This document shows, piece by piece, positions 1 through 49,702 of a stretch of DNA of 49,702 nt. The stretch lies in assembly GCA_003105035.1 (NCBI GenBank), contig PQAL01000025.1, positions 1 to 49,702 of the forward strand, given 5' to 3'. The DNA is from Anaerolineales bacterium (GTDB lineage: Bacteria; Chloroflexota; Anaerolineae; Anaerolineales; UBA4823). A model generated the notes under the pieces. The model did not search any database and was not told the origin of the DNA. It saw nothing but the letters and a program-made list of their open reading frames with translations. A program made the position numbers and the translations under genes. The number at the start of each line of letters is the position of its first letter. The stretch's first letter is position 1.

Positions 1-66
1 GAAAGATCTAGTCTAATTGTGTAAATTTCACTGTGATCGCCTGCTGGCAAGCCTTTCCATCACTGG

Positions 67-726
67 CTAAGCGCTAAAAGCTCTCGATTTGCGAATCACA
101 GTGATGGCTTCCTCGGGCAGAACTGGTGGGGTGACACCCAATGCCCGGCAAGTGAGCAATTTTAATGCGGTGACCTCGATCACCTCCGTGATATCCGCTG
201 CCGACCGTAGATTACAGGCTGCCACCACCAGCCCGTGATTCTGCATCAGTACTGCCGCTTCGTTACCCAGCGCTTCAGCCACTGCGTCTCCGAGTGCAGG
301 GCTGCCCGGCATGATGAAAGGTACCACTGGGATGTCGCCCAGCATGGCTGCTTCGTAGGAGATGGGTAAGAATTTTGTCCCGCTAAGGGCCAGCAAGGTA
401 GCCTGGGGAGCGTGGGTGTGTATCACCGCTTCCACGTCTGGCCTGCTCCGATAAATGGCACAGTGCACCCGGTGCTCACTGGATGGAATGTAACCCGTCT
501 CCGCCTTGACTGTGCCTTCCAGGTCGATGTGCACCAGCATTTGTGCTTGCAAGTGGCCTTTAAATATGGCAGCTGGACTGATCCAGATTTCCTGGGGGTT
601 TTCTTCATTGCGGGCACTGATATTGCCTCCCGTGGCTGTCAACAGACCCAGGTCGTATAACCGTCGGGAGATTTCTACAATCTGCAGGCGTATATCGCTT
701 TGGGTTGCCGGGGTTGGGATCAACAT
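67..726 (-). CDS. Class II aldolase/adducin-family protein
   Basis: Predicted zinc-dependent class II aldolase (fuculose-/ribulose-phosphate aldolase or epimerase type), cytosolic, 219 aa. The family pattern is clear: GGNISAR at 33-39, the acidic residue in PSSEH (E84), the HTH zinc pair at H103 and H105, and a third ligand in MQNHG (H164). The reading frame continues upstream to 900, but the ATG at 726 is preceded by GGAGG at good spacing and the family normally begins about here, so I chose 726. Substrate cannot be read from sequence; the sugar-acid versus sugar-phosphate choice is open. It is transcribed away from the SCP2-MFS genes, and no sugar kinase or isomerase sits beside it. Confidence 0.9.
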   Translation of the reverse strand: MLIPTPATQSDIRLQIVEISRRLYDLGLLTATGGNISARNEENPQEIWISPAAIFKGHLQAQMLVHIDLEGTVKAETGYIPSSEHRVHCAIYRSRPDVEAVIHTHAPQATLLALSGTKFLPISYEAAMLGDIPVVPFIMPGSPALGDAVAEALGNEAAVLMQNHGLVVAACNLRSAADITEVIEVTALKLLTCRALGVTPPVLPEEAITVIRKSRAFSA

Positions 727-775
727 GAGTACCCTCCAGCTTAATTGATGGATAGTTCCAGGCGTTGATATTAAG

Positions 776-781
776 ATTATA
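776..781 (-). promoter_or_regulatory. Candidate -10 box for the aldolase gene
   Basis: On the minus strand TATAAT lies about 50 bases before the ATG at 726. I see no convincing -35 hexamer at 16-18 bp, so this is a weak candidate based on one perfect hexamer. Confidence 0.3.
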
Positions 782-923
782 GTATGAATGCGTAAACACA
801 TAGCGGCCGCCTTATTCTGTTTTATGTTATAGTTTGACAGGCAGCGTTGAGGAGTTCGCCAGACTAGTATGAGGGGTTGGTTGAACCAATCAAGCTGCAA
901 GAATATCGTGGAGGAAAATGAAG

Positions 924-1253
924 ATGGCAGATGTCCAACCTTACCTGCAAAAGATCGTTGACCAGTTCAGTAAGCCCCAGGTGCAAACCAGCTTGAAGGG
1001 TTTCACGCGGGTGATCCTGTTTCGGTTCACAGATACGCGCGAAGACTGGTTGATTCACACTGTGGATGGGAAAGGGGCATCGCTGGAGAAGTCTACCGTT
1101 TCCAATCCAGATCTGGTTGTGACAACCACCACTGAGGTGTTAACCGGGGTGATGGATCGCCGGATCAATGCTATGGCCGCCTATATGGGGCGCAGGATCC
1201 AGGTTAAAGGCCCCATGGAAGACCTGATGAGGTTGCAGAAACTGCTGTTTTAA
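924..1253 (+). CDS. SCP2 sterol-binding domain protein
   Basis: Small (109 aa) single-domain protein of the SCP2/sterol carrier type, which binds lipids or acyl chains in a hydrophobic tunnel. The pattern fits: an initial amphipathic helix, the VILFRFTD and WLIHTVDG strands, then NPDLVVTTT and the closing ITGV-like helix with GRIQVKGPMEDLMRL near the C-terminus. Two in-frame ATGs exist, at 918 and 924. GGAGG at 910-914 is only 3 bases from the first but 9 from the second, so 924 is preferred. The MFS gene follows 26 bp downstream in the same direction. Specific ligand unknown. Confidence 0.85.
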   Translation: MADVQPYLQKIVDQFSKPQVQTSLKGFTRVILFRFTDTREDWLIHTVDGKGASLEKSTVSNPDLVVTTTTEVLTGVMDRRINAMAAYMGRRIQVKGPMEDLMRLQKLLF

Positions 1254-1279
1254 CCTTAACTCAAGCGAGGCATTAGGGG

Positions 1280-2596
1280 ATGGCAGTTATGAAGCGTGCG
1301 GTTGAGAAGAGGTCAGCGAGCTTCTTGCTGGGGATGAACACCCTGATCCTGGGGGCTAACCTGGTGTGGGTGTCGTACAACACGATCCTGCTGCCTACGC
1401 TGGTGGAAAAAGTGGCGAGTGGTAATAAAGCCCTGGTAGTAGGTTTGATTGGTTTTTTTGGCACCCTGCTTGCCCTGCTGGTCAGCATCCTGTGGGGCAT
1501 TCTCAGCGACCATTCCACCAGCCGTTTTGGCAAGCGCAGCCCAGCCATCCTGACCGGAGCGCTGATCGCCCTACCGCTTATTATCTTGCCAACCCTGCTG
1601 CTGGCACCTTCTTTAACAAATACGCTCTTACCCTTTGCCCTGGTGATCATTATCGTCAGCTACTTCGGCATGCAGTTCTCCACCAATATGAGCAATGGTG
1701 CCTGGTGGCCGCTGCTGGTGGATGTTGTGCCCGAGAATCAACGTGGCTTGGCTTCGGGCATTGGGGGATTCTTAACCCTCCTGGGAGCAGCGGCAGGCAT
1801 CCTGGTCGTCACCAGCTTGAACCAGAACGGGCAGACAGCCTGGGCCTTGTGGTTGATCGCCATCGTGTTTACCCTGACGGGGGTGATCAATGTGTGGGTT
1901 ATCAGAGGTAGCGATCATCCCGCTGATAGCACTGAGCGCCTCAACATATGGAATGCCCTCGTGGATATTTTCAACGTGCGCAGGCGTGTGGTGGTGTTTT
2001 TCTGGCTGGTATTGGCCCTGTTGCTGGCCAATATGGGCATCAACAGCCTGCAATTTTATGCCCGCTATTTCTTCCAGGTATATTTTCCTCAGGTCAGCCC
2101 GGATGCAGCTTACCGGGCCATGGGTGGCATTAGCCTGATTGTCACCATGCTGGCTGCCTTACTCTCCGGCCTGCTTTCTGACAAAATCGGTCGGCGGGCA
2201 ATGATCTTATGGGCCATGCTCACCTGTGCCTTGTGTACATTCTTGATGGGCTTTACCAGTAATTTTGCTGCCTTCCTGTTATTGGCTGGTTTACGGGCCG
2301 CTACCACGGGGCCCATCCTGGCCACTGCCCCGGCCCTAGCCAGCGATCTCTCGCCCAAAGACGAGGCTGGGCGCTATATGGCTTATAACAACCTCTCCAC
2401 CGGCTTATCGGGTGGTATTTCCGCCCTGGTATTTGGTATCTTATTAGTCAATATGACCAGGACCACCTTCATGTACCTGTTTGTCATCTCAGCCGCCTTG
2501 TTTCTGGCGGGGGGGCTGGTCTTTTCGTCGTGCGTTTCTCAAAAGAAGCTGGATGAGCAGTTCAAGGCTGCAGAGGAGATCGGAGAGACGATATGA
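1280..2596 (+). CDS. MFS transporter, SLC45/GPH-like
   Basis: Inner-membrane secondary transporter of 438 aa with about 12 hydrophobic segments. After transmembrane segment 2 the loop carries GILSDHSTSRFGKRSP, matching the GxLSDrtxsRfGrRxP signature of the SLC45/glycoside-pentoside-hexuronide branch, whose members move sugars with a cation. A second MFS loop motif (LLSDKIGRRAMIL) lies after the midpoint, as expected for a duplicated 6+6 fold. An alternative ATG at 1289 is possible; both have purine-rich stretches upstream. The stop overlaps the native ATG of the next gene (ATGA at 2593-2596), indicating translational coupling with the PIG-L gene. Substrate unknown. Confidence 0.85.
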   Translation: MAVMKRAVEKRSASFLLGMNTLILGANLVWVSYNTILLPTLVEKVASGNKALVVGLIGFFGTLLALLVSILWGILSDHSTSRFGKRSPAILTGALIALPLIILPTLLLAPSLTNTLLPFALVIIIVSYFGMQFSTNMSNGAWWPLLVDVVPENQRGLASGIGGFLTLLGAAAGILVVTSLNQNGQTAWALWLIAIVFTLTGVINVWVIRGSDHPADSTERLNIWNALVDIFNVRRRVVVFFWLVLALLLANMGINSLQFYARYFFQVYFPQVSPDAAYRAMGGISLIVTMLAALLSGLLSDKIGRRAMILWAMLTCALCTFLMGFTSNFAAFLLLAGLRAATTGPILATAPALASDLSPKDEAGRYMAYNNLSTGLSGGISALVFGILLVNMTRTTFMYLFVISAALFLAGGLVFSSCVSQKKLDEQFKAAEEIGETI

Positions 2597-2610
2597 AAGA
2601 GTAGATCTTC

Positions 2611-3333
2611 GTGGCGCCGCATTTCGACGATATTGTGCTTTCGGCTGGGGGCCTGGTGTGGGAGCTGACCCAACGGGGAGATCGAGTGGAGATCTGGACT
2701 GTTTGTGCCGGCGCTCTGCCCGACGGCAAACCGTTGCCAGATTACGCCAGGATGTTGCACATCTTCTTCGAGCTGGAAGGGAAGGATGTGCCCTATGAAC
2801 GCAGCCTAGAGGATGCCGCTTGCTGCCGGGTGTTGAGAGCTGCCTATCGGCGCTATACCGTGCCGGATTGTATTTACCGCTTCCACCCTGGCACCGATGA
2901 CCCGCTAATCAAATTACCTGATGACATTGAAGCAGAGCCTGAGCCAGAGGAAACTTATATTATCCCAACGGTCACCGATTTTCTGCGTAAGAATTTACCC
3001 TCTGAATGCGAGCTGGTCATCCCGCTCAGCATTGGCCATCATCGCGACCATGTGATCGTGCGCAGGGCTGCCGAAGGATTAAGCATCCCCTTGTGGCACT
3101 ATGTTGATTACCCGTATATCATCCGGGAGCAGGTTGATTTGGCGGAATGGATTCCGGTAGGCGCTGAGCAGTTCTCGTTGGCCGTTTCTCCCGAGGGGTT
3201 ACAAGCCTGGCAGAATGGCATAGCTTGCCATCGCTCACAGATCGTGTTCTTCTGGCCAGACCTGGACGCGATGCGGCTCGGTATTGAAGAGTACGCTAAA
3301 TCAGGTGGGGGTTTTACTCTACGGCGTTTTTAG
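2611..3333 (+). CDS. PIG-L/LmbE-family deacetylase, N-terminus interrupted by a TAG codon
   Basis: Zinc-dependent N-acetylglucosaminyl deacetylase family (GlcNAc-PI deacetylase/LmbE/MshB type). Zinc motif APHFDD is at the extreme N-terminus and the second ligand region GHHRDH near the middle; about 240 aa fits the family. The frame opens at GTG 2611, but the natural start looks like ATG 2593: it overlaps the previous stop, has GGAG 7 bases upstream, and gives Met-Lys-Glu-stop-Ile-Phe-Val-Ala-Pro-His, where Ile-Phe-Val is the family's first strand. The TAG at 2602-2604 therefore interrupts codon 4. Either translation restarts at GTG 2611, losing part of that strand, or this is a point mutation or sequencing error. 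It may deacetylate a sugar imported by the coupled MFS protein (inference). Confidence 0.8.
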   Translation: MAPHFDDIVLSAGGLVWELTQRGDRVEIWTVCAGALPDGKPLPDYARMLHIFFELEGKDVPYERSLEDAACCRVLRAAYRRYTVPDCIYRFHPGTDDPLIKLPDDIEAEPEPEETYIIPTVTDFLRKNLPSECELVIPLSIGHHRDHVIVRRAAEGLSIPLWHYVDYPYIIREQVDLAEWIPVGAEQFSLAVSPEGLQAWQNGIACHRSQIVFFWPDLDAMRLGIEEYAKSGGGFTLRRF

Positions 3334-4560
3334 AGTACCTGCTTCAACCACCTCGTGCCGTTGCGGATCCTTCATCTGGGTAATCACTCCCAGGATGACC
3401 AACAATAAGACCACAGATAGAACCAGTGATGGAGTAAATGTGCCATCTGCGCTCTTCATGGCTTCCATAAGATAGACATAAGCCACGGATACCTGCCCGA
3501 ACCACTGTAATATGCCGGCAGACGTTCCTTCAGGGGCAGGGTAGGTGACCTCAGCCACATATTGCATCCCGATCGGCGCCACGCTGATCAGGAAGAATCC
3601 CAGGAAAAACGCCGATATCAGCAATAACCACATGCTTTGGGCGAAGGTGACTCCGATCAGGCCTGGAATAGCCAGGGCGACTCCCAGGAACATATACCGT
3701 TGGCGCTTATGCTGTTTATCCGAAATGGCCGGGATGACCACCGCACCCAGGATGCCGCCCAGGATCATAATCGCGCCCATCGTACCTGCGTCCGTGGGGG
3801 TAAATCCCCGTGGGCGGATGATGTTCTCAATCCAGGTGCTGATGCCGTTAAACAACCCCAAGCCGACGAAGTAGACGATCACGAACAGCCAAAATGGTAC
3901 TGATCGCACGATCTGCTTCAAGCCGTCCAGCATCAGTGAGCGCACTTCCATTCCTGGCGGGCAAGGTGGGGTGGCTGGATGCTCACGCGAAAGGATGATG
4001 AAGAGCACTGCACTGACCGCTGCCACTGCGCCAAATATGACCTGTACGGTTGGGATCGGCATAGACTCGGTCAGGATGGGTGTGAGCGCCATGCCTACGG
4101 CGGTTCCCAGCAGGTTGGCCAACGTGACCAGCCCAACAGCCGTAGCGCGTTCATTTATAGAAAACCAGTTGGCAGGTACTTTGGTCCACGCATTCATCAA
4201 AAACGGCTGGCCAATTGCAATGCCGATCGTGCTTAGCAAGACCAGGGTATAGTTAGCCCCTACCAGCCCACGGATTAATCCAAACACACCGATAAAAACA
4301 GCTCCGATGCTAACTGCTAAGCGGAAGCCGTACCGATCGATCACCCACGAAACCGGTATGGAAAGCGAGATGACGTAAACGAGCATAAAGGTCATAGCCA
4401 GCAGGCCAATTTGAGTGTCGGTGACACCATAAAAGTCTGCAGCCGGCCCGGTGATGGGCGCATAAGTGATCCACAACATTTGCACAGCTAGGTTGACCAG
4501 CATGAATACCCCCAGCACCACCCAGCGGTAACCATAGACACGGTACGTTTGTTCATTCAT
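3319..4560 (-). CDS. MFS transporter
   Basis: Inner-membrane major facilitator protein, 413 aa, about 12 hydrophobic segments. It carries an MFS A-like loop (SWVIDRYGFRLAV) between segments 2 and 3 and a related loop (PAISDKQHKRQRYMFLG) in the second half. The N-terminus (YGYRWVVLGVFMLVN) resembles the FLVCR/oxalate-formate branch of the superfamily rather than drug exporters; the substrate cannot be inferred. ATG 4560 has GGAG upstream at normal spacing. It converges on the PIG-L gene, and the two 3' ends overlap by 15 bp. The gene stands alone between two convergent or co-directional neighbours. Confidence 0.85.
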   Translation of the reverse strand: MNEQTYRVYGYRWVVLGVFMLVNLAVQMLWITYAPITGPAADFYGVTDTQIGLLAMTFMLVYVISLSIPVSWVIDRYGFRLAVSIGAVFIGVFGLIRGLVGANYTLVLLSTIGIAIGQPFLMNAWTKVPANWFSINERATAVGLVTLANLLGTAVGMALTPILTESMPIPTVQVIFGAVAAVSAVLFIILSREHPATPPCPPGMEVRSLMLDGLKQIVRSVPFWLFVIVYFVGLGLFNGISTWIENIIRPRGFTPTDAGTMGAIMILGGILGAVVIPAISDKQHKRQRYMFLGVALAIPGLIGVTFAQSMWLLLISAFFLGFFLISVAPIGMQYVAEVTYPAPEGTSAGILQWFGQVSVAYVYLMEAMKSADGTFTPSLVLSVVLLLVILGVITQMKDPQRHEVVEAGTLKTP

Positions 4561-4724
4561 GATGACATCTCCGCTATAGCATGCAGGATACGCTTGTGAT
4601 TAAGAAAGATTTCCACGAATAAGCTATTGTATACCCGAGGTAGGAAAATTCCAACCGAATCTCATCCGACATGCTAACAACCGGAATGATTTCTCCCTGT
4701 CTTTCGATGGGTCAATGATGAACC

Positions 4725-5720
4725 TTACGCCAGATAGTCATTTTCTGCCTGGCGTAGATCGTTTAGATGTGCATTGAAATAACCGTCGTTCAGGAAATCG
4801 ATGCCCCAGTCTGGAGAATTTTGGGTGTGCACACCCATGTGCCAGAGGTAGCGGGCACATACAAACAGGGGAATTGCTTCCTCATCCCATTCGTGGAGGT
4901 GACGTGTTTCCTGGTAGCTTTTCAAATAAGGCTGCCATCGGGCTGCCACTGCATCTTCCAGGCGGCAGCACCACAGGAAAACCGCCAGGTCATAAGCCCG
5001 GAAACCGTAACCCCCGCAGTCAAAGTCATAAAAGGTCAGGGTGCCGTCAGGGGTAAGGTTGGCATGGTAACCTTGCAGGTCACCGTGGCATGTGCCTTGC
5101 TCAAGTAGATCTGCCGGCATTGCCAGGATGCGCTGGCGCAGCAATCCGCTGAAGTGCAGCAGGTAGCTCCAGTCATCCGGTCGGTTCACCAGGAACGGCT
5201 GGATATTGCGTATTGGCTGATCGATGAAATGGTCAAGATCCAGGTGGAAGCGCAAGTGTGGGCTGGAAAAATCATCCAGGGCGTTGTGCATGTGTGCCAC
5301 AGCCCGCCCATAACGCTGGGCCTTTTCGGCTGGCTCGTTATCATACGAAATCTCTCCACCAGGTGCTTCTGTAAAGAGCGCCAGGTAGCGCGTGCCTTCT
5401 GGGGCGGGTACTGCGTAGAAATAATGGCCATCCTTGTCAGGGATAGGTTGAATAGCCGGATAACCCTTTCTCTTCAGGTGATTGAGCACATCCAGCTCAT
5501 AGCGAATATCCGCTAATGTTCGCCATTTTGAGCGATATGCCCGCAAGTAATAGGTGATGCCTTTGCTACTCAGGATGCGATAGGTGTGATTGAATCCACC
5601 AGAATAGAATTGGCAGTCTTTCACTACTCCTATTCCAAAGCAGGGCAGGACTTTTTTGACGAGTGCTTCAGGCGCCAGGATGGAGGCGATCGTTGGAAAA
5701 GTGTCTGTGGGTGGTTTCAT
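4725..5720 (-). CDS. Phosphotransferase-fold kinase (APH/SrkA/homoserine-kinase-like)
   Basis: Soluble protein of 331 aa with the aminoglycoside-phosphotransferase/choline-kinase fold. The catalytic loop is CHGDLQGYHAN (H212, D214, N221) followed by the metal-binding YDFD (D232), and the nucleotide-binding region is near GGFNHTYRI (41-49). The CHGDLQGYHAN/DFDCGGYGFRAYDLA combination is typical of the RdoA/SrkA-like stress kinases and homoserine kinase II. The true acceptor (protein or small molecule) cannot be decided. The frame extends to 5771, but ATG 5720 with AGG upstream gives a sensible N-terminus. It sits 17 bp downstream of the next small gene on the same strand, so the two are probably co-transcribed. 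Confidence 0.85.
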   Translation of the reverse strand: MKPPTDTFPTIASILAPEALVKKVLPCFGIGVVKDCQFYSGGFNHTYRILSSKGITYYLRAYRSKWRTLADIRYELDVLNHLKRKGYPAIQPIPDKDGHYFYAVPAPEGTRYLALFTEAPGGEISYDNEPAEKAQRYGRAVAHMHNALDDFSSPHLRFHLDLDHFIDQPIRNIQPFLVNRPDDWSYLLHFSGLLRQRILAMPADLLEQGTCHGDLQGYHANLTPDGTLTFYDFDCGGYGFRAYDLAVFLWCCRLEDAVAARWQPYLKSYQETRHLHEWDEEAIPLFVCARYLWHMGVHTQNSPDWGIDFLNDGYFNAHLNDLRQAENDYLA

Positions 5721-5737
5721 AATATTACCTGTGTTGA

Positions 5738-6070
5738 TTATCGGCACACATGGATGGATTCCAGCACCCACCCACGATCAAATTTTACAAGTTTGATATG
5801 CAGGTAGTGTGTGCGAGGGCCGTGGCCTCCCAGGTGCAACACACTTTCGTGGTCGGGAAAGGAGGTAATACGACCACCATCCAGGAATACGCTCTCCAAC
5901 GTATCGGTTGCCTCGATCTCCCGCAGGGATGCAAAGATGCGTTCTTTCCAAAAACTACTGGTATCTTGGGAAAAGGCCGCATAAAGCGTGCGCGGGTCAT
6001 CCTGTTCCAAGCAGGCACGCATAAACCCGATTGCTTGCTTTGGGTTTGTAAAAAGCGGTTGGGTCGGCAT
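5738..6070 (-). CDS. Hypothetical protein, about 110 aa
   Basis: I do not recognise this family. The product is small, soluble and without a signal peptide. It has an N-terminal amphipathic helix around PKQAIGFMRACLEQDDPRT, a Phe/Trp-rich middle (DTSSFWKERIFASLREIE) and an alternating C-terminal part ending HLGGHGP..YLHIKLVKFDRGWVLESI, which suggests a mixed alpha/beta fold such as an NTF2/SnoaL-like domain (guess). The frame reaches ATG 6124, but ATG 6070 has GAAGAG at about 8 bases and is preferred. It precedes the kinase gene by 17 bp on the same strand, so it is likely the first gene of a two-gene unit. Confidence 0.6.
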   Translation of the reverse strand: MPTQPLFTNPKQAIGFMRACLEQDDPRTLYAAFSQDTSSFWKERIFASLREIEATDTLESVFLDGGRITSFPDHESVLHLGGHGPRTHYLHIKLVKFDRGWVLESIHVCR

Positions 6071-6434
6071 GTTCAGCTCTTCTCGCTGGCGATTATGAGT
6101 GTTAATGGATTTCGTCCTGTTCATACTCTGTTAAAGATTATCGCACATATTTATGAACCCGTTATTGCAGATACCGATGGCAAAAGCTGTCGGAAAGGAG
6201 CCTGCTGGCGAACCTGCTAATACCGATCCAACAGTGTTTTTTTGGTTTGTTCCGTTGATTGAGCACCAGGTGTTCTAATGAATCATTGAAGGTAAAGCAT
6301 GTTTTGTGAGTAGATCGTAGCGCTGATAACACACCTCGGATTGCTCCTAGTATGGGCACCGTCAGGAGAAATAAAAAAAACCTCCTGCACATATTATTCA
6401 TGCAGGAGGGGTTATTTTTATTGAAGTGGAAAGC
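6071..6434. other. Intergenic region with no supported gene
   Basis: Apart from the terminator at 6372-6417 and presumably the promoter of the hypothetical-kinase pair, I see nothing here. A 79-codon minus-strand frame begins inside the terminator hairpin and has no coding signature. Confidence 0.5.
6372..6417 (-). terminator. Rho-independent terminator of the small peptide gene
   Basis: Stem of CCTCCTGCA with TGCAGGAGG around an 11-base loop. Read on the minus strand it ends in eight Ts, directly after the stop of the peptide gene at 6435. The plus strand also has a shorter T-rich tail, so it may work both ways. Confidence 0.85.
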
Positions 6435-6683
6435 TTAAGGGATAACTTGGCAATCATGACGTTCGCAGTAGTCCGAACCAGTGTAATAGTTATCTGGGAC
6501 CGCAGTCGGTGGAACGGGTGGGTGCAGGAAGATGTTGTCAGACCCGGCCAATCTTTCTTCGGACGCAGATTCAACTGAGTTGGCTGCTGGTGCTGATTGG
6601 GCAGAAAAAACTAGCACCGCAAGCAAGACAACTACCAGTAATCCGGCTATAAGCATGATCCTCATCGCAATTTTCTTAGTCAT
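6435..6683 (-). CDS. Small secreted peptide with a two-Cys tail
   Basis: An 82-aa protein with a classical export signal: MTKKIAMRIM, then a long Leu/Val/Ala hydrophobic core to about residue 28 and SAQSAPA as a possible cleavage site. The exported part is short, acidic, then proline-rich (HPPVPPTAVP) and ends YCERHDCQVIP with two cysteines five apart. ATG 6683 has a near-consensus AGGAGGT upstream; an in-frame ATG at 6767 would add 28 residues before the signal and is less likely. The gene is closely followed by a strong terminator, so it is a stand-alone unit. It lies beside a sensor kinase/response regulator pair. I do not recognise the family; peptide signal, bacteriocin-like peptide or cell-wall protein are all possible. 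Confidence 0.7.
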   Translation of the reverse strand: MTKKIAMRIMLIAGLLVVVLLAVLVFSAQSAPAANSVESASEERLAGSDNIFLHPPVPPTAVPDNYYTGSDYCERHDCQVIP

Positions 6684-6861
6684 TTTGACCTCCTTTCTTG
6701 TTGAATTAGGAAAACTATCTTGCAAATACTTTAGTGTGGTCTTGTTGTTTTTTTGCACGCTGCTCATAATTACTCTCTCTATTTGGAACTCCTTTCTCTG
6801 TGGTCTGGCTGAAAGATCCTTTCACTGTTTATTTATTCTGTTCATAGCATAGCGAAAAATG

Positions 6862-6898
6862 ATCGCAAAGCCACGAGCCTTCGTGGGCGATTTTTTTA
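6862..6898. terminator. Bidirectional terminator hairpin
   Basis: ATCGC pairs with GCGAT outside and CCACGA with TCGTGG inside, separated by an AAAG bulge. Seven Ts follow on the plus strand and five on the minus strand. It probably insulates the two-component operon from the peptide gene. Confidence 0.7.
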
Positions 6899-6995
6899 TA
6901 CTGAGGATGTATTTACAAAGATTCCCTGGGGTTAATTGGTTTGCCCAAAAGTAGCATTCACATTAACACATCGTCATACGCTCGAGTTAAACAGA

Positions 6996-7035
6996 GAGGG
7001 GTTGCCAGCCTCAGAAGTATTACCGGCAACCCCTC
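6996..7035. repeat. Perfect 11-bp inverted repeat downstream of the response regulator
   Basis: GAGGGGTTGCC at 6996-7006 and its exact complement at 7025-7035 enclose an 18-base loop. It lies 29 bases past the response-regulator stop. It lacks a T tract, so it may be an mRNA 3'-end stabiliser rather than a terminator. Confidence 0.6.
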
Positions 7036-7063
7036 CAAAGTATTGTTGTATTCTATTAATCCG

Positions 7064-7726
7064 TCATTCCCGGCGGACGATTCCCTCTTGCCAGGCATAC
7101 GCGGCAGCCTGTGTGCGGTCAGCCAAATGTAATTTACTCAGGATATTACTGACATGCCCCTTAACCGTGCCCATGCTGATCACAAGCTCATCAGCAATCC
7201 TTTCGTTTGAATAACCTTTAGCGATCAGCTTAAGCACTTCCATTTCACGCTCAGTTAGTGTAATGAAGGGAGTTGCTTCTTGCGGATCGAGATTACGGAA
7301 TGTTTTGATCACCCGTGCAGCTATCCTGGGGTGTAGGGTGGCGTCTCCGCGCGCTGCCCGGCGGATGGCTTCTGCAAGTTCCGATGCCTTTACGTCTTTA
7401 AGCAGATATGATATTGCCCCTGCTTGAAGCGCAGGAAAAATATATTCGTCTTGATGAAAAGAAGTCAGGATTATGATCTGAGTGCGCGGGCTGATGTCCT
7501 TAACCTTTCGGGTAGCCTCAATCCCATCCATGCCGGGCATGACCAGGTCCATTAAAACCACGTCTGGGACAAGTTCTTGGGCCAGTTTTACAGCCTCTCC
7601 ACCGGTCCCTGCCTGGGCAATAACAGTTATATCAGGTTGGGCTTCCAGGTAGCTGCTAGCCCCCTGGCGCACCATTTCATGGTCGTCTACGATCATCACA
7701 GTGATTACACTCATTGAATCCGCCAT
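7064..7726 (-). CDS. NarL/LuxR-family response regulator
   Basis: DNA-binding response regulator, 220 aa. The receiver domain (about 8-125) has the acidic pair D14/D15, phosphoacceptor D60 in VVLMDLVMPGMDG, the switch T88/S89 region (LTS) and K110. The output domain (about 155-215) is a LuxR-type helix-turn-helix: LTEREMEVLKLIAKGYSNERIA, then GTVKGHVSNILSKL. AAGGAGG precedes ATG 7726. It begins 9 bp after the sensor kinase gene, so the two form one operon and surely one signalling pair. The stimulus is unknown; the adjacent secreted peptide is one candidate ligand or target. Confidence 0.95.
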   Translation of the reverse strand: MADSMSVITVMIVDDHEMVRQGASSYLEAQPDITVIAQAGTGGEAVKLAQELVPDVVLMDLVMPGMDGIEATRKVKDISPRTQIIILTSFHQDEYIFPALQAGAISYLLKDVKASELAEAIRRAARGDATLHPRIAARVIKTFRNLDPQEATPFITLTEREMEVLKLIAKGYSNERIADELVISMGTVKGHVSNILSKLHLADRTQAAAYAWQEGIVRRE

Positions 7727-7735
7727 ACCGCCTCC

Positions 7736-9223
7736 TTACCCCTGGTTAGGGAGAGTAACAACGATTTCGGTCCCCTGGTCTAGTCCACTCTTCACAGAAA
7801 AACTGCCACCTAAGACCTCGCTACGCTCTCGCATCGAGGAAAGACCCAGCCCACTATGTGGTGCATTAACATCAAACCCCTTGCCATTGTCCTGGATGAT
7901 CATGGTCACCATATTTGATTCCATTTTCAGTAATAACTCTGCTCGGCTGGCGGAGCTATGCCGAACAATATTTGCCAGGGCTTCTTGCGTAATGCGGAAC
8001 AGGGCCTCCCTGTTTTCTAAGGATATATTATCACTACCTTCAATATTAATGATCGCTTCAATATTACTTCTCTGAGACCAATCAAAGGTATATTCTCTCA
8101 GTATTTCCTGAAAATCCTGTTTGTCGAGCGCTTGTGGTCGTAATTCGTGGACTAAATTAGTGAGCTCCTTGCGGACTGCATCAACCAGAGCATCCGCTTC
8201 TTCGAGGTGTTTTTTCGCATCCTGTGGGTCACTTTCAAATAAGGTCAGAGCAGTTCCCAATTGAAACGAGGCCGCCAGTGCTTGCTGTTTGGCGCTGTCA
8301 TGCAGGTCGCGCGCCAGGCGGTTGCGCTCTTCAGATACCGCCATTTCTTGGCGTCTGCGCATCAGCTCTTGCAATTGTTTAGCCATATTATTCAAGCGCA
8401 GGGCCAATTGAGTAATTTCATCCTCAGAGGTGTCAACAATAAAACTCGAGAAATCACCTTCACTCCAGCCATCGATGGTGGTGGACAACCGCTTAAATCG
8501 TTCAGATAACCCGCGCGCAAAAAAAGCACCGAAGAGCGTCCCCATGAGACCTATTCCAAAGAGAAAAACCAGCAAACTTTTTCCAGCAATATTTAAGATT
8601 TGTGATGGAACGATTTCCTGCGTGGGGAAGGCATCCACAAAAAGCACCCACACTCCTTCAACATGATTTTCCTTTGTGCCAGCGTAATTGATAATCGGGA
8701 CTGCTAACACAAATCGATGGTTTGGCTCGTATACGGTAACCAGTTTTTCCGGATTGGTTTCTCCAGCTAATGCAGCTTTGTAAGGAGCCTCTAAATCGAT
8801 ATATTGGGTGGGATCGAATTGTTCTCCAACGGCTAAATCCGTGGAACCCATCCCATTCATTCCTAATATCGTTCCATCTGCTCCAATAATGAGAGAACGA
8901 AAAATGGCGATCGTGTTTACATTAAACTGTAACGCTCCGACCCGCAGAATCTCAAAACCAGTGATATTAGCACCAGTATCTTCGTATAATATACGCAATA
9001 ACTTCGTGTCTACTGGAGACTGGGAGAGAATATGGCTGAGTAGAGGTATGGAATTTCTTTGTAAATGCCATATGATTCCCTCTGGAGTTAATCTATTGAT
9101 AGGGATAAATATGCGGGGTAATATCAGTCCTCCAAGGATTACCAGGACCACCAGGAAGGCACTCATTGTCACAATTGTATAATTAAGGGTTAATTTCCAG
9201 CGTAATTTACGAAAGATATTCAT
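7736..9223 (-). CDS. Membrane sensor histidine kinase (HisKA_3 type)
   Basis: 495-aa sensor of the NarX/DesK-like class. It has one transmembrane helix at about 15-40, an extracytoplasmic sensor of about 170 residues (45-212) with a Cache/PAS-like look (LIIGADGTILGMNG, VLAVPIINYAG), a second helix at about 216-236, a HAMP linker to about 290, and the dimerisation helix EERNRLARDLHDSAKQQ with phospho-acceptor H308. The HATPase domain has DNGKGFD and GLGLSSMRERSEVLGG. It phosphorylates the NarL-type regulator encoded 9 bp downstream. The double-Cache-like periplasmic part suggests detection of a small solute or peptide. Confidence 0.95.
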   Translation of the reverse strand: MNIFRKLRWKLTLNYTIVTMSAFLVVLVILGGLILPRIFIPINRLTPEGIIWHLQRNSIPLLSHILSQSPVDTKLLRILYEDTGANITGFEILRVGALQFNVNTIAIFRSLIIGADGTILGMNGMGSTDLAVGEQFDPTQYIDLEAPYKAALAGETNPEKLVTVYEPNHRFVLAVPIINYAGTKENHVEGVWVLFVDAFPTQEIVPSQILNIAGKSLLVFLFGIGLMGTLFGAFFARGLSERFKRLSTTIDGWSEGDFSSFIVDTSEDEITQLALRLNNMAKQLQELMRRRQEMAVSEERNRLARDLHDSAKQQALAASFQLGTALTLFESDPQDAKKHLEEADALVDAVRKELTNLVHELRPQALDKQDFQEILREYTFDWSQRSNIEAIINIEGSDNISLENREALFRITQEALANIVRHSSASRAELLLKMESNMVTMIIQDNGKGFDVNAPHSGLGLSSMRERSEVLGGSFSVKSGLDQGTEIVVTLPNQG

Positions 9224-9505
9224 GCATCTACCTCCTCCGGCTGATTATTCGCATGCTCTTTCATAGATTGCACCTCGCATCAGCTTCCTGGCAATTCTTT
9301 TCCGCAAGCCTGATGATTTTTAAAAATTTTGTCATTATATTAGCATAGCACAAATTGGGAACACAGAAACCCATCTGGAGGATGGTTTCTTGCCAGCCTA
9401 TAGATTTGTTTCTTATTTAATTCTCCTGGTGCTAGACAGTTCATCATGGTCCCCCATAAAAAAACTGGCTGGGTGCTCCCAGCCAGTAATTACCTGTTGT
9501 TTCCT
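9224..9505. other. Intergenic region upstream of the sensor kinase
   Basis: Contains the lysS terminator at its right end and presumably the promoter of the sensor-regulator operon on the minus strand. I see no further gene or structured RNA. Confidence 0.4.
9458..9487 (-). terminator. lysS: Rho-independent terminator of lysS
   Basis: Perfect 10-bp stem ACTGGCTGGG/CCCAGCCAGT with a 4-base loop. On the minus strand it is followed by seven Ts, 18 bases after the lysS stop. Confidence 0.9.
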
Positions 9506-11038
9506 TTATTCCTCACGCGTCCGCCGCGGGGGGAACAGGATCACCTCGCGGATATTGGGGTTACCGGTGAGCAGCATCACCAGGCGGTCGACACCCATGC
9601 CGAATCCGCCGTTGGGTGGCATACCATAGCGCATGGCGCGCAGATAATCTTCATCCATGGGGTGGCGCTCTTCGTCCTCGGCCGCGTAATCGCGGCCCAT
9701 TTCCAAAAAGCGTTTCTCCTGGTCAAGCGGGTCGTTCAGCTCAGTGAAAGCGTTGCACAGCTCGAAGCCTGCCACGTATCCCTCAAAACGTTCCACAGTC
9801 AGCGGATCGCCCGGTTTGCTCTTGGCCAGGGGCGAAATGTCGCGTGGGTAATCATATAAGAAGGTGGGTTGGATGAGCGTGGGTTCCAGGAAGTCTGACA
9901 GCAGCTGATCGATCAGCTTGCCGCGCGATTCACCAGGCTTGCTTTCAATACCCCGTTCCTTCATCGCTGCCTCCAGGCTGTGGGCAGTGGGGTATTGGGC
10001 GATGTCAATCCCCGAGCTGTTGATCAATCCTTGCCGTAATTCCAGGCGCGGCCATGGAATATCGAAGCTGATCTCGTGACCATCATAGGTGACTTTTCGG
10101 GTGCCCAGCACGCGGTCGCACACGTAGGCGATCATCTGCTCAGTCATCTCCATCACCTTCAGGTAATCGGCATAGGCACAGTAAAACTCCAGTTGAGTGA
10201 ACTCAGGGTTGTGTTTGTACGACACACCCTCATTACGGAAATCGCGCCCGATCTCATACACGCGCTCGAGACCCCCCACCAGCAGGCGCTTGAGATACAG
10301 CTCAAACGAAATGCGCAGGTACAGGTCCTGGTGCAACTGGTTGTGGTGGGTGATGAACGGTTTGGCAGCAGCCCCCCCGTAGATGGGCTGTAAGATCGGC
10401 GTTTCAACTTCCAGGAAACCCTGCCCGTCCAGGTAACTGCGTAAGGCAGATACAATGGCTGTCCTGTTCTTGAAGATCTGGCGTACTTCCGGGTTAACCG
10501 CCAGGTCAGCATAGCGCTGGCGATAGCGCGTCTCAGGGTCTGCCAGTAGGGCATGGCGAACGATCTCTCCCTCCACCACTTCGTCCTTGGCAGCGGGCAA
10601 CGGCGCGATGGCCTTGGCCAGCATCTGGAATGCTTCTACCCGTACTGAAACCTCTCCTGCTCGAGTGCGGAACACCTCACCAGTGGCCTGGACAAAATCA
10701 CCCAGGTCAAACTGATGGTTGAACAGGTCAAGCTGTTCCTGACCGATATCATTGGCACGCAAGAACAACTGCAGCCTGCCTTCGCCATCCTCAATGTGCG
10801 CAAAGGTGATCTTTCCCATCGGGCGTATGGAGCGCAGTCGGCCAGCCACAGCCACCCGCACTGGCGCTCCCTGCTGCCCCTCAGCGGCTGCTACTTCAGC
10901 GGCTTCAAACTCACGGTAAGCTGCCTGGCTGGTGTGGGTACGCAGCGTGCGGGTAGGGTAGGGTTCGATCCCTATGAGGCGCAATTGCTCGATTTTTTCC
11001 AATCGGTTCTGTTCGAGGTTGGATAATTCGTTCGTCAT
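9506..11038 (-). CDS. lysS: Lysyl-tRNA synthetase, class II
   Basis: Charges tRNA-Lys with lysine in the cytosol; 510 aa, normal length. An N-terminal OB-fold anticodon-binding domain (about 60-155, with GRLRSIRPMGKITFAHI) is followed by the class II catalytic core: motif 2 in EIGRDFRNEGVSYKHNPEFTQ, and motif 3 in GFGMGVDRLVMLLTG near the C-terminus. The start ATG 11038 has GGAGAA upstream. It lies downstream of greA on the same strand, but a terminator hairpin stands between them, so lysS may have its own promoter or rely on read-through. Confidence 0.98.
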   Translation of the reverse strand: MTNELSNLEQNRLEKIEQLRLIGIEPYPTRTLRTHTSQAAYREFEAAEVAAAEGQQGAPVRVAVAGRLRSIRPMGKITFAHIEDGEGRLQLFLRANDIGQEQLDLFNHQFDLGDFVQATGEVFRTRAGEVSVRVEAFQMLAKAIAPLPAAKDEVVEGEIVRHALLADPETRYRQRYADLAVNPEVRQIFKNRTAIVSALRSYLDGQGFLEVETPILQPIYGGAAAKPFITHHNQLHQDLYLRISFELYLKRLLVGGLERVYEIGRDFRNEGVSYKHNPEFTQLEFYCAYADYLKVMEMTEQMIAYVCDRVLGTRKVTYDGHEISFDIPWPRLELRQGLINSSGIDIAQYPTAHSLEAAMKERGIESKPGESRGKLIDQLLSDFLEPTLIQPTFLYDYPRDISPLAKSKPGDPLTVERFEGYVAGFELCNAFTELNDPLDQEKRFLEMGRDYAAEDEERHPMDEDYLRAMRYGMPPNGGFGMGVDRLVMLLTGNPNIREVILFPPRRTREE

Positions 11039-11070
11039 AGCATTTCTCCACGCGATCTACATTATTAAGC

Positions 11071-11102
11071 AAAAACCCCGCGCAAGGAAACCAAGCGCGG
11101 GG
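11071..11102 (-). terminator. Terminator between greA and lysS
   Basis: CCCCGCGC/GCGCGGGG stem with an 11-base loop. Read on the minus strand it ends in five Ts, just after the greA stop at 11122. Confidence 0.8.
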
Positions 11103-11121
11103 CCGATTCTAAGCCCCTTGT

Positions 11122-11583
11122 TTACTCCACCTTCACCAGGCTTACGGCGAAAGAGCCACCGGGTGCATCTACGCGGACCACATCGCCGGGGTGATGATCC
11201 ATCAGGGCTCGCCCGAGTGGCGACTCGTTGGAGATGCGCCCATCGCGCGGTGATGCTTCAGCTGGGCCCACAATGGTGTAAACTTCCTCAGGATTATCGC
11301 CTTCCTTTATCGTAACGGTCGAGCCAACCTGGACGTGATCTTCCTTGGCAGCTTCTTCGATCACATGCGCGTTCGCCAAAAGCATCTCCAGGTCCTGGAT
11401 GCGTCCTTCTACGAAAGCCTGCTCGTTTTTCGCTGCTTCGTACTCAGCATCTTCAATTAGCTCTCCGCCTTCCATTGCCTCATGTAATCGTTCGGCAACT
11501 TCGTGGCGTTTTATCGTTCGCAAGTATTCCAGTTCTTCCTGTAGTTTCTGGAAGCCTTGCTTGGTCAAGAATGAGGGAGGCAT
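11122..11583 (-). CDS. greA: Transcription elongation factor GreA
   Basis: Binds backtracked RNA polymerase and stimulates cleavage of the nascent transcript. At 153 aa it has the typical two-part layout: an N-terminal antiparallel coiled coil (about 1-75) with the acidic tip ELIEDAEYEAAK, and a C-terminal FKBP-like domain with the GPAEASPRDGRISNESPLGRAL signature (split here as GPAEASPRDGRIS then NESPLGRAL). The greA-lysS order is common in bacteria. A purine-rich AGGAAG directly precedes ATG 11583. Confidence 0.97.
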   Translation of the reverse strand: MPPSFLTKQGFQKLQEELEYLRTIKRHEVAERLHEAMEGGELIEDAEYEAAKNEQAFVEGRIQDLEMLLANAHVIEEAAKEDHVQVGSTVTIKEGDNPEEVYTIVGPAEASPRDGRISNESPLGRALMDHHPGDVVRVDAPGGSFAVSLVKVE

Positions 11584-11691
11584 CTTCCTAATCCTATCTA
11601 TAAATATTAAAGAACCACTCCCCCAAAGCGATTCTTTACATTAAATTGGGACACCGGTGCTAAAACCTGAAATGCCCCTTATGAAAAGTAT

Positions 11692-11727
11692 GCGGTATGT
11701 AGGGAAACGACTTTTCCCGTATACCGC
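11692..11727. repeat. Large imperfect hairpin upstream of greA
   Basis: GCGGTAT pairs with ATACCGC, and GGGAAA with TTTCCC, around a 5-base loop with a small bulge. On the minus strand it is followed by ACTTTTC, so it could terminate the acyltransferase gene or sit in the greA leader. Confidence 0.55.
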
Positions 11728-11839
11728 GGCGTGATTTTAGCACAGATTCAATGGAATCGCAAGATGATTCGGGTCTCGCACGATCTTGTCAAGGGGCAGC
11801 TTGCTGTTTTGATAATTCTATTTCATCTGTTTATTCTGG

Positions 11840-12886
11840 TTAATCTTGCCATGGCCAATCGATGAGCTGCCACTTCCCTTGGCTGGCCGCCGGGTACCCT
11901 CCGAAGGTGTACCAGACTTGTTTCTCAGCAGGGCAGGCTACGTTTGCGTACACGGTCCACCAGTTTTCCCGGTGGGCTTCGATCCGTCCATCGGCCAGGC
12001 TGGCAATCAGGTCTTCAGGATAGCTGATTTCCCCTTGTCGATTGACTAATCTCTCAGTCATGCGGGCTAAAAGTTCTTCCCGCAGCTTAGAATTTTGGTA
12101 GCCTTCAGGCAAAGGCCGGTTGCAGAAGTGATTGGTTCCCACCAGCCAGCCTTGCGCCGGAGTGCGCTTAAATACCTGGCTGCAAGAGCATTCATAGATA
12201 GCATACTCATCGGTCTTGCCATCCACCGCGAACAGCATCATGCCTCCGTCTCGATCATTCAGCGCAAGGCTTTCTTCAACATCCATCAAGGTCTCGCAGG
12301 TTTCGAGCATGTCGGTCAACAATACGAAAGCCGGCATATGAGGTTTGCCAACTCGAGGCTTATCTTCGGCTAATAAAAAATTATAATGAAGCCACAGCCG
12401 CTCCTGGTTGATTCCGGTAGGGGTAACTACATCTCCTTCCATGCAAAAATTAATCGTGGGGATGCGTTCTGCCACCTCTTGGATGGTCAGATACCCCCAC
12501 AGTTCAGGCACATTGATGTCATTGTTGCGACCAACCCAGGCATGCCCATCCAATGTACAGATGAACGCGCTGCACCGTAGATCCAGGAATTCATCCAGGT
12601 AGGCCCATTCCGCAATGGTCTGCAGCGGTAAGTGGGCGCCTTCTGCCAATCCATAGTATTCCTCCTGGAAGCGGGGCGGTAAGCCGGTCAGCCAGGTTAA
12701 AGCCCCCGTCTTAAGTTTTTCAATATTAGACATGCTAGGATTTTCCGGTCGTTTTTGCAGGTAGGTGTGGATATTTTGCTCCAGCCTGGCCCCTAGCGCC
12801 TGCCCCTTGGCAACCCCGATCTCATAGGCAGTACCCTTGAAATGACGTGTACGGGTGTCTGCGTTCATTCGTGGAGTTTCTTCCAT
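11840..12886 (-). CDS. C45-like acyltransferase/peptidase (Ntn-hydrolase)
   Basis: 348-aa member of the acyl-CoA:6-aminopenicillanate acyltransferase-like Ntn-hydrolase family. The likely nucleophile is C105 in LRCSAFIC, followed by the family-typical WVGRNNDI (Arg-Asn-Asn-Asp) loop and later VDGKTDEYAIYECS. In this family the enzyme cleaves itself before the Cys, making the Cys the N-terminal nucleophile of the beta chain; here that would remove about 104 residues. No signal peptide is visible, so it is probably cytosolic. GGAGAGG precedes ATG 12886. Neighbours give no pathway, and the true amide substrate is unknown. It is a single-gene unit read toward greA. Confidence 0.8.
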   Translation of the reverse strand: MEETPRMNADTRTRHFKGTAYEIGVAKGQALGARLEQNIHTYLQKRPENPSMSNIEKLKTGALTWLTGLPPRFQEEYYGLAEGAHLPLQTIAEWAYLDEFLDLRCSAFICTLDGHAWVGRNNDINVPELWGYLTIQEVAERIPTINFCMEGDVVTPTGINQERLWLHYNFLLAEDKPRVGKPHMPAFVLLTDMLETCETLMDVEESLALNDRDGGMMLFAVDGKTDEYAIYECSCSQVFKRTPAQGWLVGTNHFCNRPLPEGYQNSKLREELLARMTERLVNRQGEISYPEDLIASLADGRIEAHRENWWTVYANVACPAEKQVWYTFGGYPAASQGKWQLIDWPWQD

Positions 12887-13253
12887 AGGCGTACCTCTCC
12901 TTCCTGTAGCACGTGATAGGTTATTTCCTGCTTTATTTTTCCCATATCAACCTCAAAGGTGCTGCTCTGCGAGGCATGGGCGGCGATCGTGCAGCTCGCC
13001 TGCAAAGGCTGATAGATCGCCTTGCGGTGCTTTTACTGCGCACACCGTCCATATGCTCACGGGTTACCAGCCTTCACCTGCTCCCATGCGAGCCTACCGC
13101 ACGAGAAGGCCACATCGTCAGAATGGGGAGAAGGTAAATCCAATGCACCTCATCATTGTACCGCACGAAGTCAGCATGGTATCCGTGCGGAACCTGCCTT
13201 GATTGCCATTTTACAAACTTGGTGTTATCATCTACCCGCACCAGGTATAGCTC
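12887..13253. other. Intergenic region of unknown content
   Basis: About 370 bp between divergent genes. Several short frames overlap here but none has family features or a clear ribosome site. A 7-bp inverted repeat CCGCACG/CGTGCGG lies at 13161-13190, and TACCGCACGA occurs at both about 13095 and 13159. I checked by eye for SRP RNA, tmRNA, RNase P RNA and common riboswitch cores and recognised none. Confidence 0.5.
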
Positions 13254-13739
13254 ATGACATCTGATCCATTTGCTCGCTCCCGATTGCGCAAGGTTTTAGT
13301 TGTCGTGATTCTCGCCACCATTCCATGTTATTGTACTGGCCTGGTAGCCGTGTTGCTTGCCCCAGGGTATCTCATCCGCTCTCCTGGCACCCCTACTCCT
13401 TCGCCAACCTGGACTCCCCTGGTGAGTTTAACCCCCACCATCAACTTTACCACCCTGCCGTTCGTGACCATCACCTCCGGGCCCAGCCCAACGCTGACAA
13501 CCTCGGGGACAGTCACCTCCACTCCGACCATTACGCCAACACCCACGGTGACGGTGACGCCAACACCTTCCAATACACCATTCCTGCCGCCCACTTTCAC
13601 CAAGACACCCAATTATTCTCCTACTTTCACGCGTACACCCACCCCAACCCGTACGCCTACCCCAAACACTAGCAGTACAGACTCCACCAATCCCTTAAAA
13701 TTCCCTTCAACCACTCCTGGGCCTTCATCCAACAACTAA
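13254..13739 (+). CDS. Membrane-anchored Thr/Pro-rich protein
   Basis: 161-aa protein with a short basic N-terminus, one hydrophobic helix at about 12-40, and then an almost pure Thr/Pro/Ser extracellular tail with many TPTP repeats. There is no globular domain. Such tails act as rigid spacers and are often glycosylated in bacteria; here it seems to be a bare stalk. The next gene (M42 peptidase) begins 51 bp downstream. Function unknown. The low-complexity tail makes homology searches misleading, and the reading frame is supported by signal-anchor plus repeat bias rather than by a family match. Confidence 0.6.
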   Translation: MTSDPFARSRLRKVLVVVILATIPCYCTGLVAVLLAPGYLIRSPGTPTPSPTWTPLVSLTPTINFTTLPFVTITSGPSPTLTTSGTVTSTPTITPTPTVTVTPTPSNTPFLPPTFTKTPNYSPTFTRTPTPTRTPTPNTSSTDSTNPLKFPSTTPGPSSNN

Positions 13740-13790
13740 ATCCCTCATCAACGATTACCTTGCCATTCAAACCAGATTACAGGCTGCAAT

Positions 13791-14849
13791 ATGACAGAAT
13801 TACTCTCCTTGTTAACCGAATTAATCTCTGCACCAGGCATCAGTGGAAATGAAGGCGGCGTACGCCCACTTATCGAAAAAGCCTGGGCTCCGCTAACCGA
13901 CCAGCTGACCGTCAGCAAGCTGGGAAGCCTGCATGGCTTGCAGAATGGCACCGGCGCCGCACCCCGCCCGAGTATCATTGTAGCCACCCATATGGATGCG
14001 ATCGGCCTGATGGTGAATGCCATCGTCGATGGCTTCCTACGGGTCACCTCCATCGGGGGGATCGATGCGCGGATGTTGCCCGGGCAGATGGTGACCGTGC
14101 ATGGACGCCAGGACTTGCCCGGCTTAATTATGGCTACCCCTGCCCGGCTTATGCCATCTTCGATCAAGCCCGGGGTGATACCCATGGAATACCTGCTGGT
14201 CGATGTAGGTTTGCTCCCCGACGAAGTTAGCAGCCTGGTGCGGGTGGGAGACACGGTTTCATTTGCCCAGGAGCCATTCGAAACTGGCGGTGAGACATTG
14301 ACGGGCCATACCCTTGACAATCGGGCTTCGGTGGCGGCATTAACCCATTGCCTCGAGCTGCTGCGCGCCAGGCCCCACGTCTGGGATGTATGGGCAGTGG
14401 CTACTGTGCTGGAGGAAATCTCCTATGGAGGAGCGATTACATCAGCATTTCAGTTGCACCCCAGCCTGTGCATGACCATCGATGTGACCTTTGGTAGTGA
14501 GCCTGGCAGCCCCAGCCACCTGACCTTTCCATTGGGGAAGGGACCTACCCTTGGCTGGGGGCCGGTCGTGCATCCTTACCTGCATAAAACCATGAAAGAG
14601 CTTGCTCAACACTTAGAGATTCCAGTTGCTACCGAGCCGACCTCCCGCTATACGGGCACCGATGCGGACGCCATGGTCATGTCCGCGGAAGGTATCCCAA
14701 ACCTGGTGATCGGCATCCCATTGCGCTATATGCACACACCGGTCGAGATGGTGGCATTAAAGGATATCAGCCGTGCTGGGCGACTGGCAGCGGAGTTTGT
14801 TGCTCAATTAGATGAAGAGTTCATGCAAAAACTGACCTGGGAAGATTAA
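13791..14849 (+). CDS. M42-family aminopeptidase, copy 1
   Basis: Cytosolic di-metal aminopeptidase of the M42 (glutamyl aminopeptidase/TET) family, 352 aa. Family ligands are in place: H67 and D69 in THMDAIG, bridging D176 in LDNRAS, catalytic E208 and ligand E209 in LEEISYGG, D231 in TIDVTFG, and H315 in RYMHTP. The usual inserted PDZ-like domain occupies about 75-165. It is the first of three M42 paralogues in a row; the next starts 3 bp after its stop, so they are co-transcribed. M42 enzymes normally form dodecamers that trim peptides from the N-terminus. Confidence 0.92.
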   Translation: MTELLSLLTELISAPGISGNEGGVRPLIEKAWAPLTDQLTVSKLGSLHGLQNGTGAAPRPSIIVATHMDAIGLMVNAIVDGFLRVTSIGGIDARMLPGQMVTVHGRQDLPGLIMATPARLMPSSIKPGVIPMEYLLVDVGLLPDEVSSLVRVGDTVSFAQEPFETGGETLTGHTLDNRASVAALTHCLELLRARPHVWDVWAVATVLEEISYGGAITSAFQLHPSLCMTIDVTFGSEPGSPSHLTFPLGKGPTLGWGPVVHPYLHKTMKELAQHLEIPVATEPTSRYTGTDADAMVMSAEGIPNLVIGIPLRYMHTPVEMVALKDISRAGRLAAEFVAQLDEEFMQKLTWED

Positions 14850-14851
14850 TT

Positions 14852-15934
14852 ATGGCCGACATAACGCGCGACACGTATTCTCCCCGGATTGGGGATGAGC
14901 AAATTACTCTCCTGGAACGCCTGTCGAATGCCTGTGCAGTATCGGGCGATGAGGGGGAGGTACGTAAGATTGTGCTTAGCGAAGTTAAACCTCATGCCGA
15001 TGAGGTCAAGGTCGACGCCTTGGGAAACGTGCTTGCCACCAAATACGGTTCTGGGGAGGGTCGCCTGCGCGTGATGCTGGCTGCTCACATGGATGAAGTG
15101 GGTTTCATGCTTACCCACAGCATGGGGGATGGCATCTACCGCTTTGAGGTGGTGGGGGGCATCTCTGCCTCTGACATGGCTGGTAAGGCGGTTTGGATCG
15201 GCAGGGAGCATATCCCTGGCGTGATCGGCATTACCCCAGTGCATCTCATGCATGATAGTGATCCGCAAAAGCCGGTTGATGCACAGGAGCTGCACATCGA
15301 TGTGGGGACCGAGGTGGGCAAGGAGAAAGTGGGCGATCGTGCAACCTTTGCCACCAGGTTCACCCGGCTTGGTCCTAGCTTGCGTGGGAAAGCCCTGGAT
15401 GACCGCCTGGGGGTAGCGTCGCTGATCGCGCTTGTCAAACACGCCCCGCCCAACATTGACCTGCTGGCCGCTTTCACCGTGCAGGAAGAGACTTCCCATT
15501 ATGGTGCACGCGTGTCTGCTTATGCTCTCAACCCCCAGCTGGCGTTCATCCTGGAATCCACCCCGGCATTCGACCTGCCCGCCTGGGAGCTTGACGAAAA
15601 CGACCGTTATAACACCAGGCTGGGGGCTGGGCCAGCAATATACGTGGCTGATTCCGCCACGCTGTACGATCCGCGGTTGATCCGTTACGTGACAGAAATT
15701 GCTGAAACCCATGGTATCCCTTACCAGATACGCCAGCCAGGCGGTGGCTCAACGGATGCCGCCGTGGTCCACAAGCAGCGCCTGGGGATTCCCAGCCTCG
15801 CCATCTCCGTTCCTGGCCGTAACCACCACAGCACCGCTGCCCTGGCGCGCCTGTCAGATTGGCAGCACACCTTCGATTTGGTATTTACGTTATTGTCCGT
15901 TCTGACCCCCGCCATTCTGGCCAGTGAGCGCTAA
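14852..15934 (+). CDS. M42-family aminopeptidase, copy 2 (variant ligand set)
   Basis: 360-aa M42 paralogue. H79/D81 (AAHMDEVG), D183 (ALDDRLG) and E212/E213 (VQEETSHYGA) are conserved, but the usual Asp of the VDVT segment is Glu here (E235 in FILEST) and the C-terminal His lies in GRNHHSTAA rather than RYxHSP. These changes suggest a different metal geometry or peptide specificity from copies 1 and 3. The start is 3 bp after the previous stop. A run of 12-bp repeats begins at its own stop codon. Confidence 0.9.
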   Translation: MADITRDTYSPRIGDEQITLLERLSNACAVSGDEGEVRKIVLSEVKPHADEVKVDALGNVLATKYGSGEGRLRVMLAAHMDEVGFMLTHSMGDGIYRFEVVGGISASDMAGKAVWIGREHIPGVIGITPVHLMHDSDPQKPVDAQELHIDVGTEVGKEKVGDRATFATRFTRLGPSLRGKALDDRLGVASLIALVKHAPPNIDLLAAFTVQEETSHYGARVSAYALNPQLAFILESTPAFDLPAWELDENDRYNTRLGAGPAIYVADSATLYDPRLIRYVTEIAETHGIPYQIRQPGGGSTDAAVVHKQRLGIPSLAISVPGRNHHSTAALARLSDWQHTFDLVFTLLSVLTPAILASER

Positions 15935-15977
15935 GCCTAGTGCTAAGCCTAGTGCGAAGCCTAGTGCTGAGCCTGCG
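15930..15977 (+). repeat. Four tandem copies of a 12-bp repeat
   Basis: The unit GCTAAGCCTAGT occurs twice exactly (15930-15941, 15942-15953), once with one change (15954-15965) and once degenerate (15966-15977). The first copy contains the TAA stop of the second M42 gene. It looks like recent slippage expansion. Confidence 0.9.
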
Positions 15978-16036
15978 GATAGGCTGGGTTATGTTTTAGA
16001 ATTTTGCTTATTATGAATGATGATGTAGGAGAGCGC

Positions 16037-17038
16037 ATGAAACCATTGATCCAAAAACTTGTTGAAACCCAGGGACCATCTGGATATGAAACCTCCATCC
16101 GTTCGGTCGTGCGGGCTGAAGTGGAGCCATTTGCTGATGAGGTGCGCGTGGATGCCCTGGGTAATTTGATCGCCCAGAAGGGCACCGCCAAGGCGGGTGG
16201 GCTAAAGATCATGCTGGCTGCCCACATCGACGAAATCGGGGTCATGGTCACTCAGGTGGATACCAATGGATTTGTCCGCTTCACCACCCTGGGCGGCGTG
16301 CGGGCTTACACGTGCGTGGGTGGCCGGGTGAGATTTTTAAATGGCGCAGCGGGCGTCATCCACATGGAACCCCTTGAAGATATGACCAGGGTGCCAACCT
16401 TCGAGCAGTTATATATCGATCTAGGTTGTTCCAGCCGTGACGAAACGCCGGTGCGCGTTGGTGACGTCGGGACGTTCGACCGCCCCTTCCTCGACCTGGG
16501 ACAGCGCTTGGTGGCAAAATCGATGGATGACCGGATTGGGGCAGCCGTCCTGATTGAAACCTTGCGCCAGCTTCGCGATACACCTCACCAGCTGTACTTT
16601 GTCTTTAGCACCCAGGAGGAAGTCGGCGTACGTGGAGCGACGGCCGCCGCCTATGGGCTGGACCCTGATCTTGGCCTGGCTGTCGATGTGACTGCTACCG
16701 GCGATACCCCTCGCCGCACGAAAGTGCGTATGGAGGTCAGCCTGGGCAAGGGACCGGCCATTAAAGTACGCGACGGTGGTATGCTCGCCGATCGGCGGGT
16801 GGTGGATTGGATGATTAAGGGCGCCGAAAAGCGGGGCTTGCCCTATCAGATGGAAATTTTGGAAGGAGGTTCCACCGATGCGCGCGCCATGCAGCTGGCT
16901 CGGGCGGGTGTGCCGGCCGGATGCCTGTCCATCCCCTGCCGATATGTGCACTCGCCGTCAGAGATGGTGGACTTCGCGGATGTCGAGAACGCTGTCAGGC
17001 TGCTGGTTGAGTTGCTCAGCCAGCCCGTGCAGCTGTAA
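16037..17038 (+). CDS. M42-family aminopeptidase, copy 3
   Basis: 333-aa M42 enzyme with a complete, standard site: H63/D65 in AAHIDEIG, D164 in SMDDRIG, E194/E195 in TQEEVGVRGA, D217 in AVDVTATGD, and H305 in RYVHSPSEM. This is the copy closest to the textbook family and probably a working leucyl/glutamyl-type aminopeptidase. The frame extends to a TTG at 16004, but ATG 16037 is preceded by AGGAG at 5 bases and gives the normal N-terminus. It is separated from copy 2 by about 100 bp that include the 12-bp repeats. Confidence 0.93.
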   Translation: MKPLIQKLVETQGPSGYETSIRSVVRAEVEPFADEVRVDALGNLIAQKGTAKAGGLKIMLAAHIDEIGVMVTQVDTNGFVRFTTLGGVRAYTCVGGRVRFLNGAAGVIHMEPLEDMTRVPTFEQLYIDLGCSSRDETPVRVGDVGTFDRPFLDLGQRLVAKSMDDRIGAAVLIETLRQLRDTPHQLYFVFSTQEEVGVRGATAAAYGLDPDLGLAVDVTATGDTPRRTKVRMEVSLGKGPAIKVRDGGMLADRRVVDWMIKGAEKRGLPYQMEILEGGSTDARAMQLARAGVPAGCLSIPCRYVHSPSEMVDFADVENAVRLLVELLSQPVQL

Positions 17039-17056
17039 GTTATTTTATTAACCTGA

Positions 17057-18397
17057 ATGAAGCTACATTATATTCGCTTCCTGGCTATGCTGGCGTTGGC
17101 AGCCCTGGTGGGCTGTACTGCCCTGCCCATCAGCCTGAGAGGTGGGCTCCAGGGTACTCAGGCGGATGGGGTGAGCACACCCACACCTGACCTGGGTTTT
17201 GAGACCGTGTATACACCCACGCCTTCTACTGCTTCGCCAGGCCAGACTGAGCCTTCCCCTGCCACTGGGACGACCTTGCGCCTGTGGGTACCGCCCGCAT
17301 TTGACCCGGCTGGGACCAGTCAACAAAGCAAGTTAATGAAGGATCGCCTGGATCAATTTACCAGCGAGAACCCGGAGGTAAAACTGGAGCTGCGGGTCAA
17401 AGACCTGGAGGGAGCAGGCGGAATGCTCGAATCCCTGGTAACGGCCAACGTGGCTGCGCCGCTCACCCTGCCCGATCTGGTCCTTCTGCCACGCCCCTTG
17501 CTCGAATCGGCCACGCTTAAAGGCTTGCTTAGCCCCTATGATGCTATGACAGATGTGATGGACACCGAAAGCTGGTATGAATATGCCCACCAGCTTGCCC
17601 GCGTCCAGTCTGGCACGTATTGCATCCCCTTTGCCGGTGACACGATATTGCTGGCTTACCATCCTTCCATGCGCGAAACCTCACCAGCCAGCCTGGAAGA
17701 TACCCTCGCGCTGGGTGAAGTATTCCTCTTTCCGGCTACAGATCCTCAAGCCGCCTTTACGCTCAATACTTATCTGGCGGATGGTGGTACTTTACAGGAT
17801 GATCAGGGCCGGCCCGTCGTGGATGAAACCGTCTTAACCAGTGTGCTCGATAATTACCAACGCCTCACTCAGGCTGGGGTTATGCCATACTGGTTGACCC
17901 AATTTTCCACCGATGAGCAGGTCTGGGAATCCTTCTTGAGTACCCCTTATCCCGCTGTGGCAACCTGGGCTTCATCTTACCTGAAGCATCTGCAAGCAGG
18001 GGAAGGTGATTTGGCCGTAGCTCCATTGCCCACCTTGGATGGTAGCCGCTTTAGCCTCGCCTCTGGTTGGTGCTGGGCACTGGCAGGCCAAAACGCCGAT
18101 AAACAGGTCCTGGCAGCCAAATTATCGGAGTATCTGGTGGACGAGAAATTCATGGGCGCCTTGACCTCTGCAGCTGGCTATCTGCCTCCCCGGAAGGATG
18201 CTTTGCAAAGCTGGCCGGACGTGGAGCTACGCCAGGTGATGGACACGATCTCTTCGTCTGCCCAGCTGCTTCCCCCGGTGGATCTGCTTGCGAGTATTGG
18301 CCCAGCCCTGGAACAGGCAGTGGTGGATATTTTGAAAGCTCAAACCGATCCGCAAACCGCCGCTGAAACCGCAGTGCGCCAGATCAACCAGCCATAA
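17057..18397 (+). CDS. ABC-type extracellular solute-binding lipoprotein (family 1)
   Basis: 446-aa surface lipoprotein: signal peptide with lipobox LVGC (Cys20), a Thr/Pro spacer (about 38-70), then a family-1 (maltose-binding-like) solute-binding fold starting TLRLWVPPAFDP and including FTSENPEVKLELR, FAGDTILLAYHPS and SAAGYLPPRKDAL. These proteins deliver sugars or similar solutes to an ABC importer, but no permease or ATPase gene is nearby, so the partner is elsewhere or the protein has another role. It starts 18 bp after the third M42 gene. The sequence just before the ATG has no clear ribosome site. Confidence 0.85.
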   Translation: MKLHYIRFLAMLALAALVGCTALPISLRGGLQGTQADGVSTPTPDLGFETVYTPTPSTASPGQTEPSPATGTTLRLWVPPAFDPAGTSQQSKLMKDRLDQFTSENPEVKLELRVKDLEGAGGMLESLVTANVAAPLTLPDLVLLPRPLLESATLKGLLSPYDAMTDVMDTESWYEYAHQLARVQSGTYCIPFAGDTILLAYHPSMRETSPASLEDTLALGEVFLFPATDPQAAFTLNTYLADGGTLQDDQGRPVVDETVLTSVLDNYQRLTQAGVMPYWLTQFSTDEQVWESFLSTPYPAVATWASSYLKHLQAGEGDLAVAPLPTLDGSRFSLASGWCWALAGQNADKQVLAAKLSEYLVDEKFMGALTSAAGYLPPRKDALQSWPDVELRQVMDTISSSAQLLPPVDLLASIGPALEQAVVDILKAQTDPQTAAETAVRQINQP

Positions 18398-18529
18398 AGA
18401 CTCAGGCTGGCCTAATCTGTGCAACTTGACGCATAGTTATTGCGATGTTATCATGCAGACCTATAGAGGTACATTCCTTTGAACCGTAGCTTCCGGTAAA
18501 ATCACCGGAGGCAACCTCGGAATATAAAA

Positions 18530-19759
18530 ATGCCAAAAGATCCATATCTCGACGAATTTCCAGCCGCCGAGGGTGAGGGGAAGTCGAAAGCGACCTCCTC
18601 AGGGAATAGAGAATCCAAAGAAAGCTGGTTAAACTTTATTGGGGGTAGATTGTCGCATGCTGGCCTGGGTGATACAGTTTATCGCCTGGGAACAGCCTTT
18701 TTAACCATTGCGATGATTCTGTTGGCAGTGGTGGGGATGCGCATTTTTTACCTGCATTTTCAAACAACGGACAGCATGCAACCGCAGCTGGCCGCCCAGG
18801 CAGCTGAAGCACCTACTCCAACACCCACAGCCGTGCCGGCTGTTCTGCCATCCTACACCAAAGAGTGGGCAGGGTTTGAACGCGGGATTTACCGCCTGGC
18901 CATGCTGCATACCACCATCCCATCCCGTCCCCGCACTGAGATTATCACCTACACCGTTCAGAAGGAAGATAATATCTTTAAAATTGCCGATATGTTCGGG
19001 CTAAAACCAGAGACCATCCTGTGGGGCAACCTATACACCCTGGCGGATAACCCTGAGCTGATCTATGAGGGCACGGTATTGAATATCATGCCCACTAATG
19101 GTACCTACCATCGCTGGTCAGCCGGTGAGGGCTTGAACGGTGTGGCGCACGGCTATAATGTCACCCCTGATGTGATCATCAGCTGGCCTGACAACCATCT
19201 TGACCCGGCGACGCTCGGTGATTACTCTAACCCGAACATCGAGGCGGGCACCATGCTCTTTGTGCCTGGAGGTACGCGCGACTTCGTCACCTGGAGCGCC
19301 CCGCGCATCTCGCGCAGCAACCCAGGTGTGGCCAAGATCCTTGGGCCGGGCTCATGTGGCACGATCGTGGATGGGGCGGTTGGCACGGGTGCATTCATCT
19401 GGCCGGCCAACAACCATAGCCTTTCGGGATATGATTACTCTCCTTCCACCAACCACTTTGGCATCGATATTGGTGGTGGGTTGGGTGACGCAATCTATGC
19501 TGCCGACAATGGCGTGGTGGTGTATGCTGGTTGGAATAACTGGGGTTACGGCAATGTGATCGTCATTGACCATGACGGCGGGTGGCAGACCCTGTATGCC
19601 CACCTCAGCTCACTGAACGTGGGCTGCGGCCAGAGCGTTTACCAGGGTGACGTGATCGGGGCCTTTGGTAGCACGGGCAATTCATCCGGTCCGCACCTGC
19701 ACTTTGAGATGCTCAACGAGAGCTACGGCAAGGTCAACCCCTGGAACTTCCTGCCATAA
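18530..19759 (+). CDS. LysM-domain M23 peptidase, membrane-anchored
   Basis: 409-aa cell-wall hydrolase. A cytoplasmic tail of about 50 residues and one membrane helix (about 52-75) are followed by a Thr/Pro linker, a LysM module (about 138-180, with YTVQKEDNIFKIADMFGLKPETI), a second LysM-like stretch, and a C-terminal M23/LytM zinc peptidase domain. The zinc motifs are HFGIDIG (HxxxD), TLYAHLS and GPHLHFE (HxH), so it should be active. The gene would cut peptide cross-links in peptidoglycan, or activate amidases if degenerate, which it is not. A good terminator follows at 19818. Confidence 0.92.
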   Translation: MPKDPYLDEFPAAEGEGKSKATSSGNRESKESWLNFIGGRLSHAGLGDTVYRLGTAFLTIAMILLAVVGMRIFYLHFQTTDSMQPQLAAQAAEAPTPTPTAVPAVLPSYTKEWAGFERGIYRLAMLHTTIPSRPRTEIITYTVQKEDNIFKIADMFGLKPETILWGNLYTLADNPELIYEGTVLNIMPTNGTYHRWSAGEGLNGVAHGYNVTPDVIISWPDNHLDPATLGDYSNPNIEAGTMLFVPGGTRDFVTWSAPRISRSNPGVAKILGPGSCGTIVDGAVGTGAFIWPANNHSLSGYDYSPSTNHFGIDIGGGLGDAIYAADNGVVVYAGWNNWGYGNVIVIDHDGGWQTLYAHLSSLNVGCGQSVYQGDVIGAFGSTGNSSGPHLHFEMLNESYGKVNPWNFLP

Positions 19760-19977
19760 ATCGATAAAGATTAACCACAACGGACTCAAAGGACCGCACG
19801 CAAGGCGTGCAGGTGACCACGAAGGAAATTGCAAACTTCCTTCGTGTTTTATTTACTTACGATATCTTCACTCAAAGAAACAAATTAAGTTTTCTACTTT
19901 CTTTCCTAATCATGGTTGGACGCTAAACGCGAATATTGACCAATCTGCGAAATTTATGTAATTCGTGTAATCTGTGG
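19760..19977. other. Intergenic region with dispersed-repeat-like sequence
   Basis: Holds a small hairpin (GCACGC/GCGTGC near 19797-19811), the terminator of the M23 gene, and near 19960-19980 an AATTCGTGTAATCTGTGGTC segment. Words of this kind recur in many bacterial genomes as short intergenic repeats of unknown role. No gene seen. Confidence 0.5.
19818..19852 (+). terminator. Terminator of the LysM/M23 gene
   Basis: Perfect 10-bp stem CACGAAGGAA/TTCCTTCGTG around a 9-base loop, followed on the plus strand by TTTTATTT. Confidence 0.85.
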
Positions 19978-20661
19978 TCACATCCCGTGCTGACGGGCGT
20001 GCTGGCGGTATTGGCAGTAGGCACACTTCTCGTTGGGTGGCGGAGGCTCAGGCAGCTCGAGCAGTGTGACGACCTGGTCGATAAAACTCAAGAAACCAGC
20101 CTCACGGTAGGGGATCTCCAGCCAGGTGGAGGTGAAATGGAAATTAATCTCTTCCGAGGTTTCATTAAACGTCGCATGGGGTGCTTCGATGAGCAGCCCC
20201 AACCGGGAGATTGGGCTCAGCCACAGTTTCTCGGGGGCGGGGTGCTCTAGCGCATAAGCGTAAGCGTGCAGCTGCCGGCTGTAGAAGGGAATTTGTGACG
20301 CTTTCGGTTCGGAGGTCTTAAAATCGACGACACCATAAGAGCCATCCTCAAAGCTAAGCATGGCATCCGTCTTCCCCCTCAGGAATACACTCAAGCTGTG
20401 GCCAGGCAGGCTGATGGGTTTAGACTCGACCCATTTCTCCGACACGCTGATGATCCCGGCTGGCATGGATGGATCGATCTCCGCCGCTGGGTGGCCGGCG
20501 AAGTGAGCTTTCATCAAGCGGTCGATGGCACCGAAGACGGCCGGGAAAGGGGCGGCAGGCCGGTTGATGCCGTGGATGTGTTTGAGGTAAAAGCAGCGTG
20601 GGCATTCATCCCACAGGAAGGTTAGCTCGGATGGGCTGAGTTTGATGGGTGTAGCAGGCAT
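19978..20661 (-). CDS. PD-(D/E)XK nuclease family protein with four-Cys motif
   Basis: 227-aa stand-alone RecB/Cas4-type nuclease fold. The core reads D99 (GKTDAML), D113 and K115 (VVDFKTS), then the QLHAYAYAL helix motif. Two cysteine pairs, C20/C23 (DECPRCFYL) and C213/C216 (CAYCQYR), bracket the domain as in AddB/Cas4-like iron-sulphur nucleases, though the CxxC/CxxC spacing differs from Cas4's one-plus-three layout. No cas gene or CRISPR array is visible. It starts 12 bp after hutI on the same strand and is probably co-transcribed with it. DNA repair or end-processing is a guess. Confidence 0.82.
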   Translation of the reverse strand: MPATPIKLSPSELTFLWDECPRCFYLKHIHGINRPAAPFPAVFGAIDRLMKAHFAGHPAAEIDPSMPAGIISVSEKWVESKPISLPGHSLSVFLRGKTDAMLSFEDGSYGVVDFKTSEPKASQIPFYSRQLHAYAYALEHPAPEKLWLSPISRLGLLIEAPHATFNETSEEINFHFTSTWLEIPYREAGFLSFIDQVVTLLELPEPPPPNEKCAYCQYRQHARQHGM

Positions 20662-20673
20662 AGGTTCCTCCCC

Positions 20674-21936
20674 TTAGGTCTGGCTGGTGAAATCGACGGG
20701 TGCGCCTCGTTTGATCACTGCCTTTACCAGGTTGGTGGCGAAGCGGTAACCCAGCTGGCGGTAATCGCTGACGTTCAGGATGATCAGGTCAGCCTGTTTG
20801 CCTGGCTCGATGGAGCCAATCATGTTCGCCCGGCCGATGGCGGCTGCAGCATTGAGCGTAGCGGCAACTATTGCCTGGGCTGGGGTCAGGCGCAGGTAGC
20901 GGCAGGCCAGGGCAATGGTGAACTGCATGTCGCCACCCCAGGCCGTGCCGGGGTTGAGGTCAGTTGCCAGGGCCAGCAGCCCGCCTGCTTCCAGGATCGC
21001 TCTGGCGGGGGTGTATTCCCGCTCGGCCAGCCCGAAGGGCGTGCAGGGCAGGGCTACTGCTACCGTGTTCGTTTGGGCCAGGGCGTTAATGTCTGCGGGC
21101 GAAGTTTTAACCAGGTGGTCAGCTGAGACGGCGCCTAATTCGGCCGCCAGGCTGGCACCTCCCAGGTTGTCGAACTCATCCGCGTGGATCTTGAGCGGAA
21201 ATCCTAAAAACCTGGCAGTCTCGAGAATTCGCCTCGATTGCGCCAGGCTGAATGCGCCCGTTTCGCAGAAGACGTCCACAAAGGGTAGGGGGCGGATCGG
21301 CAGGTGTGCCTGCCACCAGTGCTGCACGGCGGGGAGCATCTCGGAGCATAAGTAGGATGTGTAGCTGTCTTCGTTATCCTTATATTCAGGGGGGATGGCG
21401 TGCGCGCCCAGGAAGGTAGGCGCAAGCTCGAGTGGCCCTTCAGCGTCCAGGAGTAACAGGGCTTGCAGCATTCGTAACTCAGTCTCTGTCTGCAAGCCGT
21501 AACCGGTCTTGGCTTCGGCAGTCGTGGTGCCATGAGCGAGCATCTCACGGATGCGTGGGCGGGTCTGCTCAAGCAAGGTCTCAAGCGATGCCTCCCGGGT
21601 GATGCGCACAGTGGACAGGATGCCGCCACCTGCCGCCAGGATCTCCAGGTAGCTCTTTCCCTGCAGCCGCATCTCAAACTCGGCTGCACGGTCGCCCACC
21701 CACAGCAGGTGCGTGTGTGGGTCCACGAAGCCGGGCATTACCACCTGGCCTCCAGCACTCAGCGTTTCTTCCTGCGGGTAAGCCTGGCGTAAATCGCCGC
21801 TGGTGCCGACCGCCAAGATCTTGTTATCTCGGAAAAGCACCGCACCATCCGGGATGATCCCCAGGTTGCCGAGGTCAGCTCCGCGTTGGGGTGGACCGGC
21901 GATGGTGAGCAGTTGGGAGGCAGAGTGGAGCAGCAT
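20674..21936 (-). CDS. hutI: Imidazolonepropionase
   Basis: Hydrolyses imidazolone-5-propionate to formiminoglutamate in histidine breakdown; cytosolic zinc or iron amidohydrolase, 420 aa. Metal motif DPHTHLLW is followed by LAAGGGILSTV and TTAEAKTGYGL, then the His residues in LGAHAIPPEY and KIHADEFDNLGG, and D in ATDLNPGT. These are classic HutI segments. AAGGAGA precedes ATG 21936. No hutH, hutU or hutG is in the window, so the rest of the pathway must be elsewhere. The nuclease gene follows by 12 bp. Confidence 0.95.
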   Translation of the reverse strand: MLLHSASQLLTIAGPPQRGADLGNLGIIPDGAVLFRDNKILAVGTSGDLRQAYPQEETLSAGGQVVMPGFVDPHTHLLWVGDRAAEFEMRLQGKSYLEILAAGGGILSTVRITREASLETLLEQTRPRIREMLAHGTTTAEAKTGYGLQTETELRMLQALLLLDAEGPLELAPTFLGAHAIPPEYKDNEDSYTSYLCSEMLPAVQHWWQAHLPIRPLPFVDVFCETGAFSLAQSRRILETARFLGFPLKIHADEFDNLGGASLAAELGAVSADHLVKTSPADINALAQTNTVAVALPCTPFGLAEREYTPARAILEAGGLLALATDLNPGTAWGGDMQFTIALACRYLRLTPAQAIVAATLNAAAAIGRANMIGSIEPGKQADLIILNVSDYRQLGYRFATNLVKAVIKRGAPVDFTSQT

Positions 21937-22003
21937 GTTCGTCTCCTTAAATGAATAACGAGCGGATATGATCTTCCCGCTCGTTATTATAATGGCCTTC
22001 CTG

Positions 22004-22077
22004 TGGGCGGAATAGGACTCGAACCTACGGCCTTCGCGATGTCAACGCGATGCTCTAACCAACTGAGCTATCCGCCC
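22004..22077 (-). tRNA. tRNA-Val (anticodon GAC)
   Basis: Complete cloverleaf on the minus strand: 7-bp acceptor stem GGGCGGA/TCCGCCC, D arm GCTC/GAGC, anticodon stem TCGCG/CGCGA with loop TTGACAT (anticodon GAC), and T arm with TTCGAGT. The discriminator is A and the CCA end is not encoded. It lies just upstream of hutI, on the same strand. Confidence 0.96.
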
Positions 22078-22227
22078 GCGCAGGTTTGCATTATACCATA
22101 GCGAAGGTAAACCGCAAGTGAGGGGCATTGTCAGGCCGGTTGTGGCCTGTTGCTTTATCCAGGCAAAGTTGTCTAGCCATCCCATGGTGGATATGATTAA
22201 ATCGCCCAATTAATTAGCCACAGATTA

Positions 22228-22233
22228 TATAAT
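22228..22233 (+). promoter_or_regulatory. Candidate -10 box upstream of guaB
   Basis: TATAAT about 46 bases before the guaB ATG. The -35 region is not recognisable, so confidence is low. Confidence 0.3.
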
Positions 22234-22279
22234 ATGACCACAGCGTGCTTACCCGTCCCAATACCAAGGAGTTTTTCGC

Positions 22280-23758
22280 ATGAATGAAGAATTATTCAAT
22301 AAATTTGAAGCCCTAACCTTTGATGACGTGCTGATCGTCCCCGGCTACGCCGAAGTGTTGCCCGACCAGACGGATGTTAGTGGTCAGCTTACCCCCGGGA
22401 TACGCTTGAATATCCCCATCGTCTCCGCCGCCATGGACACGGTGACCGAGGCGCGCTTGGCGATTGCCCTGGCTCGTGAGGGAGGCATTGGCATTATCCA
22501 TCGCAACCAATCATCCCAGGAACAGGCAGCAGAGGTGGATAAGGTCAAACGCTCGCAGTCGGGGATGATTGTGGAGCCCATCATGCTGCATCCCACCGCC
22601 ACCCTGGGCCAGGCCGAGGAGATCATGTCCACCTACCACATCAGTGGGGTACCGATCGTAGACGAAGGCGGAACGCTGCTGGGCATCCTGACCAACCGGG
22701 ATGTGCGCTTCATTGAAGAGAAGGATTATGGCCTGCCTGTGGCGCAGTTCATGACGCCTCAGCCATTGGTGACTGCTCCGGTGGGGATCAGCCTGGAGGA
22801 TGCCAAGCAGTTGCTGCAAAAACATAAAATCGAAAAGCTGCCCCTGGTCAATGAGGCAGGTATTGTCAAGGGATTGATCACGGTCAAGGATATTCAAAAG
22901 GCACGTGATTTTCCGTATGCCGCCAAAGACTCTCAGGGCAGGCTGCTGGTTGGGGCTGCGGTGGGGGTGGGAGCTGACCTGGAGGAGCGGGTGCAGCAGC
23001 TGGTGAAAGAAGAGGTGGACGTGTTGGTGGTCGATACCGCCCATGGGCACTCGGCCGGGGTCATCCGGGCCATCCAGCGCATCCATCACAACTGGCCCGA
23101 CCTGCCGGTCGTCGCCGGGAACGTGGTCACCGCTGACGGAGTGGAAGCCCTGGTCAAAGCCGGGGCAAACGCCATCAAGGTTGGCGTGGGGGCCGGCTCA
23201 ATCTGTACCACGCGCGTCATCTCAGGCGCAGGAATGCCTCAGGTTTCGGCTATTTATGAGTGTGCCCAGGCTGCGAAGAAATCAGGCATACCGCTCATTG
23301 CCGATGGGGGCATCAAGTACAGTGGAGATATAGTCAAGGCAGTTGTGGCCGGCGCTGACCTGGTTATGCTGGGCAGCTTGCTGGCCGGCTTGGATGAATC
23401 ACCCGGTGAGGTGGTACTGTTCGAAGGTCGCCGCTTCAAAGAATACCGGGGTATGGGCAGCCTGGCGGCCATGCAGGGCTATGGCAAGGATCGTTACAGC
23501 AGTGCCCTGGGTGGCAGCGGCAAGCTGGTGCCGGAAGGTATTGAAGGGCGGGTGCCGTATAAGGGCAACGTCCACGATTATATTTACCAGCTGGTGGGCG
23601 GCTTGCGTTCAGGGATGGGGTATGCCGGCGCAACCACGCTGGAGGAGTTGCGCACGAAGGTCAAGCTGGTGCGCATCACCAATGCCGGCCTCATCGAGAG
23701 CCATCCGCATGATGTGATCATCACAAGGGAAGCACCCAATTACCAGCTGAACCAGTAG
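22280..23758 (+). CDS. guaB: Inosine-5'-monophosphate dehydrogenase
   Basis: Oxidises IMP to XMP with NAD, the committed step to guanine nucleotides; cytosolic tetramer, 492 aa. Order: start of the barrel with FDDVLIVP, two CBS domains at about 95-205 ([27 protein letters not shown]), then the catalytic loop [11 protein letters not shown] with C309 and the [12 protein letters not shown] and [10 protein letters not shown] segments. AGGAG lies 8 bases before ATG 22280. It is read divergently from tRNA-Val and hutI. Confidence 0.98.
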
Positions 23759-23809
23759 TATCCGGGTATTTTAGTCTGCCTGTCTTATATGCCTGGATTG
23801 TTCAGCGCT

Positions 23810-23843
23810 TTGCAGTCTTGGAGCTTTGTGGTTAAATTGCCGG
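23810..23843 (+). promoter_or_regulatory. Candidate promoter immediately before the glycosylase ATG
   Basis: TTGCAG (23810-23815), a 16-base spacer and TTAAAT (23832-23837) are followed by ATG after only 6 bases. Transcription would start at or next to the start codon, giving a leaderless message; no ribosome site is visible. Confidence 0.4.
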
Positions 23844-24434
23844 ATGACCTCTGCTGAGCGCCTGGACTGCCATTTTTTTAACCGCCCTACCTTGCAGGTG
23901 GCACGCGAGCTTCTCGGCACTCGCCTGGTACGCCTGGAGAATGGCGAAAGGACTGCCGGTATCATCGTTGAGACGGAAGCTTACCGGGGCGAGGAAGACC
24001 TGGGCTGCCACGCTCATGTGGGTCTAACTCCCCGTACCCGCGTCCTGTATGGTCCGCCGGGGCGGACTTATGTCTACTTCACCTATGGCCACTACTGGAT
24101 GCTTAATTTTGTGGCAGAGCGTGAAGGTTTTCCGGCGGCTGTGCTCATCCGCGGCATCGTGCCCACCGTGGGTCTGGAGCGAATTTCTGCTCGCCGGGCA
24201 GGGCGACCGCCTGAGCATTGGACAGACGGCCCCGGCAAGCTCTGCCTGGCCCTGGCGATTGGCCGGCCGCAGAACGATCAGGACCTGTGTGCCCCTAAGG
24301 CGGAAATTTTTGTTGAATATGCTGAAACCTTCCCCGATGCGAGCGTGACGATTGGCCCGCGCGTGGGTTTATATAGTGTACCGGAGCCCTGGAAGAGCAT
24401 CCCCTGGCGCTTCCAGGCTCATTATCAGCCTTAG
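23844..24434 (+). CDS. 3-methyladenine DNA glycosylase (AAG/MPG family)
   Basis: Removes alkylated purines from DNA in base-excision repair; 196 aa, typical bacterial AAG length. Landmarks are ARELLGTRLVR, the catalytic-Glu segment IIVETEAYRGEED, RTRVLYGPPGRTYVYFTYG and the late DGPGKLCLALAI (normally GPGKL). A TTG at 23826 would add six residues; ATG 23844 gives the usual N-terminus. It stands 85 bp after guaB and 46 bp before etfB. Confidence 0.93.
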   Translation: MTSAERLDCHFFNRPTLQVARELLGTRLVRLENGERTAGIIVETEAYRGEEDLGCHAHVGLTPRTRVLYGPPGRTYVYFTYGHYWMLNFVAEREGFPAAVLIRGIVPTVGLERISARRAGRPPEHWTDGPGKLCLALAIGRPQNDQDLCAPKAEIFVEYAETFPDASVTIGPRVGLYSVPEPWKSIPWRFQAHYQP

Positions 24435-24480
24435 AATAATTTTGTTTTTTACTGGTGTATCCAAGCCAAAGGAGCCATGA

Positions 24481-25386
24481 ATGCCTCAAAATCGAATCTA
24501 TCATAGCGTGGTGCTGGTCAAGCAGGTGCCAGACACGCATAACGTGACTGGCGAAGTGATGACCGCTGAAGGCACCATGAACCGCAGCGCCTTGCCAGCC
24601 ATTTTCAATCCTGAAGACCTGAACGCCCTGGAAATGGCTCTCAGCCTGCGGGAGCAGCATGGCGGCAGTGTCACCGTCCTGACCATGGGGCCTATGCAGG
24701 CCGCGGATATCCTGCGTGAAGCCCTCTTCCGGGGTGCCGACCGGGTGGTGCTGCTCTCCGACCGAAAATTTGCCGGCGCAGATACCCAGGCTACCTCCTA
24801 CACCCTGAAGTGCGCCGTTGAAAAGCTTGGCAGTTATGACCTGGTATTTTGTGGCCGGCAGGCTATCGATGGCGATACCGCCCAGGTAGGCCCCCAGGTG
24901 GCTGAAAAGCTGGGTGTACCACAGATCACCTACGCCGAAGCCGTGCTGGACCTGCAGGGCGATGAGATCATCGTCCGCCGGGCATTCGACCTGGGCACCG
25001 AGCTGGTGAGCTGCCAGCTACCCTGCCTGCTCACCGTGGTTACCACCGCCAACCGTCCACGCCCGGCTTCGGCGCGCAAACGCATCACATACAAGCTCGC
25101 CGCGGTTCCGGGTGAATACACCAAGCTGCTCAAGAAATGGGGCGAGTTCGCCGATGAGCAAGCCCTGGCTGATTATCTGGCACAGCGTAAGCTCAATATT
25201 GAAGTCTGGACAGCCGCCGACCTGCAGGTTGACGAAGCTCAGCTTGGTTTGGCTGGCTCACCCACTCAGGTCTATAAGGTCAACTATGTTGTCCTGGAAG
25301 CCACCGACAGCAAGGATGTCTTGCCGACTGCGGAGGGGATCCAGGGCCTGATCGCTGAGCTGGTCCAGGAATACATGGTGGGGTGA
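24481..25386 (+). CDS. etfB: Electron transfer flavoprotein, beta subunit
   Basis: Forms a heterodimer with EtfA that carries electrons from acyl-CoA dehydrogenases; binds AMP and shares FAD. 301 aa, somewhat longer than the usual 250-260. N-terminal VVLVKQVPDT, the NPEDLNALEMALSL segment and the family region DLVFCGRQAIDGDTAQVGPQ are all present, and the C-terminus carries extra length after WTAADLQVDEAQLG. GGAG lies 6 bases before ATG 24481. First gene of a run etfB-etfA-acyl-CoA dehydrogenase-fabI-bactofilin with gaps of 8-18 bp. Confidence 0.95.
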   Translation: MPQNRIYHSVVLVKQVPDTHNVTGEVMTAEGTMNRSALPAIFNPEDLNALEMALSLREQHGGSVTVLTMGPMQAADILREALFRGADRVVLLSDRKFAGADTQATSYTLKCAVEKLGSYDLVFCGRQAIDGDTAQVGPQVAEKLGVPQITYAEAVLDLQGDEIIVRRAFDLGTELVSCQLPCLLTVVTTANRPRPASARKRITYKLAAVPGEYTKLLKKWGEFADEQALADYLAQRKLNIEVWTAADLQVDEAQLGLAGSPTQVYKVNYVVLEATDSKDVLPTAEGIQGLIAELVQEYMVG

Positions 25387-25394
25387 GGTGAGAT

Positions 25395-26417
25395 ATGGCA
25401 GCTGAACACAACGTTTGGGTATTTATTGAACAGGATGAAGGCCATATCGCCGAGGTCAGCCTGGAGTTGTTGGGTAAAGCTCGTGAGATTGCCGGAAAGC
25501 TGGGCGGTGAGGTGTGGGCAGTCGTATGCAGCAGCCACATCCCTGACTTGCCCCGGCAGGTCATTCAATATGGGGCAGACCAGGTGCTGCTGGTGGACCA
25601 CCCCGAATTGGGGGTCTACCGCACCCTGCCCTACAGCCGGGCAATCACCGGGCTGGCTCGCCAATGGCAGCCATACATTTTCCTCATTGGGGCAACCCCC
25701 GTCGGCCGTGACCTGGCTCCGCGCATCGCCAGTGCTCTGAAAGTCGGCCTGACAGCCGACTGCACTGACCTACAGATCGGTAATTACACTTCAAAGAAGG
25801 AAAACACCATCTACAAGGACTTGCTCTACCAGGTGCGCCCGGCTTTTGGGGGCAATGTCATTGCCACGATCGTCAACCCGAAAACACGCCCGCAAATGGC
25901 CACCGTCCGTGAAGGGGTGATGCATAAAAATACCCCCGACTCATCTCGCAGGGGCAGGGTTGAAAAGGTAGAGGTGTCTTTTGAGCCAGGCGATTTTGCC
26001 TTGAGGGTATTAAGCCGCGAGACTCGCCAGCCCACCGTCAGGCTGAAGGATGCACCGGTGATCGTGGCAGCTGGGGCTGGCGTGGACAGCCCGGAGGAGT
26101 TTGAGCTGGTGCGCGAATTAGCCAACGTGTTGGGTGGCGAGGTGGGTGCTTCCCGCGCCGCAGTGGACGCAGGCTATATCTCCCGCGAGCACCAGATTGG
26201 TCAGACGGGCAGCACGGTGCGGCCACGCCTGTATATCGCAGCCGGCATCTCGGGGGCCATCCAGCACCGGGCTGGCATGGACCAATCCGGCAAGATCATT
26301 GCCATAAACAGCGATCCCAATGCACCCATCTTCCAGATAGCTCACTACAAGATCGTGGGCGATGTGGCAGAGGTGCTTCCCCTGCTGATCAAATCACTGC
26401 GCGAAAAAGCTCGTTAA
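25395..26417 (+). CDS. etfA: Electron transfer flavoprotein, alpha subunit
   Basis: 340-aa FAD-binding partner of EtfB. The N-terminal domain (about 5-190) has the beta-alpha Rossmann-like fold; the C-terminal FAD domain holds [12 protein letters not shown], the [22 protein letters not shown] signature (given here in parts: [19 protein letters not shown]) and the [10 protein letters not shown] segment. It begins 8 bp after etfB and is followed 13 bp later by the acyl-CoA dehydrogenase, so the electron donor and acceptor are encoded together. Confidence 0.97.
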
Positions 26418-26430
26418 AGGTGGAGTTGCC

Positions 26431-28149
26431 ATGAGCGATAATTTTTTCCTCGATAATGCAGACCTGCAGTTCCGCCTGGAGCAGCTTTGCCTGCAGGACG
26501 TATTACAGATTAAAGAGAGGGGCTATACCTATGCTGGAGAGTACCCGGCCGCCCCCCGCCACTATGCCGATGCCAAGGATAACTACCGCCTGTTGCTGGA
26601 GGTACTGGGCGAGATCTGTGCCAGGGTGATCGAGCCCCGAGCAGCTGAGTCGGACCTGGAGGGAGCCCATTATGAGGATGGCCAGGTTACCTATACGGCA
26701 GCCATGCAGGAAGGCTTGCTGGCTCTCAAACAGGCAGATTTAATGGGTGCCATGTTGCCCTGGGAGTACGGCGGCTTGAATCTGCCCGAGTCAATCTTCC
26801 AGATGATGGTGGAGATCGTCTCACGCGCGGATGCCGCCCTGATGACCGTCTTTGGGCTGCAGGAGATCTCGGCTGCCATCAACGAGTATGGCACGCCTGA
26901 GCTGAAGGCCCGCCTGTTGCCGCGCTTCAGCCAGGATGGGGCTTCAGGGGCAATGATCCTGACCGAGCCAGATGCCGGTTCTGACCTGGGTTCAATTCAG
27001 ACCAAAGCTACTTTAGATGAAGCCTCTGGTAAATGGTATATCGATGGGGTCAAGCGATTTGCCACCAACGGCTGTGCAGATATCCAGCTGGTGTTGGCGC
27101 GCAGCGAACCCGGTTCGAGCGATGCGCGTGGGCTGAGCCTGTTTGTCGTCGAGCGCGACGAGACGGTGCGCATCCGGCGCATCGAGAACAAGCTGGGCAT
27201 CCATGCCTCCCCAACCTGTGAGGTGCAATACCAGCATACCCCGGCTGAGCTGCTGGGAAAACGCCGCTATGGTTTGATGCGTTATGCCATGGCGCTGATG
27301 AACGGCGCCAGGCTGGCCGTGGGCGCTCAGGCGGTGGGCATCGCTGAAGCAGCCTACCGTGAAGCTTACACCTATGCCAGGCAGCGCCATCAGTTCAATA
27401 TGCCCATCTGTGAGCTGCCACCCGTCAGGCGCATGCTCACCTCCATGCGCGGAGAGATTGAAGCGGCGCGTGCCTTGAGCACCGAAACCGCCCGCTGGGT
27501 GGACCTGATCAAGGTATACGAACAGCTCTCGGAAGCCAGCCCAGCTCCCGACCCAGCCCTGCGGCAGAAGCTCAAACAGGCCACCAGCCTGGCTGAGACG
27601 CTCACCCCCCTGACCAAGTATTACTGTTCGGAGATGGGTAACCGGGTGTGTAATAAAGCCATGCAGGTGCATGGTGGGGTGGGCTATATGCGCGAGTTCA
27701 ACGTCGAGCGTCACTATCGCGATATTCGTGTGACTAATGTATATGAAGGCACCAGCCAGCTACAGATCGTGGCTGCCACGGGCAAGCTGCTCGGGCATGC
27801 CCTCGATGGGTTGCTGGATGAGTGGGCTGGCCTGGATGTTGGGGCTGAGCAAGTTGACCTCAAGGAACAGCTGTGCGTAGAAACCAATCTATTCAAAACT
27901 ACGACAGACTTCCTCAAGGATAAGGAACGCCAGGTGATCGATTATTACGCCTCCGATTTAGCAGATATGGCGGTTTTGCTGGTCAATGCCTGGCTGATGC
28001 TGCGCGATGCGGGCGTTTCCGAGCGAAAGGCCCATCTGGCTCGTGAATATATCACCGAGCACCTGGCCCAGGTTCAACTTGCCCGGCAGGCAATCCTGAA
28101 CTCTGCTTGCCTCGATGATGAGATCTACAACACGCTGCTTAACGTTTGA
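26431..28149 (+). CDS. Acyl-CoA dehydrogenase, long form
   Basis: 572-aa FAD enzyme that oxidises an acyl-CoA at the alpha-beta bond and passes electrons to the adjacent ETF. N-terminal helical domain (about 60-170), beta domain with LTEPDAGSDLGS, and a C-terminal helical domain with QVHGGVGYMREF and the catalytic-Glu motif VYEGTSQLQ. About 120 extra residues follow, as in long-form/AidB-like enzymes (C-terminal extension to LDDEIYNTLLNV). The start is 13 bp after etfA. Chain-length preference is unknown. Confidence 0.95.
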   Translation: MSDNFFLDNADLQFRLEQLCLQDVLQIKERGYTYAGEYPAAPRHYADAKDNYRLLLEVLGEICARVIEPRAAESDLEGAHYEDGQVTYTAAMQEGLLALKQADLMGAMLPWEYGGLNLPESIFQMMVEIVSRADAALMTVFGLQEISAAINEYGTPELKARLLPRFSQDGASGAMILTEPDAGSDLGSIQTKATLDEASGKWYIDGVKRFATNGCADIQLVLARSEPGSSDARGLSLFVVERDETVRIRRIENKLGIHASPTCEVQYQHTPAELLGKRRYGLMRYAMALMNGARLAVGAQAVGIAEAAYREAYTYARQRHQFNMPICELPPVRRMLTSMRGEIEAARALSTETARWVDLIKVYEQLSEASPAPDPALRQKLKQATSLAETLTPLTKYYCSEMGNRVCNKAMQVHGGVGYMREFNVERHYRDIRVTNVYEGTSQLQIVAATGKLLGHALDGLLDEWAGLDVGAEQVDLKEQLCVETNLFKTTTDFLKDKERQVIDYYASDLADMAVLLVNAWLMLRDAGVSERKAHLAREYITEHLAQVQLARQAILNSACLDDEIYNTLLNV

Positions 28150-28167
28150 CAGAGAAGGGGATAGTAT

Positions 28168-28956
28168 ATGGGAATACTAGATGGCAAAAATGCATTGATC
28201 TTTGGCGTTGCCAACGAGCGCTCGATTGCCTGGGGCATCACCCAGGCTTTCCATGCCCAGGGTGCCCGGATTGGTCTCAGTTATGCCGGCGAGGTTCTGG
28301 AGAAGCGCGTGCGAACCCTGGCCAAGACCATTGACTGCACTTTCGTGGAGCCCTGTGATGTATCGAGCGACGATGAAATCCAGGCTCTGACCCGCAAGGC
28401 AGCCGAGGCGTTCGGGACGGTGGACATCCTGGTGCATGCTATTGGCTTTGCTAACCGCGAGGAGCTCAGCGGGCCGTACTACCACACCAGCCGGGTTGGT
28501 TTCCACACCGCTATGGATATCAGCGTTTACTCATTCACAGCCCTGGCGCAGGCATTCCAGCCATACTTCACCTATGGAAGCTCGCTGCTCACGCTCACCT
28601 ACTACGGCTCAGAGAAGGTTGCTCCCGGCTACAACGTCATGGGTGTGGCCAAGGCTGCCCTGGAATCATCGCTGCGCTACCTGGCGTACGATTTCGGTCC
28701 CATGGGCGTACGTGTGAACGCTATCTCAGCCGGGCCGATCCGCACCCTGGCCGCCGCCGGTGTATCACGCTTCAAGGATATGTACCGGCACTTCACCGAG
28801 CTGGCTCCGTTGCAGCAGCATGTCACAATTGAAGATATCGGGGAAGTCGCCGTGTTCCTGTGCTCGAACATGGCCTCCAAGATCACTGGCGAAGTCCTGT
28901 ACGTGGATTCGGGGTACAATATTATCGGTGTCCCTGAACCGCCTGAGTGCGAGTGA
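28168..28956 (+). CDS. fabI: Enoyl-[acyl-carrier-protein] reductase FabI
   Basis: Last reductive step of fatty-acid elongation (NADH-dependent); cytosolic SDR-fold tetramer, 262 aa. N-terminal GVANERSIAWGI is the divergent FabI nucleotide-binding motif, and the active site is YYGSEKVAPGYNVMGVAKAA (Tyr-x6-Lys spacing, with TLTYYGSEKV before it). AISAGPIRT is the substrate loop. AAGGGG lies before ATG 28168, 18 bp after the dehydrogenase gene. A fatty-acid synthesis reductase inside an oxidation/electron-transfer operon is notable. Confidence 0.96.
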   Translation: MGILDGKNALIFGVANERSIAWGITQAFHAQGARIGLSYAGEVLEKRVRTLAKTIDCTFVEPCDVSSDDEIQALTRKAAEAFGTVDILVHAIGFANREELSGPYYHTSRVGFHTAMDISVYSFTALAQAFQPYFTYGSSLLTLTYYGSEKVAPGYNVMGVAKAALESSLRYLAYDFGPMGVRVNAISAGPIRTLAAAGVSRFKDMYRHFTELAPLQQHVTIEDIGEVAVFLCSNMASKITGEVLYVDSGYNIIGVPEPPECE

Positions 28957-28973
28957 GCGGCACCTGAGGTGCG

Positions 28974-29426
28974 ATGATGTTCCGCAAGAAAACCGACCCC
29001 AACCCAACTGTCCCTGCCCCGGCACTATCTACAGCTGTGCTGGACCGTATCACGTCTGTGTTGAGCTCGGGCATCACCTGGACCGGCAACCTGGGTGGGA
29101 GCGGTGGCGTGCGGATTGAGGGGACCTTCGAGGGCGAAATAGCCATCCGCGGCTTGCTGGTGGTGGGTGAGACCGGACGGGTGACGTGTCAAAACCTGCG
29201 TGCCAACACTGTTATCGTGGCAGGGGCAGTCAAAGGAGATATCACCGCTGAGCGCCTGGAGATTCGCTCCACCGGGAAGGTGTGGGGGAACGTGGTCACA
29301 GTGACCTTTTCAACGGAGGAGGGGGCTTTCCTGCGTGGACAGATCACCATGGAAGACAAGGTGGAAATCACCCTGGGAGCTCCCGCTGATGTGGTAGCGC
29401 AAGGCACCCCGCTCGATTTATCCTAG
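28974..29426 (+). CDS. Bactofilin
   Basis: 150-aa polymer-forming cytoskeletal protein. A central right-handed beta-helix of short strands (about 18-125) shows the typical GNLGGSGGVRIEGTFEGEI, VVGETGRV, VIVAGAVKGDI, LEIRSTGKVWGNV pattern, flanked by disordered ends. Bactofilins assemble without nucleotide and position cell-wall or envelope enzymes. GAGG precedes the ATG pair at 28974/28977. It is the last gene of the etf-fabI run; the next gene converges. Confidence 0.9.
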   Translation: MMFRKKTDPNPTVPAPALSTAVLDRITSVLSSGITWTGNLGGSGGVRIEGTFEGEIAIRGLLVVGETGRVTCQNLRANTVIVAGAVKGDITAERLEIRSTGKVWGNVVTVTFSTEEGAFLRGQITMEDKVEITLGAPADVVAQGTPLDLS

Positions 29427-29505
29427 GTGACCAGAGCGCAACCTAAAGAGTTTCGATCCAAAGTAAGGGGGAATATTGGAAAAACATCACCATGATTTTG
29501 CGAGT

Positions 29506-31155
29506 TTATATACTCATGGCACAGCCATCGGCGCGTGGGTCGGAGCCGCCGCATAACACCCCGGTTTCAGCATTATGTCGGATGACCTGTCCACGGCCAA
29601 ACAGCGCGCGTGCTGGTCCATTCACCGTGTACACTGAGTGCCCAAGCTGATTTAAACTTTCTGCCATCTCGAGAGAGATACCTTCTTCCAATGCCACTTT
29701 GCTTCCAGGGGTGCCATCATCAATACAGAAGCGTGGTCTGTCAAGTGCTGCTTGAGGATCTAATTTATCATCCCATAACCCCACCACAACCTGTGCATGA
29801 CCCTGTGGTTGCATATATCCGCCCATCACACCAAAACTACTATAAAGCGTATTGCGCGGTCCCGACTGATTAATACTATCGACGGTGATCATTCCCGGGA
29901 TGATGGTGTGATAGGGCCGTTTTCCTGGCATCAGGGCATTTGGATGAGATGGGTCGAGTGCGAATCCCAGGCCTCGGTTTTGCAGGCTGAAACCCCAGCC
30001 AGATGGAACAATTCCAGTACCGAAGCCCATATAATTGCTGTTAATGAAAGAACAGGCATTGCCTTCACCATCCACCACGCTGAGGTAGACGGTATCGGAA
30101 TTGGAGGTGGGTGTCCCGTGTTGCTGATCAATCTCAGCCCGGTCAGGATTGATCAGCTTGCGCCGCTCGGCGGCATACTCCTTGGAGAGCAGCCACTCCA
30201 GCGGAGCAGGGTTGAATGCTGGGTCAGCCACGTACCAGCGCGTGTCGGCAAAAGCCAGGCGCATGGCTTCGATCATCAGGTGCAGCCTTTGAGCTGATAG
30301 AGGCAGCAGGGAGGCGAGGTCATAACCTTCCAGCAGGTTGAGGGCCAGCAGCGCGGCTAGGCCTTGCCCGTTGGGAGGGCACTCCCACACCCGCAGGCCG
30401 TGGTAGGTAGTGCTGATGGGGCTATCCCAGGTGGAGCTATGGGCCGCCAGGTCTTCCACACTCAGGCAGCCCCCTGCCTGCTGGACCACATGGGCAATGG
30501 CCTCAGCAATCTCACTCTGGTAATAGGCAGCCTTGCCCCCTTCAGCAATCGCCTGCAGGGTACGGGCCAGGCCAGGGTTACGAAAAATTTCACCTTCCCG
30601 CGGAGCGCGCCCATCGATGGTCAGCTCTAGCCCGCCAGGAGCATTTCGAAGGCGTGGAGCAGCCGAGTTCCAATGATGAGCTGTGATGGGTGCGACCGGG
30701 AAACCCTGCTCTGCCAGACGTATGGCTGGCGATAGCACCGTCTGGCGTGGTAACCGCCCGTGGTGCTCCAATAAGTCACACCAGCCAGCACATGCCCCTG
30801 GGACCGTGATTGTGTACGGGTGAAACTGAGGTAGACGCTCGTCAAGTCCTTCCTTTGCCAGGCGGTCGATGCTTAAGCTGGCAGGCGACCGCCCTGAGCC
30901 ATTTAAAGCACTGACTTGACCGTAAGCGGCTGTATAGTACAGGGCGAAACAGTCGCCACCCAGGCCAGTGGAAGTTGGTTCGGTGACATTCAAGGCGGCC
31001 GCTACTGCTACAGCCGCATCGGCCGCATTGCCTCCCCGCCTCAGGATCTCCAATCCAGCAGCTACGGCCAGTGGTTGGGAGGTCGCTACCATGCCGCCCG
31101 TGCTATAGACTGCCGAGCGGCGAGAGTTGAATTTCAATTCGGAATCAATGGGCAT
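29506..31155 (-). CDS. Gamma-glutamyltransferase family protein
   Basis: 549-aa Ntn-hydrolase that transfers or hydrolyses gamma-glutamyl groups (for example of glutathione) after self-cleavage. N-terminal half: RRGGNAADAAVA and STGLGGDCF; the nucleophile is probably T355 in SDTVYLSVVD, opening the small subunit, followed by GNACSFINS and the PNALMPGKRPYHTIIP region. No signal peptide is visible, so this is a cytosolic YwrD-like form rather than the periplasmic GGT. AAGGT precedes ATG 31155. The selD terminator hairpin lies between it and the upstream selD gene. Confidence 0.92.
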   Translation of the reverse strand: MPIDSELKFNSRRSAVYSTGGMVATSQPLAVAAGLEILRRGGNAADAAVAVAAALNVTEPTSTGLGGDCFALYYTAAYGQVSALNGSGRSPASLSIDRLAKEGLDERLPQFHPYTITVPGACAGWCDLLEHHGRLPRQTVLSPAIRLAEQGFPVAPITAHHWNSAAPRLRNAPGGLELTIDGRAPREGEIFRNPGLARTLQAIAEGGKAAYYQSEIAEAIAHVVQQAGGCLSVEDLAAHSSTWDSPISTTYHGLRVWECPPNGQGLAALLALNLLEGYDLASLLPLSAQRLHLMIEAMRLAFADTRWYVADPAFNPAPLEWLLSKEYAAERRKLINPDRAEIDQQHGTPTSNSDTVYLSVVDGEGNACSFINSNYMGFGTGIVPSGWGFSLQNRGLGFALDPSHPNALMPGKRPYHTIIPGMITVDSINQSGPRNTLYSSFGVMGGYMQPQGHAQVVVGLWDDKLDPQAALDRPRFCIDDGTPGSKVALEEGISLEMAESLNQLGHSVYTVNGPARALFGRGQVIRHNAETGVLCGGSDPRADGCAMSI

Positions 31156-31171
31156 AAGCTACCTTCTTGAT

Positions 31172-31216
31172 AAAAAACACACAGAGACCAAAGTCAAGGT
31201 TGGGCTCTGTGTGTTT
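31172..31216 (-). terminator. Terminator of selD
   Basis: 12-bp stem AAACACACAGAG/CTCTGTGTGTTT with an 18-base loop; on the minus strand it ends in a run of six Ts. It directly follows the selD stop at 31231. Confidence 0.85.
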
Positions 31217-31230
31217 GATCGAAGATGAAT

Positions 31231-32304
31231 TTAAGGATTAACTGCAATCCCTTTACCTTGTGTGACTTCACCGATCACCCATATGGGTTGCTCGATTTGC
31301 GTTGCCCTGCTGAGCAGCTGGTCAAGCTTATCTTGTGCAACGGCTAGCAGCAGGCCGCCGCTGGTCTGCGAGTCAAATAGCGAAAGCTGGTCGGCCTCGT
31401 CCAGGCTCAGGTCGAAATGCACGCTGGATCCAAAATACAGGCGGTTGTCATACGTACCACCGGGGAAAATGTATTGCTCAGCGTACTTACGGGCACCGCT
31501 GATGAAAGGGATCTTCCGATATTCCAAGCGTATACCCACTCCGGAAGCTTCTGCCATCTCATAGGCATGCCCGAGCAAGCTAAATCCCGTGATGTCGGTG
31601 CCCGCCTGCAGATTAAATTCCTGCGCCAGCTCAGCGGCTGCCTTGTTCAGTTTTTTCATCCAGCCTACCGCTTCGGCTATGTCGGCTGGGTCGGCTTGCT
31701 CACGCTTGAGGGCAGTGGTGGTGGTGCCGAATCCGAGGGGCTTGGACAGTACCAGGCTATCTCCGACTTTTAAGCCCTTCTTGGTAAGCATGTGGCGCGG
31801 GTTGGTGAAGCCGATAACAACCAGGCCGTATTTCGGCTCCTTGTCTTGGACGGTGTGGCCCCCGGCGATCACCACGCCTGCCTGGCGGGCAATATCCGCC
31901 CCACCGCGCAGGATATCACTGATCACCTCGGTGGGCAGGTCAGGTGGCAGGGCGGCGATATTAAGCGCCAGGAAGGGTTTGCCACCCATGGCATACACGT
32001 CTGACAGGGCATTGGCGGCAGCAATCGCCCCGTAATCATAGGCATCATCCACTACCGGGGTGAAGAAATCCGTCGTCATCACCAGGGCGCGTTCGTCATC
32101 CAGCTGCCAGACGGCCGCGTCGTCAGGCTCCCCTAACCCGACCAGCAGGTTGGGGTAATCATTGGGGTTGAAAATCCCCTGCAGGGGGCGCAGCACCTGC
32201 GCCAGCGTTTCCGCATTCAGCTTTGATGCTCAACCAGCGCAGCTGGAGAGCGTTGTCAGGCGGATTTGCCGTCCGGAGGGTGCGTTTTCTGGTTTACTGG
32301 ACAT
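31231..32304 (-). CDS. selD: Selenide, water dikinase SelD with in-frame TGA (selenocysteine, Sec25)
   Basis: Makes selenophosphate from selenide and ATP, the selenium donor for Sec-tRNA and selenouridine. The uninterrupted frame starts only at a GTG at 32196 and would lack the catalytic N-terminus. Reading upstream without stopping at TGA (32230-32232) reaches ATG 32304 in the same frame and gives LTTLSSCAG-Sec-ASKLNAETLAQVL, the SelD motif with Sec25 in the Cys/Sec position and K28 three residues on, as in known SelD. Downstream are LGEPDDAAVW, TTDFFTPVVDD, NALSDVYAMGG and SGGLLLA. Full length 357 aa fits the family. A hairpin after the TGA supports Sec insertion. The SPFH gene lies 41 bp upstream on the same strand. 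Confidence 0.9.
32187..32203 (-). promoter_or_regulatory. selD: Candidate bacterial SECIS hairpin in selD
   Basis: Minus-strand GGCGCAG-GTG-CTGCGCC: perfect 7-bp stem with a 3-base loop starting with G. The stem begins 26 bases and the loop about 33 bases after the UGA, inside the range usually required for bacterial SECIS elements recognised by SelB. The call rests on spacing and shape only; no folding was computed. Confidence 0.6.
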
Positions 32305-32345
32305 ATTCTTCAATTCTTTAGATCATCCCTCCCTTACGGTGTCTC

Positions 32346-33380
32346 TTAGGGAGTAGGTGTTGGGGTTGCGGTGGGCAGGGTTGGCAGGGTCAACAGGTAG
32401 GGATTGTCGTTGGGGACAAGCATTACCTGGATGCCTGGGGCAAGCTCGTTGATATATTGATATAGCAACAGGTTGTCATTATTCTTGAGGGCGTTAGCGA
32501 TCATCTGTAAAGCTTTCGCCTCTGCCTCTGCCTGCACCAGGCGTGCATCAGCAGCCCCTTGGGCATTGATCACCACGGCATCTGCCTGACCTTGCGCCAC
32601 CTGGCGGGCTTGCTCAGCCTCCTGCTTCCTCTGCTGGACCACAAAAGCAGCCTGTTGGGCTAGCTGCTCAGCGATCTGCTTCTGCTCCACCGAGGCGGCG
32701 TATTCAGGCGAGAAGGTGATGTTGCGCAGGATGAAATCCACCAGGAGTAAGCCGTTTTCTGAGAGTTTTTCTGTCATCGCCTGGTTCATCTTGTTGGTCA
32801 TTTCTACGCGCTTGCTGGTGACTACTTCCTCCACCCGGTACTGCGAGACTACATCTCGGATCACCCCACGCGATAAGGGTCGCACTAATCCATCGGTGTA
32901 GCGGTCTTGCCAATTGATGTGCAGTTGGACTACCTGGGCTGGGTCGATCGAATAAAGTACCGATGCGTCCACGAAGATCTCCTGCCCATCCGCAGTTCGG
33001 GCGGTGATCGAATCATCCCCCTGGATGGAGCCTTCACTGGGGGCGATCGACATGGTGTACGTCTGGCGTGAGATTGGGTAGGTGACCACACTCTCGAAGA
33101 AGGGGATGATCCAGCGCAGCCCGGGTTGTAAGGGCTGTGGCCTATATCCACCGGGCGCGATGGCTGAGATAACCACCCCACGATCCTCCGGCTGGACGAA
33201 AACCAGGCCGGCTGCCACTGTGGTCAAAACCACCGCGCCGGCAAGGACAATCAATGTGATGGTGACCGTACCTTTGACGTTTTTATTGCGCGAGGCACGC
33301 AATATCACAATGGCTATGAGGGCAATAAAAGCCATCCAGGCGCCCGCGGCGAAAAACTTGACAATACTTGCAACATTCAT
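32346..33380 (-). CDS. SPFH/Band 7 (prohibitin-like) membrane protein
   Basis: 344-aa membrane scaffold of the SPFH family. Two N-terminal hydrophobic helices (about 8-28 and 38-62) precede the Band 7 domain (about 62-240; VQPEDRGVV, PGLRWIIPFFESV, FILRNITFSPEYA), an Ala/Gln/Glu-rich coiled coil (about 240-295) and a short Thr/Pro tail. Such proteins form rings or membrane microdomains and modulate proteases; no FtsH or NfeD gene is adjacent. AGGAGG lies 6 bases before ATG 33380. It is upstream of and probably co-transcribed with selD. Confidence 0.92.
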   Translation of the reverse strand: MNVASIVKFFAAGAWMAFIALIAIVILRASRNKNVKGTVTITLIVLAGAVVLTTVAAGLVFVQPEDRGVVISAIAPGGYRPQPLQPGLRWIIPFFESVVTYPISRQTYTMSIAPSEGSIQGDDSITARTADGQEIFVDASVLYSIDPAQVVQLHINWQDRYTDGLVRPLSRGVIRDVVSQYRVEEVVTSKRVEMTNKMNQAMTEKLSENGLLLVDFILRNITFSPEYAASVEQKQIAEQLAQQAAFVVQQRKQEAEQARQVAQGQADAVVINAQGAADARLVQAEAEAKALQMIANALKNNDNLLLYQYINELAPGIQVMLVPNDNPYLLTLPTLPTATPTPTP

Positions 33381-33559
33381 ATGGAGCCTCCTGAGCAGGT
33401 TTCCTTTCGAAATCCTGATAGATTATACCCGTATTTCTACGGGAGCTTGTTTACCGGCAATCACCGGCTCACCCTTGATTTTAATGATGTTGCAAGCTTA
33501 ATACCTGTGATAATCTGAGTTCTGGCCTGAAAAATGTGAAGTGTGATACCATCAGCATC

Positions 33560-34249
33560 ATGGGGCATGCGACAGGCCGGGTGAGGGAGATCCGTATCGG
33601 GATGGGTGGCAAGTTGGAAGCTTATATTTCCTGTCCACCTGTGCTTGTTCCCTCTCCGGGGCAGTATACCCTGGGAATAGATGCGCATGACCCAAATGCA
33701 GTTTTGAGAACGCCGTTATTTCAGCTGGAAAGAGCCGAGCATGGTTTTTGGGCAGTGCCGCTGTTTCCGATTCAATGGGCTCCTGGAACAGACCTGGATT
33801 TGGTTGGTCCGCTGGGGTATGGATTCAACCTGCCACATAACATTCTCCGTCTGGGGCTGGTGGGCATGACAGAGACCATCGCTCGCCTGATACCGCTGAT
33901 CCAGCATACAACTCAGAAGCCCACCAGTGTGGCTTTATTTACCGACCTGCCTGTGCCCATGTTACCTGCCTCTCTGGAAGTCCATCCCCTGGCTTCGATT
34001 AAAGATGAATTGAGTTGGCCGGATTTCATGGTGATCGACCTGCCCCTGGAATGCCTGGCTGGGCTACGAGATGTACTTGGGCTTGCTCACGGGCGTTCGC
34101 TGGCTTGCCCCGCGCAGGTATTGATTGCAGCTCCGTTTCCCTGTGCGGGGCTGGCCCAATGCGGGGCATGTGCCGTCCCCGGCCGGCGTGGCTGGAAGCT
34201 GGCCTGTGAAGATGGACCTGTATTTGATCTTAACGCCCTCAGGTGGTGA
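33560..34249 (+). CDS. PyrK-like electron-transfer subunit with C-terminal Fe-S cluster
   Basis: About 229 aa, resembling the FAD/[2Fe-2S] subunit of class 1B dihydroorotate dehydrogenase. An N-terminal ferredoxin-reductase-like barrel (ATGRVREIR, PSPGQYTLGID) is followed by a nucleotide-fold region and a C-terminal Cys motif C195-x5-C201-x2-C204-x11-C216, matching the PyrK cluster pattern (usually x4, x2). The usual flavin RxYS motif is not recognisable. The start is uncertain: a GTG at 33536 would add eight residues. It precedes a PyrD-like gene by 61 bp, so the two are probably partner subunits. Confidence 0.75.
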   Translation: MGHATGRVREIRIGMGGKLEAYISCPPVLVPSPGQYTLGIDAHDPNAVLRTPLFQLERAEHGFWAVPLFPIQWAPGTDLDLVGPLGYGFNLPHNILRLGLVGMTETIARLIPLIQHTTQKPTSVALFTDLPVPMLPASLEVHPLASIKDELSWPDFMVIDLPLECLAGLRDVLGLAHGRSLACPAQVLIAAPFPCAGLAQCGACAVPGRRGWKLACEDGPVFDLNALRW

Positions 34250-34310
34250 GGTGCAGCAGTGATATCCACCCATCTGCGCATAAGTTGCATGGATTTTCCG
34301 TAAGGAGCTT

Positions 34311-35069
34311 ATGGCCAAGCATGATCTGAGCTTCCTTTTACCCGTCATGAATGCTGCGGGCTCATTAGGATTTACCCCCGATCTGCACGGGTCGTTGGAT
34401 TGGTCCCGGTTTGGCGCGTTCATTACCAACCCCATCAGCTTGCTGCCTCGCACCCCCGCGCATGGCATGCGTTTCATTGATTACCCAGGCGGTTTCCTGC
34501 TGCATACGGGGTATCCCAACCCTGGCCTGACGCATGTGCAGCGCCAGCATGCCCGGCATTGGCAGCATGCCCCTGTACTGGTGATCGTGCACCTGCTGGG
34601 CGGGAGCCCGGAAGAGCTATCAACAATGACACGCCGCCTCGAAAATATGGAGGGTGTCAGCGGGCTGGAGGTGGGCTTCCCTTACGAAGCTGATTCCGGC
34701 ATGGTTTCAGCTTGCCTCCAAGCCGCCAGCGGTGAACTGCCGGTGATCGCTCAACTGCCACCGGAGCGTTCCATGGAGCTTGCCTTGCTTGCCATTCAGG
34801 CTGGGGCTGCCATGGTCAGTCTGTCGGCCCCACGCGGCTTGCTCCCAACCCCAGGTGGTGAGCTGGTACAAGGCAGGCTGTTCGGACCAGCAGTTTTTCC
34901 CGCCGCATTGAAAGCGGTCAGCCGCCTGGCTCAGCTGGGTATCCCAACCATTGGTCGGGGTGGCATCTACGCTCAGGAGCATGTAATTGCCATGCAAAAG
35001 GCAGGGGCAGTAGCTGTCCAGCTCGATAGCGTCCTTTGGCGCGCAGCAGGCTACCGTATCTTAACTTGA
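34311..35069 (+). CDS. Dihydroorotate-dehydrogenase-like protein with altered active site
   Basis: 252-aa TIM-barrel protein of the PyrD family. PVMNAAGSLG near the start and the C-terminal LFGPAVFPAALKAV, IPTIGRGGIYAQE and AGAVAVQLDS (FMN phosphate region) are typical. However, the segment that normally holds Asn-x-Ser-Cys-Pro-Asn reads VGFPYEAD, and the usual catalytic-site Lys segment reads PVIAQLPPE, with Gln for Lys. It is also shorter than the usual 300 aa. FMN binding looks plausible, but dihydroorotate oxidation does not. AAGGAG lies 3 bases before ATG 34311. It may use the PyrK-like partner for a different reaction. Confidence 0.75.
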   Translation: MAKHDLSFLLPVMNAAGSLGFTPDLHGSLDWSRFGAFITNPISLLPRTPAHGMRFIDYPGGFLLHTGYPNPGLTHVQRQHARHWQHAPVLVIVHLLGGSPEELSTMTRRLENMEGVSGLEVGFPYEADSGMVSACLQAASGELPVIAQLPPERSMELALLAIQAGAAMVSLSAPRGLLPTPGGELVQGRLFGPAVFPAALKAVSRLAQLGIPTIGRGGIYAQEHVIAMQKAGAVAVQLDSVLWRAAGYRILT

Positions 35070-35079
35070 GGGTATTGCC

Positions 35080-35940
35080 ATGCAGGTATTGAAGATAGAT
35101 TCACAGGTGAAAGCATTTATTCGCCTCGAGGATGGGGCTAACGTAGGCTTGATCCAGGCTGAGGCGGGCATGCTGTTGATCGATACCGCTTCCTCTCCGG
35201 CTGATATACGGGGTTTATTGTCGGCTGTCGATGCCCGACCCGAGCAAGTGAACCAGGTGGTCAATACTCATTTTCACACCGACCACACCTGGGGCAACCA
35301 GCTGTTTGACTGCCCGATCCTGGCCCACCGCCTGTGCCTGGAACGGATGCGCCTCTCCTTACAGGATGAATGGAGCGTGGCAGAGCTGCATGCATATGTT
35401 ACCGAGTTAGAAAAGACCAACCCCCAAAAAGCTGAAGAGCTGCGCCTGCTGCTGCAGGAGCTACGCATAAAGCTGCCCAACCAGGTCTTTGAGCAAAAAG
35501 CTGAGGCTGAAATTGGTATCTTAAACTATATGGTGATCCACATGGGTGGGCACACCCCCGACTCAGCTATCGTATGGCTACCTGAGCGGGGTATCTTATT
35601 CGCGGCTGACCTGATCTTTCAGGGCCGCTACCCATATCTCTTTGACGCCAACATCCCTGATTGGATTGCCGCCTTGCAGCGTTTGATAGAATATCAGGCG
35701 CAGGTGATCATCCCCGGTCATGGGGTCCGTTGTAGTGATGCGGATATTGCCCATCTTAAAAATTATCTACAGGAGACGTGGGATCGAGCCCGTGAGCACA
35801 TTCGGCAGGGGCACACTATCGAGGAAACTGTCATAGATGCCGCATTCCCAATCTTCGCACCTGGCAAGTACGAGAAACTTCACCAGGCGAATATCCGCTA
35901 TATCTATGAGCAGATTGCCTCACCCCCTCTCGGTGAATGA
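35080..35940 (+). CDS. Metallo-beta-lactamase-fold hydrolase
   Basis: 286-aa soluble MBL-superfamily hydrolase. The zinc motif is THFHTDHTWGN (HxHxDH), followed by HMGGHTPDS, FAADLIF and a terminal-region PGHG, so the di-metal site looks complete. A long helical insertion (about 85-150, rich in Leu/Glu) lies between the first and second ligands. It starts 10 bp after the PyrD-like gene and belongs to the same operon. Substrate unknown; a glyoxalase II-like or lactonase-like thioester/ester hydrolase is possible. Confidence 0.88.
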   Translation: MQVLKIDSQVKAFIRLEDGANVGLIQAEAGMLLIDTASSPADIRGLLSAVDARPEQVNQVVNTHFHTDHTWGNQLFDCPILAHRLCLERMRLSLQDEWSVAELHAYVTELEKTNPQKAEELRLLLQELRIKLPNQVFEQKAEAEIGILNYMVIHMGGHTPDSAIVWLPERGILFAADLIFQGRYPYLFDANIPDWIAALQRLIEYQAQVIIPGHGVRCSDADIAHLKNYLQETWDRAREHIRQGHTIEETVIDAAFPIFAPGKYEKLHQANIRYIYEQIASPPLGE

Positions 35941-35956
35941 GAAATATTGAAAATGG

Positions 35957-37225
35957 TTACGGATTAGCCGCCAGGAAATCCAGGGCATATTGGGCATCCT
36001 GGTAACCTGGGCGGTATTCCAGTGCCTTCTGCCAGTCAGCGGCAGCTTCCAGCTTCTTACCCATGCGGTACATGGCCCAACCGTGCCACAGCAATGCTTC
36101 CTCCGAATTGGGGGTACGCTCCAGGGCATATTCTGTCACCGTCAGCAGCTCAGCCGTCATCCCGGCGTGGAAATACGCAAAGAACGGCCCAAACTGGTAG
36201 CGCAGCATGCGCTGGTAAAGGCCAAGGTTTCGAGCGGTATCATAGGCGCTGGCAGCCTCGCCATTGCGGTCAAAATACACCAGGTTGCTGCCCAGGTTGA
36301 ACCAGGCATAAGCGTTCTTGGGCTGGCTTTGCGTTTCTGCCTGCGAGACCTCCAGGGCATGCTGGCGATTGAGATCGGGGTCCCAGTTGCCTCCCAGGAT
36401 ATCCTTGACGGCCGCTTCTTGTGCAGGCGGATAGGCCAGCAGGTAAACCCGGTTAAAAATTTGCCAGTAGCTATCCAGTGTGCTGGCTGGGATGACCTGG
36501 TTGGGGCCATGGAAGCTGTCTTGCCCGGTGAAAGTGTCGCTGGTCTCGTCATAACCGGTCAGCAGCAGGTAATGTGCTGCCCACAGGTCATCGTTCGGCC
36601 AGTAGGGCTGTTCGAAAAAGAAGCTCTCTTCAATCATCACCGGGATGCCAGCGGCAATCAGTTGTTTCAATAGATCCAGATCACCCCCCACGCGGAATTC
36701 CGAATTTAGCCAGCCAGCATGCGTGCGCACGAAATATACCAGTTCTTCAGGGTTCACATTACGGTCTTCGGTGATCGGCTTTACCAGCTTGGAAATGTCT
36801 TCCTGGTTGCCTTGCCAGCCATAATAGCGCAGGTACAGTGCCAGGGTGGCCGGCCCGCAGTTGTTGGGGGTTTGCTGCTCCCATAAGGGAGCCGGCAGCT
36901 CAACCTTGCCCGGGATGGGCGTGGGGCTTGGCGCTGGCGTGGCTGTAGGGGCCTGGGTGGGTGATGGCTGGTCAGCTGCCAGAGCGGACAGTGGTGTGGC
37001 TATGCTCGTGGGGATTTGGGTGGGCAGCACGACAGCTTCAGCTGCCGTGGGGAAGGGTTTTACCGGGTGGATCACCCCCCGCAGGTAGGTCATGGCGATG
37101 TCCACTTGCCAATCGATCCTGGATCTGATGGAGGGTGTGTTAAAAGCGACAAAGATTAACATTGCCAGCCCGAGGATAGCCATGAGGCAGGCTATCAGCA
37201 GCTGTCTGGTGTGGGTTTTAAACAT
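35957..37225 (-). CDS. C39-like peptidase domain protein with TPR repeats
   Basis: About 422 aa, membrane-anchored and facing out: N-terminal helix (about 6-28), a Thr/Pro-rich linker (about 65-105), then a C39-type papain-like domain with catalytic C123 in TPNNCGPATLAL, H218 in AAHYLLLTGYD and D236 in GQDSFHG, and finally tetratricopeptide-like helices (about 290-420; NAYAWFNLGSNLVYFDRNGEA, then EEALLWHGWAMYRMGKKLEAA). The frame reaches 37294; ATG 37225 gives a clean signal anchor. C39 domains usually cut leader peptides at double-Gly; here the Cys/His/Asp triad is intact. It is divergent from miaB. Confidence 0.82.
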   Translation of the reverse strand: MFKTHTRQLLIACLMAILGLAMLIFVAFNTPSIRSRIDWQVDIAMTYLRGVIHPVKPFPTAAEAVVLPTQIPTSIATPLSALAADQPSPTQAPTATPAPSPTPIPGKVELPAPLWEQQTPNNCGPATLALYLRYYGWQGNQEDISKLVKPITEDRNVNPEELVYFVRTHAGWLNSEFRVGGDLDLLKQLIAAGIPVMIEESFFFEQPYWPNDDLWAAHYLLLTGYDETSDTFTGQDSFHGPNQVIPASTLDSYWQIFNRVYLLAYPPAQEAAVKDILGGNWDPDLNRQHALEVSQAETQSQPKNAYAWFNLGSNLVYFDRNGEAASAYDTARNLGLYQRMLRYQFGPFFAYFHAGMTAELLTVTEYALERTPNSEEALLWHGWAMYRMGKKLEAAADWQKALEYRPGYQDAQYALDFLAANP

Positions 37226-37326
37226 AGGCGCAATTCTACCATCTGACATTAATGGATTGATTAGAAATCTGTGAGCAGCCCACTTGCTGCTCATGAGATT
37301 TTCATCAGGGAGGAAAACCGCTCAAT

Positions 37327-37332
37327 TATAAT
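37327..37332 (+). promoter_or_regulatory. Candidate -10 box of miaB (leaderless start)
   Basis: Perfect TATAAT ending 7 bases before the miaB ATG at 37340. Transcription would start at the ATG itself. No clear -35 hexamer was found. AGGGAGG at 37307-37313 is too far upstream to serve this ATG. Confidence 0.4.
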
Positions 37333-37339
37333 ACCCGGC

Positions 37340-38689
37340 ATGAAATATCACATTTGGACTGAGGGTTGCCAGATGAATGTAGCCGATTCTCAGCGCGTAT
37401 CCTCTGCTCTCGAGCGCCTGGGGTTGAGCCTTTCGAACAGTGCTGAAGAAGCGGATGTCATCGTGCTCAACACTTGCGTGGTGCGCCAGAGTGCCGAGAA
37501 TAAGGCGTCCGGAAGGCTCTTCTCATTAAAACCCTTGAAAGAGAAAAAACCTGAGCTGGTGATCAACCTGATGGGCTGCATGGTGGGTGTGAAAGGGCAT
37601 GAGCAACTGCAAAAACGCTTCCCATTTGTGGATGTTTTTTCTCCACCCTCCGACCCAGCCCCCCTGATTGCCTTCCTGACCCAGGATGAAACCCACCGGA
37701 TGGAAATGGAAGAGACCCGCAATCGCTTTGCCCTGATGGACGGCGATTTAAGCGCTGAATCGGCATTACCCCTGCCAGTCGCTGAGCGTGGCCGCCTGGT
37801 TTCAGCCCACGTTCCGGTGGTGTTGGGATGTTCGCATGCCTGTAGTTTTTGCATCATCCCCTACCGGCGGGGCGTGGAGCGCAGCCGCCCGGTGGATACG
37901 ATCCTGGCTGAGGTGCGTGCCTTGGTGGCTCAAGGTGTGCGTGAGGTGACATTCCTGGGGCAGATTGTTGATCGCTATGGCAAGGATATCCCTGAAGGCC
38001 CCAATCTGGCCGGTCTGCTGCGCATGGCGCATGATATTGAGGGCTTGGAGCGCATCCGTTTCCTCACCTCACACCCCAACTGGATGACCGACGAGCTGCT
38101 GGACGCGGTTGCAGAACTGCCCAAGGTGGTGCCACACATTGAGGTCCCTGTCCAGGCAGGGGATGACCAGGTGTTAGCCAATATGCGGCGTGGTTATACC
38201 GCAGAGGAGTACCGCCGCCTGGTGGCTAAGATTCGTGCTCGTTTGGATGGGGATTTCCCGGGTGTTTCGATTGCCACGGATATCATCGTGGGCTTTCCTG
38301 GGGAGACTGTGGAGCAATTCCAACACACCTATGACCTGCTGGAAGAGCAACAGCTGGATGTGGCCCACCTGGCGCGTTATTCACCTCGCCCGGGGACGGT
38401 CGCTAACCGGCGTTTTGCCGATGATGTGGCAGAGGACGAAAAGATGCGCCGCTTCCGTCTCCTGGAAACCCAGCAGGAACGGATCGCTACTTCTATTGCC
38501 CAGCGTTATTTGGGCAAAACCGTGAATGTGCTCTTTGAAGAGCAGGTTAAAGGACGTTGGAAGGGGCGCACCACCACCAATAAGCTGGTTTTCCTTGAAT
38601 CTGGGGATGATCTTACCGGACAGCGATTGGATGTGCGTATCAAATGGGCGGGTCCATGGTCAATGCAGGGAGAAATGCTGCGTTTGTAA
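37340..38689 (+). CDS. miaB: tRNA methylthiotransferase MiaB
   Basis: Radical-SAM enzyme that adds a methylthio group to i6A37 of tRNA; 449 aa. N-terminal UPF0004 cluster cysteines C10, C46 and C80; radical SAM motif CSHACSFC (C164, C168, C171); and a TRAM domain at the end (LGKTVNVLFE, RTTTNKLVF). It thus carries two 4Fe-4S clusters. The frame begins at GTG 37271, but the family's usual N-terminus MKYHIWTEGCQMN begins at ATG 37340. It lies divergent from the C39-like gene. QueG, another tRNA-modification enzyme, is 2.6 kb downstream. Confidence 0.96.
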   Translation: MKYHIWTEGCQMNVADSQRVSSALERLGLSLSNSAEEADVIVLNTCVVRQSAENKASGRLFSLKPLKEKKPELVINLMGCMVGVKGHEQLQKRFPFVDVFSPPSDPAPLIAFLTQDETHRMEMEETRNRFALMDGDLSAESALPLPVAERGRLVSAHVPVVLGCSHACSFCIIPYRRGVERSRPVDTILAEVRALVAQGVREVTFLGQIVDRYGKDIPEGPNLAGLLRMAHDIEGLERIRFLTSHPNWMTDELLDAVAELPKVVPHIEVPVQAGDDQVLANMRRGYTAEEYRRLVAKIRARLDGDFPGVSIATDIIVGFPGETVEQFQHTYDLLEEQQLDVAHLARYSPRPGTVANRRFADDVAEDEKMRRFRLLETQQERIATSIAQRYLGKTVNVLFEEQVKGRWKGRTTTNKLVFLESGDDLTGQRLDVRIKWAGPWSMQGEMLRL

Positions 38690-38704
38690 TTCCTTGTAAA
38701 CCTG

Positions 38705-38740
38705 TTGAACATTCTCAAAGAAAATCGTGTATATTGTAAT
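38705..38740 (+). promoter_or_regulatory. Candidate promoter before the first NBR1-Ig lipoprotein gene
   Basis: TTGAAC at 38705-38710 and, about 17-19 bases on, TGTATA/TATATT overlapping at 38728-38735. About 100 bases separate it from the ATG at 38841. Plausible but not strong. Confidence 0.4.
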
Positions 38741-38840
38741 AGCGAGAGGTTTGTATCCGGATTTTGGGGTTCCCCCGGAACTTTATTCCTCTTGCGTGCG
38801 TCTTTAATTGTGTAATGATGTTTTATCTATGGAGGATCTT

Positions 38841-40034
38841 ATGTTCGTGAAGAGAATACGCCCCTTGCTGTTCATAATTGGTGCCATGCTTCTCCTGGCA
38901 GCCTGCAATTTTCCGGGTGGCACCGAAGAACCGACGATGAGCCCCGATATGATCTATACGGCAGCTGCCCAAACCCTGACAGCCCAGGAAACCCAGGCTG
39001 CTTTGGGGACGCCGATCGTGCTGCCAAGCACGACCTCCACGGCGGTCCCGTTTGTGACCGTCACACCTGCGCTGCCGACGAATACCACTATCCCCACCAG
39101 CACGCTGCCGCCAACGAATACTCCCATCCCGCCGACAGCTACGCCCATCCCGATTCCCTGTGACCGGGCCTCCTTTGTCAAGGATGTGAGCGTCCCCGAT
39201 AATACGGAGATCGCCGCCGGTGGCACTTTTGTGAAGACTTGGCGCTTGAAGAACAACGGTGCCTGCACATGGACTTCGGGTTATACCGTTTACTTCTACA
39301 ATGGTGACGCCATGAGCGGTCCGGCTTCCACCCAGCTAACCAATGGCACTGTGCCGCCAGGCAGCACCATTGATGTTTCCGTGACCTTGATCGCGCCCAC
39401 CACGCCGGGTACATACAAGGGTAACTGGCGCTTACGCAACGCGGGTGGCACGTCATTCGGCATTGGCGAAGGCGGTGACCAAAGCTTTTGGGTGCAGATC
39501 AAGTCAGTCACTCCCACTCCCACCCCGCAGCCGACTTCTTCTTACACGATGTCGTATGACTTTATTGCCAAGGGATCCAGCGCCACCTGGCGGAATGCCA
39601 CCACTCAGCTTCCTTGGGGTGACCCCGATGACGACTCGCCCGGTGTGGCAGTCAACGTTGCTAATGTCAAGATGGAAGACGGGGGCACCTACGCCAGCTT
39701 GCTGGCCACCTATCCGCAGAAGATCACCGATGGGATGATCCTTGGTCTCTACCCCGCCTATACCATCCAGACCAATGATCACCTGCGGACCAAGATTGGC
39801 CTGCGTTATAACTGCGGAAATGGCAGTGTCAAGTTCCAGATCCGCTATATTGAAGGTGCCTCGGAGGTTACTGTGGGCGAATGGATAGAAAATTGTGACG
39901 GCATGCTGTCCTCCCTGGATGTCAACCTCTCCGCCCTGGTGGGCCACACGGTCCAGTTTGAGCTGGTAGTGTTTGCCAATGGCACCTGGAGTAACGATTA
40001 TGCCTTGTGGGTGGCTCCCCGTATCGAAAGATAG
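38841..40034 (+). CDS. NBR1-Ig-like domain lipoprotein, copy 1
   Basis: 397-aa surface lipoprotein. A signal peptide ending LLAAC gives the lipidated Cys; next comes a YTAAAQTLTAQ helix, a Thr/Pro spacer, an NBR1-type Ig fold (about 108-215; DRASFVKDVSVPDNTEI, TWRLKNNGACTWTSGY, APTTPGTYKGNWRLRN), a second spacer and a C-terminal beta-rich domain (MSYDFIAKGSS ... WVAPRIER) of unknown function. GGAGG lies 5 bases before ATG 38841. NBR1-Ig domains are adhesion or binding modules; a ligand is not deducible. A second paralogue follows after 180 bp. Confidence 0.85.
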   Translation: MFVKRIRPLLFIIGAMLLLAACNFPGGTEEPTMSPDMIYTAAAQTLTAQETQAALGTPIVLPSTTSTAVPFVTVTPALPTNTTIPTSTLPPTNTPIPPTATPIPIPCDRASFVKDVSVPDNTEIAAGGTFVKTWRLKNNGACTWTSGYTVYFYNGDAMSGPASTQLTNGTVPPGSTIDVSVTLIAPTTPGTYKGNWRLRNAGGTSFGIGEGGDQSFWVQIKSVTPTPTPQPTSSYTMSYDFIAKGSSATWRNATTQLPWGDPDDDSPGVAVNVANVKMEDGGTYASLLATYPQKITDGMILGLYPAYTIQTNDHLRTKIGLRYNCGNGSVKFQIRYIEGASEVTVGEWIENCDGMLSSLDVNLSALVGHTVQFELVVFANGTWSNDYALWVAPRIER

Positions 40035-40073
40035 GCGGGCAAAAGACATTTCCATAATACTCACATAGGGTTA

Positions 40074-40121
40074 AGGCGGCAGGGTAACCGTGGTATCATA
40101 AAGCCGGCGTACCTGCCGCCT
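40074..40121. repeat. 10-bp inverted repeat between the lipoprotein genes
   Basis: AGGCGGCAGG (40074-40083) and CCTGCCGCCT (40112-40121) form a stem with a 28-base loop. Only CT-rich sequence follows, so termination is weak at best. Confidence 0.55.
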
Positions 40122-40217
40122 CTTGCTGTTCTTCACGGGCAAGCTGCTTAAATAACTAGTTTAATAGGAGAATACCAGGGTAACTATCACTAACTACCCT
40201 ACAAGATTGAGGAAAGA

Positions 40218-41261
40218 ATGAAAAAGAAAGAATTGCTGTATATCATTGGGTTGCTGACCCTGCCGCTGATTCTGATCGGTTGCAGGTCAAAAGCAACTGC
40301 CTCCCCCACCGCCAACCCTGAGCTTATATACACTGCGGCTGCCCAAACTGCCGATGCGCGGCTGACGCAGATCTTCGCCTCCACCCCGTCAGCGACCCCC
40401 GTCACTCCCAGCCCGACCGTCGACCTCGTAAAGACCATGGCAGCCCAAACCGCGGCTGCCCTGCTGACCCAGTCAGTCGGTTTAACTCCCTCCCCAACGC
40501 GGACAGCTGGCACCACGCCAGTACCGCCAGGGCCATCGGGTGACCGGGCAATTTTCGTGGCTGACGTGTCCATCCCGGATGGGCAGGTGATTGCTCCAGG
40601 GGCTGCCTTCACCAAGATATGGAAGATCCAGAATGCTGGCAGCTCCACCTGGACGACATCCTATTCTCTGGCTTTTGTCAGTGGCGAGAAGATGGGCACC
40701 ATCTCGTCGGTTTCCCTGCCACAGTCGGTCGCGCCTGGTGCTCAGATCGATATATCGGTTGATCTGGTAGCACCCACCACACCGGGCAGCTACCAGGGCT
40801 ATTGGAAGATGAAAAATTCGGCCGGGCAGTTTTTTAACGATTCGGTCTACGTGTTGATCACTGTCGGTGCGGGAGGGGCAACCCCGACGGCGGGCACACC
40901 TGGTGTGACCCCCGTGTCCACCTCCACGGGCATCCCCAGTAACCCAGTGACCAGCCTGACCATGGCGGTTGACCAGGGTACCTACCAGGGACCTTGCCCA
41001 CACTCATTCTTTTTCACTGCCACGTTCACGCTTAATCAAGCGGCGACCCTTACCTACGTCCTGGAAGCTGGTTCCGACACACCAGGTTTTACCTTTGTCT
41101 TGCCCGGGGCACAAACCCGTACGTTCGATGCCGGAACTTACTCTATCCCGTCTGAGTTGACTTTCATCAGTAGTGGGTCGGGTTGGGTGAGGTTGCATAT
41201 CTCCAGCCCGGTGGACATGGCCTCCAACCAGGCGGCATTCAGCCTGACCTGTACCCCCTGA
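40218..41261 (+). CDS. NBR1-Ig-like domain lipoprotein, copy 2
   Basis: 347-aa paralogue of the upstream gene: lipobox LIGC, the same ELIYTAAAQTADARLTQ helix, now repeated as VKTMAAQTAAALLTQ, Thr/Pro spacers and one NBR1-Ig domain (about 108-215; DRAIFVADVSIPDGQVI, APTTPGSYQGYWKMKN). The C-terminal domain differs from copy 1 (a beta-sandwich-like region with TYVLEAGSDTPGFTFVL). GAGGAAAG precedes ATG 40218 and a strong terminator follows at 41284. The pair probably arose by duplication followed by exchange of the last domain. Confidence 0.85.
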   Translation: MKKKELLYIIGLLTLPLILIGCRSKATASPTANPELIYTAAAQTADARLTQIFASTPSATPVTPSPTVDLVKTMAAQTAAALLTQSVGLTPSPTRTAGTTPVPPGPSGDRAIFVADVSIPDGQVIAPGAAFTKIWKIQNAGSSTWTTSYSLAFVSGEKMGTISSVSLPQSVAPGAQIDISVDLVAPTTPGSYQGYWKMKNSAGQFFNDSVYVLITVGAGGATPTAGTPGVTPVSTSTGIPSNPVTSLTMAVDQGTYQGPCPHSFFFTATFTLNQAATLTYVLEAGSDTPGFTFVLPGAQTRTFDAGTYSIPSELTFISSGSGWVRLHISSPVDMASNQAAFSLTCTP

Positions 41262-41283
41262 GGCACGCCTCCCAAGGGAAAGC

Positions 41284-41324
41284 ATTGTAGCGCAAGAGTG
41301 ATTCTTGCGCTACAATTTATTTAA
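41284..41324 (+). terminator. Strong terminator after the second NBR1-Ig gene
   Basis: Perfect 14-bp stem ATTGTAGCGCAAGA/TCTTGCGCTACAAT with a 5-base loop, followed by TTATTT. Confidence 0.9.
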
Positions 41325-41338
41325 AGCGGCTGCCCATC

Positions 41339-42499
41339 ATGAATCTGACCCAGGTGATTAAAAAACAAGCTCGATCTCTCGGATTTTCTCTGGTGGGGGT
41401 CACTGGTTGTGACCCTGTACCTCATGTCGAAGTTTTCCAGGCCTGGCTTGCGCAAGGCCGGTGTGGCGAGATGGCATATTTAAATTCTGAACGTTCCCGG
41501 CAGATGCGCGCTCATCCAGGCTTATTGTTGCCGGGCTGTCGTTCGATCCTCGTATTGGCAACCCGTTACCTGACACCATCTCCCCTTCACCTGGGAGCAG
41601 GGCCGAACCATCAATTACATGGCAGGATCGCCGCCTACGCATGGGGAGAGGATTACCATGAAGTGCTCCCTGGGAGATTGCGTGCCTTGGTCGAGTATAT
41701 TGAGGGCCAGGTAGGCCATGCAGTTCCCAACCGATGCTATACCGATACTGGCCCCATCCTGGAACGTGAGCTGGCCCAGCGCGCTGGTCTGGGTTGGATC
41801 GGCAAAAATACCAGCCTGATCAGCCCATCTGGCGGGTCATATTATCTTTTAGCTGAGGTCCTGCTCGGGTTGGAATTGGAGCCCGACCCGCCCGTTGTGG
41901 CTGACCGTTGCGGTACCTGCCAGCGGTGCGTTGCAGCCTGCCCAACCGCCTGCATCCTGCCTGACCGTACCCTGGATGCCCGGCGGTGTATTTCGTATCT
42001 GACCATCGAGTTGAAAGGCTCTATTCCTCCCGAATTGCGGACTTCCATACAAGGTTGGGTGTTCGGCTGCGACGTCTGCCAGCAGGTCTGCCCGTGGAAT
42101 CGTTTTGCTGCTGGCGAGGAAAGTCCCTTGTTCGACCATCGGCTGGCTGATTCATCCCCCGACTTGCTGACCGAGTTGGGCCTTTCGAACGTGGCCTTCA
42201 ACCGCAAGTATCGCCACAGCCCGCTTAGCCGTACGAAACGCAGGGGTTATTTGCGCAACATCTCCGTGGCCCTGGGCAACTTGCGAGATAATGGAGCCGT
42301 GCCCGCCTTGACGGAAGTTATAATGCATGAGCCCGAGGCATTGGTCCGCTCCCATGCAGCCTGGGCCCTGGGAAGGATCCGGACCCAGGCGTCTGAACAG
42401 GCATTAAAGCAAGCCTTGGACCGTGAAGCTGACGTGCTTGTGATCTCCGAGATTCATTCAGCGCTTGAGTCAATTGTGCCAAACTCGAATAACAGGTGA
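41339..42499 (+). CDS. queG: Epoxyqueuosine reductase
   Basis: Cobalamin-dependent enzyme that converts epoxyqueuosine to queuosine in tRNA wobble position 34; cytosolic, 386 aa. Features in order: AYAWGEDYHEVL, CYTDTGPILERELAQRAGLGWIGKN (given here as YTDTGPILERELA and GWIGKN), two 4Fe-4S clusters in CGTCQRCVAACPT and CDVCQQVCPWN, and C-terminal HEAT-like repeats (RNISVALGNLRD, RSHAAWALGRI). These are the full QueG layout. It begins 15 bp after the terminator. The next gene overlaps its stop. Confidence 0.96.
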   Translation: MNLTQVIKKQARSLGFSLVGVTGCDPVPHVEVFQAWLAQGRCGEMAYLNSERSRQMRAHPGLLLPGCRSILVLATRYLTPSPLHLGAGPNHQLHGRIAAYAWGEDYHEVLPGRLRALVEYIEGQVGHAVPNRCYTDTGPILERELAQRAGLGWIGKNTSLISPSGGSYYLLAEVLLGLELEPDPPVVADRCGTCQRCVAACPTACILPDRTLDARRCISYLTIELKGSIPPELRTSIQGWVFGCDVCQQVCPWNRFAAGEESPLFDHRLADSSPDLLTELGLSNVAFNRKYRHSPLSRTKRRGYLRNISVALGNLRDNGAVPALTEVIMHEPEALVRSHAAWALGRIRTQASEQALKQALDREADVLVISEIHSALESIVPNSNNR

Positions 42500-43758
42500 A
42501 TGATTTGAACACTTTCCATAAAATGAAAACGATCGGCTTGTGTGTGTTTATGCTCATGCTGGTATTGAATGGCTGCCGCTACCCGAGCACAGCCATCCCC
42601 ACGATATCCGGGTCAAAGCAGCCTACCGCAACGGCAGAACGTGCAATGATCCCCACATCCACCATCATGCACATTCCCACACCTACCCAGGCAGGAGTGT
42701 CACTGCCTTTGCTCATTCAGGCGATACCAGTGGGGAGCCCCACGCCTGCCCTGGCCAGCACAGTCATCCAGGTACCCACCGCGGCTGCATCCCCAACCCA
42801 GGCAATCACGCCTGCTCCGGCTGCAGATATCACCCTGTTGTTCACCGGGGTGATTGTACCCGCCCGCTGCGTGCAGAGTGCCATTGATGCCCGTGGAGAT
42901 GCCAACTATGTCTATGGGGCTGTGCGCGATATCATCTCGAGTGCCGACCTGGCAGTGGGTACGCTGAACACCACCCTGAGTGACCTGTCCACCCACACCG
43001 GCTGTATCGTGACTTATGTATTGGTCAGCGATGCGCGCAGTGCGGTGGCGGCTGCTTCGGCCGGTTTTGACGTGATGAGTGTGGCAACCAATCACATCAA
43101 GAACTGCTCCGGGGCAAGCTGTGCCGATAGCTACAACCGGGCTTTCTTCGACACGCTTGATAACCTGCGGGCCAACAATATCCAACCGGTTGGGGCGGGG
43201 ATGAATATGGAAGATGCCTTGCAGCCCGTGGTCATGGAAGTTAAAGGCATACGCTTTGGGATCGTCTCCCTTGGCATGGTGGAGCCGATGGCTTTCGCCG
43301 GGGCTGATTCCCCTGGCATCGCTCCGCTGACGGACGAGAACTTGCAAGCTGCCATCGCCAACGTCAAGGGCGAGTCGGACGTGGTCATCGTCATGCCCCA
43401 CTGGGGCCCCGAAGACTCGGCTGACCCAACCAGCTACCAGCGGCATTTTGCCCAGGTGTCGGTGGATGCCGGGGCAGACGTGGTGGTGGGTAACCACACC
43501 CATGTCGTCCAGGCTATCCAGCAGATCAACGGTGTCGATGTATTTTATGGTCTGGGTAACTTCATCTTCGACCAAACCTGGGATCTGGCTCACCAGCAGG
43601 GGGTGATCCTGTTGCTGCATTTTTCCGGCATGCAGTATACGGGGTACGAGATCATCCCTACTCACGTGGATGGGGACGGAACCGTGCATATCGCTGGTCC
43701 GGATGAGGCAACTTCCATTATCGAACGTATCGAAGCCGCAAGTGCGCTCTTAAAGTAG
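42496..43758 (+). CDS. CapA/PgsA-like lipoprotein with altered metal site
   Basis: 420-aa exported lipoprotein (signal peptide ending LNGC) with a Thr/Pro spacer and a CapA-type metallophosphatase fold from about 112. C-terminal family motifs PHWGPE, VVGNHTHVVQ and YGLGNFIFDQ are clear. However, the usual first motif GDxMLxR reads GVIVPAR, the NLE segment reads GTLNTTLS, and the NNHxxD segment reads TNHIKNC. Ligands on the N-terminal side thus seem lost. GTG 42496 overlaps the queG stop (GTGA), suggesting coupling; ATG 42523 is an alternative. Probable polymer-binding or degenerate member of the family. Confidence 0.8.
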   Translation: MNDLNTFHKMKTIGLCVFMLMLVLNGCRYPSTAIPTISGSKQPTATAERAMIPTSTIMHIPTPTQAGVSLPLLIQAIPVGSPTPALASTVIQVPTAAASPTQAITPAPAADITLLFTGVIVPARCVQSAIDARGDANYVYGAVRDIISSADLAVGTLNTTLSDLSTHTGCIVTYVLVSDARSAVAAASAGFDVMSVATNHIKNCSGASCADSYNRAFFDTLDNLRANNIQPVGAGMNMEDALQPVVMEVKGIRFGIVSLGMVEPMAFAGADSPGIAPLTDENLQAAIANVKGESDVVIVMPHWGPEDSADPTSYQRHFAQVSVDAGADVVVGNHTHVVQAIQQINGVDVFYGLGNFIFDQTWDLAHQQGVILLLHFSGMQYTGYEIIPTHVDGDGTVHIAGPDEATSIIERIEAASALLK

Positions 43759-43841
43759 CACCTGACCTGTCAGAGGAAACCAGGGCAAGGATCAGGCTGG
43801 AGTGCGGTATACTCATTGGACGAAAGTGGGAGGAGAGGACC

Positions 43842-45293
43842 ATGCCAGACAACGATAAGCTCACCAGCATCATCATCTTCGGAGCCTCGGGCGATCTTAC
43901 CTGGCGCAAGCTGGTGCCCGCCTTGTATAACAATTACATCAAAGGCCGCATGGTGAAATGTGACAGGATCATCGGTTTCGCCCGCCGCCCTTTCACCGAT
44001 GAATCCTTCAGTGAACGTTTGCTTGAAGGGGTAAAGACCTTCAGTCCCGAGAGCTTTGATTCACAGCGCTGGGGCGAGTTTTCCACGAAGCTGATCTACT
44101 TCCAGGGCAACCTCGACGCCCCTGATGATTTCAACCGTTTGGGTTCGTTCCTCTCCGAACAGGAGGGCAAACCAGCCAACCGCCTGTATTACCTGGCGAC
44201 CGCCCCTGAGCACTATATCCCGGTGGTCAACTGCCTGGGCCGTGCCCACCTGGCAGACCAGAGCGAGGGCTGGCGCAGGATCATTGTCGAAAAGCCGTTC
44301 GGAAATGATCTCAGCTCGGCTCGTGAGCTGAACAAGATTCTGCATTCCGTATTTGATGAAAGCCAGATCTACCGTATCGACCATTACCTGGGCAAGGAAA
44401 CCGCCCAGAATATCCTGTTTTTCCGCTTCGCCAACACCATCTTCGAGCCGATCTGGAACCGGCGCTATGTGGACAACATCCAGATCACGGTATCGGAGAC
44501 CGTGGATATCGAGCATCGGGCCGATTATTACGACAGCGTGGGCGTGTTACGTGATATGTTTCAGAATCACCTGCTCCAGCTGCTCTCATTGGTAGCCATG
44601 GAGCCCCCCGCCTCCTTTGAGGCTGATGCGGTGCGCAATGAGACCTTCAAGCTGCTCTCCTCCATTCGCCCGGTAGCGCTGACGGATACCGTGCGGGCCC
44701 AATACGAGGGTTACCGCCAGACTGAAGGGGTGGCAACTGATTCACAGACGCCCACCTATGCCGCGGTAAAACTGTACATCGATAACTGGCGCTGGAAGGG
44801 TGTGCCCTTCTATCTGCGCTCAGGCAAAAGCCTGGCACAGAAAACTTCCCAGGTCATTGTGGAATTTCAGCGCCCACCCCATTTGATGTTCCACCTGCCG
44901 GACGAGTACCAGTTTATCCCCAACATCCTGGCGCTGTGCATCCAACCAGACGAGGGCATCCACCTGATGTTTGAGGCCAAAGTACCGGATTCTGACCAGG
45001 ACATGCGCAGCGTGGACATGGAATTCCACTATCGTGATTCTTTCGACTGTGTGCTGCCCGATGCATATGAGCGATTGCTTATGGAGGCCTTGCGTGGCGA
45101 TGCTTCGCTCTTCACCCGCTCGGATGGGATTGAGGCCGCCTGGAAGCTGATCGATTCGATTACCCAAGGGTGGGAGGCCAGTAACATTCCTGAGCTGTCC
45201 CTTTATCGGCGGGGAAGCTGGGGTCCATCGGAGGCCGCTGCGCTGCTCGCCAGAGATAGCCGTTCGTGGCGCCTGGGCTGTGTGAGCGATTGA
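43842..45293 (+). CDS. zwf: Glucose-6-phosphate dehydrogenase
   Basis: Oxidises glucose-6-phosphate, the entry of the oxidative pentose phosphate pathway; 483 aa, typical length. The nucleotide motif GASGDLTWRKL lies near the N-terminus, IVEKPFGNDL after it, and the active-site signature RIDHYLGKE (His of DHYLGK) in the middle; SLYRRGSWGPSEAAAL ends the protein. GGAGGAGAGG lies before ATG 43842. No 6-phosphogluconate dehydrogenase or lactonase gene is beside it. Confidence 0.97.
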   Translation: MPDNDKLTSIIIFGASGDLTWRKLVPALYNNYIKGRMVKCDRIIGFARRPFTDESFSERLLEGVKTFSPESFDSQRWGEFSTKLIYFQGNLDAPDDFNRLGSFLSEQEGKPANRLYYLATAPEHYIPVVNCLGRAHLADQSEGWRRIIVEKPFGNDLSSARELNKILHSVFDESQIYRIDHYLGKETAQNILFFRFANTIFEPIWNRRYVDNIQITVSETVDIEHRADYYDSVGVLRDMFQNHLLQLLSLVAMEPPASFEADAVRNETFKLLSSIRPVALTDTVRAQYEGYRQTEGVATDSQTPTYAAVKLYIDNWRWKGVPFYLRSGKSLAQKTSQVIVEFQRPPHLMFHLPDEYQFIPNILALCIQPDEGIHLMFEAKVPDSDQDMRSVDMEFHYRDSFDCVLPDAYERLLMEALRGDASLFTRSDGIEAAWKLIDSITQGWEASNIPELSLYRRGSWGPSEAAALLARDSRSWRLGCVSD

Positions 45294-45494
45294 CCTTCGG
45301 TATATTTGTTGCAAGGGGACGTTTAGGGCTTATACTTTACGTACTACACTTGGTAGTCCCCGAAGCAATCTCCTACTGACAAGACTCGATATATAGCAAT
45401 TTTTATGATCTACCGTAAATGACCTATGACACCAACAGTAGATTATCATCCTGCTGCAATTGACCTAACCCAATCCGTCTGATACACTCTAGCT
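45294..45494 (+). promoter_or_regulatory. Intergenic region with dnaX promoter
   Basis: TTGACC (45460-45465), 17-base spacer and TACACT (45483-45488), then ATG 6 bases later: a good promoter that implies a leaderless dnaX message. Upstream, TTGCAA (45309-45314), 16 bases and TATACT (45331-45336) form a second possible promoter. GGGGAC/GTCCCC can pair across 45315-45360, and CGAAGCAATCTCC at 45361 resembles a repeat found again near 47561. Confidence 0.5.
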
Positions 45495-47120
45495 ATGTCG
45501 CAATCCCTTTACCGAAAATGGCGCCCGTTGCACTGGGACCAGGTTATCGGCCAGGAACATGTGGTGCAAACCCTGCACAACGCCGTCACTGCCCAGCGCG
45601 TGGCGCATGCCTACCTGTTTGCCGGGCCGCGTGGCACCGGTAAGACGACCACTGCACGCATCCTGGCCAAGGCAGTCAACTGCCTTGACAAAGACCTTGC
45701 GAAACGTCCGTGCAATCAGTGCGAGCACTGCCAGGCTGTCAACCAGGGGCGCTTCCTTGACCTGATCGAGATCGACGCGGCATCCAATACCAGCGTGGAT
45801 GACGTGCGCGACCTGCGCGATCGCATCAATTTTTCTCCCAATCAGGGCCACTACAAGGTCTATATCATCGATGAAGTCCACATGTTATCTACGGCGGCCT
45901 TCAATGCCCTGCTGAAGACCCTGGAGGAGCCCCCTCCACATGCCATCTTTATCCTGGCGACGACCGAGGTACACAAGATCCCCGCTACGGTGCTTTCACG
46001 CTGCCAGCGACACGAATTTCGCCGCATCCCCGTCAAGGAGATTGTCGAGAACCTTTCCCGGCTGGCAGAAGAAGAGAAGATCTCTGCTGAGCCGGAAGCC
46101 CTCAGCCTGGTTGCCCGCCAGGCTACCGGCTCAATGCGTGATGCTATCTCGCTGCTCGACCAGCTGTCATCAGCGGGTGATAATATCACCTTGCAGCTGG
46201 CCCAGGATGTGCTGGGAACAGCTACCAGCCAGGCGGTGCTTGAAGTCATTGAAGCGATGCTCAAACGCCAGTCCGCGCAGGGGCTCGAAGCCATCCACCG
46301 CAGCCTGGATGCAGGGTCTGACCCGCGCCAGTTTGCCCGGCAGATTGTGGAATACCTGCGTGGTTTACTGCTGGTGGCCCTGGGGAATGCCACCCAGGTG
46401 GACGCCACCACCGAAGTCCGCTCGCAGATGGCACGCCATGCCCAGGCACTTACCGTCAGTGAGCTACTTCGGGTGATTCAAGCCTTCAACCAGGCCGCTA
46501 CCGAAACCCGGGGCAGCTGGCAGCCTGCCTTGCCTCTCGAGATTGCCTTTATCGAGGCGATTTCCACAGGCGGCGAAACCAGTGAAAACAAGCCAGCCCA
46601 GACAACACCTTCTCCACCAACATCGACGCTGGGTCCACCTGCCAGCAAGCCTGGCAGCCTGCCTAATGGCATGCCTGGTGGCTCGCCTATTGGTAAGCCC
46701 ACCGGCCTGCCCGGTGCCCCGAAGGAAACTCGTTCTGATGCGCTTGCCGTGAGTGAAATCGACCCCGAGGATGCCATCACCAGCCAGCGTCTCGACCAGA
46801 GCTGGAACCTGGTCTTGGCGCAGCTGAAACGACAGAATCCCAGCTTGAATGCGCTGGTGAATTCGGTCAAGACCCGCTCGCTAAAAGGCAATAGCCTCAC
46901 CCTGGGGATGAGTGGCGACGTGCTCAAAATGCGCCTGGAAGACCCAGCCAACATTGATCTGTTGGAGAAGGTGCTTAAGCAGGTCATGGGAAGTGATATT
47001 TATGTGAAAGTGATCTTAACCTCCGCAACCCGTAGCACACCTCCCACTGAAGTGGATAGCGACGGGATGGTGGCCTCCGCCTTACGCGACCTGGGCGGTG
47101 AGATCGTGGATATTCAATAA
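45495..47120 (+). CDS. dnaX: DNA polymerase III subunit gamma/tau
   Basis: Clamp-loader ATPase of the replisome, 541 aa. Walker A GPRGTGKT (44-51), zinc cysteines C63, C73, C76 and C79 (CNQCEHC), DEVHMLS box and the sensor region ATTEVHKIPATVLSRCQ. A Pro/Gly-rich linker (about 370-420) joins the ATPase and collar to a C-terminal domain. No A-rich slippery site typical of programmed frameshifting was seen, so only the long form is expected. No ribosome site precedes the ATG, which follows the promoter -10 by 6 bases. Confidence 0.97.
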   Translation: MSQSLYRKWRPLHWDQVIGQEHVVQTLHNAVTAQRVAHAYLFAGPRGTGKTTTARILAKAVNCLDKDLAKRPCNQCEHCQAVNQGRFLDLIEIDAASNTSVDDVRDLRDRINFSPNQGHYKVYIIDEVHMLSTAAFNALLKTLEEPPPHAIFILATTEVHKIPATVLSRCQRHEFRRIPVKEIVENLSRLAEEEKISAEPEALSLVARQATGSMRDAISLLDQLSSAGDNITLQLAQDVLGTATSQAVLEVIEAMLKRQSAQGLEAIHRSLDAGSDPRQFARQIVEYLRGLLLVALGNATQVDATTEVRSQMARHAQALTVSELLRVIQAFNQAATETRGSWQPALPLEIAFIEAISTGGETSENKPAQTTPSPPTSTLGPPASKPGSLPNGMPGGSPIGKPTGLPGAPKETRSDALAVSEIDPEDAITSQRLDQSWNLVLAQLKRQNPSLNALVNSVKTRSLKGNSLTLGMSGDVLKMRLEDPANIDLLEKVLKQVMGSDIYVKVILTSATRSTPPTEVDSDGMVASALRDLGGEIVDIQ

Positions 47121-47135
47121 TGTCAGGAGTGACGT

Positions 47136-47465
47136 ATGCCGAAGTATCGACCTAGTTTTCAACAAAAAGGTGGGCAGATGGGCATGATGCAGCAGCTACA
47201 AAAGCTGCAGGAGCAGCTCGCCCAGGCTCAGGAACAGCTGGCTCTTGAGACGGTCAATTACTCTGCCGGAGGTGGTGCGATTAAGGTAACCATGACCGGT
47301 GATCAGAAATGCCAGGCAGTGGAGATTGACCCGGAGCTGCTCAAGGATGCCGATGTGGAGATGCTGCAAGATCTTGTGCTGACCGCCGTCAACGGGGCGC
47401 TGGACGCCTCGCGGGCTCTGGCTTCAGAGCGCTTAGGCCCCCTGACGGGAGGCCTGCCGTTCTAG
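47136..47465 (+). CDS. YbaB/EbfC nucleoid-associated protein
   Basis: 109-aa DNA-binding protein of the YbaB/EbfC family, a dimer with a tweezer-like shape. The N-terminal Gln/Met-rich helix (MMQQLQKLQEQLAQAQEQL) is followed by the beta segment AGGGAIKVTMTGDQKCQAVEID and the C-terminal helix with AVNGALDASRAL. It lies 15 bp after dnaX with AGGAG upstream, the usual dnaX-ybaB-recR order. Confidence 0.93.
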   Translation: MPKYRPSFQQKGGQMGMMQQLQKLQEQLAQAQEQLALETVNYSAGGGAIKVTMTGDQKCQAVEIDPELLKDADVEMLQDLVLTAVNGALDASRALASERLGPLTGGLPF

Positions 47466-47743
47466 GCTTTACATCCATTGCCATTTACGTACTTCCACTG
47501 AAATGTGAGAGCAATCCGCCGAAATCTTCTCGATCACTGTTGTTGCGCGACGCCTTTTGTCGAAGCAATCTTCCTTTTCCAACTCTGCTCAATTGACTTC
47601 CTGGTCACAGCCGACCAATTTCCGGGGTTGGAGATTGCTTCCCACTCGCTACGCTTGAGGCTTAGGTCATCCAAGCCCCGTCCTCTCCGCAGTGGCAATA
47701 AGTGAGTTTCTGTCGACCAGTTGTTCTTGAGAAAGGTTGATCC
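47466..47743. repeat. Repeat-bearing spacer between ybaB and recR
   Basis: 278 bp where these genes are normally almost touching. CGAAGCAATCTT (47561-47572) and its inverse GAGATTGCTTC (47631-47641) form a 10-bp inverted pair, and CGAAGCAATCTCC recurs at 45361. Looks like an inserted repeat. No gene is supported. Confidence 0.55.
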
Positions 47744-48349
47744 ATGCTCCTGCCTGCACCCATTCAAAAATTGATTGATGCTTTTTCAAGGCTGCCGGGG
47801 ATTGGCCCGAAGACGGCCAGCCGCCTGACTTTTTATCTGCTGAATGCCCCGGATGACATCGCGGAGGATTTGTCAGCGGCATTGCGCGGCTTGAAAACCG
47901 ACACGGTGGATTGCCCGATCTGTTTCAATGTGACCAGTGCCGGGCGGACAGAGTGCGAAATTTGCGCCAGCCCCGAGCGCGACCCGGCGATTGTGTGCGT
48001 GGTAGAAGAACCACTGGATGTGCTGGCCATGGAGCGCACGGAAGGCTTCACCGGCCGGTACCATGTGTTGCGGGGCGTGCTTTCCCCGATCGAGGGGGTG
48101 GGACCCGAAGACCTGACCATGCGGGAATTATTCGAGCGCCTGAAATCTGGTGAGATAAAAGAGCTAATCCTGGCTACCAACCCGAGCATGGAGGGCGATG
48201 CCACGGCCATGTATATCCAGCAGCAAATCAGGCTGCCGGGCGTGAAGGTCACCCGCCTGGCACGGGGGCTGCCGATTGGGGGAGATCTGGAATATGCCGA
48301 CCAGACCACCCTGTTGCGTGCCCTGCTGGGTCGCCAGGAGATGGGGTGA
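47744..48349 (+). CDS. recR: Recombination protein RecR
   Basis: Recombination mediator that works with RecO/RecF to load RecA; 201 aa, typical. N-terminal helix-hairpin-helix LPGIGPKTASRL, four-Cys zinc finger CPICFNVTSAGRTECEIC, and the Toprim domain VVEEPLDVLAMERT through LATNPSMEGDATAMY. AAAGG precedes ATG 47744. A spacer with repeats separates it from ybaB. Confidence 0.97.
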   Translation: MLLPAPIQKLIDAFSRLPGIGPKTASRLTFYLLNAPDDIAEDLSAALRGLKTDTVDCPICFNVTSAGRTECEICASPERDPAIVCVVEEPLDVLAMERTEGFTGRYHVLRGVLSPIEGVGPEDLTMRELFERLKSGEIKELILATNPSMEGDATAMYIQQQIRLPGVKVTRLARGLPIGGDLEYADQTTLLRALLGRQEMG

Positions 48350-48543
48350 AGGCTTAAAACCGCAAACGAACACAGATAAACGCAGATAGTCGTTGAATAC
48401 AGATTCACATAGATAAGCACGGATACAAATAAGCTATAGCCAGCATCGCCAGGTCTGGCTTCTGTTTTATTATCCCGCTTATCCTGGCTGTTTTTTGGTG
48501 AAGGCGGGCATTTCAGCAATCTTTGCTAGCACGACAAGAACCA
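48350..48543. other. Intergenic region with degenerate short repeats and weak terminator
   Basis: Words like ACACAGATAAACGCAGAT and ATTCACATAGAT recur in degenerate form around 48370-48425, similar to the sequence near 19960. A short stem AGCCAG/CTGGCT (48438-48460) followed by TTCTGTTTTATT could terminate recR. Confidence 0.45.
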
Positions 48544-49100
48544 ATGAATAAGGACACATCGAAATTTAGAAATAAGTATAGGATACCATCCACCCGGTTG
48601 AAGGGGTGGGATTACCGATTTCCCGGGTATTATTTTGTTACGATTTGCACACGGGAACGGATTCCATGGTTTGGAGAGATAATACTGCTGAGATAGACCT
48701 TTCAGAGGTAGGCGAGGTTGCTGATCAATATTTACAACGTATTCCTGAAATCCATCCTAATGTTAGTCTGGATGCCTGGATAGTGATGCCGAATCATATA
48801 CACGCGACAATTGTTATCAATGATGCGCCGGTAGGTGTTGTAGAGACGTCCCACTGGGACGTCTCTACAACGGGCGATCATCTCATATCTGGCAGCCTCG
48901 GTGCGATCATCAATCATTATAAAGCCGCCTGCACGAGACGCATCAGAGATCTGGGCTACGGTGTTTTTGCCTGGCAGCCACGCTTTTATGATCATATTAT
49001 TCGAAATCAAAGATCGCACGATAGGATTCGTCAATATATTTGGCAGAATCCCACTAGATGGTCCGATGATGAAAATTATATAGAGACCACGCAGGGATGA
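48544..49100 (+). pseudogene. RAYT-type (Y1/IS200-like) transposase, frameshifted
   Basis: The N-terminal part reads from ATG 48544 as RLKGWDYRFPGYYFVTICTRERIPWFGEI (motif here given as GWDYRFPGYYFVTICT and PWFGEI), typical of REP-associated tyrosine transposases, but the frame then ends in TAG at 48694. The remainder continues in another frame from about 48681: LSEVGEVADQYL, the HUH-like MPNHIHATIVI with its His pair, and the catalytic-Tyr region QPRFYDHIIRN. Joining the two restores the family, so a single-base deletion near 48677-48684 explains the break. No slippery site supports programmed frameshifting. It stands alone upstream of the rRNA operon. Confidence 0.8.
48837..48871. repeat. 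REP-like 35-bp palindrome inside the RAYT gene
   Basis: Two 17-base arms (GTTGTAGAGACGTCCCA and its complement) around one unpaired base. This is the GTAGAGAC..GTCTCTAC type of palindrome that RAYT enzymes are associated with. It is in frame and would encode VVETSHWDVSTTG after the HxH motif. Confidence 0.8.
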
Positions 49101-49257
49101 TAACAGTAGACCTGGAAGCTTACTGAAGAGAAAAAGTTTATAACAACGTCTCTTTGTTTATATATCGACGGTAAGAAGAAAAAGAAATCGTAATCACTAA
49201 AAAGGGTATTGTGGCTATAATTGCTAAATTGTCTTACAATTTGCTTCGTGTTTACCC

Positions 49258-49285
49258 TTGACAAAATGAATTTAAAGTATAGAAT
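49258..49285 (+). promoter_or_regulatory. rRNA operon promoter P1
   Basis: TTGACA (49258-49263), 16-base AT-rich spacer and TAGAAT (49280-49285). AT-rich sequence upstream fits an UP element. Confidence 0.75.
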
Positions 49286-49357
49286 CAAAGTTCGCTGTTG
49301 AATACTTTGTTCTCGCCTCAATTAGGCAGAACACTAACAACCGAGCAAAAGAGCAAA

Positions 49358-49442
49358 GACGCACAAGCGTCAGAGACTAAAGTGTATACACTTCACAGTC
49401 TGGCGTGCCGATGTTAAACCTAACATCGGCAATTTAGTCTCT
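49358..49442 (+). ncRNA. Structured rRNA leader with alternative pairings
   Basis: Hairpins GACGC/GCGTC (49358-49371), AGACT..AGTCT enclosing palindrome AAGTGTATACACTT (49374-49401), and the perfect 10-bp GCCGATGTTA/TAACATCGGC (49407-49430). AGAGACTAAA (49372-49381) can instead pair with TTTAGTCTCT (49433-49442), which excludes the second hairpin. Confidence 0.6.
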
Positions 49443-49450
49443 AAACAGCC

Positions 49451-49479
49451 TTGACAGGCTCTGGGGGCAGTGATAAAAT
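49451..49479 (+). promoter_or_regulatory. rRNA operon promoter P2
   Basis: TTGACA (49451-49456), ideal 17-base spacer and TAAAAT (49474-49479), about 110 bases before the 16S start. Confidence 0.8.
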
Positions 49480-49588
49480 CCTGCCCGCTCGATTGAAGGA
49501 ACCTTAACAACTGAAGAGTGATAGGAAATCAGCCAGTCGTTATAACGACAAAAACGCAGACTTTACGCATCGAAAGATGCATAATTTT

Positions 49589-49702
49589 TTTGCGGAGAGT
49601 TTGATCCTGGCTCAGGATAAACGCTGGCGGCGTGCCTAATACATGCAAGTCGAACGAGGAGTCTTTGTAGCAATACGGGGACTTCCTAGTGGCGAATGGG
49701 TG
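49589..49702 (+). rRNA. 16S ribosomal RNA, 5' part
   Basis: AGAGTTTGATCCTGGCTCAG (the 27F site) at 49596, followed by AACGCTGGCGGCGTGCCTAA and the usual ATGCAAGTCGAACGA. The start is set at 49589 by position relative to that site. The window ends after about 114 bases. Two good promoters and a structured leader stand upstream. Confidence 0.98.

Follow-up and report, generated by a model that had tools for sequence, protein, structure and literature searches.

An in-frame TGA, very probably read as selenocysteine, in the selD gene of an Anaerolineales bacterium

Does this selD begin where its open reading frame is called, or further upstream, so that it runs through an in-frame TGA read as selenocysteine (Sec)? 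The question is raised by a locus in the window, i.e. the whole stretch of 49,702 nucleotides that was analysed (contig PQAL01000025.1, assembly GCA_003105035.1). The evidence points, with very little room for doubt, to a full-length SelD in which the catalytic residue 25 is Sec, inserted via SelB and a hairpin downstream of the TGA.

The selD frame and its catalytic residue

The features of the locus are:

31231..32304, minus strand: selD (selenide water dikinase), 357 aa with predicted Sec at residue 25; matched to TIGR00476 and aligned to 3u0o and 2yye
32302..32304, minus strand: likely ATG start; another possible start is the in-frame TTG at 32313-32311
32230..32232, minus strand: in-frame TGA read as probable Sec, residue 25, on the active-site Cys column of solved SelD
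32221..32223, minus strand: AAG, Lys28, three residues past the Sec, from reading of the frame
32187..32203, minus strand: SECIS-like hairpin, 7-bp stem GGCGCAG/CUGCGCC, loop GUG at 32196-32194; from folding, conservation and compensatory changes
32194..32196, minus strand: GTG, the start in the mechanical ORF list, really the hairpin loop and the codon of Val37

The reading frame is established. On the minus strand it runs from ATG 32304 to a stop that ends at 31231, and the TGA at 32232-32230 is its sole interruption. An earlier note, made from the sequence alone, had proposed that selD is longer than its open frame and extends from this ATG through one TGA, with a Lys three residues past it; base for base, this is confirmed. 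Read through, the translation around the TGA is ...LTTLSSCAG-U-ASKLNAETLAQVL... The TTG at 32313 is in frame with ATG 32304 without an intervening stop, and by eye that ATG is not preceded by a strong ribosome-binding site at the ideal distance. Since the mechanical ORF begins at GTG 32196 and has 321 aa against 357 aa for the full reading, 36 residues are lost, which is the number the note had given. The full SelD probably has 357 residues, and a plain ORF call loses its catalytic loop.

In a profile search, the 357-residue reading scored 369.9 bits with TIGR00476 selD (cut-off 125) and 338.6 bits with PRK00943.1 (cut-off 299), thus passing the SelD model. The aligned position of the TGA is also established: residues 12-352 align with the solved SelD chain 3u0o and residues 13-348 with 2yye, U25 falling on the Cys of AGC in the former and of GC in the latter, and K28 on the Lys of both. 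The placement of the TGA at the SelD active-site motif, claimed earlier from the letters, is borne out by this alignment.

A real stop at the TGA, with SelD beginning at GTG 32196 and devoid of the active-site loop, would agree with the mechanical ORF list, which starts there, but it is extremely improbable. The protein is conserved upstream of the TGA (LSSCAG and variants), and the GTG lies inside the hairpin loop, where the third base varies among relatives (GTT, GTC, GTA). Furthermore, a SelD without residue 25 and Lys28 would have no catalytic loop.

Three other features of the window were observed. The 16S rRNA gene at its end (49589-49702) contains just the first 108 model positions. Judged by eye, positions 13791-17038 of the ORF list hold a tandem of three similar metallopeptidase-like genes, and a 164-aa ORF at 48606-49100, downstream of dnaX-ybaB-recR-like genes, is REP-associated transposase-like.

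A SECIS-like hairpin downstream of the TGA

The hairpin is established, and its earlier description as a perfect 7-bp stem with a G in the loop, 26 bases past the TGA, was exact (32203-32187; all 7 bp are paired). Spacing and loop G are of the bacterial SECIS type and presumably lie within the numeric limits of bSECISearch. RNAfold places the hairpin within the minimum free energy structure for all three stretches folded. The folding energy of the single sequence is not significant against dinucleotide shuffles (z -0.97, -1.05 and -0.64 for the three stretches); when the same protein is recoded synonymously, the real sequence stands out (z -2.7, p ~0.01). None of the Rfam SECIS families matched the selD hairpin, even at E 10. 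However, Rfam is not known to have a model for the hairpins of bacterial selD genes at large, and the miss is therefore weak evidence and not defining.

The evidence that the hairpin is unlikely to be a product of chance is comparative, and there it is decisive. A total of 140 SelD loci were examined at the codon (L018-L127, L134-L163); they are the best-scoring loci, with some repeats, rather than an even sample. At the Sec column 106 carry TGA and 30 Cys, three are cut off before it (L062, L134, L162), and one is masked (L140, from genome G030, in which N stands at the SelD codon and at a base immediately past the stem region). The 104 TGA rows of the class group are the 106 less L069 and L070; they were chosen by match rank, include records titled otherwise (e.g. 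L052, L061), and comprise 101 distinct sequences for the shuffles and 100 for the alignment A1. The Cys rows are 27 from proteobacteria (L071-L097) and three from one genus of the class.

The conservation of the hairpin is likewise established. At the fixed position all seven stem pairs are kept in 65 of the 104 TGA rows, six in 11, and five or fewer in 28; no Cys row (0/30) keeps more than five of the seven. When the 30-base region was compared with synonymous recodings that use each gene's own codons, the TGA rows proved more stable than the recodings, with a mean z of -1.65 and 47% of them at p <= 0.05 (n=101 sequences), and the Cys rows hardly so, with -0.28 and 13% (n=30). Of these Cys rows 27 are distant proteobacteria; the three Cys rows of the class have a z of 0.26 to 0.45.

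In A1 (100 rows, gap-free), 86% of the stem cells pair, and 25 double-sided changes occur against 6.4 +/- 2.2 in shuffles, including G-C to A-U at the second pair. With the 3' side shifted by -1, 28 cells are double-changed and the covariation score is 0.122 vs 0.133, with just 28% of cells pairing. RNAalifold did not predict a consensus structure on the 100-row A1. In A2, a 23-row subset of closer relatives hand-picked after A1 had been seen, 97.5% of cells are paired and double-sided changes number 9 against 3.4 in shuffles; two of its five measures do not exceed the shuffles (reached by 117 and 118 of 500). By eye, a single bulged base interrupts the otherwise retained stem in some rows (CUGCAGCC, e.g. 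L040), and L139, L146, L163 and L153 seem to rely on another hairpin. The alignment, rather than a tree, suggests that in TGA-SelD genomes the RNA signal constrains the codons as well as the encoded peptide.

Selenium machinery and the spread of TGA-SelD in the class

The source genome of the window (G000; 4.45 Mb, 43 contigs, 97% complete, 4% contamination) was searched for the machinery and for other selenoproteins. The presence of the machinery genes is established; selA, selB and selC (tRNA-Sec, anticodon TCA), all of which the earlier note had predicted, are found in this genome:

contig C17, 90845-91915: selA, 443.8 bits
contig C17, 21189-23075: selB, 335.3 bits (cut-off 242.25)
contig C21, 59680-59772: tRNA-Sec, 72.6 bits (cut-off 47), ARAGORN anticodon tca
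contig C10, 84131-86902 (locus L164, 6132-8906): formate dehydrogenase alpha subunit, TGA at residue 367, HCARLUHSS; TIGR01591, 825.4 bits
contig C5, 186378-186758 (locus L174): peroxiredoxin, TGA at the catalytic TPx(C)T position (TPIUT), glutaredoxin-like C-terminal part
contig C1, 25927-26301 (locus L175): peroxiredoxin-like protein, GFIUPFC

The tRNA-Sec model is loose: 5 of the 14 control genomes also exceed its cut-off, and ARAGORN calls a tRNA-Ser at a further G000 match that barely does so (47.5 bits). Of the nine matches to the model, eight had their loci scanned, and a single one of these (L010) is a tRNA-Sec. At least three genes besides selD have a TGA at a usual Sec position; their products, FdhA and the two peroxiredoxin-like proteins, are probable further selenoproteins. 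The fdhA TGA is followed by a hairpin, GUGGCC-GGUCU-GGCCAC, and the 46-base stretch is no more stable in folding than its shuffled versions; the gene adjoins fdhD and a NuoE/NuoF-like fusion gene. The L175 frame has two further TGAs, taken as upstream of its start, and by eye a selD-like hairpin lies past the TGA of GFIUPFC.

Might the UGA be read as some other amino acid, by a code change or plain readthrough? Such a reading has the open frame on its side, nothing more. TGA is an ordinary stop here, as 14 of 40 chosen window genes end in it; tRNA-Sec, SelA and SelB are present in the genome, and the TGA of selD occupies the position of the Cys or Sec in known SelD. An amino acid other than Sec is scarcely credible, and the organism very likely decodes UGA as Sec.

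In the bacterial system, as described in passages of PMC4513850 and PMC13188914, SelB attaches to the hairpin together with GTP and Sec-tRNA-Sec and brings in Sec at the UGA, SelD makes selenophosphate for SelA, and the catalytic residue of Sec-SelD is the Sec in its flexible N-terminal loop. In the present organism SelB, with GTP and Sec-tRNA-Sec, would bind the hairpin at 32203-32187, shortly after the UGA (32232-32230), and the bound complex would deliver Sec at this UGA in place of termination. The resulting Sec-SelD would make selenophosphate from ATP and selenide. SelA would then use it to produce Sec-tRNA-Sec for SelD itself, formate dehydrogenase and the two peroxiredoxin-like selenoproteins. 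We infer from the sequence both the actual insertion of Sec at residue 25 and the enzyme activity of SelD.

The spread of the trait was followed in 249 genomes drawn evenly from the class (Anaerolineae, judged by named relatives). A SelD-level match was defined as E <= 1e-45 and a strong SelA as about E 1e-30, the splits being set by reading the match tables. SelD-level matches occur in 208/249 genomes: 195 have one in-frame TGA, three have Cys (TGT), one is masked, five are cut off before the codon, and four (G077, G125, G168, G180) are unread at the codon. This class tally counts one in-frame TGA, its codon position being verified on the fetched loci; in G214 the SelD frame has a TAA besides the TGA. 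TGA-SelD and SelA are present in all 15 drawn genomes of the order, G000 included, and two isolates, Longilinea arvoryzae KOME-1 and Anaerolinea thermolimosa IMO-1, carry TGA at the same codon (L023, L029). A plasmid tblastn matched 171 records, all below 60% identity. Strong selA is found in 183 of the 195 TGA-SelD genomes vs 19 of the 41 without a SelD-level match. The other 12 TGA-SelD genomes, one of them (G199) 98% complete, have no strong selA match; such absences are weak evidence because many genomes are incomplete.

These genomes bear on a further explanation, namely a true Cys codon that shows as TGA through a sequencing error or the decay of a pseudogene. The assembly is in 43 contigs, and a single-base change from TGA to TGT or TGC gives Cys. 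But the 195 of 208 class SelD genomes with one in-frame TGA and the same-codon TGA of the two isolates speak against it, and the remaining frame is intact. With independent genomes agreeing to this extent, an error or pseudogene is already refuted, its probability being close to nil. The earlier note had named a Cys codon or frameshift on resequencing as what would overturn its reading of the TGA as Sec; the comparison answers that point.

The three Cys (TGT) SelDs of the class (G107, G222 and G242, loci L136, L138 and L135) belong to one genus, and the hairpin is absent in all three. The segment LAQVLRP of the present selD is LSEVAFP in that genus, and the stem is absent. SelA is found in G242, with no match in G107 and G222. 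It appears that Sec was replaced by Cys in this genus and that the hairpin signal decayed afterwards, as read from the alignment and not from a tree. The class offers a natural comparison of Sec- and Cys-SelD, with one genus that has Cys and no hairpin.

The selenouridine enzyme (TIGR03167, E <= 1e-40) was matched in 1/249 class genomes, with E. coli the sole positive of 14 controls; G000 has no match. A passage of PMC1794560 had reported the selenouridine trait absent from the Chloroflexi then sequenced. Since the enzyme is near absent, the selenouridine trait does not explain SelD in the class.

The idea that SelD is the only selenoprotein where a Sec molybdopterin enzyme is absent was mostly rejected. 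Among 14 genomes of the same order, the PF00384 matches of six (G111, G164, G192, G202, G233, G243) are all free of TGA, and five of these six (not G111) have at least one AhpC-TSA match that contains a TGA, at any position. In G111, TGA is found in 0/9 AhpC-TSA and 0/3 PF00384 matches, the two families searched. With the G000 FdhA as a class-wide query, at least 153/249 genomes match at E <= 1e-180, with rows both with and without TGA.

It is doubtful that the selenium trait is closed on itself, in the sense that SelD needs the Sec it helps to make, its product is almost unshared, and the signal is the hairpin plus the peptide LAQVLRP. If it were, translation of SelD would be a positive-feedback switch on selenium supply, and the machinery in genomes like G111 might be kept largely for SelD.

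Comparison with known systems

Sec-containing SelD was described in surveys of 2006 and 2015 (PMC1794560, PMC4561486), passages of which bear out the remark of the earlier note that SelD with Sec is known in other organisms. Sec-SelD with a bacterial SECIS has long been known, and the finding is therefore of low surprise. Table 2 of PMC1794560 counts three selenoproteins in Chloroflexi; they are unnamed in that passage and may include SelD. At the level of titles and abstract openings, a literature search found no description of Sec-SelD in Anaerolineae, Chloroflexi or Chloroflexota. According to passages of PMC4959059, Sec formate dehydrogenases occur in Anaerolineales single cells, and Anaerolinea thermophila UNI-1 has the Sec elongation factor and no annotated Sec dehydrogenase. 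For Anaerolineae of the UNI-1 type a possible reason is that the selenoproteins can be SelD itself and peroxiredoxin-like proteins.

The present selD is very probably an ordinary case of Sec-SelD, common among its relatives, with the UGA read as Sec. What this analysis adds is how widely TGA-SelD is spread in the class, the one genus that has Cys and no hairpin, and the finding that the selenouridine enzyme is almost missing from the class.

As in the Sec-SelD/SPS2 of bacteria, archaea and animals covered by passages of the two surveys, Sec is at the one position always used, and as in bacterial Sec-SelD, selA, selB and selC are present and a hairpin lies downstream of the UGA. Nothing essential differs from known Sec-SelD; the motif is CAG-U-ASK here and GAG-C-GCK in 3u0o, the best-matching solved chain. 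Like the fdhF-type bacterial SECIS, the hairpin is a stem-loop within the coding sequence soon after the UGA, with a G opening the loop. Unlike that type, it has a three-base GUN loop on a stem of the GGCGCAG/CUGCGCC type, of which 76 of the 104 rows keep six or seven pairs, and it also differs from the fdhA hairpin of the same genome. The Cys-SelD of Rhizobiales and other proteobacteria (L071-L097) is the same enzyme, with 40-44% identity, but has TGC or TGT and at most five of the seven stem pairs, whereas the present gene combines TGA with the full stem.
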